A DNA stretch of 64,000 nucleotides from Artemia franciscana (Eukaryota > Arthropoda > Branchiopoda > Anostraca > Artemiidae): contig NC_088869.1 in assembly GCF_032884065.1 (NCBI RefSeq), positions 1 through 64,000 on the forward strand, in the 5' to 3' direction. Shown here piece by piece: positions 1 to 64,000 of the stretch. The position numbers were made by a program, and so were the translations under genes. How positions within the stretch are numbered: the stretch's first letter is position 1; the number at the start of each line of letters is the position of its first letter. The notes beneath the pieces were generated by a model, which saw only the letters and a list, made by a program, of their open reading frames with translations, did not search any database and was not told where the DNA came from.

Positions 1-790
1 GTTGTTGTTGTTTCTTTCTTTTTGGGATGATGGTATCAAACCAATGGTCCTGGAAGATCAAGACAGGATTCATTTGACGGTAAATTAAAAGTTATAACGC
101 CCTTTTTAAGTGTCCAAAAGAATGGAGGGAAAATAGCCTCTCTCCCACGCCTCTTTTTTCCCAAAGTCGTCCAATCAAAATATTGAGATAGCCATCTGAC
201 TTAGCTTAGTTTAAAGGTCTAATAGCTATGCCTCTGGGGATGACATGATTCCCAACAGTCCTTCAGGATAGGACTATAAGCTACACAATTTGGCCATCGG
301 GGTTGCTATGCATTGGGTTGTTATTGGAAAATATGCGAAAACTTTTCAGGGGATTTTTTGTAAGGGGTGGGGGTGATTTCCCATAGGAAGAAAACTTTCC
401 GGGGACAATTTTCCAGGTAAAATTTTATGCAGGGGTGGGGGCAACTCCTGGAAATGATTTGAGAAAATGTCTGAAATTAAATAAAATAAGTTTTTTTTAA
501 TGAAAGTAGAGAGCAGCATAAAAACATAAAACGAATAGAAATTACAACGTATATGAGTAGGATTGCCCCTTTTTAATCCATCGTTCAGTACGCAACAGTT
601 AGAATTTGTATCCCAATTCTTTAAGAAAGACTCCTGAAACACAAAGTTCTCTAAATTTGTATGAAATGTATTTTTAAAGAACTTTAAGACTTTACCGTAG
701 AGAGCAAGGGATGAAGAGGAGACAACCCTTTTTATGTAGGGAATAATTTCTGTTCGTTTCAAGTTTTAATGTTGGTCCTTACTTCATTTT
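1..790 (-). repeat. Composite dispersed repeat, copy 1 (cut by window edge)
   Basis: Shares its order of blocks with five or more other places in the window. Bases 1-300 match the block at 17200-17500 and 60880-61180; 330-480 match the block rich in G runs seen inverted at 2330-2500; 485-775 is a foldback block whose two arms carry the GTAAGGAGC/GCTCCTTAC-type motif. In this orientation the hairpin end lies off the left edge. No coding function is visible; the open frame across it on the minus strand is repeat sequence. Confidence 0.6.
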
Positions 791-1326
791 GATTTTTTTT
801 AATGTATTTGTGACATGTTGTATTTTGCCCACAAGAAGAGAACACATGAAGATCGCTTAAAATGGCACTACTTGTGCTTCAAATTCTTTGATTTCCCCAA
901 GATGGTTCAGCACAAGAATGTAGCTCACTTATATACATAACTCAATTTCTATCCGTTCTTCTCTCGTTTAAAGGTCCATTCGCAATGAAATTTTACTAAT
1001 ATTGAAACTATCTAACACTAACTTGAGCCAATAAATTACTTCATAGAATTTTTTTAATTGACTGAAAAATTATCTGAGAAATTCGAATTGGCTCAACTTG
1101 GAGCTAGCTCAATCTCAGTATTAGTAAACCCTCGTGGGAATGGGCTTTAACAGCAGCGGCAATATATGCATCTTTTGGGAATCATTTTATGGAGCTGATC
1201 CATTTCAAAGTATTAGTCAAACACTTTTATTTCTGCTACCAGTCTATCAATACAGAGGAAAGTACTTAAAAAAATTAGAAACTTTGCTGAATATAGATAA
1301 CTTCGAAGACCACACTGGCTTTCCTT

Positions 1327-1571
1327 GACGAAAATAGAACAGTTCAAAATAGGGATGAAACCTTTCAATTTTGTTTAAAAAAAAAAAGTGAAACAAATAT
1401 AAAATTTTTAAACTGGATATTTTGAACACATATACAGTGTCCATCATCAGCGCTGTACATCATCAGCATCATCATGAACACTGTATAGGTGTTCAAATAT
1501 CCAGTTAAAAACTTTTATATTTGTTTCACTGTCAATGTTTCATCCCTATTTCGAACTGTTATATTTTCGTC
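1327..1571. mobile_element. Inverted-repeat (MITE-like) element
   Basis: The first ~105 bases (from GACGAAAATAGAACAGTTC) are repeated in reverse complement at the right end (ending at 1571), with a few mismatches and a T/A-rich insertion in the left arm. The short centre is a CATCATCAG-rich stretch. Too short to code for a transposase, so it would be a non-autonomous DNA element or foldback element. No clear target-site duplication was seen. Confidence 0.7.
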
Positions 1572-1915
1572 TTTACTGAATAAATTTAAAAAATTGTTAC
1601 CTTTATGACATACAGGAGGGGATTTCGGTTCCCAAACAGTTCCATTTACACACTTCCGTTGAATCGGGCCAATCAATTCATGGGTCATGGTGGGACAGTA
1701 ATACAAAACATCATTCCAGGATTGGTCTCGTCTCAAATACTGCAAAGGCTCTTCCCCTTGCTCAGGGACACATCGGAAAGAATTTATGAAAAAACCTGCA
1801 AATTTAATTCATATAATAGGCTACTCCCTTGCCAAGTTAATCTTTGTTTTATAAGTCTTGCTATGATCTGTAAAGCTTAAACGGAAATAAATTCATTAAT
1901 TCATTCATTGAATAA
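1572..1915 (+). repeat. Possible 3' tail of a LINE with (ATTC)n end
   Basis: An otherwise featureless stretch ending at 1889-1909 in short ATTC/CATT iterations just after an AATAAATTC stretch. Such tetranucleotide tails occur at the 3' ends of CR1/L2-type LINEs. A similar tail occurs at 43548-43563. No reverse-transcriptase coding is visible upstream, so this is weak. Confidence 0.2.
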
Positions 1916-2966
1916 AAATAAACAAGTTTTTTTCAACTGAAAGTAAGGAGCAACATTAAAACTTAAAAAAAAGAAATTATTACGTATATAAAGGGGGTTA
2001 CCTCTCCTCCATACCTCATTCTTTACCCTAAAGTACTTAAAAAAAGTTTCTTATTGTTTTAATTAAACGGCCCTTGTGTTTCAGGAGTCATTCTTAAAAG
2101 ATTGGGACGAAATTCAAACTTTAACGTAAAGAGCGAGGTGTTGAGGAGGGGGCAACCCCCTTCATATACGTAATAATACGATATTACGTATTATTGCGTA
2201 TTACGTATGTGCAATACGTAAGAACTTGCTCAGGCAATTATTCTTAGCAACTCCACGCTTAAAATTGAGACGGAAAAGAGAAAGCAAGACATAAAAACGG
2301 AATTTTGTATATGATTTCTGGCCAATTCCCCCGATGTATAGTTTCCCATGACAAGTTCACCCCATGGAAAGTTCCCTCCCCACAGAAAATTCAGCAGTGG
2401 AAAAACCCCCAGCCAAAAATTCTTCCCCCCCCCCACCCGAAGATGTATGCATATTTCCCAATAACAAATACTATGCGTAAAAAATGGGTAATTTTGTAAC
2501 TTAAATGCCATTCCCCTGAGACTTTGGGGGGGGGGGGTCATGTTACTTCCAAAGGCATAATTATTGGGCCTTTAAACTATGATGGAAAAAATGGCTATCT
2601 TAAAATTCTAATCGAGTGATTCTGGACAGGGAGGGGGACCCTTTTGGCAAAAAATGCAAAATTCTACATGTTTGGAGATAGGAGCTAGAAACCTCTACAG
2701 TAAGGTTTCCTGATATTTTTATTAAGATTCTGTCAGTTTTAGGGGGTGTTTCCCGCCCTGTTTTAAAAATCAGACAAATTTTCTCAGGCTCGTAGCCTTT
2801 AATGGGCAAGACTAAACTTAATGAAACTTATATATTTGAAATTAACATAATAAGTCGATTCTTCTGATGAATCTATTGGTATGAAAATTCATTTTTTTGA
2901 AAATTCGGTTACTATTGAGCCGGGTCATTCCTTGCTTACAGTTTGTTGCCTCAAACTGTTTGATTA
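1915..2966 (+). repeat. Composite dispersed repeat, copy 2 (full order)
   Basis: Order of blocks: foldback block (1915-2200, with GTAAGGAGC on the left and the matching arm around 2130-2170), block 3 (2230-2560, ending in a G run), then the body block (2600-2935) and the hairpin end at 2937-2966. The same order is seen at 9425-10430 and 11080-12512. After the terminal TTGAT the copies diverge, which places the element edge there. Confidence 0.65.
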
Positions 2967-3003
2967 GGCAAATGATAGAGAAAATTGACGAAAAATGTAG
3001 ATA

Positions 3004-5270
3004 GTTGACTTAGATTGGCACAATTAAAAACATATATTTCAGGCACATATACAGGAACCTCTTCAAATTTTTGAAGTATATACTTTTATGCATGAAAACA
3101 TATATTTCAAGCGCGTATACAGGAACCTCTTCAAAAAATTTTGAACTTTATACGGTTATGTATAAAAACACATATTTTCAGGCATGTATACAGGAACCTC
3201 ATCAATTCTTTTTAAATTTTATACTTTTTTGCATAAAAACATTTATTTCAGGGTCGTATACAAGAACCTTTTCATAATATTTGAATTTTATACTTTTAGG
3301 TAATGAGACAGATATTTCAAGCACGTATACAGAAACTTCTTTAAATTTTTAGGATTTAATACTATTATATATAAAAACATTTATTTCAGGCACGTATGCA
3401 CGAACCTCTTAAAATTTTCCGAATTGTTTACTTTTATGTATAAAAACATATATTTCAGGCACGTATACAGGAACCTCTTCAAAATTTTCGAGTTTTATAC
3501 TTTTAGGTAATAAGACACATATTTCAAGCACGCATATAGAAATTACTTCAAATTTTTAGAAATTAATACTATTATGTATAAAAACATTTATTTCAGGCAC
3601 GTATACAGGAACCTCTTCATAATTTTTGAATTTTATACTTTTAGGTAATAAGACAGATATTTCAAGCACGTATATAGAAACTACTTCAAATTTTTAAGGA
3701 TTTGATACTATTATGTATAAAAACATGTATCTCTTCAATATTTTTCAAGAGTTTACTTTTATGTATAAAAACATATATTTCAGGCACGTATGAACGGACC
3801 TCTTAAAAATTTTTGAATTGTTTACTTTCATGTATAAAAACATATATTTCAGGCACGTATACAGGAACTTTTAATAATTTTTGAATTTTATACTTTTAGG
3901 TAATAAGACAGATATTTCAAATACGTCTATAGAAACTACTTCAAGTTCTTAGGATTTGATACTATTATGTATAAAAACATGTATTACAGGCACGTATGAA
4001 CGAACCTCTTCAATATTTTTGAAGGTTTTACTTTTATGTATAAAAACATATATTTCAGGCACGTATACAGGAACCTCTTAATAATGTTTGAATATTATAC
4101 TTTTGGGTACTAAGACATATATTTCAAGCACTTATATAGAAACTTCTTTAAATTTTTAGGATTTAATACTATTATATATAAAAACATTTATTTCAGGCAC
4201 GTATGCACGAACCTCTTAAAATTTTCCGAATTGTTTACTTTTATGTATAAAAACATATATTTCAGGCACGTATACAGGAACCTCTTCAAAATTTTCGAGT
4301 TTTATACTTTTAGGTAATAAGACACATATTTCAAGCACACATATAGAAATTACTTCAAATTTTTAGAAATTAATACTATTATGTATAAAAACATTTATTT
4401 CAGGCACGTATGCAGGAACCTCTTCATAATTTTTGAATTTTATACTTTTAGGTAATAAGACAGATATTTCAAGCACGTATATAGAAACTACTTCAAATTT
4501 TTAAGGATTTGATACTATTATGTATAAAAACATGTATCTCTTCAATATTTTTCAAGAGTTTACTTTTATGTATAAAAACATATATTTCAGGCACGTATGA
4601 ACGGACCTCTTAAAAATTTTTGAATTGTTTACTTTCATGTATAAAAACATATATTTCAGGCACGTATACAGGAACTTTTAATAATTTTTGAATTTTATAC
4701 TTTTAGGTAATAAGACAGATATTTCAAATACGTCTATAGAAACTACTTCAAGTTCTTAGGATTTGATACTATTATGTATAAAAACATGTATTACAGGCAC
4801 GTATGAACGAACCTCTTCAATATTTTTGAAGGTTTTACTTTTATGTATAAAAACATATATTACAGGCACGTATACAGGAACCTCTTAATAATGTTTGAAT
4901 ATTATACTTTTGGGTGCTAAGACATATATTTCAAGCACTTATATAGAAACTACTTGAAATTTTTAGGATTTAACACTATTATGTATAAAAACATGTATTT
5001 CAGGCACGCATGCACGAACCTCTTCAAAATTTTGAATTGTTTACTTTGATGTATAAAAACATATATTTCAGGCACGTATACAGGAACCTCTTCATAACTT
5101 TGAATTTTATAATTTTAGGTATAAAAACATATTCTTCAAGCACGTATGCACAACCCCAATTCAAAATTTTTGAATTTTTTACTTTTATGTATAAAAATAT
5201 GTATTTCAGACATTTATACAGGAACCTTTTCAAGCCCTTTTGAATTTTATTCTGTTATTATAAGACGTCA
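3004..5270 (+). repeat. ~70-bp satellite with 807-bp higher-order repeat
   Basis: About 32 diverged monomers of 66-72 bp, each with the recurring pieces ATAAAAACAT, TTTCAGGCACGTAT and ACAGGAACCTCTTC. Within the array the interval from about 3320 to 4126 is repeated almost base for base from about 4127 to 4933: landmark sequences at 3411, 3724 and 3900 recur at 4218, 4531 and 4707, always 807 bp apart. That equals 11-12 monomers per higher-order unit. The monomer length is not a multiple of three and stops are frequent, so the open frames over it are not genes. Confidence 0.9.
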
Positions 5271-5838
5271 AAAGTGCATTCTTTCCCCCCCCCTCTCCTA
5301 AATTTTCGTGAATTGACTCCAAGATCATGAACGACAAAAGGAGACAAAAAAGTAAATACAAAGTCGCAATTTACAGTAGGAATCGGTACAAATCAGGAGG
5401 GGATGTTTGTATCTCCTTCAAAACACACATCAGGGGGCCAATCCCCTTCGCAAAAGCTAAGAACTGTTTTAAAGGATTCAAAAATATTCGCTTTTGTATC
5501 CTATAGTGGATTAACTCAATGTGACAAACTTCGGTTCCAGTCCCATCCAAAAAGGTGAAACCTTTGCATTAGTGATAACAAGGACATATCCAAGATTTTG
5601 TTCGAAAAGGTACAGGGGTACAAATAAAACTTTAGAAATCCACTTCAAAGGGTTTACTGCTTTTTTATCAGTTGGACAACAATTTTGAGGGGGCTAAACC
5701 CAGTAACACCCCCCACACACCCTGTATACGATCTTGAGTGATGATTATGTTGAAACGAGTTGACATATCAAAGAAATATTGACTTCTAAATTGCAAATAA
5801 TAATTATCAGCATGATATTTTAAGGTTATGCCCAAAAA
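5271..5838. other. Non-coding stretch, nothing recognised
   Basis: A C run near 5285, then unique-looking AT-rich sequence without a convincing open frame, RNA gene or duplication. Confidence 0.5.
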
Positions 5839-5862
5839 CACTACTACACTACCACTACTACA

Positions 5863-5961
<99 letters not shown>

Positions 5962-6045
5962 GCTACCACTACTGCTACTACTACTACTACTAATACTACT
6001 ACTACTACTACTAGTACTACTAGTACTACTACTACTACTACTGCT
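5839..6045 (+). repeat. (CTA)n microsatellite
   Basis: About 200 bp of CTA/ACT iterations with occasional GCT, AGT and CCA variants toward the right end. The poly-Leu (+) and poly-Val (-) open frames here are produced by the repeat. Confidence 0.95.
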
Positions 6046-7109
6046 AGCACAACTATTGGTAATACTGAAGCTAAGGGTGCTAAGATAAAGTTTTCAGGGA
6101 ATGTTTAGAGGATACTGAAGTAAAATAAAACACATTATGATCATGCAGATTGTCGAAAGAGTGTATCAGCAATATATCAGGAATAGCTTAGATTATTAAG
6201 TTGAAACTTTCAGAGTAAGTAGAGGCGGAATTTTGAACAAACCAAAAGGCACGATGTGCCTGTTGCTACTACTAAAATTAAGATTACTGAGAGGCAGTAG
6301 CAATCGCAGTGTTTTAGTAAAACTAAAACGATGCGATTAGCTTAATTTTTTCCGTATTAAAACTCACATATTGTTCCACATTTTTATTAGTTTAAATTAA
6401 AATTGTGTAGGCTAATCCGGTTTATTTTAGTCTTAGGCTAAGGCCCTTATTTAGCCGTACCATGCAGGGAGCACTGGAATCCGATTAGAGTGGAAATTCA
6501 AGTCAATCTCAGAGAGAGAGAGAGACAAAAACAACTCTATTTGCGTTACTTAACAAAAACATTAAGTTAATACTAAAAATCTAAAAATGTTGTCAATTAT
6601 ATGTGCTTTCATTTTTTACTTTTGATTTATATTTGACCTAAGATAAAAGAACTGCTTTTGTCAAAAAGTCATGCGTATTCGTTTTCAATTTTTTTGAAAA
6701 TTATCTACTTTCTGTAGACTTGCCCATCCTTAATTATCACATAATCAAATTTTATTTTCTATCTAAATTGTTCTATAATACGTAAAAAAATCCAAGTTAC
6801 GCCTAAGTTCAAAATTTTTTTAGGTTCGATCCAAATGAACCTTCTATTAAAATCCAAATTTTAATGAACCCAGATTACGGTCAATTGTTCTAATTCTGAT
6901 AAGTAACACTGCACTGTCAGTGGCACTGGAGTTTTATTCCTTTCAATCCCATATTATGCGCAGAATTTTCCTATTTCGGGACTTTTCCCTGATCTTTGGT
7001 GCCATTTTCTAGAGGTTCTATGAAGCGTGTCTTCATTAAGGCTTTTTCAGGCAAAATTGCCAGTGCTTTTTAATTTTTCTGGCAGCTTCAGTATCATTGG
7101 TGCTGGTAA
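6046..7109. other. Non-coding stretch with a short (GA)n
   Basis: Unique-looking AT-rich sequence. A short GA run lies at 6511-6526. No exon or transposon coding was recognised. Confidence 0.4.
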
Positions 7110-7215
7110 GTCTCTAGATAAATCGGGTGCATTTGACCCCGATAAATCTGGTGCATTTGACCCCGGGTACATTTGACCCCGACAAATGCACCCGATAAAT
7201 CGGGTGCATTTGAAG
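7110..7215. repeat. Short direct repeats ending in a perfect hairpin
   Basis: The phrase GGTGCATTTGACCCCG recurs with small changes three times at 7127-7180. The last part, 7183-7212, is a perfect inverted repeat: CAAATGCACCCGA, loop TAAA, then TCGGGTGCATTTG. Confidence 0.8.
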
Positions 7216-7304
7216 CTTTCTTATTTTCAGGGAAAACTTAAATCTGGTGAATGAAAAGATGTTTTATCTCGGCCGTCGGGAAAAAATTATGAAGAGATAC
7301 TTCT

Positions 7305-7720
7305 AAAGAATAATTTTTTCAATTGGTCATCGCACGGTATATCATAGACTAAGCTTAAAAATAATGAAAAGTAGAGGAAAGTAGTGTTTAAAGGGGCTTC
7401 ACGCCTGGCCCCTCCTTCCAAAAGCCCAGGAAGTTTTCAAAAGCCCCCTTAATGTTTTAAATTTCTCATAAATCTTCACCCACTTTCGTGTATAATATGT
7501 CATAATGTCATAAAGAGTAATTTTTTCCATTTGTCATCGCACGGTATATCATAGACTAAGCTTAAAAATAAAGAAAAGTAGAGGAAAGTAGTGTTTATGA
7601 CTAGGTAAGTATACAAAGGGGCTTCACGCCTGGCCCCTCCTTCCAAAAGCCCAGGATCTTTATGATTTACTCTTAATGTTTTAAATATCTTATAGATCTT
7701 CACCCACTTTCGTGTCTTTT
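7305..7720. repeat. 207-bp tandem duplication
   Basis: Two adjacent copies; for example CGCACGGTAT occurs at 7331 and 7538, and the block GGGGCTTCACGCCTGGCCCC occurs in both. The second copy has a short insertion before this block. No coding function. Confidence 0.85.
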
Positions 7721-8215
7721 TTTCATATATGCTTTTAGATCCCCCCCCTCCCGAAGTAAATTCGCCAGGGCCCCGATTGAATAACCTGAGATTTTGAATG
7801 ATCTCACCTTCCTTAACTCTCCTCCGGGTTATATTTATAGTTGAAAGAGGTGTAGAAACTGAATGGACGGTCTACCCTCCTCTCTCCTCTACCATTGTCC
7901 ATGCTGGACGGGTTTGCCTACAATTGTCATTGACCTTTTTCCTTTGGAGACTGAAATTGTTAGCAAATAATCAAACTTCCCACCGGAATTCTTGGGTAGA
8001 GAACTTCTCGCTTTGTCCATTTGACTTGGAAGCACACATGTGCTTGTTAACGAAACTGCTTTTAATGTAAGCTATTTCAGTCAAGGGGATAAAAACGTTA
8101 CTAAAAACTTGACTGAGCAGCATTACTGTTCTTGGGAAATACCTCAGACTTATATTTTAGATTTTTTTTTTTCACAAAACACCACTTTGAATTTTTTCTG
8201 AATAATTCCGATATG

Positions 8216-8580
8216 AATTATTCAGAACACACTCAAGAATTTGAGATAAGAGAAAACCGGTTATATAGCCACAATGGCAAGTGATGGGTGACAGAATGCA
8301 CAGGGCTTATATAATTTGGGGTATATATTAGCACATTAGGGGGATGGGGTAAAGTATAGCGGGTCTGCATGCAAAATGTGTTAGCTACAATTACTCTGCA
8401 TTTTACGAAGTAAGAATTGTTTTCTAACCTAACGCTGTTCAAATACTCCCCCCCCCCAATATGCAATTATACAGCCCAAATTATGTAAGTTCAATGCATT
8501 ATGTCACTCGTCACTATCCATTGTGGCTATGAAACCGGTTTTCTCGTATCTAAAATTCTTGAGTTGTGTTCTGAATAATT
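8216..8580. mobile_element. MITE-like element with ~105-bp inverted arms
   Basis: The left arm 8216-8320 and right arm 8475-8580 are reverse complements with about ten mismatches; both contain an AAACCGGTT core and an AATTATTCAGAACAC terminus. The centre is ~155 bp and non-coding. The left flank carries an extra CTGAATAATT that pairs with the left terminus, so the exact edge is ambiguous. Confidence 0.8.
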
Positions 8581-9424
8581 AGCAAGTACCTGATCAAGTA
8601 CCAACACCGTTGATGATTTACCTATTAGTTTGGTAATACTTCACCATAATTTAGGAAATTTGCATCCATCACCATAGCCCTTCCTTCACTCCAAAGAAAT
8701 CCTGCATAAAGGCTAGTGGAATACTTGAAAAGCCCATAAACCGTAAGAATTTACCTTCTTACACTCCAAAAGTAATACCGTTAAAGTCCTGATAAAGTCT
8801 TGATAGTCCCCTAAACCGTTAAAATCTCAAATATTGAGAGGACCGAGGCTGGAGGCAGCCCTTAAATACGTGCCTGTCAACTATGAGGATGGCTACTAAA
8901 AATATTGATGTACTTCAGATTGTTAAAACAGAGAATGACGATGCACAAAATAATTCTATCGTATTGATTTACAACCCTCCCACGCTCGGTCATAAAATGA
9001 ATATATGCAAATTGCAATTAAGTCTATCTTGCTGAGACATGATTTTTTTTTATCGTGTCTTAAAAAGAAACATAGTCGTTTCGACACTGCAAAGACTGTA
9101 GTTTAATAGAACTGATAGAAATAAAATATTGTTACATTAAAACCATGCGTTATGCAAGGTAGACTTTCTTTTTAAGGGGCTACAGAATGTTTGACGGCGG
9201 TGTACATACAACTACAATATCGCGCCTGAAGGTTTCAACATTAGAAAATACCCAACTATAATCCTGAGCATCAAGAAACCACCAAAAAACCACCTGAGGA
9301 TAAATGAAGGCAAAGGATGCAGCAGAGTTTGCCTCTCTCCTTACGCTAAAATTTGACTTTTTGTTCCAATTATTTAATTCATCATTAGATTCATCAAAAT
9401 TCATCATTTTCTCCAATCATTAGA
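8581..9424. other. Non-coding stretch, nothing recognised
   Basis: No convincing exon, RNA gene or repeat. The short minus-strand open frame near 9180-9416 shows no family resemblance and no splice context. Confidence 0.35.
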
Positions 9425-10430
9425 ATAATAAGCTTTTTTTAGAAGTTCTAGAAAAGATCTTATATAAAGAGTGAGGTATTGAGAAGAGGGCAACCCCCTC
9501 ATATACGTATTAATATCTGTTCGTTTTAAGTTTTAATGTTGCTCCTTTCTTTTAGTAGATAAAAACTTGTTTTTTTTAATTTCTGATTGTTTTTAAAATA
9601 ATACTGTGAAATCCGGCCCCCCTCTATAGAAAATTCCCTACTTTCACGGATATTTCTCAATGGAAAGATCCTCCCACGTAATCCCTTCTCCATAAAAATC
9701 CCCCCGAAAAATATCAGTATAGTTTCCAATAGCCAATATTACATGTTAGCAATGAACAAAGTTTAAGGCTTGCAGCCCATCCACAGGGTGATGAGGGGGG
9801 ATCAAGTTGTCCTCAAAGAGATAGTTACAAGGTCTCTGAACTTTGACGAAGAAAACGACTACCTCAAAATTTCGGTCAGGTAACTATGGGAAAAAGGGGC
9901 ATGGGAGGGGGCTAGGTCCCCTCCAATATTATTGGTCACCTAAAAGAGGCACTAGAACTTCTCATTTCTGACCGTATGAGCCCTCTCCTGACCCTATAGG
10001 GTTACTGGTTCAATAGCGTCATCTCTGGGATGAACCAACAAAAAACCAACAAATAGACACACTTCCATAATAATTCCTGTGGCAAAAAAAATTAAAAAAT
10101 TCAAATTACAAATTTCTGTATATAGGAGCTTAAAACCTTTACAGTAAGGTTTTCTGATATACTGAATCTGGTAGTGTGAGCTTTATTAAGATCACTAGAT
10201 GCTTAAGGGTTTTTTTCCCCCTCATTCGAAAATTGGGCAAATTTTCTCAGGCTCGTAACTTTTGATGGGTAACATGAAACTTGAAGAATTTTGTATATTT
10301 TGAATAAGCATCAAACTTTGATTATTTTGAGGCATCTATTGTTTTCAAAACTCTGTTTCTTAGAGCTTCGGTTACTATTGAGCCCCGTTGCTCCTTATTT
10401 ACATTCGCTACCACGAACTGTTAGATTGCT
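9425..10430 (+). repeat. Composite dispersed repeat, copy 3
   Basis: One arm of the foldback block (9465-9575), then the G/C-run block (9600-9760), the block shared with 17200-17500 in reverse orientation (9780-10070), the body block (10100-10390) and a degraded hairpin end at about 10404-10430. Same order as copy 2. Confidence 0.6.
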
Positions 10431-11079
10431 CTTGAAGTGACCAAAAAAGCAATTATCCCAACAAGATCAGTCGCGCCAATTCACAAATATCTAGATAGGA
10501 ACAAAATGTATTTTTCAAAATCTAGGGGGGAGAAGGAGGGCAAATTTGTCATTTTCTTCAATTTTACCAATGAAAATACTCCAAAAGCATTTTCTAATGA
10601 AAATAACCCATACAAAGGTATTTTTCAAAATTTAGGGCAGGGGTGAAAAAATCTAGGGGGCACATACATCCATATAAAAGATGAAATGAAGATCGAGAAT
10701 TTAGTTATTTTTTGCCAAGAAAAATACTGGATAAAACAAGACGAGAATTTCGGGGGAAGACAGCCGGTTCCCTTCTTTGTCACTATAAGAGAAAGTCACA
10801 AGGAAAAATGCCCCAACTCTCTGAACGAGAACATGAATGAACCAAACCAAATAAAAGCAAAATGATAAAAACAAACAACGCGAGAAGCAAAAAATGGAAG
10901 AATTAAAAAGCCACATGCCCACCTTTACCACCCTCAACTGGCCCCACTGAATAAGAGCCAGAGGCTGATAATTTTCAGGTGTAACTGTTATGCTCCACTC
11001 TGTTTTAGTTGGCTTACTACAAGGTCGCTGTTGCAGGCTCCATTCGCATTTTTAAGGATGCCCTTCCTACTCTTCATTA
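10431..11079. other. Non-coding stretch, nothing recognised
   Basis: Contains an internal similarity between 10500-10530 and 10610-10640 (both include TTTTTCAAAATCTAGGG/TTTAGGG-like text). No gene was recognised. Confidence 0.3.
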
Positions 11080-12512
11080 AATAAAAATAAAAACCATTTT
11101 TTTTCAAATGAAAATAGGGAAAAACATTAAAACTCAAAAATAACAAAAATTATTATGTATATGAGGGAGCTGCCCTCCCAACACGTCGCTATTCACGCTA
11201 AGGTTTTGTATTATTAAAAAAAGAAGCTTGTTATTCTCCTAATTAGACAACCCGTGAGGTTCACAAGTCGTTAATATAGAATTGGGACAAAATTCAACCT
11301 TTAGCGTAAAAAGGGAGGTGTTGAGAAGAGGGAACCTTCCTCATTTACGTAATAATTTCTTTTCGTTTTGAGTTTTAATGTTGCTCCTTACTTTAGCTGA
11401 TTTTTTCTACTTAATTTCTGATTATTTTTTCAATAATGCCAGGAAATCTGACTCAACCTCCGCAGAAAAATTCCCCTCCCCAGGGAAACATCCTCTATAT
11501 ACAGGGGCATCGTTTAGGGGGGCAAGGGAGATAGTTTCCCCCAATATTGTGAAGGAGAAAATATCATATAGGCCTATCCCATGCCCCTTGACTATCCCGG
11601 ACATGGATCCCTCTTGCCCCCTCTCCCTAATAAAATGCTGGAGATTCGGCCTTGTCTATAAAATTCAATCCCGGTGAAAACTGACCCTCGACAATCATCC
11701 TTAACATCTCCATGCGTAAAATTACTTGGGTTTCTTGCATCTCTTCAGCAATGATATTCAGTGGATTTAAATTTTCATTCACCTCGATGCCATATTTTGT
11801 CCAATCTTTCGACATTGTCAATTGCAGTACTAACTAAAGTCGGAGGGCATATTTTTATAAATTTCAAAGATTGTCAAATTTTCTGAAGATACTTTCTGAG
11901 CATCTTTATTTTCTGCAAATTACTCAGTTGCTGAGTTGGCAAAGAGAAAGCAAGACAATTGAAAAGAATTTCGTATAGGAATTCTGGCAAATTCCCCCAG
12001 TGTACAATTTCCCCTGAAAATTTCTCTCCTTGAAAACTTCCCACCCCATGGAAAATTCTAAATATGGAAAATACCTCTATCAGAAAATTCGTCACCGCCC
12101 AGACAACGTATACATACTTCCCAATAACAAATATTACACGAAAACAATGAGCAAATTTTATAACTTGAAGACCTTTTTAACTTAATAGCTTATAACTTAA
12201 ATACCACGGGGCTCTGGGGGGGGGGGTCATGTCATCTCCATGGCATATTTGCAGGGCCTTCCAACTATGCTTAAAAAAATGATCATCTCAATTTTGATCG
12301 TAGCTTTTGTGGGAAAAGATGATTATAAAAAATCAGGCAAATTTTCTCAGGCTCGTAGCCTCTGATCTGTTCCATTAAACTTAATAGTATTTATATATTT
12401 GGAATCAGCATAATCGTACAATTTTTTGTACATCTATTGGTATCAAAATTCCATTGTTTAGAGATTGAACCGCGACGCTCCTTACTTACAATCGTTACCA
12501 CGAACTGTTTGA
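11080..12512 (+). repeat. Composite dispersed repeat, copy 4 (longest)
   Basis: Complete foldback block with both arms (11085-11400), an extra ~450 bp not seen in the other copies, block 3 (11920-12235, ending in a G run), body block (12240-12480) and hairpin end (12489-12512, a variant of the stem with ACGAACTGT intact). The extra interval may be a nested insertion. Confidence 0.6.
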
Positions 12513-13254
12513 TCCTGAATTTTTTTTAGTGCATTTTGCTGAACCAGCGTTAACCATTTTCTCTGACAGCTTGTCCTAGATATGCTCCAGTTACACAAGT
12601 TCCAATCAGGGAACTTGAAACGAAAGACATTATCTTTAAAATAAACCTTCTACAATGTCTTGGCTATCTTCCTAAAACGCCCCATTATATTATCAGAAAC
12701 TTTTGTTCATTATATTCCATACACAGCCATGCTTTGCTAGGTCAACCTACAGGTTTGGAGAGAAAATTCTTCTGCCATGTGTGAGTCGTGTTTTTTCAAC
12801 AGTTCTTAAGAGAGGCCTAGAAAATCTCGGCTATGTTATTACACAGCGAATAAAAGATTTTTTTTTTCCGTTTATGGATGTATGCATTGTCAATGATAGC
12901 TCTATAGTTACCTGTCAAGTTAAGAAATAGTCTAAAAACCAGTGCAAGTCACGAAATAATATCAAATTTTTGCCTTTTATTTGTGTTCACTGCGCTATGC
13001 ATTCTAACTATAACCCTCGCGTACCCTCCTTAAATTTGCCTGGGTATCACCTACATCTGGTGTTAAATCCGTGCCTTCATCCGTGCTTCTATAGCAGCTA
13101 TAATTTTAGATTCTGTAAAAAAAAACCTTCAGGGGCCTGCCAAATCAGAATATCTTTGATTGTTATGTAATAGGCTATGGGTGTTACGTAATAGAGAGTG
13201 TGTTAAGAAAACTAAGAAATCCAGGAGAAAACCTTCAGAGCCCACCAGTGGGGA

Positions 13255-13640
13255 ACCCTCAAGACACCGGATCCTAGAAGTCAATTCCATCGGGGCCTTA
13301 GCAACCAATTCAAACGAGGGCAGCCTAGCAGTCAATTCCAACGGGTAACCTAGCAAATAATTCCAACGGGGGCCCTAGCAGTCAGTTCCAACGGGGCCCT
13401 GATCCAAGTTCCCCGCTCCCCTAACTAAACCACTGGGGCCCTAGCAACCGATTTCACTTTGGGCCTTAGCATCCAATTCTAGCAGAGACCCTAGCGAACA
13501 ATTCCACCAGGCAGCCCCTAGAACTCAATTCCAACGGAAGCCCTAGCAACCCATTCCAACGGGGGAACCTAGTAATCCTAGCAGTTAATTCCAACAGAGG
13601 CCCTAGCAACCAATTCCAACAGGGGCCCTAGCATCCATTT
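13255..13640 (+). repeat. ~25-bp minisatellite
   Basis: About 15 variable units built on CCCTAGCA followed by a variable AA/GT/TCC and AATTCCAACGGGGG. The overlapping open frames on both strands come from the repeat. Confidence 0.85.
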
Positions 13641-13724
13641 TCTAGAAAAATTCTTTTAAAACCTCTTACCTTAACCTTAAGCTGTAGAACATGTTAGTCC
13701 AAGCAATTCATGCCTTCATGGTAA

Positions 13725-14590
13725 TATGTGGCTGACCCATAACATCCTGGTGATAAATATTATCATTTTGAGGCCTTTTTTCATATATTTTCATGTTAAA
13801 AATCATGCATTAAATCTATTGGTTCATTTTTTCGCAATGCAACCCTCCATGATACACAATGTCGATTCATGTAACCATGGCACACTATTACTGCCCCTCT
13901 GGCACCCTCTGGCATCCCCTCATCACTCCTAAATCATTTTCTAGTTATTTTTTTGTTAAAAATCATGCATTAAAACCTTTGGTTTATGTTTTCACAAGCC
14001 AACCCTCCATAATATCACCACCTTAATTTACGCTACTGTGCCACACTATGACTGGCCTTCTGGTATCCTATAGCACCCACTAATCATTCCTAAGACATTT
14101 TCCAGATATTTACATGATAAAAAATATTATATAAATTCAATACTTCGTGTTTTCACTACCCAACCCTCCGTGATACACCATGTCGATTCACGCCACCATG
14201 CCTCAATATGACTGGCCTTCTGGCAATCTCTAGCACCTTTCATAATTCCTTTGACGTTTCCCGGATATTTTCTTGTTGAAAATCATACATTAAATCCAAT
14301 GGTTCATGCTTTTACAAGCCTCCCCCAACGTGAAACACCTTGTAAATTCACATTACCGTGTCACACTATTACTGACCCTATGGAACCCTTCGGCACGCCC
14401 TCATCATTCCTAAGACATTTTCCAAACATTTTCTTGTTAACAATCATGCATGAAATCTATTGATTCATGTTTATGCAACCCACCCCAATGTAATACACCA
14501 TGTCGTTCACACCACCGTGCCACATTATTACTGGCACTCTGGTACCCCTCATGATTCCTAAGACATTTTTTGGATGTTTTTAATAGAGTG
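13725..14590 (+). repeat. ~160-bp tandem repeat, about five units
   Basis: GATACACCATGTCGATTCA-like text recurs near 13851, 14014, 14171, 14331 and 14490, each followed by CTGGCCTTCTGG-like text and AATCATGCATTAAA-like text. Units are substantially diverged, so the array is old. Confidence 0.8.
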
Positions 14591-14949
14591 ATAACCAATT
14601 CTACTTCCCTCGCTTCTGACCCCCTAGTTTCACCTCCAATTCCCCTGGCTTCCACCCTGGTTCAACCAATTCAAGTTCCCAATATCTCCGCTCCAACCCC
14701 AACTCCAAATCTGGCTCCAGTTGCATCAGTTCCGATTCAACCCCCTCACCAACTTCTGTCTTCAATTTTCACAAGTCCAGTTCCACCAATTTCTCTCCAA
14801 GTTCCGCCTATTCTAATATTTTGTATGCGGCTGCCTCCGTTGTAATCTATGGCTGGTCATTGACAGTAGCTAGTTTACTGTTCGTTTTTGATCAGTATCA
14901 TTTGTACATTAGAAAGATAGACACATATATCTTACTTTGAAAACTGAAG
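14591..14949 (+). other. Proline/serine-rich open stretch of unknown origin
   Basis: From about 14570 to 14845 one forward frame is open and encodes a Pro-, Ser- and Val-rich sequence with irregular PPI/PNL/PVP repeats. The DNA is itself mildly repetitive (CAAT/CAGTTCC motifs resembling the minisatellite at 13255), so this is more likely repeat-derived or a LINE linker relic than a gene. Confidence 0.2.
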
Positions 14950-15099
14950 ATGAAACAGTTTAAGAAAGTTTGTGCAGATGATAAACTTATCGTTGCGTTG
15001 AATGCTGACAAGGAAAAATATTTGAACTATGAAGAAACTACTAGTGATAACACCATTGGAAATGTATGCATGCATTTTCATGAGACTGATCAATTATAA
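14950..15099 (+). CDS. Small unrecognised open frame, 49 codons
   Basis: Opens with MKQFKKVCADDKL and closes with a TAA at 15097-15099. Composition (Lys, Glu, Asp, Thr, few rare residues) looks protein-like, and no simple repeat explains it. I recognise no family, and there is no clear acceptor, donor or neighbour to make it an exon of a gene. It could be a chance frame or a relic of a mobile element, since the next recognisable coding piece downstream is a reverse-transcriptase fragment. Confidence 0.15.
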   Translation: MKQFKKVCADDKLIVALNADKEKYLNYEETTSDNTIGNVCMHFHETDQL

Positions 15100-15445
15100 C
15101 CCTTTAGAGTACCAAAAATTTCAACAGTACTGATAGTGGATAAGCGAGAATAACATTTCCAAAAATGATAATGCTCAAAGAGAATGCAGGTCAAAACAAT
15201 TAGTTGATGACGAAGGTCAAATTCTGCTAATAGTTCTGGTTTTACTTTACCCGTTGATAGATCCAATCGTCATATTTCTGGCATTAGCATTAGCTGGCAT
15301 TAGCAAAGAAGACAAGAAGAAGACAGGCATATCGCTGTAACAGTATCATAAACCATATCTTATCCAGGTTCCAAAACTGCAACCTGTGTAAAAATCATAT
15401 CCTAATAGACGATAAAACCGTAAATTAAATGAAAGAGCAGTAGCC

Positions 15446-15547
15446 TACATTACCAGCAAGGAAATTAAATATAATTTGATGAAAAACAAAGCACCGGCAA
15501 ACGGCACTTGTCCCATCATGTGTTTACTGGCATGGAGAAGTTGTTAA
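15446..15547 (+). pseudogene. Possible LINE reverse-transcriptase fragment
   Basis: The frame contains ITSKEIKYNLMKNKAPANGT, which matches the pattern of the early LINE reverse-transcriptase region (a helix followed by K-N-x-K-A-P-G-x-D-G). The Asp is absent here and the frame closes after 33 codons. Resemblance by eye only. Confidence 0.3.
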
Positions 15548-16060
15548 AAGTTGTGTATGACCCTTAAAATGTAATGTGTGACATCTCAAGAGAAAACATA
15601 ATGAATTATTTTACGAGATAGATTCAAAGCATTCATTTTTTATGACGATATTCCACATACCACTATGTCAATAAAATATTGTGTTGGATATGTCCCCCGT
15701 TACTTTTAGAATGCACTAACAACTCTACCGTTAGAACGATTATTCAAAAGTCAGAGACGCATGGAAAGGAAATTTCAGAGACAAAGGTACTACTACCAGG
15801 CTCATAGGGCGTCAACTAGAATCTAAAATAGGTTAGCAGGTGTCTTTTTTTTTACCAAAGTCAGAGAGACATGAGCTGGTTTTTTCCCAAAATTATTCAC
15901 AACATAAAAGTAGTTAACTTAATATAACCTAACATCTCCAGTTATGCTTCCATTTATAACTATATTGAAAGATATGACAATAGCTGGGTTGTAATTCCAA
16001 CCCATGTGTGTCTGGCTTTGAAAAACAGCCAAGGGACAGCTGAATGCTCTTTGCGTATGC
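15548..16060. other. Non-coding stretch, nothing recognised
   Basis: AT-rich; no exon, RNA gene or duplication was seen. Confidence 0.35.
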
Positions 16061-16400
16061 GTGGGGTTAGTTTAGATGGTCCAGTATTTACAAGTCACGA
16101 TGACATAGTCTTGCATGGTTTGTTTTGATTTTGAGGGAACTTTATAATCCAGCGAAACAGGTTTTGAAGGTAAAAAAAATGACTTGATCGATATTACAAG
16201 CCCCTGGTTGTAAAAAAAATGAGAAAATTGATCTTGGTCTGATATTTACATGTCAAGGTGACGTAATCTTGCGTGACTTGTTTTTATTCCGGAAGGGGCC
16301 TCTATAATCCTTCTAAAACAGGTTTTGAAGGTCAACGACACGTGACTTGATAGATCTTACGATTCACATGCTTTCAATATTTAAAATGAGTTCAGTTTGT
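16060..16400 (+). repeat. ~158-bp diverged tandem duplication
   Basis: ATTTACAAGTCACGATGACA at 16086 is matched by a variant at 16244, and AAACAGGTTTTGAAGGT follows in both units. No coding function. Confidence 0.7.
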
Positions 16401-16699
16401 CAACACTGATTTTTTCTTCTACAGTAACTATAATGTTCGGTGCAACTGACTCAGAATATATCAGATTGAAACACTCCTCGTGTGGTGTCATTTTTGAAGC
16501 TACATTTCTATTGTTACATGAACATTGTCGTGAAGCTTATAGCTATGAATGGAATCTCAAATACAATATGTTTAATTACAATATAAAACGATGGTGTGCA
16601 ACATAAATTTTATAAACCGAAATGGCTTTAATGATAAGATCATAAGACATGCAATGCAACAGTTATGAAATAAAAAAGTACAAGAGAAAATTCCAAAAA

Positions 16700-17990
16700 T
16701 ATGCAGTTTTTATGGCACCTGCCCGTTGGCCAAGTGCCATATAGCGATCACATTTTCTGTCCGTCGGTCAGTTGGTCAGTCCCAGTTTTGCTTGTTCGGG
16801 CACTTAAGATTCTATGACTTTTAGGGGTTGTTTCCCCCTATTTTCTAAAATAACGCAAATTTTCTCAGCCTCGTAACTTTTGATGGGTAGGACTAAACTT
16901 GATGAAACTTGTCAAACAGTTCGTGGTAACGAACTGTAGTAAGGAGCGACCCGGCTCAATAGTAACTGAAACTCTAAAAAATGAAATTCTGATACCAATA
17001 GTTACATCAAAAGAATCGCATTTTAATGCTGATTTTAAATATTCAAGTTTCATCAAGATCAATTATACCCATCAAAAGTTACCAGCCTGAGAAAATTTGC
17101 CTCATTTTAGAAAATAAGGGGAAACACCCCCTAAAAGTCATATAATCTTAACGAAGTTTCAAGCTCCTATCTACAAAAATGTGGAATTTCGCACTTTTTG
17201 CCAGAAGACAGATCACGGATGCGTGTTTATTTGTTATTTTTTCCAGGGGTGATCGTATCGATTGAGTGGTCCTAGAACGTCGCGAGAGGGCTCATTTTAA
17301 AGGAAATCAAAAGTTTTAGCGCCGTTTTTAAGTGACTGAAAAAATTGGAGGGTATCTAGGCCCCCTCCCATGCTCCTTTCTTCCCCAAAGTCACCAGATA
17401 ACAATTCTGAGATAGCCATTTCATTCAGTATAGTTGAAAAACCTAATAACTATGTCTTTACGAACGACTTACTCCCCCGCAGTCCCCGCGGGAGGGGCTG
17501 CAAGTTGAAAGCTTTGACCTGTGTTTAGTAATGATTACTGGGAACTGTACAGACGATTTCAGGGCGATTTTTTTGGTTTAGGGGGGAGAGTTGAGGGGGG
17601 GGGTTACATGGGAGGATATTTTAATGGAGGGACTTCTCAAGGGGGAAGAGAATTTCAATGAAGGGGGCGCAGGATTTTCTAGCTTTATTTGAAAAAACAA
17701 TGAAAAAATAAATATGAAAAGTTTTTTCTACTGAAAGTAAGGAGCAGCATTAAAACTTAAAACGAACAAAAATTATTTCGCATATGAGGGGTTTACCTCC
17801 TCGTTATACCTCACTCTTTACGCTAAAATATTTTTAGTAATTTCAACTATTTATTCTACGGCCTTTGTGATTCAGAGGTCATTCTTAAGGAATTGGGACA
17901 CAATCTAAGCTTTAGTGTAAAGAGCGAGGTATCGACGGGGGTTGAGCCCCCTCATATACGCAATAAAAACATATGAATATAGAAGTTCGG
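16700..17990 (-). repeat. Composite dispersed repeat, copy 5, head-to-head with a fragment
   Basis: The hairpin end (16915-16940, stem ACAGTTCGT/ACGAACTGT) is at the left and the foldback block (17705-17970) at the right, so the copy is inverted relative to copies 2-4. Between them lie the body block (to 17200), the block shared with 1-300 (17200-17500) and a G-run block. A forward body-block fragment at 16800-16914 abuts it. Bases 16715-16800 resemble 57835-57895 (AAGTGACATATAGCGATC-like). Confidence 0.6.
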
Positions 17991-18234
17991 TACGTAAGTT
18001 AATTCGTAAGTTACGTATATTCTTTACCAATGAAAACGTTTGCAAAAAATGAAAAGTTCTAGTTTCTTTTTAAGTAATCAAAAACTTGGAGAGCAACTAG
18101 GCCTCCTCCTTCGCTTCTTTTTTCTTAAAATCTTCCGATTAATTGTAATTAATTAATGTGAAAATTTCGTTTTAATTATTTATGTGCGGAGAGCCAAGAT
18201 CAAAACATGCATTAATTCAAAAACGTCCAGAAAT

Positions 18235-18664
18235 TAAATTAAAAAAAACAAGTTTTTGTAACGGAAAGTAAGGAGCGACATTAAAACTTAAAACGAACAG
18301 AAATTACTCCGTATATGAAAGGGGCTTTTCCTCCTAAGCGCCTTGATCTTTACGCAAAAGTTTCTTACTGTTTTAAAAAGTAGAGTTAAGAGAAAGGGTC
18401 AAACTTTAGCGTAAAGAGCGGGGCGTTGAGGAGGAAAAGCCCCTTTCATATACGGAGTAATTTCTGTTCGTTGTAAGTTTTAATGTCGCTCCTTACTTTC
18501 CGTTACAAAAACTTGTTTTTTTTATATTTAATATATTTAAAATCAGCATTAAAATGCGATTCTTTTGATGTAGCTATTGGTATCAAAATTCCATTTTTTA
18601 GAGTTTTGGTTACTATTGAGCCGGGTCGCTCCTTACTGCAGTTCGTTACCACGAACTGTTTGAT
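18235..18664 (+). repeat. Composite dispersed repeat, copy 6 (short form)
   Basis: A near-perfect foldback: 18245-18345 and 18410-18520 are reverse complements over ~100 bp, both including GTAAGGAGCGACATTAAAA. It is joined almost directly to the last part of the body block and the hairpin end (18640-18664), missing the two middle blocks. This is the youngest-looking copy, judged by arm identity. Confidence 0.75.
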
Positions 18665-18743
18665 GTGTACCAAATCCCCTACCATTGTTTATCAAAATTA
18701 AATACCGTAAATAACAACGAAGACCACACTGCCTTTCCATCAC

Positions 18744-19040
18744 AAACACCAAAAACAAGAAGAACAAGAAGGGAATTTTTTAAGACAGTGGGAAACACAT
18801 TAGAATAAATATTTCGGCCCTATGTCAAAGATAAAACTTTATCCTCTTGTAAGTTGTTTTTTCTTATTTGTTTTGAAAAAAACGGTTCGTTTTAGTTTTA
18901 TTGATTTTATCCTATTGTAAGTTGTTTTTTCTTATTTGTATTGCTGAGGACGGCCCTTGGACACAGGGCCGAAATATACATTCTAATTTGTTTCCCACTG
19001 TCTTAAAAATTTCCTATTGTTCTTCTTGTTTTTGGTGTTT
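18744..19040. mobile_element. MITE-like inverted-repeat element
   Basis: Left arm from 18744 (AAACACCAAAAACAAGAAGA) and right arm ending at 19041 are reverse complements over ~85 bp, each ending inward near ATTTCGGCCCT. The centre contains a direct repeat: GTAAGTTGTTTTTTCTTATT occurs at about 18849 and 18918, 69 bp apart. Confidence 0.75.
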
Positions 19041-19272
19041 ATCAAAATTATGTTGGAAGTTCCCTGTGGTACTGAGAAAATCTAAAATTGAGCCCTCTGT
19101 CTTCGAGACTGTTGGCTGACGCTGAGTTTGACAAAATGATTTCAATGGTACTGAATTCCCTTGATAGTTGGCAATGAGTTATTCGATAACGTGTCTAAAT
19201 TAAATTAATGGAGTTTCAAATAAATCTAATTATTCAAATAATTTGAATAATCCCCCTCCCCTCTCCTTCCTT

Positions 19273-19372
19273 NNNNNNNNNNNNNNNNNNNNNNNNNNNN
19301 NNNNNNNNNNNNNNNNNNNNNNNNNNNNNNNNNNNNNNNNNNNNNNNNNNNNNNNNNNNNNNNNNNNNNNNN
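19273..19372. other. Assembly gap, 100 N
   Basis: Run of exactly 100 N, a conventional scaffold gap of unknown real length. A pyrimidine-rich stretch precedes it. Confidence 0.99.
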
Positions 19373-19974
19373 GTTTGATTCAAAACTTTGACAAATATCA
19401 GTAGGTGTAGTGACAAGTTAGTTTTTTTTCACTTTTTTTCTTTCTCACAGCAACTGAGACAGAATAAGAGGATTTTCGATTTGCTGTTAAAAGTTTTACG
19501 AACTTCTTAAATTATTATAAGATTTATTGCGATAGCTGTTGAAGTGTATTTTAAGTGAAAGAAAATATTTTATGATTTAACAGAATTGCTTAGTATTGTA
19601 GTTTCAATTATACATGTAAAAATTTGTTTTGATAAGGCATATTTGATAAGCAAATTTTTTCAGACAAAAACGTGTTTGAATTTGCAATTTTCTATGCTTG
19701 AATTTGAAGAGACAAGCCCTCCATATTTTTTTAATGATTTCTTAAGAGCTCCTTAATTGAGTTCTGGACAATCCCGGTCTCTCTGAAATGGGGTCCCAGA
19801 ATGCTTGACAGTTTTGACAATACTTGAAAATAACTAGATCTACGTTGCATGGTTAACGTAAGGTTTTGCGGCAACCTTTGTTCGGATTCACCGAGTAAGC
19901 TGTTGCGACAGCAACACTTTGGTTTTGTTTCCTCGCTTCGATTAAACGCTGAAGTTGTTAATATGTAAGGATCT
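19373..19974. other. Non-coding stretch, nothing recognised
   Basis: AT-rich sequence after the gap with no supported exon or repeat. Confidence 0.35.
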
Positions 19975-20860
19975 TAAAATAAATACTAGGTACACCAATT
20001 CGCAAAAGTTACAAACCCCTCATCCCTGACGATGATTGTAGTCTAAAAGCCAATTATTACTTACAAGTCTCCTACATGCCTTACCACTGGAACCAAATTG
20101 GTCTTACCATGAAACACACCGGAAACAAATAATAAGTACAGCAACTAGCATAAGTTGCGAACCCCTCATTGCCAAATATGATTATGAACTAACAGCCGAT
20201 TGTTGCTTAAAATTCCCCTATATGTCTCAGAATTGGTATCGGCCTATTTTTGGTTTATGTGTGTACCTTATTACTGAAGTTGTCAGACCCCTTTAAACTT
20301 TCAGACTGCTATATCTCATAAGAATTTTTTTTCTACCAAAAAATGGATGAAATATCCTTTGATCAGCTCACCAACAGCTATCGACTGCCGTCGCAAAAAA
20401 AAACTACCTGTCTTAGTTCAAAAGTTGACTTTTTGCCGTAGGCCAAGTTTCTAACGTCATCACTTAGAAAGAAGCGAAGGATAAACTCTAATTTCCTTAT
20501 CAATGGGTGAAATTTTAAACTTTAAGAGGCACATCTGATACCATTTCTTTATAAGCCTATTTATGGTTCCAACGTGTACCTTACTACTGAAGTTGTAAAC
20601 CCCTTTTAACTTTCAAACAAATATATCTCATGAAGGAGTTTTCAGCCAAAAAAGAATGACATATACTTTGATCAGCTTATCAAGAGCTATTGACTGCCGT
20701 TGAAAAAAAAAATCTATTGGTCTTAGTTCAAAAGTTGTCTCTTTTGCCGCAGGCCAAGTTTCTAACGTCCTCACCTAGAGAGGGCAAAGTATGAATTCTA
20801 AATTCTTTAGCAATGAGATAACTTTTAAAGTTTAAGAGGCACATCTGATACCTATTCTCT
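19975..20860 (+). repeat. Nested tandem duplications (about 148 and 313 bp)
   Basis: GTGTACCTTATTACTGAAGT at 20261 recurs at 20574, and the text through AAGAGGCACATCTGATACC recurs with the same ~313-bp offset. An older pair of ~148-bp units precedes it (CAAACCCCTCAT near 20020 and CGAACCCCTCAT near 20158). No coding function. Confidence 0.75.
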
Positions 20861-23259
20861 ACCGCAATCCCAAGTGAAAAAAAAAAAAAAAAACGAACGA
20901 TAAACTCAGCTGAAATAACGAACAAAAATTGGTAGAAACAATAGAGTTTTGGCCCCAGGTAAGAGTTCTACGAAGCTTTCCAAAATTCAAAGTTCTATTC
21001 ATCAATTCGGCCTAAGGTCCACATCTTTCGTAAAAACCGCAGAGGTTAGACCCTTGCCACTTTCTATGAATAAGCTGAAATCGGGGTGCTAGGAAAAAAA
21101 AATAACACAACAAAACCAAAGTGTTGCTCTCGCAACACAAATAATACCACAAATCATCCAATAAATCTAGCAATTACAACAGTAAAGGTACTTATTACCT
21201 CTATTGTGGTAATTATCAAAAATTGTACCATGACCATATTTTTCTATTAACTTAATTTAAACACGGTGTTGCATAGTTCAACGCCAACTGTAAAGGGATT
21301 CGGTATCATTCAAATGTATCTCACAAACAATGGCTCATTTTGTGAAGAATACATAAGTGTGTAATGAGGTATGGACCTCAACGTGGTAGTACGTCCTTAG
21401 AATCTAGAGGCATTACACGTAGCCTCATACTTGTTTAAATAGATCGACTATATCCAATATTTTGTTGCAATAACAGCTTATCCCTTGGTTCTTTCCGGGT
21501 CAAAATTGTCCTTGCTTATCAAAAGATGGCTAAAAACGTCACGCGATATCTCTTTTTGACTTGAAAAGGGCAATTGAACTTTAAGTTTCAGTTTTAGCGA
21601 GCTCTCAACCGATACTTTACGACCACGGTTCGACTTGTTAATGGTTCAATCACCCCCAAAGAAGGCATGTCCCTGATTATCTTTTTTCAGGGCCAGTTTG
21701 ATAAGTTCATAGATAGAGGGCTGAGATCTGACATGCCAAAAGTTATCTGGTATGTTGAACTTGATGGTGTTAACGAAGACCATTTCCTTTTTTAGGGTTC
21801 TTTCTCCTCACCCTTTTTTTGATATTTTTGGGGTATAATGATAAAATCAAATTTTATATTATAATTTGAATAACAAGAGCCTGGAGATCCAGGAAAATTT
21901 AGAATTCTGAGAAGAGGTACTGCCCTCCTTCGCCCCCTATGTACGTCATTGTCGGTTACTTCTCATTCTGAACAAATTTAGTTTTTATAACTGATTAGTT
22001 TGAATACGCTATTTTGCTTCGTCATCACCATTGGAAATGGCACAATACTTACTATACAATTTTGAACCTCACAATTGAGAAGAAAGTTAAGTTTTCTTCA
22101 AAAGAAAGTTCTACTGTTTCTTAAAGGTAGGTTTTAACTTTGGTTGCATGAATTCATCATAAAAAGCTGTATAGCCAGTGATGATTGTAAGGAAAATAAC
22201 CTCTAACAGGAATCATTCCGCGTGACACCGCTCATCAGACTTACAGGTAATTGAGATGATTCGCTCTTTACTCACTTTTTATTTTACATTTTTTTAATCA
22301 ACCGTAACCATTTTATAAACAAGCAATTTGGGGACTTCCTCAATCTGTTTTAAAAACGCACGGGCGTTCTACACGTACCTAGGGGTGTACGTACGGTTGA
22401 ACCATAAGTCCCAACGTACTATGAAGTAAGGCAGATAATTCAATAATTTTTAAACTTTCGTAACATGTTGATTCGTAAAAAAAAAAGAGAAAAAGTTGAA
22501 CTACATATAACATTGAATAAAATTTCATAAAACATTAAACAAAATTAGACAAAATCTTACGCATCTAGGAAAGGAGGTAAATATTCTTGGAAAGATGGGG
22601 ATTTTATATTTATCATCTATCGAATGGAATATATTTTAAATAGTTCTGTTCAAAACCTTTCACAGAGCTCTGCAGACTGTTATATCCGTTTTTTGAACAA
22701 TTTACATTTTGGTTTGTCATTTTGTGCGACACAACTGACAGCTTTCCTGGCCCTTTTCATTCGGCATTCCTGGCCTTTTTTGTGTAATTATTTTATTCTA
22801 TGAGAAAGTATGAATATCAAACTCATTTTAAACATAAGGAAGTTTGCATTTAGAAAAAAGTGAATGCATTGACCTCGTGCAAAATTTTAAAGTACAGTTG
22901 CAATAAATTTGCAAAAAAAATGTCAGCGAAATAAACACACTTTACGACTGTCTGGATTTGCATATTCCATTTTTATTGTTTCTTTGTCATACAATGTATT
23001 GAGTTGGTAACTAGTTTTCTTTCCACGAATAATCATTAAAGCAATATTGGAAATACGATATAGTTAGGCTGTTTTTCATAGAACTCGGAAAAGGGCTGGG
23101 AATTCAGTAGAAACCGTGGTGCAAACATTCTTATAGAGCATGGAAACGAGCAGGAATTCCGGTAGAAATTGTTATACAAAATCCGCCAATCCATAAAAAC
23201 TTTGATTTTGGAGAAGTATGAACTTTTTCTCGAAATAACTACTAATAATACTATTTCTG
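20861..23259. other. Long non-coding stretch
   Basis: Contains A runs (20878-20892) and AT-rich sequence. I found no exon with consistent splice sites, no RNA gene and no strong internal duplication. Confidence 0.35.
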
Positions 23260-23420
23260 ATAGCTTTCTGTAACACAAAGCAACCTGAAGCCAGCACAGC
23301 TGCCAAAGCTCTTCCTCCACCCAAATCTATTCAAAGCTTCACTTGTTATTCCCTCTTATGAACTTCCAACTGTCTTTAAGTCCTTCCATACGACCTCTTC
23401 AAGTGCGATTTGGGGACAAC
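23260..23420 (-). pseudogene. LINE C-terminal tail, RTE-like
   Basis: Read on the minus strand, one frame gives EEVVWKDLKTVGSS, a stop, then EGITSEALNRFGWRKS. This fits the C-terminal pattern of RTE-type LINE proteins (D-L-x-x-x-G-x-S-W-E, then A-x-x-R-x-x-W-R); here a TAA-type stop stands where the Trp is expected. No upstream reverse transcriptase is attached, so this is a 5'-truncated or broken copy. The family call rests on remembered pattern. Confidence 0.45.
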
Positions 23421-23639
23421 CTTCTTTTTTTTGCCCCTAGATGCATGGCTAAAAAGCACCATCTTTAATAATATGTCGCTCCTTTAATGTCGCTCCTTAC
23501 TTTCGGATAATTTTTATTTATTTAATTGGTGTTAAGAGGAGTTGTCAGTAGAGATGAGTTTCATATTTCAAGTATAGCTACCCTTATCGTTTCGTATCGT
23601 TACTTTGCATCGTACAGCGGAGTGTGTTACAATCTAAAA

Positions 23640-24036
23640 ACTACCCTATTGTCCAAATAAAATTGAATTGTAAGAACTTTTCAAACAAATTTAGTTGGGT
23701 CAAGGGAAGTATGATGGGGAAAGGGCTATGAGCCCTTATTTTCCGAAACCTTAATATTTTCATGAAACGCTCGATAATTTCATATAATGATAACTATCAT
23801 ATTATCCGAATAATACTGGATTTTCAGAAATTTTCCTAAAATTTTGTTGGGTCGAGGAAAGTATGATGGGGAAAGGGCTATGAGCTCTTTTCTTCCGAGA
23901 CCTTGATATTTTCGTGAAACGCTCGATAATTTCATATGCTGTTAACTATCATATTATCCGAATGAGATTGAATTTTAATAACTTTTCGACAAATTTAGTT
24001 GGGTCGAGGAAAGTATGATGGGTAAAGGCCTCTGAG
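23640..24036 (+). repeat. 152-bp tandem repeat running into a gap
   Basis: TTGGGTCGAGGAAAGTATGA-like text at 23695, 23847 and 23999, exactly 152 bp apart each time; also ATGAAACGCTCGATAATTTC in successive units. The array is cut by the N block at 24037, so its true length is unknown. Confidence 0.9.
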
Positions 24037-24136
24037 NNNNNNNNNNNNNNNNNNNNNNNNNNNNNNNNNNNNNNNNNNNNNNNNNNNNNNNNNNNNNNNN
24101 NNNNNNNNNNNNNNNNNNNNNNNNNNNNNNNNNNNN
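24037..24136. other. Assembly gap, 100 N
   Basis: Exactly 100 N, flanked by two unrelated tandem arrays, which is a likely reason the assembly broke here. Confidence 0.99.
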
Positions 24137-25300
24137 TAGTTCTTAGATCTTGCTATTTGGGGCTTAGGATACGAATCATTATCTACCTTTGGTTCTTATC
24201 CTAATGCAATTTCAGTAGGTCATGAAGGAGACAAGGTGGAGTTTTGTCCCCTTATATATTAAATACTAGCTGCTGATAAACTTTTCCTGCTGATAAATGA
24301 GTCAAAATCTACTGGCTCCTCATTTCATTGAGGAGCTTTTGACAATATTTCGTATGCTTCTGCTCTTACTAGTGGTAGGATAACCTGTGGTTAGTTCTTA
24401 TATCTTGCTATTTGGGGCTTAGGATACGAATCATTATCTACCTTTGGTTCTTATCCTAATGCAATTTCTGTAGGTCATGAAGGAGACAAGGTGGAGTTTT
24501 GTCCCCTTATATATTAAATACTAGCTGCTGATAAACTTTTCCTGCTGATAAATGAGTCAAAATCTACTGGCTCCTCATTTCATTGAGGAACTTTTCACAA
24601 TATTTCGTATGCTTCTGCTCTTACTAGTGGTAGGATAACGTGTGGTTAGTTCTTAGATCTTGCTATTTGGGGCTTAGGATACAAATCATTGTCTACCTTT
24701 GATTCTTATCCTAATGCAATTTCAGTAGGTCATGAAGGAGACAAGGTGGAGTTTTGTCCCCTTATATATTAAATACTAGCTGCTGATAAACTTTTCCTGC
24801 TGATAAATGAGTCAAAATCTACTGGCTCCTCATTTCATTGAGGAGCTTTTGACAATATTTCGTATGCTTCTGCTCTTACTAGTGGTTGGTAGGATAACCT
24901 GTGGTTAGTTCTTAGATCTTGCTATTTGGGGCTTAGGATACGAATCATTATCTACCTTTGGTTCTTATCCTAATGCAATTTCTGTAGGTCATGAAGGAGA
25001 CAAGGTGGAGTTTTGTCCCCTTATATATTAAATACTAGCTGCTGATAAACTTTTCCTGCTGATAAATGAGTCAAAATCTACTGGCTCCTCATTTCATTGA
25101 GGAGCTTTTGACAATATTTCGTATGCTTCTGCTCTTACTAGTGGTTGGTAGGATAACCTGTGGTTAGTTCTTAGATCTTGCTATTTGGGGCTTAGGATAC
25201 AAATCATTGTCTACCTTTGATTCTTATCCTAATGCAATTTCAGTAGGTCATGAAGGAGACAAGGTGGAGTTTTGTCCCCTTATATATTAAATATTAATGT
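24137..25300 (+). repeat. 255/259-bp tandem array, about 4.5 units
   Basis: TAGTTCTTAGATCTTGC-like text starts units at 24137, 24392, 24647, 24906 and 25165. Two units are 259 bp because of a 4-base TTGG duplication at the AGTGG junction. Units are nearly identical, so the array is recent. In one frame each unit encodes protein-like text containing GAFDNISYAS, broken by a few stops, followed in the flank by a LINE YADD segment in the same frame sense, so the unit may derive from a LINE. Confidence 0.92.
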
Positions 25301-25344
25301 TCGGTTGAGTGTCTTTGTTTATTATCTACAACCATTGTCTTTTG

Positions 25345-25476
25345 GGAAGGGGTGTACCTTCTATTGCATATGCTGATGATATTGTTTTAATGAGTCGTTC
25401 TAATGCTGGTCTAATGAAGAATTTAATTCCTTTTCTAGTAAACTTAAAGACTGAGGCCTTTCTAAAAGTGTTTTAG
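25345..25476 (+). pseudogene. LINE reverse-transcriptase fragment with YADD
   Basis: The frame reads GVPSIAYADDIVLMSRSNAG and continues to a TAG at 25474-25476. Y-A-D-D is the catalytic motif of reverse transcriptase, and the following hydrophobic-LMSRS-N-A-G text is typical of Jockey/CR1-type non-LTR elements. Only this palm segment remains; it follows directly on the 255-bp tandem array. Confidence 0.75.
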
Positions 25477-26813
25477 AATGTCATAAGTTTATAAATGCCA
25501 TATGTCGAATATAATTATAAATATATAATATCAAATATAATTTTATAATGTCATAAATGTCATTTCAAATGCAATATTCATGTTTCACTTCCTTACATTT
25601 TAATGCATATTGTATTTATAGCCTTTATCACTAGGTTCCAGAATGTGCCTATTACTACAGAGGCTGATGATTTTATTTTAAAGTCATTTTAAAACTTTAA
25701 TTCGCTTTTAGCGTTAATAATGTTAAGTTTATGTTTATTAGCGTTAAAAACGTTAATTTCAAAAAACGGCTATGTCAATATTTTCTTGTTAATGTAAACG
25801 ACTAAGTTAAATCAATTTTTAATAGATACGTTATATTTCCGGTTTCATATGCTCCTGTTTATCTTAGGTTGTCTTATTTCGTTCAGCTCGAATTCTAGGA
25901 CGATAGTAGTTTCAAGAACAAATTAAAAAGGCTTTCGGATCCATCATGCCACTTGTTTTTACCATCGTGATATTTTAAGTTTTAACTTTGATGCAGTAGC
26001 CCTCCAACAAGTTCTTTATCCATCCCCTTCTTTTTCATGGTTTTAAATTTGTGATTTTTCTTAAAGTTGGGTTTTTATCGTAAATTTTTACTTGACTTTC
26101 CAATATATTTTAGTAGCAATGAACTAGTCTCAAGATATAAATTTAATAAGCCGCTGAAAATAGCTAAGATTAAAATAAATACCTTAACTGGAAAAAATTC
26201 TTATGTTTAATTCTAATACTGATTCAATCTTTCAATTTTTTGACTGATTCCATCTAATACTGATCAAATGAATCAAATTATGCAATCAGTAATGAATCCA
26301 TAAGGGACAAATTCTATTCAGTTCTTTGGGATTATGACGTGATTGATCCAGAATTCATTGCTTTGTTTGAATTGTTTGTTGAGTGTTTCTGTAAATTTAT
26401 TTATTTTCTACTCTACTCAATTTTTAGAGATTTGAATAAATAGACTTCAAACACTAAATTCATGAATAATTAGTTATAATAGCTCTAAAAAAACGTCATG
26501 GGCATGCGCAAGATTTTTCTCGTTGCATTTGAAGGGAGGAGGAAGGGCATATACCTGTCAAAACAACTAAAAAAGAAGTGAATTATACAAGACTAAAAGG
26601 GAATTTATGAAGGATATCCAAAAATACCAGGAAGAGTCGCTCAAAACACAGAGTATTTTGATGCCATATGTTATTTTGCAGAAGACTGGCATAAGCCTAG
26701 ATTTCATATCTTATCTTACAGAAGACTGACATAAAAAAAAGTCTTTTTAAATTTTTTTTTCGTTTTTTAAATTAAATTTTAAAGTCAAGTAAAATTATGG
26801 ATACGTGAGTTGC

Positions 26814-26816
<3 letters not shown>
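25477..26816. other. Long non-coding stretch
   Basis: Very AT-rich. No exon or RNA gene was recognised. Confidence 0.35.

Positions 26817-26861
<45 letters not shown>
26817..26861 (+). repeat. Poly(A) tract, 45 bases
   Basis: An uninterrupted A run. It could be the tail of a retroposed sequence, but no coding body or target-site duplication was recognised to its left. Confidence 0.9.
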
Positions 26862-26862
<1 letters not shown>

Positions 26863-27359
26863 AGAACACAATTATTAAAACCTGAATATTTTTAGGATGT
26901 ATGTTTTTTACTATTGATGGTGTCCCTATTTCGTTGGAGCAGTTAATCCAAAACTATTTTGGAGTTCACGCAATGAGTCTAGTCAAGTAAAATGAACTTG
27001 AAGACATTCTCCGGTAGAGTCCACTCCCACCCAGTCACTTTGAAGTTCCCTTAAACTTACAAAAATCATTCATGGCTAGTCAGTATGTTTTCACAAAAAC
27101 TACTTGGTATCCGATATTTAACCATTTTTCTCAATTCCGACATTAGTTCCTGTTTTTCTAGGAAAAGTCCCACAATAAAAGAATTGAAACGGGGAGGTAG
27201 TTGAGTTGAACAATTGATTAACAACCAAATCAAACAAATAAGATTCTTTGCACTGTCTTACTTATATGCTGATTTTATTGAGTCATTCAACAACCAGTCT
27301 AATTCAAAACTTTTGAGAATGCTTTCTATAATGCTTCTAAAGATAAAAAACGTAAAGAA

Positions 27360-27682
27360 TACGGCATTAGACTTTACAGTCCCTACCGGCAGTGCTGATC
27401 TCTGTTTCTTGGCCATTCAGCCAGGAAGTGCAATGGGAGCGGGGGGGGGGGGGGGGGTTCGGGTTCCAACCATCCTGTGCTTTCGCACACCCTTCCTGTT
27501 TACCTTCCCCAAATTTCTCCGGGTGCCCATTTAGAGCTGGGTTGACTCTGCCTGAACTTACAGAGTCACGCCACTGACCCCCGTCGCAAACTAAATAATT
27601 GGGTACACTAGGATTCGAACCCTCGCCCTCTCAGACAAAGATCCAGAATCCAGCGCACAAACCCACTCGGCCAGAACAGCTT
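27360..27682 (-). mobile_element. tRNA-derived SINE (family A), copy 1
   Basis: On the minus strand the head (27600-27682) reads like a Leu/Ser-type tRNA: A-box TGGCCGAGTGG and B-box GGTTCGAATCC, the two internal RNA polymerase III promoter boxes, correctly spaced. The body runs left to about 27360 and shares GGGGAAGGTAAACAGGAAGG-like text and a terminal ATCAGCACTGCCGGTAGGGA with the other copies. A G run interrupts the body. Open frames over it are not genes. Confidence 0.8.
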
Positions 27683-27814
27683 CTAAAGATAGAAACTTTT
27701 CTATTAGCATAAGTCAGTTGATTTGACTTGTTAGAATAATAGCCGGAATTTAATAAAAAGGATTCCTTGCATTGCTTTGCTTGTTCAAGTCCTTAACAAA
27801 CAGTAAACACTAAC

Positions 27815-27926
27815 CTTCTTGATATGTTGGAAAAGTTTCTATTGGATCTAATCTGGTTCCCTTTTTCTTGGTAGCACTTCGACTCCCAGAACTGCCATTT
27901 TCACTTGTCTGTCTTGAACTGCTGCT
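27815..27926 (-). CDS. Exon 3 (or 4) of the minus-strand F-E-G-F gene
   Basis: On the minus strand the exon starts after a TTTTAG acceptor (27927-27932) and stops before a GTTAGT donor (27809-27814). Entered in phase 0, it is open for 37 codons and leaves in phase 1. It encodes a Ser-rich segment (SSSSRQTSENGSSGSRS) followed by a basic ATKKKGTRLDP stretch. The phase matches the exon at 30667-30947, which ends in phase 0. No family was recognised. The following exon, which must start in phase 1, was not found in the ~7 kb to the left. Confidence 0.6.
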
Positions 27927-28734
27927 CTAAAACGATATAATGAGGTATGATGAGGTGAGTAAGCAAAAAAGAAACACCGATTCACTATTACTCCTTTTTA
28001 GTGTGCTTCGGTTTAGTTTCAATGAGGCTTAAAAGGAAGGTTAACGATGTCAGCTGTTTTACCCTCTCCACCCAGGAGACAAAGATTAACTAATAATTGT
28101 GTGATTTTGGAAAATGAGGCGTTTAAAAAAAAAAAAACTTTTGAAGCTCATCAAGGCACATTAAAGACACATCAATTTACTTCCGGATAAAAAAAAAAAA
28201 AAAAAAAAAAAAAACAAAAAAAAAACAAAAAAAAAACACCCTAACTCAGAAGCAATTATAAATGACTAACGATACAACCATTTTTAAACTAGGTTGGCAC
28301 TTATTGTGAGACATAAGTGGTCAACAATAAGATGACACTTATTATACCTCACAATGGTATCTTATGGTAAGACGTAACATGTTAAAATTTATGGTATCTT
28401 GAAATACTCCTTTTCTTCAATCTATGGAGACAATTCGAGGAGGTAATCGATCATATTCCTTATTAGGAATGTCAGGTCTGATTTAAAAACAATCAAAAAT
28501 AATTAATATTAGGAGATAAGTCAAATATCTGAAGTGCCACAGAATTCCTCTGCTAAAGATGTCGCGGCTCCGAAACCTGTCATAGTTTTTACTGACTGAA
28601 TGTTTCTCACAAAACAACCTATAAGGTTTCTTTAAAAGGCAGAATTACTTGCTTCTTGAGAAATAGAATTTATTTGTCTACATAGATCTGTCACTCAGAA
28701 TGAGTAAGCCCAGTTGTAAAAAAATTATTTCGCT

Positions 28735-29020
28735 TGCTGACCATTGGTCTGCAAAGTGCAGGTATTGATCTCCAGATTCATTGCCTTTGGCCGGGAGTGC
28801 AATCCGTGGTTGGAGACAAATCATCCGACACTTCTCGTGTTTTCCCCAACATTTCTCCAGGCACTCGTTTTGAGCTGGGTCGAGTCTGGCAGAGCTAACA
28901 GAGTCACATTGCTGATACCCGTTCTAAACCATAAAACCAGCAATACCAGGACTCGGATTCTTGTTTTCACGCACAAAGGATATCAAATCTAGCGCACTAA
29001 CCCCTCGACAAGGATGGCAC
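28735..29020 (-). mobile_element. tRNA-derived SINE (family A), copy 2
   Basis: Diverged copy of the element at 27360-27682 in the same orientation. The head at 28940-29020 retains an A-box-like GTCGAGGGGTTAGTGCGC and a B-box-like GAATCCGAGTCC; the body retains GACCCAGCTCAAAACGAGTG and GGAGAAATGTTGGGGAAAA. It sits in an intron of the minus-strand gene. Confidence 0.7.
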
Positions 29021-29068
29021 AAAAAAAGGTGTTCCTTTCTTTTATCTTTAATATAAAACTTAATTTAC

Positions 29069-29203
29069 ATGTTTAACAGTGGAGATGTTTTTGCCACTCC
29101 CGATGGAGGGCTGATTCCATCTAAGCCATCTGTTGATGTCTGCAAGGTTTGACATATCCATAAAATCTGGTGATGAAAGACTTGCGGCATAGTAGGTCTG
29201 GTT
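29069..29203 (-). CDS. Candidate 45-codon cassette exon of the minus-strand gene
   Basis: Between a TTAATAG acceptor (29204-29210) and a GTAAAT donor (29063-29068) lies a frame of exactly 135 bases. Entered in phase 0 it is fully open and leaves in phase 0, so it can be included or skipped without changing the frame between exons 30667-30947 and 27815-27926. It encodes aromatic- and Ser-rich text including YYAASLSSPDFMDM and INRWLRWNQPS. No family was recognised. The acceptor has a poor pyrimidine tract. It could instead be chance; the phase fit is the main support. Confidence 0.35.
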
Positions 29204-30666
29204 CTATTAAATGTGTTAATACCAAACCTTTCAATTATAAATCTTATGCACAATCTAGTGGTATACTTCCTTTACCTATATGAAGGTCAACGTTTTCTTA
29301 ACTTAGTAAGCACTTGGCGGTATCAATAAATGGACAAAAAATAGAAGTTAAAACGGGGATAAGTCCTATTTTTAGACAGTGAAAATAGATACAAGATTAT
29401 TTATACGATTTATGTCGAAGCTGTTACGAAAGGAAAAATGCTTGAAAAAATCTCATAACTTATTGGTCTTTTTACTGGCTAAAAATTTGGTACACGAGGT
29501 TTTAAAAGCTCTTGCATTAAAGGAAAATTGCTGGTAAAAATCCTGTGGTTATTAAACTTTTCATTCTTTTTACTGGTTTAAAGCTTTACACAAAAGGTTT
29601 TAAAACCTCTTGTGCCACAGAGAAATGATTTGAAAAAAAAAATCTTGTAGCTATTAAAATTTTAGCTTTTTTTACTTGCTAAAGAATATTACATAAGCGG
29701 TTTTAAAACCTCTAGTGCCTCAGGGAAAAGGCATATAGAAAATCTTGTGACTTATAAACTTTTTGTTCTTTTTACTGGCTAAAAATTTTGCACACGAGGT
29801 TTTAAAACCAGCCCGCTTTGACAAAATTGGCAAGCGCGTCCCAGAAATAAGGACGAATGTGCCTGGTCAACGAAATACGTCACAAATGTAAGCCCCGTGA
29901 TTAAAAGAAAGGAACGAATTAATTTTATATGTAACCCACCATACAACAATAGAAGATTAGGCACAATGAAAAAAAAAAGAAAAAAAACTAAATATAAACA
30001 TATATAAAAAACACGAAAAATCAAAATTCAGCAAACAGCACTGTAGATCAAGCACGTAGATACAGTATGAGAAAGACCAAAGAGCTTTTACACGAGCTTG
30101 ATCTTTGAGCTAGGTAGCTGAATTAAAATATTGCCAATTCATAGTCATTTCTGGTATATTTCTGGTGTAAAGAGGGAGTCAGAGGAGAAAAAACTGATAA
30201 GCTGAAGAAGAAAAACCGAAGGTACTTGAAAAAAGTTCATCTAATCTTTAGTTTCTCTGTATTAGATAGCCCATTCCCCATTAGTGAAACATAATAAATA
30301 GCTAGTGAAGCAACTACTGAATAAAATGTGAGAAAACTTTTCAAATCTATTTTCTCTTTGATGGTACCAACAACCTTTGACTTGAAGGGCAACTTACTTA
30401 CTTTAAGTTACTTAAGTTGTTTAGCACCATCTGGCAGTTGACCTACCTGTTCGATGCCCTCTACTTGCTTGATGGGTTAGTAGTCGGTTGATCTTTTAGT
30501 TATGTTGACCACTCAGCAAATGTGTTGAATTTGTTGTTGTATTCTCCCAGGATTCGTCAACTCTGTTCTTGAAGCTATTAATGTTTGGTACTTGGATGGC
30601 ATGATTAAATAGTTATTACAACATTAAATAGTTATTCTAATTATAATTCGGAAAAATGAAACTTAC

Positions 30667-30947
30667 CTTAGATTGTTTTTGTGTCACCTTTTCATCTGTT
30701 CTGTCCGAAGAAGTCTTGTTTAAGGTTTCTTCTTTAAAGCTAGGGGTATCAACTATATTGTCTTGGCTTTGATACACATTTTCTGTCTTCTGCAGATGAT
30801 CATCTCCTTTTGTTTTCTTTTTTGCTGAAACTTTATCTGAACTTGTTGCTTTTGGCACTAGAGAAGCCACTGCTTTAGAGTCATTTCCTTGATAAGATAG
30901 GATATCAGATGAATTGACGATTCCTTTTTCATCTTCTAAGTTGTTTC
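30667..30947 (-). CDS. Exon 2 of the minus-strand F-E-G-F gene
   Basis: Starts after a TTTGTAG acceptor (30948-30954) and ends at a consensus GTAAGT donor (30661-30666). It is entered in phase 1, as required by the exon at 33448-33566, and exits in phase 0 after 93 codons without a stop. The product is hydrophilic, rich in Ser, Lys, Asp, Glu and Gln, with a basic SAKKKTKGDD patch and no hydrophobic core, so it is probably disordered. This suggests, but does not prove, a nuclear or regulatory protein. Confidence 0.7.
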
Positions 30948-33177
30948 CTACAAAGGGGAATATCCAAATAATATTTTTTTTTATTATTCACAGAAATGAC
31001 TCAAATGCTAAGTTTCCAACCTGTTTTTGTTTTGAGAAAAATGAATGAATGTGGATGTAAGAAGCAAATTTATTAAATTTACTAATTCTTAGCAGTATTT
31101 TTGAGCAATCTGACTACCCTCTGGCAGAAATCATTTTTAAAGTGTCAATCATCAGTTTAGTTAAAAAAAAAAAAAAATTAAGCCTCACTTAAGCTTTGAC
31201 AAATCTCCTAATGTGAAATACATACCATACATGGGCGAGCAGAGGGCTTTAGCCTTATGGAAGGTGGACTGTATCAGAGGAATTTTCTTGGGGAGAGGAA
31301 AAAGCAAGAAATGGGACACTCCAACAACCCCTAATAGGATTCCCCATATATCATTGATACACGTTCAAGCATATGTAGTTCAAGTTTTGTCAGGATATCC
31401 AATTATTTTTCAGTGTAAAACGTGAAAGAAACTCCTTAGAGGCTAACAAATCCCCCCCCCCCGACCCCTACGATTAATAGAAAGAAAGCTCTCAGGAAAG
31501 GAACAAATGAAAAAAAAACTTAAAATATGCAGATCTTGTAAAGAGCTATTGTGCTAATGAGTAAACCTGCTATGCTTGGGTCGCTATACTGACCCTTTGT
31601 AACAGTATGGAGCTCTTTAAAAAGTGTTCAAAGACTAAAAAAATGTTTTAATCATAGACGAGAACAAAACCAAGCTGGAAGTGCAAGCACTAGGATATAA
31701 AGTTTTTATCCCTTCTCTATTGCTGAGAGGCATCTTTTTAAACAGTTCTACACTTTTCTCATCTCAAATGGCAGTAAAAAGTTAAGCAAGCTGTCTTTTA
31801 ATGATGGTGGTCTACAGTAGGGCACATATTTGAAGTTAGAGGCAGAACCATAAAATTTAAATGTTGATTTTGCTTATTTTATTGCTCTAGTTACTAACAG
31901 TTAGTCCAAGATACTGAATATATAACGCAAGAAGAGGTTACCAAAGAAAGGTCTTAAAATCAAATATTGAGACACAACAATAAAAGTTGTCCATGTATCT
32001 TGCAATATTGTAAATCATCTCATTCAAATCAAAGTTGCCAGCCACTTTTTGTACCTTTATTTTTTTATTTTGCCTGATGGAAGTATAGAAAGCATTTTCC
32101 ATACTCAATTTTCAAGGACTTTTACTATTTTTTGGGATACTAAAACGCATTTGGTAGAAGCCATCCAGAAGTTCCATAACAAAACACAGATATTTTTAAT
32201 GCATCTATTACCTCAATCTTAGGTTACATGACTGACACACAGTCTTAAAATTCACCATTATTACCCAGAAACATTCCAAACTACCTAGCTATTACAAAAC
32301 TGAAGAGACTGTGACAACTGAATCCAACAGTAATGACAAGTAGCAGAACCTTTGTGCCCAATTAGCCTACTCTAAACAATAGCCTTCTATGTTTGCCATC
32401 GAATTCTTCCAAATATTTTCTATATGATTTGGAACTTTCATAGGTTGAAGTATCAAAAGAGGAGAAGAGGTCTCAGCTAAAATACCTCTCCCTAATATCA
32501 ACGGTGTGATTTAGAGGAGGCTGATAATGGTCACCTCTGTAACCCAGTTGGCAGAATGATTAAGGTTCATGCTAACATTTATAAATGTTATATTGATTTT
32601 CTACATTCCTATGATTTTAATACATCAGCACAGAGAGACAATTTTGCAATCTTCTTATAGCTGAGATTCAGCCTACTGAGATAAGACTTTATAAATGTAA
32701 CATATGTAAAATGTTTGATAACAAGTTTAATTGTCTTTAAGTAAAGGAACAAAAGCACAAATAATTTGCTTTACATTTCACTGTTTTAGCTTTTATCATA
32801 CTGAAAAGAAGAGAGTAGACAGCTGAATCATCACCTTGAGAATCGCCAGAAGAAGAAATCTTTCTCAGCCCAAATAGGGGTATATTGACTTAAGAAATGA
32901 ACTCCTTTTGTATTTAAACCCCCTCCATAATGACTGAATGATACTATTATACAGGCAATGCTACCAGCATTTGAATGATTATAAGATAAGTCACAAAAAA
33001 TTCACTTATCAGTTGAAAAAACTTTTCCTTTTTCAAAATTTGGAGAATCTAACTTAGTTTAAATTGTTACTGATTCCCTGCTAGAATTCTTCTTCTTGGG
33101 GAAAAACCTTATTTATAAATACTAATCATACAAATTTTATGGAGGCTCAACTCTTGCTCTTAACACATACGATAACA
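30948..33177 (-). other. Intron of the minus-strand gene
   Basis: AT-rich sequence between two phase-compatible exons; a C run lies at 31452-31462. No further exon was supported inside it. The open frame at 31213-31425 (+) has no recognisable content. Confidence 0.5.
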
Positions 33178-33360
33178 CAGTGGGTTGATGCTCTCCCGAA
33201 CCAATCAGCCTAGGGATCAATCCCAGATGAATCAAGATTGGGCAACAGGCTTGCTACTTGTCCCTCTGAAAAAGACCCAGAAACTGAAACGTTGTTTTAA
33301 CGTCTAAATGCGCCAGCAATGGCTCTGGAAGATCATTACCGCTATTATTTATTATTATAC
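33178..33360 (+). mobile_element. tRNA-like SINE (family B), copy 1
   Basis: Starts with an A-box-like AGTGGGTTGATGCTCTC and a B-box-like GGGATCAATCCC, then a body ending in GACCCAGAAACTGAAACGTT and GCTCTGGAAGATCATT and a TATTATTTATTATTAT tail. The same order is present at 48375-48565. The head only loosely fits a tRNA, so the promoter assignment is tentative. Confidence 0.55.
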
Positions 33361-33447
33361 TTGCTCTTTACTATACTAGAAAAATGCTACTTATTTTTTA
33401 TCAATATAACAGCATATAAAATGAACAATACAAAGTAGACTAGTTAC

Positions 33448-33566
33448 CTTCATTGTTCAAGGTAGCTCTTCCTTCAAACCCTTCAAATGATTCATCATCA
33501 CCAAAGCCTTCAAATGGCTGGTCTTCACCAAATCCCTCAAATTGCATATCACTCATAATGTCAAAA
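33448..33566 (-). CDS. First coding exon of the minus-strand F-E-G-F gene
   Basis: On the minus strand the exon begins after a CTTTTTTCAG acceptor (33567-33576), has a 10-base untranslated leader, then ATG at 33556, and ends at a GTAACT donor (33442-33447) in phase 1. The acceptor implies a non-coding 5' exon further right. The first 27 residues contain a perfect 9-residue period: F-E-G-F at residues 6-9, 15-18 and 24-27, separated by acidic residues (GEDQP, GDDES). Introns to the next exons are about 2.5, 1.5 and 1.1 kb. I do not recognise the family. Confidence 0.7.
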
Positions 33567-33576
33567 CTGAAAAAAG

Positions 33577-35989
33577 ATAAATCACTAAGACATTCTTGGT
33601 AAAATTATTGAGATAACAACATTATTTATTCCTTGATTATTAAATAATTTTTTTCTTCAGGTTTCATTTATTTATTCATAAAGATTTCTATTTGTTTTGA
33701 GTTTAGCAGATGACTATTTCTGCTCATTTTATGTTTTAATATTGCTCTTTAATTGTCTTTGAATCATTGTTTTTATTATTTGGTAGAAGGACCAAGTGTG
33801 TACAATACCTTTAAGAATCTTGACATGAAAAGGCTGAGCCGATATCATTTATTGCCCCTGTATCTTAGTTAGAATGGATTTTATTAAATACTCAGCATAG
33901 ATAAGTTGCCACAAAACACTTTTTTTCTATTATACCCTCCTTTGTGTTTTGAACTAAGGTGTTATTTTAGAAAGGAGTTAAAACAAGACAATCAATATTG
34001 ATGATTTTATCATCAAACTACATGATTCTATCTACAAACCAGGCTTGGTTGCTTTCATGCACAGGAAGTTTTATATCAAGTGCATGACATCTAATACAAG
34101 CCAATGAACTGGAATAGATTTATAGCTTACTATGCTTAAATAACTGTATAACATGCTTTGACAGGCAATGCACTGAACAGCACCTTTTATGCATACCTTC
34201 TTTGAGCGAAAGGATCCTAAAGATAGGTCCAAAGGGACCCCTAGGGAAAACTGAAAACTAAGGAAGACATAAACTTAATCAGGTTTTGAACCATGTCTTC
34301 TCCCCTCCAAGAAAAAATACTCTGATGCAACTATGGGAAAAACACTGGGTTACTGGTTCTGAGTCACTCTGCTTCAGGTCACATACTGTAAAAGCAGAAG
34401 CTGATGAGGAACTTATGAAGCAGCTACTATTGACTGTGCTGCTGCTGTGATATAAAAATTTCAAACTCAGTGATAGACATGTTTTCCAATTTGTTACAAG
34501 TGGTAGACAATCAGCTTGCACCTGAATTCAAATTCTAACATAATTAATAGGAAAATTTAACTTTTGTACCAAAAAATCACTTTATGTACCATAACTATCA
34601 CTCGGATGTACCATCCAAGCAAAGCACTTGTGCTGGCACCCCAATTTTGAATAGAAACCTTTGACTAGGTAAGTATACATAAGAATGAATAAATGAGGTA
34701 GGGACAAAGTGAGTATGCTACCTGATGCCTTTCTGTGCTCTTTCCAAACATAAAAATCATTTCACTCATAAATTCAATTTGAAACTCTCTAAAGGACCCA
34801 CCTTATTCCTTATTTTTGGCACAAAAAAAATCGGCTAAGAAAAGTGGTTTATAAAATACCAAACAATTATAAATATATTTTTCCCAAGGACTGCCATTTG
34901 GGACAATATTTGACACTACCACCAACTCACTTCACGGTAAAGCCCCCGAGATTAACACAACTGTGCACACTCCTTCAACCCAACCTATCCAAAACCCGTC
35001 TTTACACCCTCCAAGGAAGTTCCCATTTCCCTTAAATCTTTCTACATGCACCCATGCCAACCAAGGACTACCTGATTTCCATTTAGTCCTATATGGTTGG
35101 CTGAAAGGACAATCTGTCATCCTTCATCTACAGAACATACCCTAGCTATTTTAACCTTTCTCTCAATATAGCCCAAGAAAGCAGGATTGAACCACACTGT
35201 TTGTGCAGCCAACTGTTTGCAATAATTGGTCAGTTGGGTACCCAAAACAATCCATAGGCAAATTTCTCTGTAAAACATCAAGCAAATCTTTCTCAGTTTC
35301 TTGGATCAACCATGTTTCAGAAAAAACATTTGACCACCGTCATCCCTGTAGCTTCCAATATTCTAATATTGTTTTCCACTTATCTTTCATTTCTTCCAAA
35401 CTTTTTTCCACTTTGAAAAAAGACCCAGGGCCTTGGCTATTCAACCTTTAACATATTGACTGCTAATGCCAATGATAATATGACCCCCAAGTCTCTCTCT
35501 GCTTTGGACAAGATGATAGTCTGTCTTGATCCATCCATCCCTAACATATAGGATAAGATGATATTTATTTTGAAAAGGTTATCACAAGCTCTAAAAGCCA
35601 AATTTGCTTTATATGCCATGTAAGAATAAAGAAAATAAAATTTCAAATTAGTACATTAAGTCAACTTAACACACTGAACATGTTACATTAAGTCAAATAA
35701 ACAGTCAAGACATTGAAATGAAAAAAGGCAAAATCATCAAAGATAAAGGGCAAATCAGAAAGCTTGACAATTACTGATGGGGTTAAATTACAAAAACATT
35801 ACATATAAACAAAAATAAAAACAGCAATAGATGAGAAAGGGAACAATTTGTGGCAATATGCCATCAACAGGAAGAAAGACAAAGGAGTTGATTTTGGTAA
35901 GGACACAATCACAAATGATTATTAAGGTGCTCCAGAATAAAGGGGATAAAACTTTTATGAAACCTGTCTGTAGCAGCATGGATTGGACA
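33577..35989. other. Upstream region of the minus-strand gene; no supported exon
   Basis: Should contain the 5' non-coding exon and promoter of the minus-strand gene, but no promoter motif can be placed. Open frames at 34279-34521 (-) and 34963-35145 (+) show no family. The LINE 3' end begins to the right. Confidence 0.3.
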
Positions 35990-36260
35990 GCAAGTAAGGA
36001 TTGCTAAAGAGGCTGACTGGGGAGTTGGGGTCTAATGGGATTGTGAAATTCAAGGAGTAAGTCCTCAGTAAGGGATTGTAAATGACTGATTTAGTGAAAT
36101 GCGAGCAAATTTTTCCTCTTTTCTTTTAAGGTGGTAATACATGCAGTTTTAAGGAGGAAGGAGTATGGAATTTTGCTTGCTTTGTAAATGATCCTGAGCG
36201 CATGCTTTAGACCAACTCAGAGATGTCACTAACTTCACTTGAAGGTTGTGAATGCTAGAC
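35990..36260 (-). pseudogene. LINE 1, C-terminal end and start of 3' region
   Basis: Minus-strand frames downstream of the reverse transcriptase give ITTLKEKRKNLLAFH and then FHNPIRPQLPSQ. These sit where the C-terminal tail (arginine/lysine helix, then a P-rich end) sits in CR1/L2-like LINE proteins and correspond to the tail of LINE 2 at 62314. Frames are broken. The 3' untranslated part probably continues left into 35780-35990. Confidence 0.4.
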
Positions 36261-37437
36261 CAGACATGCACATTCCAATAGCAGCCTGACAAAGGATAAG
36301 TAAACACAGAGCGAATGTATCTTAGGACAATTAAATTTGTTTAGCAGCTTCAACATGGATAGTGAAACAATTGCTTGTTTAACAACATTGGAAATGTGCA
36401 TATCCCACTTGAAAATCATTAAAAATTTTGACACCAAGGAGTTTAACATGTTTCACAAGCATTTTGGGTGGGATCAGGTCACAGAAAACGGGAGTAGATT
36501 TCAAGAAGTTGATCATCATTATGTGTGATTTGGTGGAATTTACTATCATATTTAGATTCTTAGATTCATCTAAACATTGGGTTAGGATTTCAACAAAGTC
36601 ACTTTTAATATTCATATGACATACTTCAAGGATCAAGAAGTCATCCACATATTTTCATCTTTGGGGGAATTCCTTGCCAATATCATTAATCATGACAAGA
36701 TATAAGAGTGGTTCCAATAATGTCCCTTGAGGTGTTCCACAGTAAATAGGGAGGGGGGCTAGAGTAAATATTTTTGTATTTTACAACTTGTGATCTATTT
36801 GAAAGGAACAATATAACAATATTTATTAATAGAGGGTCAACTTCAAAGTTATCCTGTAGCAAACGAATTTGGATATTGTGGTCAACTAAGTCAAATGCTT
36901 CTTGGAAATTGACTAAAACCAAGTTTAGCAAAACATTTGGTTTCTCTAGTTCACTTACAATGGTATGAACCAAGCAAACAAGGTAATGGGGTGGTGGAGG
37001 TTTTTCTTAGATTATCAAACTGTCAGACATCAATGCATGGACAAATTTTAACTTTAAACCAGTCACAAAGAAACCTCTTATACAATTTTGAAAAAAACTA
37101 GAGTGAGTGTGATAGGACGCATGCTGCTTAAAGTCGGATTGGAAGATTTCTTTGGGACAGGTGTTATAAAACCTAGTTTCCAGCAACTTGGGAATTTATC
37201 ACATTTTGTAATTTGGTTAAAAGTCTCAGATAAAGGTCCAGCAATTGTGTCTGAAAAGGCTTTAATCAAGTCTATTGGGATGTCTAGAAGGCAAGTGCTT
37301 GATTCTTTGAGCTTTTGGATTTTATTCATAGTATCAGAGGGAGAAATTTGGGGGAAAGAGGTGGAGAGAGCAATAGTTTGATCTGAGTCAGTGAAAGGGG
37401 GAAAACTTTGACCAGTGGATGCAAGATACAGGTTCAA
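36255..37437 (-). pseudogene. LINE 1 reverse transcriptase
   Basis: Minus-strand frames carry the successive reverse-transcriptase blocks of a CR1/L2-like LINE: SCWKLGFITPVPKKSSNP and a degraded RPI-L block (to 37078), LVNFQEAFDLVDHNI (motif A with Asp), FLSNRSQVVKY, then KYVDDFLILEV (catalytic Y-V-D-D), VNSTKSHIMM and VKLLGVKIF, and finally LSFVRLLLECACLV (thumb, usually RP-LEYA-PVW). The blocks are in the right order but spread over several frames with stops, so the enzyme is dead. It would copy the element's RNA at a nicked genomic target. Confidence 0.85.
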
Positions 37438-37571
37438 ATTGTTGGTTATCTTATAAGGGGCTCAGAAAGATGAAAATTAACTTCAACAAGAATTTTGCTG
37501 GAAATCTCTTTAATTTTCCTGTACCATTGCTTGGGTTTGTTTGAATGCAGATCCTTAACTTTACTGATGCA

Positions 37572-37770
37572 CTAATCAGAGGCTATCTTTCTCAATTTCC
37601 TTTTCAAAAACTTTCTTAAATTGCGACTGTGTGACATGCCCTGGCTTGAACAAATTGATTTTTTTTCCTTATCAGTTTTTTTAATTTGCAGTAAGGTAAG
37701 GTTTATTGGTAGAGCATGTTTTAATTTTTTCACCCGAAAATGGGCTTCATAATTACTTCTCAATAAATTT
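37572..37770 (-). pseudogene. LINE 1, basic linker between endonuclease and reverse transcriptase
   Basis: A short Lys/Arg-rich minus-strand frame (LRKFLKRKLRKIASD and similar) lying between the endonuclease and reverse-transcriptase pieces, as in other LINE proteins. No domain assignment. Confidence 0.4.
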
Positions 37771-37956
37771 TAGAGGGACAAAGCCTTGTAGTTGAAATCA
37801 TTTGTTTGGTACACAGGGGACAAATTTTCACTAGTGGTCCAAAAACCAAAATTGTAGAGTCCTGAGTCAATTAGAGGTCTAAAGACAGTTTGAGCAACAG
37901 TAAAGGACTGTTTCACTGTACCCGGTGGAGATAGTAGTAGGCTAAACTGGTAACTC

Positions 37957-38610
37957 CTAGAGAGGTAGAATGGTGACAGGTCTGTAGAAACTAGACATAT
38001 AGGTGCATATCAAATCAAGAGTAGAGTTGCCTTTGATAGTAGGAAACTTTACAATTTGTTTTAGACTAAAAGTATTATATGTAGATTCAAGTTTTAATTC
38101 ATTTGCATCACCTAACAGGAAAATCCCAGCATTTGGGCATTTGGATAGTACATAGTAAGCACTGGCATGCAATTTTTCAATAAAGTTAATTTTGTCAGCA
38201 ATTCTCTGCCCAGGATATTAATAAAAACAACACAGGACAATCAAATTGAAAGGACATGGTAAGACCTTAGGTCAAACCCACACCCACAAAATTTCACCAA
38301 AGGGAGCTAAAGAAGGAACAGATATTTCAGAAGGATAAAAATCATTATGGACAAAGAAAAGAATTTCTCCCCCCCCCCTTTCTTACCCAGAGGGTGGGTT
38401 TTGGGCCTGAGTTTAATAAACTGAGAGAAATTGTTCATTTGTAATATATGTAATTTTGAGCACTTCAGTAATAGCAATTATGTCTGATCTATATATTTTA
38501 GAAAAGGAGTCTAAGTCATTAAGTCTTCCAAAGTTTAGACTTTCAGCATTACTTAACAAAGGTATGTGGAACTTAAAACAGCTTATAAAGGTACCATTTT
38601 TACAATTAGC
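37957..38610 (-). pseudogene. LINE 1 AP-type endonuclease
   Basis: The start of the domain is LLSNAESLNFGRLNDLDSFS followed by DIIAITEV (the N-A-R-S-L and I-x-I-T-E-T blocks), here at about 38465-38590. A later piece (37957-38172) has GIFLLGDANELK, matching the G-D-F-N block, then IVKFPTIKGNSTLDLI, matching the T-R-x-x-x-x-L-D-L-I block. These are the landmarks of the apurinic-like endonuclease that nicks target DNA. Frames are broken between them. Confidence 0.8.
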
Positions 38611-39174
38611 TTTATTTAAATCACAAATGGATAAATCACAACGGACTGAGGGAACACATTTGACTTTACTGAGATAATTATTAGAGTCAACACGAATAGA
38701 AGAATTATTCCCATTTGTCCAATTATTCACATTTTGTAATTGGGAGTAAGAGGAGCGTGGGTATGGGGAAAGAGAGCACTCTTTTTCAATGGGGATGTTG
38801 TTAGCATGGCTGGGAATTGCACTGGAATGGAGATGATCTGTTAAACAACTGCTACCTGGTAATTGCCATGGTGGGAATGGTGATTCATGTCCATCAGGAA
38901 ATTGCTGGTCTGTGGCAGAGTAAGGAGGGTATAGGGCACCATGCTGTGAGAGGGGGAGGAAGTAAGACTTCTGTATGCACAGAGGGGGAGGACGTAACAA
39001 ATGGTAAGGGATGGGTGTTGGTAATTGGGAAGGGTTTATTAATTGTTGAGCTGTCAAATGAACTTTGATGATAAATTTTGTTTGTGTGCAGAGCACTAAA
39101 AAATGACAGCAGAAGGGAGATGAGTTGCTCATATAATTTTTATCTTTGGAAAGGGACCATGAAATGGGGCCCAA
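38611..39174 (-). pseudogene. LINE 1 proline-rich linker
   Basis: One long minus-strand frame (to 39174) encodes a Pro-, Ser- and His-rich stretch with text such as SQLPTPIPYHLLRPPPL and HGALYPPY between the zinc-finger region and the endonuclease. Low complexity, probably disordered. The same frame continues into the endonuclease start, which suggests a single long protein in the ancestor. Confidence 0.6.
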
Positions 39175-39640
39175 TGGAAAAACTTAACCTCAGCTACAGG
39201 TGATGGATGAGCAAAACTACAACATTTGTCAATGCAAGCAAAAACTGGACAAAGTTTCACATGGTCAAAACTGCACTGGACAGAACTACAACTACCTGAA
39301 ATAAAATTACAACAAATATGCAAAAACTTGCACTGCTTACGAAATTTTCAGCAATTATGATTAAAATGTTTACATATCTAATTTTTTTGCTGGAACCTGG
39401 TTGAAACATGAATGTATTTTGATTTATTAGCAGAAGAGGTAGTCTTATTATCCAGGTTATTCACTTTGCTAATGTTGCTTGAAGCACACAATGATATAAA
39501 CTAGCTTAAAGAACAATCATGTCTAAAAGTACAGTCATCTCTTATTTTTCACAAACTAGTCAAAATCATATTTGCACATTTAGGCCTACACATGTGAGAC
39601 AAAGGGACTTTATCATTTGTCAGGTTATTCACTTCACTTT
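39129..39640 (-). pseudogene. LINE 1 ORF1-like region with CCCH zinc fingers
   Basis: In one minus-strand frame, broken by stops, four finger-like units occur in a row: CANMILTSL, stop, KIRDDCTFRH (C-x8-[stop]-x5-C-x3-H, the stop being TGA where a Cys codon TGT/TGC would complete the finger); CKHFNHNC, stop, KFRKQCKFLH; CCNFISGSCSSVQCSFDH; and a degenerate CPVFACIDKCCSFAH. The spacing C-x6-8-C-x4-6-C-x3-H with C-x-F-x-H endings is the CCCH class, which typically binds RNA. Most LINE ORF1 proteins are known for CCHC knuckles, PHD-like or esterase domains. Confidence 0.6.
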
Positions 39641-40492
39641 CTTCAAAACGTTGATTTGTAGAAATATAATTGTCTAGAGATGATACAAGGTCAGAGAAAT
39701 TAGCCAACTCATGAATAAGTGATGAATATTCAGTATTTTTAACCTAAGAGATCTGGTCACTAACATTATTTTATGGATTTTGGACCTCTACTTGATTTGT
39801 GTAACTATTTTTTGGAAGTGTCTTCATCTTGCTGAGCAAAAAGAAGAATATCCAGGGTAGTTAAGAATATCCAGTTGGGGAGGAATATCACTACATTGTG
39901 CTGCAGACATGGGGTGAGAAATAACTGTCGAAACTTGTTTTAAAGCCTCTCCTAGCTTGCTTTTTACTTCCAACAAAACAAACTCTGGTTTGCCTGGGAA
40001 AAGGCTTTGCCTGAACTGATACCTCATGTGAGCAGGGGTGCAAGTTATTAGGGATGGTACAAAGAATAGAGGAAGGGCCAACAAAATGAGTAGTGTTGAC
40101 CTCTATCTGACTGGAGGCTTCCAGAGGGGAGAATGTATCTTCATGACAGAAGCATTGGGAAGGAGGGATCTTCTTCTGTTACAGGAGGGGCAACAGCAAT
40201 TAATTATTAAGTTCTTTGAGGATAGTAAGCATCCTGGCTCTTGAATTAGGAGAACAAAGAGTATGAGGGGAAGGTAGAACAGGTAAATTCAAACAATTTA
40301 CCTGTAAGATTGAAGTATTCTTAGAGGAACAATCAGGAAACAACCATCTATCAGTCTAATTAGCTGCATCAATTTTGCACACTTTTCAGTTCCTGCACAA
40401 AATGAACAATTGCACCCTCCACATTTAACTGAGTTGGAAAACACTCTCAGTCAGCATTCAGGACAAACTAGTATTTGTCTAACCATAACCAT
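39641..40492 (-). pseudogene. LINE 1 N-terminal part with Cys cluster
   Basis: A possible start ATG at 40490-40492 opens MVMVRQILVCPEC; after one stop the same frame has VKCGGCNCSFCAGTEKC. The spacing C-x2-C-x10-C-x2-C-x1-C-x2-C-x5-C resembles a treble-clef or PHD-like zinc site. Downstream frames carry SKLGEALKQVSTVIS and a Ser/Leu-rich probably helical stretch (ELANFSDLVSSLDNYIS) leading into the CCCH fingers, with frameshifts near 39830. I infer this is the 5' end of the coding part of the LINE. Confidence 0.45.
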
Positions 40493-42036
40493 TTCTTGTA
40501 ATTTTTTTCATCAAGAGGTTAATGGGGCAAAGATAAATATTGAGGTGTTCACAGGCCAGATGCTAGACAATAACTTTTTCTAAAGTGGATTGTTTAACAT
40601 TTACTTACATTGACTTCAAGCTTCCAAAAATTTGCCAACTGGGAAAGTACCATTAGGTCATTCTGCATAGAGGCTTCTTATTGAGTGTATCTACAGAGAT
40701 GATATATCTAACAACAAGAGATGAAATCCCGTAGAGATAATCTCAAGCCTATTATCTCCAACTCATTATATATTCATGCCTAGAAATATTATTCTATTGT
40801 GGGGAGCAGCCCATAGTATACAAATTAGCTAGGAAGAGGTTTTTCAGCCCAAAACCCACACCAAAACAGACCAAGCCCAAAAGAATTATTCATTAATTAG
40901 AACCCATTCAAATGCTGTGTTTTTTAATAGGCTATAATTCCTTGGGGGCATCAATCCTCAAGTAGGAATAGAGTTGATCACAAGGTCCATGGTCTTGTGG
41001 GTACCCTAACAGAGTTGATGCAGCTGTAATGCTTTGTTTTCTTTGTGAATAGATTTTTTGATCTGTCAAACAATTGGATTATAAAAAATTTCAGATCCAT
41101 TAAATGTTATTCTCCCACTTAGAGTTTTGCCTTTTTAACAGCAATGTGTAGCCTCTACTCCTCTATGTTTTAGAGAACATGGCACCTAAACAGACAGCAA
41201 GTAAGACAAATTCAAGCATTTTAAAAAACTTACCCCTGAAGAATATTGAATATCCATTGGACCCCAAAATCACAGACCAGTCAATAAGATACACTGGACA
41301 ACCAGTTTTGATCAATACACACAGAATATATAAATAGAGATACTTGGGACATATCCTACCAGTGGATAACCAGCAACTTCTGAATTTTGTCCTTCACTGG
41401 TACTCATCATAGGCAAAGGTCTGGGAATACACTATGGCACAACTAGGACACTGACCTTAACAGCCTTAACACTTTTATCAAGCCCAAGTGGTAGGATTCA
41501 GGGTAGATGTATAGGCCTACATCTTCACATAATTTGGCTAGGAAGAAAGTGAATGCATCACTTAATGTCTCTTTTATGCTATTTCTAAATTCAGTAGTAG
41601 ATTCTGGAACAAATACCATTTTGAGCCATTAAACAGGCCACAGTAACCAAAAGTTTGAAATACATTTCTAAAACAGAATGCCTAGTGTGACAAAATAGCC
41701 ATTTGTAGCTACTTAAGGAATAATAATTATCTTTTTCTTTAGTCTTAATAGTAAAAAGTTATTCAAAACAAATTTGCAGCAATTTTTAAAGAGCCTGAAA
41801 CCTCTTGAATATGACATCACAAAAGCCAAAAGTAAATGTTTAGTTTCATTCCAAGCTGTCTAAAGTGCATATTACTGCATATAGCAGGATTCTGATGACT
41901 GCATATTGTTTCTTTGTCATTATCAGAGAAGCACATCCATTTTTTAGCTTTCTAAAATCCCTCTCCAACAAGACTAAAAATGTGTAAAGTGGGCTTGCTT
42001 ACATGTAACATTACCTATAGAGTGAAGTGTATTAGT
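40493..42036. other. Non-coding stretch, nothing recognised
   Basis: Would include the LINE 5' untranslated region at its left. No exon or other element was supported. Confidence 0.3.
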
Positions 42037-42180
42037 CCATGAGCCCTGTGAGCAGCAGGGCATGGTCTGTATTCTATATTTATTCAACAAAGAGTAATAA
42101 AACTAAAATAAAACCTCAAATAAGATTTATTGAATAAATATAGAATACCAACCTTGCCCTGCTGCCTACAGGGCTCATGG
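42037..42180. repeat. Inverted repeat abutting an assembly gap
   Basis: Left arm 42037-42087 (CCATGAGCCCTGTGAGCAGC...) and right arm 42128-42180 are reverse complements with about five mismatches; the right arm ends exactly at the N block. May be a small foldback element. Confidence 0.8.
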
Positions 42181-42280
42181 NNNNNNNNNNNNNNNNNNNN
42201 NNNNNNNNNNNNNNNNNNNNNNNNNNNNNNNNNNNNNNNNNNNNNNNNNNNNNNNNNNNNNNNNNNNNNNNNNNNNNNNN
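42181..42280. other. Assembly gap, 100 N
   Basis: Exactly 100 N between an inverted repeat and a truncated composite repeat. Confidence 0.99.
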
Positions 42281-42614
42281 GGCAAAAAATACGAAATTCC
42301 ACATTTTTGTATATAGGAGCTTGAAAATTTTGCTATAGGGTTCTCTGATACGCCGAATGCGATGGTGTGATTTTCGTTAAGATTCTGTGACTTTTAGGGG
42401 ATGTTTTCCCCTGTTTTCTAAAATAAGGCAAATTTTTTCAGGCTCGTAACTTTTCATGACAAATACTAAATTTGATGAAACTTATATATTTAAAATCAGC
42501 ATGAAAATCTGATTCTTTTGATGTATATTTTAGCATCAAAATTCCGTTTTTTAGAGTTTCGTTTACTATTGAGCCCGGTCGCTCCTTACTAAGTTTGTTA
42601 CCACTAACTGTTTG
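42281..42614 (+). repeat. Composite dispersed repeat, copy 7 (hairpin half only)
   Basis: Body block starting in the GGCAAAAAATACGAAATTCC text also seen near 2640 and 60850, running through GGCTCGTAACTTTT and GAGCCCGGTCGCTCCTTACT to a hairpin-end variant at 42590-42614. The left half is missing or hidden in the gap. Confidence 0.65.
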
Positions 42615-42929
42615 ATACAAAGGAAAGGCATTCCTCAAAATCTAGAAGGAGGAGGGGTGGCAAAAAAACTACGCGGCATTTGCCTCTCCCCTGCCAATTG
42701 ATATTCCTATGTCGAAAGAAAACATTTAATTTATATTTATTTTTTACATGACTAATTCCAGGCTGTAGGTTTCCTAAGCAATATTTCTGTTGGCCGACAG
42801 GAATTTCAAACGAAAGGGGGACGCACTCTGTCCCTCCCAACCACTCTATGACTTCAGTATAGATGACCACACCTTGAAAATCAGAGCTATTGTTATGAGA
42901 ACGCAAAGGACAATTATTGACATTCGGGT

Positions 42930-43565
42930 CAATAAGGATTTTAGAATATGATTCAAAAACGGTTTACGGTTATTGTTATTTTAAATCTGATTCTAGGTTA
43001 ATCTAGGAGTTATTACTTCACTTATGAGAGATACAAACTCTTTGGTTTTTAGCCATCCCTCTTGAGTCCTGTTTTCGGGCACCGGCACATGTTTGAGACA
43101 CATGTTTTCAGCCGCACGTTCAAGACGTGTTTCAAGCAGGTTTGGTAAATATTTGTTTTCAGGTTCTTCATGTTCATCCCAGCGATAATTTAAATGTTTT
43201 CATTTACGGGCTCCAAGCGTGTTCGACACGGGTCTGTCCAACTTCGTATTGGGTGCGGAGTGACCTGAAACCAGTGATTTGCTCTAGTCCTGAAATGTTA
43301 AATTTGGAGTGTTAATGTTCTGTATGTTTTGTCACGTCTTTGCTTACTCTTTATTTCTACTGTTGTAGTGTGCATGTAAGCAACGTTTGAATTTTTACCC
43401 GTGAAAGGGCGTCCTATTTTAGATTAAGTATTGTTAGTAATTTGTGGATACCTTTACGACATCTTTGCTTTGTTTTGTTTTCTATCATTGTACTCTATCG
43501 TATTCCTGTTTTGTTTACAGATCATTCTATAAACAAATAAAGAACATTCATTCATTCATTTTTTC
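42930..43565 (+). mobile_element. Probable LINE 3' end with (ATTC)n tail
   Basis: Ends in AACAAATAAAGAACATTC followed by three or four ATTC units (to 43563), preceded by a long T- and G-rich untranslated-looking region with repeated TTTGCTT/TTTGTTTT text. Tetranucleotide tails of this kind mark CR1/L2-type LINE 3' ends. The coding part is absent (5' truncation). Lies ~140 bp upstream of the first USP14-like exon. Confidence 0.4.
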
Positions 43566-43598
43566 AAATAAATAAAATAATATAAATATTATAATTTT

Positions 43599-43640
43599 AA
43601 GCTCAATACAGATGAGGAACCCGCCCTTTTTTTAAAGCTA
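43599..43640 (+). pseudogene. Duplicated fragment of the USP14-like ubiquitin-like exon
   Basis: The DNA GCTCAATACAGATGAGGAAC and following bases can be read LNTDEEPAL then FLKL, closely matching the LNTDEPP-F-KAQLF stretch of the USP14 ubiquitin-like domain. The same part of the exon lies 149 bp downstream in the fuller copy (AACACAGATGAGAAACC). Sequence on both sides does not match, so only ~42 bp were duplicated or survive. Confidence 0.6.
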
Positions 43641-43709
43641 TAAAAGGAAAGGAAAGCTTTTTAAAGTTTTCTTTTAAAACCTCCCATCTGCATTTTTTTT
43701 TTTTTTTAG

Positions 43710-43872
43710 TTAAAGTATAGTGGGGCAAAGAGAAGTATCCTGATGTTGAGTTTAACACAGATGAGAAACCTACCCTTGATAAAGCTCAATTGTTTGCACT
43801 CACAGGCTTGACACCATAGCGGCAGAAAATCATGGTTAAAGGAGGAATACTGAAGGATAATTCCTTGAAAGG
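43710..43872 (+). pseudogene. USP14: USP14-like exon, ubiquitin-like domain
   Basis: Encodes WGKEKYPDVEFNTDEKP, then KAQLFALTGLTP, a TAG stop at 43817-43819, and RQKIMVKGGILKDN. This lines up residue for residue with the N-terminal ubiquitin-like domain of USP14/Ubp6, which docks on the proteasome base subunit Rpn1. The exon ends at a GTGAGT donor in phase 2, matching the next exon. A second TAG at 43718-43720 would be in frame only if the acceptor at 43708-43709 is used; if the acceptor is the TATAG at 43716-43720, it is not coding. The very first residues were not found upstream. Confidence 0.8.
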
Positions 43873-45624
43873 GTGAGTTCTTACCCTATGTATTATAGCC
43901 ATAATCACTTTTTTGGCACCGTTATTTATTGTGATTTAGCTCTGGACTAGAACTTTTACTTTTCCTGAGGTCATAATAATTTTGATGATTTAAAAACTAT
44001 CATGAAAATTACAAAATCTGAAATCTCACAACGTCAAACCAGCTATTTTCTGGCCATTTTTACTGACAAATTCAGACTTTTTGTATTCTGGATGGAGGGA
44101 AAGCATGCGCAGCGGTAAAAACAATGAAACAAAAAATGAAAAAAAAAAATACTTAGAAATTACACAAGTTCTAGTTTCAGAGGAGGATGTTAGACTTTAA
44201 GGGCCTGTAGATATGCCTGATTTAGGTTTGCATTTGATCTGTTTTACTGAAGAAAAATATACCATGTCAGATAAAAATATAAAATCTGTATAATTCATGA
44301 ATACCTTGGACGTAATGTGTAATGAAAATATATCATTATTATTATGGGTTGACTCGGAAAACTGAGTTGATGCTCAGGCCAAAAACAAACCAAAATTTAT
44401 TGGGTAGTAAGGATAAAAACGCCTAGAGATTCTGTTTTTCTAGAGACTTCTGGTAGTAAAATTAGGGTTTTCATTAAGGATTTCAACTGTCCATTGTCCT
44501 CGTGCCAAACTCTGTGCACTATATTTGAGGGAGAGATTTCCTTTGTAGTAACAAGGTTTTCGCCTTTTTTTTTCTTCAGTCTTGAGACCAACACCTGCAT
44601 GCTTCAGACCAGGTTGGGTAGGCTTGAAAGAAACGCGTCCCTTAAAATGGAGGTGAGAGTCACTCACCACTTGTCAGCCTTTAGCAGTAAATGACAATCA
44701 GAACCAGTTCTAGTAAGGAACTTTTTTCATCGTACCTTTTGCTCCTCAAGTTTCCTTGTACCATGGTTGGCACTTCATTCATAGAAAGGAGTTGCTTCCA
44801 GACTTTATTTTGGTAGTCAGTACTAGCTACCGGCAGTATCCTCCACAAAATACCCAGTCTCAGGACCAGATACTGGACAGGAGGTTCAGTGGTAGAGGAT
44901 AACCAAAATCAGCAATAGAGCATATTTGCATCTATAACTCACAGGTGCACGACGATAAGCTTATCAATACCATCCCCAAGATGTACAATATGTTTTGACG
45001 AGAACATTTTTTTTTTCAAGCTTAGTTTCAAAGCTAATTTTGCTAGAACTCTTCTCGAGGTTTATAACAAAAAAATAAGAAAATTCCAAGTTATATCTCA
45101 TCTACAATCTTGCAAAAATATTAACCGAATGCATGGCTTTGTTGGTAAATTTTTTCTTAGAACAAGGCTCATACACAGGATTTTTGTGGCAGGAGGGGGT
45201 TGACCTCTTCACAGGCAATTTCGAAACCTTTGTCTCTTTTTGATAATGTATAAGATTTTTTCTTCTTTGAACTTAATAATAACTTTAGAGAAATAATATA
45301 TAATATTTGAGGTACATCAGAGCTTTATTTGTAAATTTCTCGTTGGGATAAGGGAAGTTTACATTTGTTCTTCTCTTAAAAATTAAATATGAAGAGTCTT
45401 TTTCATTTGTCTTTTTTTAACATGTCCTGTAAAAACTTCAATGAGTAGTAAAAAAAAAGGAAAAAAAAAGAGCCGATTGTGGGCAAATCATGTTGAAAAT
45501 ATCAGAAACTACTAGAAAAATCATGCAAATTTCAAATGTTTGGGGTTGAGGGTAGGATGACAGCGTGACGATTATAAGGCTGATTTGTTGGTAGATACTG
45601 GTTATCTTATAACTCTGTGACACT
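43873..45624. other. Intron of the USP14-like locus, unrecognised part
   Basis: AT-rich; the overlapping short open frames at 44397-44694 on both strands show no family resemblance. Confidence 0.4.
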
Positions 45625-45902
45625 AGATCAAACTGGTGGTTCTGCTCTCCGTTTCTAGGCTCTTCAGCCAAGAAATGCAGTGGGGTCTGGGGGCCATCCA
45701 TCCTTAGCTTTCGCTCACCCTTTCTGCTTACCTTTCCCAGGCTTCTTCAGGTACCTAATAGAGCTGGATTGACTCAGACAGAGTTGCGCTACTGACTTCC
45801 GTCAAACACCAAACAACCTGTAAAACACCAGGAATCGAACCCCTACTCTTCAGACAAAAGATTCCATATCCAGCGCGCCAACCCGTATGCCATCGTTAGC
45901 TA
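45625..45902 (-). mobile_element. tRNA-derived SINE (family A), copy 3
   Basis: Minus-strand head at 45830-45902 with B-box GGTTCGATTCC and an A-box-like GGCATACGGGTTGGCGCGC; body with AGCTCTATTAGGTACCTGAA and GGAAAGGTAAGCAGAAAGGG. Same order and orientation as 27360-27682. Inserted in the first visible intron of the USP14-like locus. Confidence 0.75.
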
Positions 45903-46152
45903 AGCTGAGACTTGTTGTCAATTTCAGTTAGTTTACTGAGTCTCCAAATAACACTAAATTGTTTAACATTCACAAATACAACACAGGCTCCTACCAATGA
46001 AAAACCTCAAACAGCCCCATAATCCTCTGGCTTATAAATTTATGTTTCTCTCCTTCAACACCTTCAACACCCTACACCCTAGTTACAGACGAATCAATAT
46101 ATAAACTGCATCTTAGGTAACAATTTCATTTGCATCTTTCCACACCTCAAAT

Positions 46153-46720
46153 CATAGACTATTTCATCAAAATTGTTTAAACTGAATTTAGCCGAATTTT
46201 TATCTGGCAGCCACTTCCTTTCCACAGAAAATGTCATCTTTTTTCGTCGCGCATTTTTTATTTTTTATTTGCTCTCATTTATATTATAATATCTTTTTTA
46301 ATATGATATATATTATATGTTTTGTATAATATATTTGCAATAATATATTCATTAATTTATATTGATACTACTATTTATTATGCATTTATTTTGTACAAAT
46401 ATGTATGCAAATACATAGACTATTTGAGACTCATAGACTATTTTATCAACATTTTTTACTGCTTAAACTGAATTTAGCCGAATTTTATCTGGCAGCAACT
46501 TCCTTTCCACAGAAAATGTCATCTTTTTTCGTCGCGTAATTCTTTTTTTTGCTCTCATTTATATTATAATATCCTTTTATTATGACATATTATATGTTTT
46601 GTATAGTATATTCGCAATAATATATTTAATAATTGTTATTGATACTATTATTTATTATGCGTTTATTTTTATACAAATATTTATGCAAATACAGTTTATA
46701 CTAATTTATTGATTATGTAC
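46153..46720 (+). repeat. ~280-bp tandem duplication in the intron
   Basis: CATAGACTATTTCATCAA at 46153 recurs at 46432, and TTCCACAGAAAATGTCATCT near 46221 recurs 285 bp later. Both units share TGAATTTAGCCGAATTTT and an AT-rich end with TATATTATAATATC. Confidence 0.85.
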
Positions 46721-47155
46721 TTAAAATAATTTATGCACTCACTATTAATTTTGTATATTTATGCACTTCAAATTTCTTTTTTTTTATCTTAGCTAGCTCA
46801 TCAAAAGAGTCTATAGACCCATCCTCCTATGAACAAGGTTTATACAGTTTTAATAACAAGAGTTGTGATTCATAATTTTAATAATTATGATTTTAATTTT
46901 AATAATCCAACCGAGCTGGAGGTAGTTTCAATCCACTAGGCAGATTGTCTACATAAATAGCACAAAAAAATTGATATATTCAGTCAGCAATTTTTCAAAG
47001 CTTAAGCAGTTTTGAAAGGAAAAGGAAATGAGGAATGCACTAGAAGCATTATGAAGCCAACTGCTTACACAATATATTAAGAAATGTATCCATGTTTGGT
47101 GATTTAGCTCATGAATTGTAAAATATCTAAATGTACTTTATAGTAACTGTTAAAG

Positions 47156-47433
47156 ACAGTGTTATGTTACTATTTGTGATTGTGCTGAGGAAGATTTTAT
47201 TGGTGCAGAGTTGTTCAGTATACATCCTCTGAGTTGATAAGAACTATCATATTATCCAACTTATTATGAACATAATTTTAAATTGTAGGCTGATTATGAA
47301 AAACAGTGCTATGGTAGTATTTGTGGGGGCTGAAGAAAATATTTTGGTACTGGGTTGTCCAGCGTGTATCTACTTAGTTGGTAATAACTATAGTATTATT
47401 CAACTTGTCATAAATATATTTCTTAAATTGTAG
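47156..47433 (+). repeat. ~146-bp duplication carrying the splice acceptor
   Basis: ACAGTGTTATGTTACTATTT near 47157 is matched by ACAGTGCTATGGTAGTATTT near 47303, and both units end in an AAATTGTAG acceptor (47280-47288 and 47425-47433). The right-hand acceptor joins the USP14-like exon in the correct phase; the left one is a decoy unless used alternatively. Confidence 0.75.
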
Positions 47434-47670
47434 GATGACTAGTAATGATGGTATTATGGTAATGCTTATAGGTACCAAAGAAGAAGACATTGCCACAGAA
47501 CCAGCACAGAAGCCATTGTTTATGGAGGATATGAGTGAAGCTGAATTAGCTTCTGCAATGGACATGCCTGGTGGTTTAGAGAATTTGGGAAATGCGTGCT
47601 ATATTAATGTCATTGTCTATTGCTGGAAGAGTGAACCTGAGCTAAAGAATAGCATTGTTGATTTCGCGAG
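47434..47670 (+). pseudogene. USP14: USP14-like exon with catalytic Cys box
   Basis: Enters with one base completing a Gly codon and exits in phase 2 at GTATTT. It carries the end of the ubiquitin-like domain (GIMVMLIG), the linker LFMEDMSEAELASAMDMPGG and the Cys box GLENLGNACYINVIVYC, in which the nucleophilic Cys of ubiquitin-specific proteases (USP family, peptidase C19) is present. The usual N-T-C-Y-M-N is N-A-C-Y-I-N here. USP14 trims ubiquitin from substrates at the proteasome. This exon itself is intact; it is called a pseudogene because its neighbours are broken. Confidence 0.85.
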
Positions 47671-48374
47671 GTATTTTCTTGTTTCATTAATTAATTGTAA
47701 TATTGAATTGGTTAATTCAGTTATTGGCACTATTTGACTTATTCATATTATTACTCCCCAAAATAAAGAACACTATAACCATATTCACCTGTTATAACAA
47801 ACCACTGCAGTAATTAAGATAGGGATTGATAAAATATTATTGTGCAAAATTTTAATGTGCAAAAACAAAAAACAAACAAATTTTAAATAAAAACAAATCT
47901 TAATATTTCAGCTTCTCATCCGGAAACCTTTATCAAGGGGAAAAATTATATAAATAAAAAAAACTAACATGAACAAAACATGAAAAAGAAAACAAAAAAA
48001 GATAACGGCATGAACGGTATACCAAAGAAAAAGACGAAAAGAAAAGTCGCATTGAAATAAACATCCAAAATCACGATACAAAGCATAAGACCAGAATGTC
48101 TGCTATTGTAGAAATTTTTTGTCTCATTTAATCTTCTGAACGGAATCATCGAAATACAGTAGAAAAATTCTACCTTCAAAAACTGAAGAAAATTGTAATG
48201 ACAAGGTTGAAAATACTTTTTGCATTTCAACCGTTTCGCCGTGAACGAACAGTGATGTAATTTCGCCATTTTCAGAACTCGCAGCTGAAGTTGTCCAGAA
48301 AAACAAAATTGTTTTTCAATGTAGAAAATGAAAAATTTGAAACCACTCCTTACATTTTAACTATATTTAGTAAG

Positions 48375-48565
48375 TATATATCCTGGGGTAGTAAGTGGAT
48401 TGATCTCTGCTTAGCAATGTGGAGCCTGGGCTTCATCCGAGCTGGCGCAGAATTGGGCGATAGGCTTAATACCTGCCCCTGTAAAAAGACCTGGAAGCTG
48501 AAATGTTTACAAATTTTTGCCGCCCTGAACGCCGTCAATAGCCCTGGAAGATCAGTATAATTTAT
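48375..48565 (+). mobile_element. tRNA-like SINE (family B), copy 2
   Basis: Same order of pieces as 33178-33360: AAGTGGATTGATCTCTGC, CTGGGCTTCATCCGAG, AAAGACCTGGAAGCTGAAAT and GCCCTGGAAGATCAGTATAA. Located in the second visible intron of the USP14-like locus. Confidence 0.55.
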
Positions 48566-49185
48566 TTTCTTTTAAATATATTTATATATTCAAAGGTTCC
48601 ATTTGAAATCTTGCGTGGATCTTATTATATTTTGTCGGAAACTCCTTTTTAATGTTGACGGTCATTAACTAACGTCTTGTTGAGCGCGTCATCTACAAAT
48701 GCTAATTTACCCCGTTGTATAAGTTGGGTACAATCGATCCTGTAAAATTATTATTTAGCCTAGTTAGGGAATTGCACAGCCATGATTTTTCTCGAAAACA
48801 ATGATATACGTTTTCCCCTAATAAAAAAAATTTGAGAACTAAATAGCCAAAATTAGAAATTAATAGTGCTAGATAATGTGTAGTAATCTGTTTAAAAACT
48901 AAAAAGTAATACAAAAAAAGATTTATAATCACAAAAGCTTGAGAGGAAATATCGCAAGCAATAGTAATAGATAATTGAAACTGATTAGCCTAGTGTGTTT
49001 GTTAAGCCTTACTAATAATTATATAGGATCAAGGACAGTCATAAATAAAACCGGATTCTTAAATTGGACAAATGGAAGTTTATGCAGCCATTTATGTTAT
49101 AGAAATGCGCCAAAATCGCGAATTCAATAATTAGTGCCAAAGACATCCCTATACAGTTATATCATTTGGAAAAGTAGAAGGCACC

Positions 49186-49188
<3 letters not shown>

Positions 49189-49251
<63 letters not shown>
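49189..49251 (+). repeat. Poly(A) tract, 63 bases
   Basis: Uninterrupted A run in the intron. May mark a retroposition event, though no retroposed body was identified. Confidence 0.9.
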
Positions 49252-49255
<4 letters not shown>

Positions 49256-49599
49256 GCATGGATGAAAAGTGTAAGCTATAAACAGCTTATAACCGTGCCT
49301 TTCCTTTTAAGGTTTGATTGTCAGGGGAATCGAAATTTTTATTGTTTCAATTCTTACGAATGAAAAACATTGTCAGTTTTAAGTAATTAGTTTTGCTTTT
49401 TTTTTTTCACCGTTGTACGCGTCAACATTGACAAAAATGTGGTTAAGCCCTAAATACTTCATAATTCTATGGCAATAAAAAGTATCTTTGAAGTTGTTGG
49501 TATCAGATGCAAATAGACCTAAAAGGGATCTAGGTAGCTAGTGTAATAATATATTTTTCACCGCCGTCAGAATCTGCCACAAGAATATTTTGATTTGCC

Positions 49600-49760
49600 A
49601 TTGAAAATATTTGTTTTTATGGAAATCACCCTGGTACCACAAAATAAATGGGTACCTAGAGAAATCTGGGGAAGGTACAGGAAGGGTGTGCGGAAGACAG
49701 GATGTATGACCCCAATGTTTCCTGGCTGTAAGGCCATGAGATGGGATCAGCACCGACGGT
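49600..49760 (+). mobile_element. SINE family A, headless copy
   Basis: Plus orientation. Carries only the body: AAATGGGTACCTAGAGAAAT, GGGGAAGGTACAGGAAGGGT, TTTCCTGGCTGTAAGGCCAT and a terminal GGATCAGCACCGACGGTAGG. The tRNA-like head with A and B boxes is absent, as expected after 5' truncation in retrotransposition. Confidence 0.75.
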
Positions 49761-49995
49761 AGGGATTTTAAAATGTAATGTCTTATTTCTCGCCCCTTTT
49801 TGTTTTACCCTACTTCAATAAATAAAATTTTCACCGCCATGAAAATCTGTCACAAAAGCATTGATGTGGTATCAAAAATATTTCCTCTTAAGAAAATTAC
49901 GATTTTAACTTATAGTTTTATTAACTTATGGCTAAACCCATAGTAACTGCAGTAGTAGCAGTGTGAGCTCTGGCTAATACATCTCTTTTTTTAAG

Positions 49996-50779
49996 TGAAG
50001 GATTTGGCTTTGAGCCAATCAGCGGTGTTATATCTGCAATGAAAGATGTATACAGTAGACTCGACAAGAACAATAATGCTCATCCAATGCTACTTGTTAC
50101 GCAAATACTGTCAGCGTTTCCTCGATTCGCTGAACGGGGTGAAGGAGGTCGTTTTGCTCAGCAAGACGCAAACGAGCTGTTCCTTGAACTAATGACGGTC
50201 CTTAAGCAAAAACTACTACCAATCAAAGCCGAGAATCAAATCAATACATATTTATCTGTGATTGATCAGTATTTCGGTGGCTCCTTCAATTGAAAAATAC
50301 TGGATGTGAGGAAAAAACCGTTAAGACTGATACTGAAGGCTTTCTTCTGCTCAGTTGTTACGTTTCCTAAAAGGTGAAGTATCTCGAGAATGGAATTAAA
50401 TTGAAACTCAATGAGCATATTACAAAATGATCCGAAATACTTGACCGCTATTCGGCCTATGAAAAAATGTCGCAAATTAAACGTCCACCTTCGTATTTGA
50501 CACTTCAAATGGTGCGTTTTTTCTACAAAGAAATGGAAAATGTAAAGCCAAAAATCTGGAAAGATATTAAATTTCCTATTCAACAAGATGTATTTGATCT
50601 ATACGCTGATGAACTAAAATTGAAATTAGCTCTAATGAGGAAGATTTTTAATGATAGTGAAGATAAAGAAACATTAGAAGCAAAGAATAAAAGAAAGACG
50701 ACCAAAAACGAAGAAGAGAAGAAAGAGAAAAAGACGGAGCCATACTCATTTCCTGACGATTTAGCATCAAATAGTTCAG
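49996..50779 (+). pseudogene. USP14: USP14-like exon, central protease domain, frameshifted
   Basis: Starts after TTTTTTTAAG in the phase the Cys-box exon requires. It encodes FPRFAERGEGGRFAQQDANE (the Q-Q-D-A-N-E block of USPs) and VIDQYFGG, then meets TGA at 50291-50293. The homology continues in another frame: NTGCEEKTVKTDTEGFLLLS, TAA at 50368-50370, KVKYLENGIKLKLNEHITK, TGA at 50428-50430, then YLTLQMVRFFYKE, a K/E-rich linker and EPYSFPDDLASNSSG to a GT donor after 50779. A one-base deletion near 50285-50293 explains the frame change. Both later stops fall where a sense codon is expected. The His-box exon was not found to the right. Confidence 0.85.
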
Positions 50780-50910
50780 GTAATTTTTGTTTTATTATTG
50801 CTAGGTGTAGACTAGTAAACACAGGAGTAACAATATTATAATTTATAGTTGAGTGAATCGGGATAAGTTCGACACTATTAACATGTTTTTTCTCTTTAAC
50901 TGACTGTTGC

Positions 50911-50912
<2 letters not shown>

Positions 50913-50973
<61 letters not shown>
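50913..50973 (+). repeat. Poly(T) tract, 61 bases
   Basis: Uninterrupted T run just after the last recognised USP14-like exon. Confidence 0.9.
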
Positions 50974-50975
<2 letters not shown>

Positions 50976-51464
50976 TGCAAGTATCCCATATCATCTATCG
51001 ACCTTGTTTTTCAAACTGTGTCTCATATTATTGAAATTTCTAATTTTCACATATACTACGCGTATGACCCATCACCAGGTCTCAAAGTCGGTGCAGTCCG
51101 CGATGTTGGGCTAACCCCAGCTTGGGGGGGAGGAGGGGGGGTTGTGACATACCTAGTAGCTTCTAGCTTTTTAAAAATATGTTAAAAATAATATGACTTC
51201 ACCGTCTTAAAGGGCATTAAGGAATCACTATAAGTCCATAAGCAAACAATATTTATCTCAAACTGACTGGCATCAAAAGGTCAGACCATACTTTTTTTCT
51301 GCCACTGCGGGGTAACTCCGACAGTGTTGAGCTTAACCAATAGATAAACGTTACAAGTATCTTAGCCGAGGTGCACGAATCACTGAATGTAATTGATTGC
51401 TTGTATTTTAAAAAGAAAAAACATCACACAAAATATGGTTTGACCTCAGATAAAAAAAAGTGAC

Positions 51465-52256
51465 TCATAACTGTTTTAGCTTACGTGTATGGACATAAAA
51501 CAAAGATCTACTGATACTTGCCAGTGACTGCCTTTTACGAAACAATAACCTATGGATTTGGGGTATTTCAAATGGTCCGGTTCCCACTAACTTGACTGGT
51601 CCTGCAAAAATGTATTTGTCTGCATAAAAATGTAAATGTATTGTGACTTTAATTTTTTTCACGTCAGGAAAGTCTAAAACCCTTCCTATGTACCAACCTT
51701 GTTCATCATTCCTGGCATCGTATCTAACTGTGTAGCAATCATTTAGCTTGGGAACAATCTTGTGCTTATCGGGTGTCTTCTCGCCATCACTGTCGCTTTC
51801 TTGAATAGTATCTTGAACGCTCCGATCATCCTCGTCAGAGCCAAGTTCAAGGCTGATATTTGATTCGCTATCACTTGAGTCTCTATTTGCTTTCCTCTTG
51901 GGAAGAATTTGTTTTTCGATTTCACACCCTTCCCGTCTGAAATTTTTTCTTCCCTTTGCCTTTTGCTTCCAGATTTTCTTCCCTCTCAAGCACCTCTAGA
52001 TGTCATTTTGATGTTATCACTTCTGCCTCTCTTGCAATTTCCTTCAGTTTTTCTATTCTTGAGACTGATGGTTGGTCGGGCAACTTGATTGAGTCAAGAA
52101 GAATCTCTTCAATAGTTTTGAGTGGTTGCCAAACAATTTCCTTGGACTAAGGGTAATAGAAACGGTAATTTTTTCTAGTTCAGTGTTGACAGTAGTTGTG
52201 ACTTTAGATGTTGCCTTCTTTTTTTGTTCCTTTTTCATTTGTGCAAAGTGTCTCAA
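51465..52256 (-). pseudogene. Unrecognised coding remnant, charged protein with frameshifts
   Basis: On the minus strand a 174-codon frame (51465-51989) encodes an acidic Ser/Asp stretch (SDSESNISLELGSDEDD, ESDSDGEKTPD) followed by a folded-looking segment, LNDCYTVRYDARNDEQGWYI then HFYADKYIFAGPVKL and EIPQIHRLLF. Immediately upstream another frame carries VWQPLKTIEEILLDSIKLPD, RIEKLKEIAREAEVITS, a stop and HLEVLEREENLEAKGKGKKK, so the ancestral protein was longer and is now shifted near 51920-51990. The Y-x-x-x-Y-D-x-G-W-Y-I-G part resembles small barrel domains found at the ends of some mobile-element proteins; I cannot name the family. Confidence 0.5.
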
Positions 52257-52480
52257 CTTGACAGATTCAAACTAGTTATGGTCAGTTACGGATGGGCTTA
52301 CTCTCATAGGAACGCTCAGATTTATGATTCCAGTTGCTTTGAACGACTTCTCGATCAGACTTGGACTGAGATAGGAATCCCAATAAAGTAGAAATAGCTT
52401 TAACATGTTCTTTTTTTAGTTTTCTTTTTCTTCTTTATTTTTCAGACGTCATATGCAAACCCTCAAACAAAAATACATAC

Positions 52481-54197
<1,717 letters not shown>

Positions 54198-54500
54198 ATT
54201 GTTTTGTGCAGACAACCTTGTTCTTGTTGCCGACTCCATGCAATAGCTTATAGATGCTCTTAATCTTCTGCAGGCGGTAAAAGCCAGGTCTAAAGTAAAT
54301 TGGCAAAAATAATGTTGGTCAAACCGCTAGTGCCATCTAGGCTTCTGGATTTAATTTAGGGTTTCTGGAGCCCATGTCGAAGTTGTTAGTAACTTCTTCT
54401 TTCTTTGATCTGTGATTTTGAATTATGGCTCCGTGATCGTAGACCTGGGCAGCGGAATCATGAAAGCTAAGTCTATTGTAGCAAAGCTCAATGCCATCTG
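54198..54500 (+). pseudogene. LINE reverse-transcriptase fragment (palm and later)
   Basis: The frame reads LFCADNLVLVADSMQ, a stop, LIDALNLLQAVKARSKVNWQ, and after a break SGAHVEVVSNFFFL, a stop, [20 protein letters not shown]. This fits the F-A-D-D-x-V-L, then G-x-x-V-E-V-x-x-x-F-x-Y-L-G-S-x-I pattern of RTE/I-like LINEs, with A-D-N in place of A-D-D. It is a different LINE lineage from the element at 35990-40492. Several stops show it is dead. Confidence 0.65.
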
Positions 54501-54533
54501 AAGATCACCCAAATTTCTAGGTGCTTGAAGACG

Positions 54534-55283
<750 letters not shown>

Positions 55284-55374
<91 letters not shown>

Positions 55375-55383
55375 TATATATAT
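55284..55383 (+). repeat. (TA)n microsatellite
   Basis: TA run with one AA interruption near 55370. Confidence 0.95.
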
Positions 55384-55569
55384 TAAAACATCTTTTTAAG
55401 AAGATTTTAAAGATATCCACTCTATATTAATAATTACAGTCTCTTTACGGTTGTTGAATCAAACTATCTTAAATGTTAAGAAGGCAAATTACCGTACGTA
55501 GATACTACACAAATAATCGAGCAAATAATAGTATTTGAAATACATAGTGCTTGATGACTAGCCTTTTGA

Positions 55570-55910
55570 ACAATTAAACAAAAATAACAAATTCTTTCAT
55601 CTGAAAGTAATGAGCAATATTAAAACGAATAAAAACTATTTCGTATACTCGGAGAGGGCTGTCCCCGCCTCAAACTTTGCTCTTTAGTCTAAAGTCTTCA
55701 AGTTATTTAAAGTACTTGTCATTCGTATTCATCAGCCTTTTTATTTGAATAATCCTTCTTGATTATGACAAAAAGTCAAAAATCAGTTTTGTTCAAAGAG
55801 TGAGGGCCTGAGGCTATGACAGCCCCCTTGTATACATAAATGTTTCCATTCACTTTTAAATTTAATGATTCTTCTTACTTTTAGTTGAAAAAAGTTTCTT
55901 TTTACCTAAA
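55570..55910. repeat. Foldback block of the composite repeat, diverged
   Basis: Left arm with CTGAAAGTAATGAGCAATAT and right arm ending near TTCTTACTTTTAGTTGAAAA, with CCCC-rich inner ends; spacing as in copies at 1915 and 11085. The other blocks are missing. Confidence 0.5.
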
Positions 55911-56499
55911 TTTTGACCGTTCCGAATCATTTCAAGAAATCTCCTTCTCTTCCATTACTCCCCCCTACATAATTTGTTTGTGGAAAACTACCCACCAAAT
56001 CTTTACTTTTCAAAGTAAAATCCCTCACGATAGAATATCTTCTACTTCAAAGTGAGTTTTCTGGGGCTGTCCTATACGCTGATGGGTATATATAAAAAAT
56101 AAATATCCATCTGTGATCTTTCTTCTGGCAAAAAATAAATATGCACAATTTCATAATATTGAAGGTAGGAACTTCAAAACTCCAAAATAAATTTTCTGAA
56201 ATGTTGAAGTTCGTGCTGTGGTTTCTATTAAGGTCACTTTACTTTTGGCCTACCCACCCCCTTTTTTTCATAAATCTTGTGAACATCTTTAGTCTCTTAG
56301 ATTTTTTTGCGTAGTAGTCCAGGACTTTTAGCTCAAAAAAAGGGTCAAAATCGGACAAAATTGAAATATAAGCGAAAGTGGTACTAAAATTATCAGAAAA
56401 AATTCTGTACTGCATGCTAAAAGTCCCTATAAATCCGAGTGGGGCGAGTACCCGAAAAACAGGGGAAAATTGGGAAAACTGCCGAACACGCCCGGAAAA

Positions 56500-56860
56500 T
56501 TGTTCAAATTGAGTTTTCTGGGGCTCTCCAATACGCTTATCACGAAACTGATATAAAAAATTCAGTATAGAATAAAAGTACTAAGGAAAACGAGGGGAAC
56601 AGGGGGAAGAGGGGAAAAAATTTAAAAATACAGGGTAGGGGTAGAAAGCACTTTGAAATATGTTTTCTGGGGTATTTTTTTCTACTGATCCCGAAACTGA
56701 CATCTAAAATGAAATAAAGAAAATCAACACCACCATAACGGGGAAAAAGGGAAAAGAGGGAAAAAAGGGACAATTGAAGTCAGGGTTAGAAATCAGTTTA
56801 AAAAGTGTTTTTGGGGTTTTTCTATTTGCTGTTCACGAAACTAACATCTAAAATGAAGTT
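56500..56860 (+). repeat. ~150-bp diverged tandem repeat
   Basis: GTTTTCTGGGG followed 25-30 bases later by CACGAAACT/CCCGAAACT and ATCTAAAATG-like text at about 56513, 56662 and 56807; a single related unit lies at 56050. Between these landmarks the DNA is A/G-rich. Confidence 0.6.
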
Positions 56861-57344
56861 AAGTAGGTAGGTAGTAGCCTACACTTCTATCCACCTCCGT
56901 AAATAAAATCTAAATGAGCTGATATAGTATTCGAAAAACACGTTACCAACTTAATGAAAAGGCATCATCTCGTTACCAAGAAACTTGAGTCTCAACAGAA
57001 CCAGAAAATATGAGTATGCCCGTCAAAAAGTTCATAAGAAAGTGACGATTGCATAAGTATGAAAGCAGATCTTTCAGGCATTTTTTGGAATCTGATAACT
57101 TTTAAAAGTCTGCCCGACTACTGAGCTGTTAATCCAGTCAGTATCAAATTGATTTTCATTTAGTTCAGTTAAAAAAAAAACTTGTAATATTTGGATATAT
57201 TTTAACAAGAAAAGAAAAATTTCGATAAACAAAAATTTTGTATTGATTGAAGGTGAGATTAAAAATCTTAGCTTGCAATTTGAAACTTAAAAATAGAAAC
57301 TTTTAAATATATTCCGTCTAACTTCTGGCAGTAAACTGAAAAAA

Positions 57345-57470
57345 AAAAGTTTTTTTCCTACTAAAAGTAACGAGTAACATAAACACTTAAAACAAACAGA
57401 TGTTATTGCATATGTGAGGGGAATCACCCCTCCTCAAGGACTCGCTCTGCATGCTGAAGTTCGCTTTATA
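57345..57470 (+). repeat. Partial foldback arm of the composite repeat
   Basis: One arm only: AAAAGTAACGAGTAACAT, ACTTAAAACAAACAGATG and CCCCTCCTCAAGGACTCGCT, followed by a local duplication of TTTATAACTTTTTTGCTTTACTGAAG-type text up to the TA run. Confidence 0.5.
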
Positions 57471-57528
57471 ACTTTTTTTGCTTTACTGAAGTGTTTCTTT
57501 ATAACTTTTTTGCTTTACTGAAGTTTTT

Positions 57529-57530
<2 letters not shown>

Positions 57531-57614
<84 letters not shown>
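57531..57614 (+). repeat. (TA)n microsatellite
   Basis: Uninterrupted TA run, ~84 bp. Confidence 0.95.
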
Positions 57615-57616
<2 letters not shown>

Positions 57617-57839
57617 CAACCAATCAACCTCCACCTCATAATGAAGTAAAATACATTCGATGGCCATTTCTTGACGACATTATTATAGAGTTCCGAAAAG
57701 GGAGAAAATAAATTTGGCAAAAGAAACATGATTTCAAAGATAGGCTATGTAATATTTATCCGAGGAAGGTGTTTTTTGTGATACTGAGGTATATCAAGAC
57801 TAGTGATGATAATAGATTTTTTATGACACTTGGTACCTA

Positions 57840-59800
57840 CCAAGTGACATATAGCGATCGCAAATTCTGTCGGTCTGTCCCAGTTTTGCTACTTTAGGCA
57901 CTTATAGGAAAGCTAGGACGATAAAATTTGGCAGGCGTATCAAGAACCAGACCAGATTAAATAAAAAATTGTCGTTTCCCCGATTCGACCATCTGGGGGA
58001 GGGGGACTGGGGGGACGGTTAATTAGGAAAAATTAGAAAAATGAGGTATTTTTAATTTATGAACAGGTGATCAGATCATGGTGAGATTTGATGTATGGAA
58101 GGATATCGTGTCTCAGAGCTCTTATTTAAATCCCCATCGGATTTGGTGACATTGGGGTGGGGGGCTGGGGGGGGAACATAAAATCTTGGAAAACGCTTAG
58201 AGTGGAGGGATCGGGATGAATCTTGGTGGGAAAAATAAGCAGAAGTCCTAGATACGTGATTAAAATAACCGGAATGGATCTGCTCTCTTTGGAGGAGTTA
58301 GAGGGGGGAGGGTTAATTCTAAAAAATTAAAAAAATGAGTTATTTTTAACTTACGAAGAAGTGATCGGATCTTATTATAATTTGATGTTTGGAAGGATAT
58401 TGTGTCTCTTAGCTCTGATTTGAAATCCTGACAGGATATGTTGATATTGGGGAAGTGTTGGGGAGGGGGACCTAAAATCTTGGGAAACGCTTAGAGTGGA
58501 GGGATCGGGATGAAACTTGGTGGGAAAAATAAACACAAGTCCTAGATACGTGATTGACATAGCTGGAACGGATCCGACCTCTTTGCGGGAGTTGGGGGGG
58601 AAGGGTTAATTCTAAGAGACATAAAAGCAAATGAGGTATTTTTAATATACGAAGGAGTGATCGGATCTTGATGAAATTTCATATTTAGAAGGACCTCGTA
58701 ACTCAGATCTCTTATTTTAAATCCTGACCGGATCCAGTGTCATTAGGGGGGGGGGGGTCGGAAGTCTTGGAAAACGCTTAAAGCGGAGAGATCAGGATGG
58801 AACTTAGTGGGAAGAATAAGCACAAATCCGAAATCGTTACTGACATAACCGGACTGGATCCACCCTCTTTGGTGGAGTTGTGGAGGGGGGAGTGTTTCGA
58901 AAAAACTAGAAAAAATGAGGTATTTGTAACTTACGAACGGGTGATCAGACCTTAATGAAATTTGATATTTAGTAGGATTTTGTGCTTTAGAACTCTCATT
59001 TTAAATCTCAACCGGATTCGGTGACAATGGGGGGGAGGGTTGGAGGGGGAAACAAGGAATTCTTGGAAAATGTGAATATCGACTTATCTTACGAATGGGT
59101 GATCGGATCTTAATGAAACTTGATATACAGAATTTTGTCTCAGATACTCCATTTTCAATACTCCATTTTAATGTCTCCAGATCTGGGGACATAGAGGATT
59201 AATGGGGGAAAACAGAAATCAAAAATTTTGGAAAACGCATATAGTGGAAAGATCGGGATGAAACTTGATGGGAAAAATAATCATAAGTTATAGATACGAG
59301 ATTGAAATAATTGGAACGGATCTGTTCTCTTTGGGGTAGCTGGGGTGGTTAATTTGGTAAAAATAGAAAAATTGAGGTATTTTTTATTTAAGAATGGGCG
59401 ACCGTATCTTAATGAAATTTAATATTTAGAAGGAACTTCTGTCTCAGAGCTCTTATTTCAAATTCCAACCTGATCTGTTGACATTGAGGGGAGTTGGAGG
59501 GGGAACCAGAAATCTTGGAAAACGCTTATAAATGTTGTAGATACGTGATTGATGTAACCGGACTGGATCCGCTCTCTGCGGGGGAGTTAGGGGGTGGGGT
59601 TCAGTGCTTTGGCGAGTTTGGTGCTTCTGGACGTGCTAGGACGATGAAAACTGGTAGGCGTGTCAGGGAGCTGCACAAACTGACTTGATAAAGTCGTTTT
59701 CCCCGATTCGACCATCTGAGGGGCTGAAGGGAGAGGAAGAATTAGAAAAATTGAGGTATTTTTAATTTGCGATTGGGTGATTGGATACTTAATGTAGCAC
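57840..59800 (+). repeat. ~295-bp tandem array with repeated border module
   Basis: GTGATCGGATCTTAATGAAA-like text starts units at 58067, 58361, 58657, 58941, 59099, 59398 and 59777; most intervals are 284-299 bp, one is 158 (deleted unit) and the last 379. Units share GGAAAACGCTTAGAGTGGAG, a G-rich stretch and GAGGTATTTTTAA. A border module (AGGACGATAAAATTTGGCAG, GTTTTCCCCGATTCGACCAT) occurs once before the first unit (57910-58000) and again near the end (59640-59720). Confidence 0.85.
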
Positions 59801-60299
59801 GGGAGTAAAAGCTAGGTTTTTATGACAAGAGATATTACTTTATGGTAATAAATTTCAAAAATCTTTGCCATTTCTTCTGCCTCCACTTCATTTAATTGAA
59901 AAACACGTTACTTACTGGTCAATATTTCAGCAAGTATCAGTTTGTGGCCATTAAAAAGATTATAAAAAGGTGACGCATTTGCAAAAATGCGAGGATAGAA
60001 TTTTGAGAATTTCTTTGGAATCTGAGCCCTGAATATCTGTCTTCTAAATGAAAAATATATGTGACATAAGAATTTGGCATTTATTTGCAATTGCTAATTG
60101 TGTTAGAGAAAGAAACCTGGAAACAAGGTTTGATTAGTCTTAATAACGTGTGTATATTATATTTAGGGCCAATTTCTCCATTTCTCAGGTAATATCACTG
60201 CCTAGAAAAGGGATAAATGTTTTCCCTCAACTTCTAATGAAATTGGCAAATAGGCCTATGATTTTGAAACTGGCACTGAATACAAACTGGTATTAATTA

Positions 60300-61580
60300 A
60301 ATAAGAAAATAGTTTTTCAGCTAAAAGTAACGAGCAACATCAAAACTTAAAACAAACAGATATTATTACATATAAAAGGGGAAATAACTCCCTCCTCGAG
60401 GCCTCGCTCTGTAAGCTAAATTTTGCCTTAGAACTCATTGCTTTTGCTTGACTTCACTTTTTTCTAAAGTTCGCTTTAAAAAAAGCTTATTATTCTAATT
60501 AACCACCACTATTTTTTCAGGAGTCGATCTTAAGGAATCGAGACAAAATTTTAAACAGTTTGTAGTAACATACTGTAAGTAAAGAGCGATCCGGCTCAAT
60601 AGTAACCGAAACTCTAAAAAACAAATTTGGATACCAACAGATATATCAAAAAAGTCAGCTGGTTATGCCGATTTCTAATGTATAAGTTTCATTAAGTTTT
60701 ACCCATTAGAGGCTACGAGCCTGAGAAAATTTGCTTAATTTTCGAAAAATATAGGGAAACACTTTTTGAAAGGCAATCTTAATGAAATTCTCACCATCAT
60801 ATTCATTGTATAAGAAAATCCTACTTTAGAGGTATCAAACTCCTAGCTGCAAAAATGTGGAATTTTGTATTTTTTTGCCGGAAGAAACGTCACTGATGCG
60901 TGTTTTTTCTTTTTGTATTTTTTGTTGTTGTTTTTCCAGGGGTGATAGTATCGACCCAGTAATCCTAGAATATCTTGAAAGGGATCATCCGAACGAAATT
61001 TCAAAGTTCTAATGCCCAATTTTAGTGAACAGAAAGATTTGAGGGTGGCTAAGCCCCCTTCCCCTTTTTATTCCCGAACCATCCAACCAAAATTTTGAGA
61101 TAGTCATTTGGTTTATCTAAGTTGAAACGGCCAACAACTATGCCTCTAGAAATAAAAAAGAACCCCACACAGTCACAGGAGAAAGGTCTTTAAGTTAAAA
61201 AATGCGTCTCTTTGCTTACGCATAGTATCTGTTTCTGGGAAATATGTATAGATTTTCGAGTGGGGGGAGAGGACGAATTTTCTCCTTTTTTTCCACAGGG
61301 GAATTCTCCGTAGAGAGAAAAGTTTCCAGGGGGTGAACTTGTCAGGGGAAATCACACACTATTGGAATTTGCCAGAATTCCTATCCAAAATTTTTTTTTA
61401 AGTCTTGTTTTCTCAATTTAGACTCAATTTTACGCGTGGAGTTGTTAACGGTAACTATTTTTTCAGCGAGTATATTTTCAACGAGATTGAATTCTTAGAG
61501 AATATTTCTGACGGATGGGGAAATTACCCGTGTAGGAGGAGCCAGATTTCCTGACATTATTTAGGAAAAGACCAGAAATA
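60300..61580 (-). repeat. Composite dispersed repeat, copy 8
   Basis: A foldback arm (60305-60430) precedes the inverted copy: hairpin end near 60553-60580 (AACAGTTTGTAGTAACATAC), body block to 60900, block shared with 1-300 and 17200 (60900-61180), then G-run block 3 (61190-61440). Order is the reverse of copy 2. Confidence 0.6.
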
Positions 61581-61584
61581 AAAT

Positions 61585-61930
61585 GAAAAAATACAAGTTT
61601 TTTCAACTAAAAGTAAGGAGCAACATTAAAACTTAAAACAAACAAAAATTATTACGTATATGAAGGAGATTACCCACTCCTCGACATCTCAGTCTTTACA
61701 CTAAAGTTTGAATTTTGTCCCAATTTCTGAAGAACGATTCCTGAAACACAAGAGGCGTTTAATTAGAACAATATGAAGCTTTTTTAAAAGTACCAAAGAA
61801 CTGAAATCTACATAATAATCTGGATCATTCGATATATCTATCAATGTCAAAATTTCGCTTTTCAGATTTCGGTTACTATTGAGCCCCGTCGCCCCTTGCT
61901 TATAGTTTGTTGTCACGAACTGTTTGATTA
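61585..61930 (+). repeat. Composite dispersed repeat, copy 9 (short form)
   Basis: Foldback arm (AAAAGTAAGGAGCAACATTA at 61609) joined after ~200 bp to the last part of the body block and a hairpin-end variant (61905-61930). Same shortened layout as 18235-18664. Confidence 0.55.
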
Positions 61931-62313
61931 AACTTAAAAAGACTTGATTTGTTTTGAATTTTGCATTAGGGAGCCCTGAAGGCTTGAATTTGCATTTTGG
62001 AGTCATAAGACAAAAAAAAAGAATCATAAAAATAGCACAACAGCTAAAAAAATGTGGTTAAACAATGCCAAAAACAACAAAATCAGAAAGGCGAAGCATT
62101 TCTTTAGCAAAAAGAAAAAAAATGTTAGAAAGTTAAAAAGGTAAAAACTACAACAAAACTAAAGAAAGGGAGATACAATTAGCATTAAAAACGTTTAAAA
62201 GAGAATATACAAACAAGGGGGAGGGAATAAAAGAATCAAACGAACATACAACTTAGGTATCCAATTAGGTACCCAACACCAAAGAAAAAAGAAAAACTAG
62301 CGATTTATTCTGA
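61931..62313. other. A-rich non-coding stretch
   Basis: Very A-rich, possibly the 3' untranslated region of the minus-strand LINE to the right. No gene. Confidence 0.35.
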
Positions 62314-63330
62314 TCAGTAACGAAGGAGACAAAGATTTTTTTCATGCCTGGAGGTGAAGCAACGGATGGGGGACAAGATAGGAACGGGCTCAGAAACAGC
62401 ACACAGCAGCGGTGTCTGGATGGGGAGTGTCTTTTGGGGAAAATATTTTCTGTGTAAAGGTTGGTTGTTGCATTTTTTTGCAAAACGGAGGCATAAGCTT
62501 CCTCTTTTGTGCTTAAGAGTTTGCAGCATCACCTTTTTTTGAAGAAATGAGTATGGTACCTTTTCTTCTTTAAAAATTATTCTCCGGACTCTTTTTATGA
62601 ATGGATTCAATTTTTTCTGATTCATAACGGGATGCGCCAGGATTCCAAACTAGACAAGCATACTCAAGATATGGGCGGAAAAAGGAAGTATAGACCCTTA
62701 AAGAATGGGAAGGGGGGATGTTAAAATTATTCAAGAGCTTAAGAAGAGACATGGACGCATTTGCTTTATGGACAATATCTTTAACATGGATATCTCACTT
62801 TAAATTAGAGGAAACTGTAACCCCAAGTTATTTAAGGGAAGACAGAGAAATATCTGAGGGGATAGGGTTGAGTAAAAGGGGTGAAGTCGTAAGGAAACAC
62901 ATTGGCATTATCATAGATTTAGAGGGGCTCAATCTCATGTCCAAAACCGCATCGTCATCTGCAATATTATTGAAGATATTCAGGGCTACTTACTAAGTTT
63001 CGTTAGCAGGTTGAAACAACCGTTAGGTCATCCACAAATTTCCATCTGTCGGAAATTCCTTAGGGAGGCTGTTTATTATAACAGGAAAAAGGAGGAGACC
63101 TACTAGAGTATCTATGGGTACTCCATTGTGAACAGGGAGGGGCTGGAATAATGATTCTGATATTTGACTACCTGTGATCTATTTGATAAAAAGGAGGGAA
63201 CCAATTTCATCAGGAAAGAATCAATATATAAATTAAACACATGTTTCCTAGCTTGGAGCAGTTAAATGTATGCCTAGCTTGAAGAATAGATCCTGTTGAT
63301 TATGCCATAGAACGCACACAATATCAATTG
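62314..63330 (-). pseudogene. LINE 2: reverse transcriptase to C-terminus, same family as LINE 1
   Basis: Minus-strand frames give, in order: NRSQVVKYQNHYSS, GVPIDTLVGLLLFPVIINSL, then after a frameshift RWKFVDDLTVVSTC (catalytic F-V-D-D), LLKLLNNFNIPPSHSLRVYT and SFFRPYLEYACLVWNPGA (thumb). The final frame (62314-62625) encodes an intact C-terminal tail: LKHKRGSLCLRFAKKC and a His/Pro/Ser end. The text parallels LINE 1 at 36255-37000 closely. The 5' half lies outside the window or is truncated at about 63330. Confidence 0.8.
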
Positions 63331-64000
63331 CGCCTAACCAAGCAGTTAATTTTAATTTTCTTGTCGGATAAGAACATAGGTAATTGAAAAGAAACTTGTC
63401 AACTGGAAATAATAAATGGAGATTTTATTCAGATCACTGTTTCAAAGCAAATAATGAAGACCAGACTCAAAGAGAATAACATGGTCGGAAGAAAAATTGA
63501 ATAAAATTTCGCTAGATCGCACCTGTTGTTAAAGCAATATAGTATACTACTACTTCAGCTGCAACGATTTGAATGAATAAAGAGTTTAAGATTATCCGAG
63601 TTCTCAGAGAGCATTGGTAGAATATTTTGGGAAAGTATTAAGTTTTATTTTTCATTTCAACTTGAGGAGGTTTAAAATGAACAACTATGGATTCCTATAG
63701 AAAAAAACCCATTAAAATTAACTTTTTTGACGCTATATCAGCGGAAACCGAATAAGAATTAATTTACACTTTTTTTTTACAAAATTATTTTTTAAACAGA
63801 AGATTGAGCCAGAAATAAGCAAAAATAAAGTCAAATAGTCTTCCAAACCTACAACTACCATACATTACCATCGATAATTAAATGAAACCCAAAATGAACA
63901 AACATAAATAACCGAGTCAATCTCAACACAAGCATTAAAAAGAATGAATAGCGCGGGCAACCCACATGCCTTCTCAAGATCGGAGTATAATTTGTACTTA
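63331..64000. other. Non-coding stretch, nothing recognised
   Basis: AT-rich, no supported feature to the window edge. Confidence 0.35.

Follow-up and report, generated by a model that had tools for sequence, protein, structure and literature searches.

The LINE described here belongs to a family of non-LTR retrotransposons whose first open reading frame (ORF1) has a PHD or PHD-like finger at its N-terminus and, after it, three tandem CCCH fingers and a proline-rich tail; an endonuclease (EN) and a reverse transcriptase (RT) follow. One decayed member lies in the window, the 64,000-nucleotide stretch of DNA that was analysed, and the same 1.27-Gb genome holds many younger relatives, partly intact. 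These relatives form two subfamilies, A and B, with this one common plan. Taken as a whole, we consider it probable that the family is a LINE with a gag-like PHD and three-CCCH ORF1 that acts in ribonucleoprotein (RNP) assembly and at chromatin and is fused to EN-RT.

The LINE copy in the window

The preliminary description placed the LINE at 35990..40492. A LINE does occupy this interval, but its 3′ end lies at about 35,548, as judged from blastn alignment with the relative L032 (83.3% over 3,116 positions, reaching down to window position 35548) and from a 3′ tail similar to the 3′ ends of relatives. The alignment with L030 (72.9%, blastn) starts at about window position 40486. The copy is a dead, old and broken family member on the minus strand, with the following parts:

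35548..40500, minus strand: entire decayed LINE copy of about 5 kb, with an approximate 5′ end (blastn, 3′ tail)
40329..40465, minus strand: PHD-like Cys cluster at the N-terminus, of the subfamily B type; frameshifted, with a stop and one expected His replaced by Cys
39519..39578, minus strand: first CCCH-like unit of the preliminary description (C-x8-stop-x5-C-x3-H), unconfirmed; TGA at 39551, where the second Cys would stand
39318..39374, minus strand: finger 1 of the conserved CCCH array; the second-Cys codon is TGA
39261..39314, minus strand: CCCH finger 2, C-x7-C-x4-C-x3-H, one residue past finger 1
39207..39251, minus strand: CCCH finger 3; spacing irregular in the window type
38630..39110, minus strand: proline-rich linker region, limits approximate; 83% identical to L029 over 184 nt
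37960..38590, minus strand: endonuclease of the Exo_endo_phos type, broken, limits approximate; collinear with L032
36379..37461, minus strand: reverse transcriptase pieces in several frames, with YVDD; the last piece matches RVT_1 (E 2.8e-4)
35548..35640, minus strand: 3′ end with ATAAATATCATCTTATC-type tail

All four CCCH-like units sit in the minus-strand frame 39800..39129, and the second-Cys codon of finger 1 is TGA here versus TGT in the window-type relative L043. The Cys cluster was typed by eye against the B-type PHD of L030, L036, L039 and L041. Pfam matches to the window pieces alone are weak (PARP12-type CCCH E 0.02, zf-CCCH E 4.6, RVT_1 E 2.8e-4, and none for the endonuclease), so relatives were needed to judge the modules.

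A recently spread family with a common plan

A 38-mer from the RT (RT-B) occurs at 233 genomic places, one of them inside the window (C7:37235). The near-identity of copies such as L029 and L033 (98% across 5,170 nt) shows that the family spread recently. Dispersed recent copies with a 3′ tail in common, together with an RT of the non-LTR type whose best matches among solved chains are R2 and L1 ORF2p, identify the family as a non-LTR retrotransposon with an APE-type endonuclease upstream of the RT. In L029 one 1518-aa frame runs unbroken from the PHD finger to the RT, and within it Pfam detects RVT_1 (78.4 bits) and Exo_endo_phos (25.0, cut-off 24.5); this is the only locus read that has an intact EN-RT. 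Exo_endo_phos falls below the same cut-off in L031 (20.4) and L032 (19.7 bits, E 7.9e-4).

The ORF1 frame measures 557 aa in subfamily A, with exactly this length in nine A-type finger hits, and 551 aa in one B copy. Among the young copies, codon-position counts did not show silent changes in ORF1 to be clearly in excess. Twenty loci around other RT hits held no close match to the family, with RT matches of just 24-31%.

The CCCH array and the N-terminal finger

The window holds three C-x4-6-C-x3-H motifs inside 200 residues of one frame, against at most two in 60 random sequences generated from a first-order Markov chain of the window (46 with one, 14 with two), the Cys/His pattern having been picked after the units were seen. 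This comparison and conservation between copies together rule out a chance Cys/His cluster. Where four CCCH fingers had been proposed, three are conserved: the last three window units are kept in relatives, and nothing corresponding to the first is seen in the open stretch (45-371 residues) that precedes the fingers in 14 of 14 A and B loci. Fingers 1 and 2 have the spacing C-x7-C-x4-5-C-x3-H and finger 3 has C-x7-C-x2-C-x3-H in both subfamilies. All 12 ligands are common to A and B despite an identity of only about 40% over the region, with a chance of about 6e-6 given 29 identical residues among 69; L037 has lost one. Fingers in older copies are often damaged, and L053 alone among six further A copies keeps all 12 ligands in one frame.

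The Pfam zf-CCCH model (cut-off 20.5) is passed by B-type fingers (L030 21.4, L032 23.9, finger piece of L041 28.5), while A-type fingers match CCCH models below cut-off (L029, ZAP-like, 22.1 against 27; L031, PARP12-type, 21.5 against 27). At E<=1, the PARP12-type CCCH model is matched by 13 of 13 finger regions, the ZAP-like model by 12 of 13 and zf-CCCH by 7 of 13. Searched against the PDB, the finger profile finds MBNL1 (8.4e-7), ZAP (1.7e-6) and CPSF4 (4.9e-5). Neither the L029-L032 frames nor the finger pieces match RRM, CCHC, Tnp22 or esterase models at E<=1 (Pfam).

The C/H pattern of the N-terminal cluster was judged by eye to be that of a PHD finger. Among eight PHD pieces, the best Pfam match to PHD has E 4.8e-7; the A-type PHD of L029 scores 21.1 bits, under the cut-off of 24, and the B type is weak (L039: PHD_2 E 0.21, PHD E 0.77). 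These matches suggest a PHD finger at the ORF1 N-terminus in A and a PHD-like one in B and in the window copy.

Finger sequence is present in 71 of the 72 copies that match both the PHD and the junction patterns. It lies between these two flanks in 37 of 38 A copies, drawn from 58 PHD-A places with 0-1 mismatches, and in all 34 B copies, drawn from 57 PHD-B places, one of the 34 being counted through a finger hit at C16 and not by pattern. Among copies with both flanks, absence of the fingers from most is thus ruled out. The preliminary description had named such absence, or unconserved Cys/His residues, as evidence against the array; neither is what the copies show. Its central observation, a LINE in which an N-terminal Cys cluster and a CCCH array precede EN and RT, recurs in the window and in the relatives.

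Finger hits are linked to 41 of the 57 PHD-B places, and ZF-B places plus one finger hit to 47, leaving ten. Among these ten, L043 and L046 contain decayed fingers and L045 showed none on reading; two others (C17, C7) have finger places 4.5-5.1 kb on. For PHD-A, 43 places are linked to finger hits among 100 listed of 102; the three unlinked ones that were read turned out to be fragments or to stop short of the fingers. Six of the ten unlinked A copies with both flanks were read as well; finger sequence is present in all six, frameshifted in L052 and L054.

The junction between ORF1 and EN-RT

Slippery heptamers mark the ORF1/EN-RT junction, T_TTT_TTA in A and A_AAA_AAC in B; among ungapped matches, 61 of 63 in A and 52 of 56 in B keep the heptamer unchanged. 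The -1 frame holds the start of the EN in L033 and L041, where this frame becomes open 9 nt ahead of the heptamer. An EN-RT in the -1 frame that starts at a canonical heptamer suggests -1 frameshifting. Each ORF1 contains 9-10 canonical in-frame heptamers, however, so that one in the overlap is not rare. The fingers could be scored against the linker frame at ten loci, those where the ORF2 linker marker was found: the linker is in the -1 frame in four, the same frame in five and the +1 frame in one. The five same-frame loci (L029, L031, L032, L039 and L040) arrive there via indels of their own; in L029 two indels, one at the T-run and one immediately ahead of it, fuse the frame, and the changes in the other four were read by eye. 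Half of the scorable loci, with the 1518-aa frame of L029, speak for the suggestion that the ancestor made one long protein; the nine 557-aa ORF1 frames of A and the -1 start of the EN in L033 and L041 speak against it.

Folding of the A junction is not better than that of shuffled sequences (z -0.55 to 0.48). Downstream of the B junction in L041 there is a 9-bp stem, and the 80-nt minimum free energy lies in the lowest 1.8% of this copy's own ORF1 windows.

Proposed mechanism and alternatives

In the mechanism we propose, the CCCH fingers would build an RNP by binding the RNA of the element itself, and the PHD finger would tether this RNP to chromatin. An ORF1-EN-RT fusion protein would arise through a -1 slip, at T_TTT_TTA in A and at A_AAA_AAC in B, or from one continuous frame in some copies; the fusion would then nick DNA and copy the RNA by target-primed reverse transcription. 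A fusion by one route or the other is likely, and programmed -1 frameshifting as the route stands at about even odds. A fuller claim is more tentative, and we lean slightly against it: that the family represents a new ORF1 class, PHD plus CCCH and gag-like, with a retrovirus-style pair of ORF1 and ORF1-EN-RT produced by a -1 slip at heptamers of the HIV and MMTV types, and with finger and EN-RT modules swapped between subfamilies.

The EN-RT could instead be reached without frameshifting, from a continuous frame, with the -1 copies broken, or from an ORF2 start of its own, the heptamers being accidental. This comes close to an even chance. The single-frame loci favour it, since they make up half of those scorable and include the sole unbroken EN-RT that was read, as does the unremarkable downstream fold of A. 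In B a separate ORF2 start is possible, since Met codons lie 98 and 31 residues ahead of NAESL, an EN motif, in L041. On the other side, L029 has no Met between heptamer and EN, its first Met after the heptamer lying beyond the EN motif GDAN. The identical 557-aa ORF1 frame in nine A hits also speaks for the -1 arrangement, as do the 36 of 63 A junctions that are letter-identical over 41 nt to the -1 copy L033 and the individual nature of the indels and changes by which in-frame copies differ.

Two further alternatives concern the origin of the fingers. Capture from a host ZAP/PARP12-type module, as opposed to fingers that arose or drifted within LINEs, would agree with the near-universal ZAP-like and PARP12-like matches and with the one-residue C-x3-H-I-C linker, which ZAP also has. 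Yet MBNL1 scores equally and CPSF4 nearly so, and no PARP or WWE domain is found beside the fingers in the L029-L032 frames (Pfam, E<=1); we regard capture as unlikely. That the finger stretch is a host exon beside LINE fragments might be thought from the window copy alone, which is broken at many points. The relatives contradict this reading, and we consider it extremely improbable: order and spacing are fixed across dozens of dispersed copies, all 14 finger-hit loci hold the family ORF1 or part of it, the RT is also present in all five loci taken at 6-7 kb, and the L029 frame is continuous from PHD to RT. The PHD and three-CCCH LINE with an ORF1-EN-RT fusion remains the preferred reading.

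Comparison with known systems

ORF1 is the fast-changing and less understood half of LINEs, and the CCCH array adds to the RNA-binding-type modules known from it. According to the available part of an ORF1 survey (PMC4120745), LINEs of the CR1/L2 lineage of types IC, IIC and III carry a PHD ORF1, and some subgroups have a single ORF. The present family resembles them in its APE-type endonuclease, its non-LTR RT and, probably, its ORF1 with a PHD or PHD-like finger. The domains tabled beside PHD in that part are RRM, CCHC, Tnp22, coiled coil or none. The survey's main text uses neither CCCH nor C3H as a term, in keeping with the earlier remark that CCCH fingers are unusual for ORF1, and the literature consulted yielded no ORF1 of the CCCH type. 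The esterase-type ORF1 (type IV, with zinc finger and leucine zipper, in the same available text) is alike in having an ORF1 zinc finger but differs in finger type, and no esterase model matches the present family at E<=1.

HeT-A, a telomeric non-LTR element, is described as needing a frameshift for its gag (PMC5009743, in the part available). It is comparable as a non-LTR element with a frameshift, which there serves gag and here would join ORF1 to EN-RT.

For Gag/Gag-Pol frameshifting, HIV-1 slips at U_UUU_UUA and MMTV at A_AAA_AAC. The LINE junction shares with these retroviruses an upstream frame, a canonical heptamer and, in some copies, a pol in the -1 frame. Unlike in Gag-Pol, the shift would join ORF1 to EN-RT, and copies vary. 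If a LINE does join ORF1 to pol at a canonical slippery site, this would be a parallel to Gag-Pol of retroviruses; the copies are young enough for tests.

The host proteins ZAP (ZC3HAV1), PARP12 and MBNL1 also possess tandem CCCH fingers, with the one-residue linker in ZAP, but they lack EN and RT. Because ZAP is described as restricting LINE retrotransposition, and the fingers of this LINE are ZAP/PARP12-like, the family raises the question of whether a LINE may compete with ZAP for the same RNA.

A LINE with CCCH fingers in ORF1

Contig 7 of the 1.27-Gb genome begins with the window, whose minus strand contains a broken LINE copy. Downstream of the CCCH-like units, a Pro-rich frame is followed by an endonuclease (EN) and reverse transcriptase (RT) spread over several frames. 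The N-terminal features are as follows.

~40,465-40,329, minus strand: Cys cluster, upstream of the CCCH-like units
39800-39129, minus strand: frame holding the CCCH-like units

The clustering of C-x4-6-C-x3-H motifs in the window is above chance, with three inside one stretch of 200 residues against a maximum of two in 60 Markov-chain sequences. Because Pfam matches of the window pieces are weak, the case rests on relatives. The window also holds a 255-bp unit in tandem (24137-25293; 4.5 copies, 97% matches), a 69-bp unit arrayed at a higher-order period of 207 bp (3025-5263), and a perfect (TA)211 run (52484-52905).

A genome search with the Pfam model zf-CCCH_PARP12 returned at least 137 matches at E ≤ 1, from 150 scored of 364 candidates. 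All 14 match places fetched contain ORF1 of this LINE, whole or in part, and the five taken with 6-7 kb of sequence (L029-L033) include RT too. In subfamily A, ORF1 is a frame of 557 aa, exactly that length in at least nine of the listed matches, with a C4HC3 PHD at its N-terminus and the fingers VCFNFLDSRCISNNCKYLH-ICKFFVFSRCTNNLCKYPH-VDICKKFSSGRCFGCTKAH. The subfamily B frame, 551 aa in locus L041, features a PHD-like cluster as in the window copy and the fingers VCKDFLRAKCNHGKRCNRLH-ICKYFLTGSCNKSSCSFDH-VSICSVFMSGRCFGCDKYH. The window copy has a B-type EN-RT (83.3% to L032, 3,116 positions), and its fingers represent a third, older variant that L043 shares (78% over 197 nt); finger 1 has TGA as its second-Cys codon in the window copy and TGT in L043. 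The preliminary description had counted four CCCH-like units; in none of 14 A/B loci does anything corresponding to the first of them lie upstream of the fingers. L029 is open over 1518 aa in a single frame, PHD through RT. Since L029 and L033 are 98% identical across 5,170 nt, the family appears to have moved recently.

Finger identity and conservation

B members L030, L032 and L041 exceed the zf-CCCH Pfam cut-off (28.5 bits versus 20.5 for L041), and matches of A members to the ZAP-like and PARP12-type models stay below those models' cut-offs. The PARP12-type model matches at E ≤ 1 in 13 of 13 aligned finger regions and the ZAP-like model in 12, and a search of the finger profile against the PDB retrieved MBNL1, ZAP and CPSF4. 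The proposal of a Cys/His finger array is borne out by ligands common to A and B, where only ~40% of residues are shared (chance ~6e-6); L037 has lost one ligand.

Since a search by finger model favours copies whose fingers are intact, short DNA patterns were used, which gave the following places in the genome, with 0 for every reversed-pattern control.

Genome places matched by each pattern (A and B, subfamilies)
PHD: A 102, B 57
Fingers: A 75, B 73
Junction of ORF1 and EN-RT: A 63, B 56
RT: B 233

Fingers are likewise not absent from most copies: finger sequence, damaged in part of them, lies between PHD and junction places in 37 of 38 A copies (34 by pattern, one by zf-CCCH_PARP12 match and two by reading; PHD-A being restricted here to the 58 places that have 0-1 mismatches) and in 34 of 34 B copies (33 by pattern, one by zf-CCCH_PARP12 match). 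The sole exception, judged from patterns and matches, is C6:15782129. A finger place lies upstream of 11 among 100 RT-B places listed, a low number that would be expected if most copies are, putatively, 5'-truncated.

Reaching the EN-RT frame

Relative to ORF1, EN-RT occupies the -1 frame in both L033 (A) and L041 (B), and this frame overlaps the ORF1 3' end by ~363 and ~276 nt, respectively. It opens 9 nt before a slippery heptamer, T_TTT_TTA in A and A_AAA_AAC in B. In L029, the first Met downstream of the heptamer falls beyond the EN GDAN motif; an AUG start therefore cannot yield the whole EN there. Of the junction places, 61 of 63 in A and 52 of 56 in B have an intact heptamer; these counts miss copies with indels, and the flanking bases are similarly well kept. 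L041 has a 9-bp stem 13 nt downstream of the heptamer; in A, the downstream fold is not better than shuffles.

Speaking against frameshifting, the linker is indel-rich. The ORF2 linker marker was found in 10 of 14 loci: four have it in the -1 frame (L033, L034, L036, L041), five in frame with the fingers (L029, L031, L032, L039, L040) and one in the +1 frame (L038). L029, whose frames are joined by a 1-nt deletion and two extra T in the T-run, is the only locus read with an unbroken EN-RT; that of L033 has an additional frameshift. The chances that EN-RT is reached by putative -1 frameshifting are about even.

Module exchange and endonuclease

EN-RT of A and B share ~64% DNA identity, and A-B likeness is higher in the linker: that of L029 is 81% to the L032 linker (298 nt) and 88% to the L031 linker (452 nt). 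L030 is a chimera of B-type ORF1 and A-type RT, and L031 of A-type fingers and B-type EN-RT.

The C-terminal part of EN reads GGSYH in all four copies holding the stretch (L029, L031, L032, L033). SDH is the usual motif there in APE-type LINEs. A missing Asp next to the catalytic His, if real, would be a notable change.

Other elements and comparison with known systems

Elsewhere in the genome, PHD-A-like fragments recur at ~4.08-kb spacing (G000:C6462, near 73902, 77979 and 82071), and L048 holds a PHD-like fragment embedded in other sequence. By eye, CCHC-like knuckles are present in ORF1 frames of other LINEs (L010-L013, L015, L019, L025). Around the RT match of L009 (G000:C8:46335600-46345500), all six frames are stop-free for 1,328-1,976 aa, perhaps reflecting a tandem array.

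No record of a LINE ORF1 with CCCH or C3H turned up in the literature searched; most subscription papers and Repbase lay outside its scope, so a record elsewhere is possible. Among the matches listed, papers pairing these terms with LINE, ORF1 or retrotransposon are on host factors, reviews or, in one case, a fungal transposon, and neither term occurs in the PMC4120745 main text. Of the titles listed on frameshifting, none names a LINE whose ORF1 and ORF2 are linked by a slippery site. The gag of HeT-A, a non-LTR element, requires a frameshift, according to PMC5009743. ORF1 evolution in LINEs is described as reticulate in PMC4120745, and the A/B module exchange fits that description.
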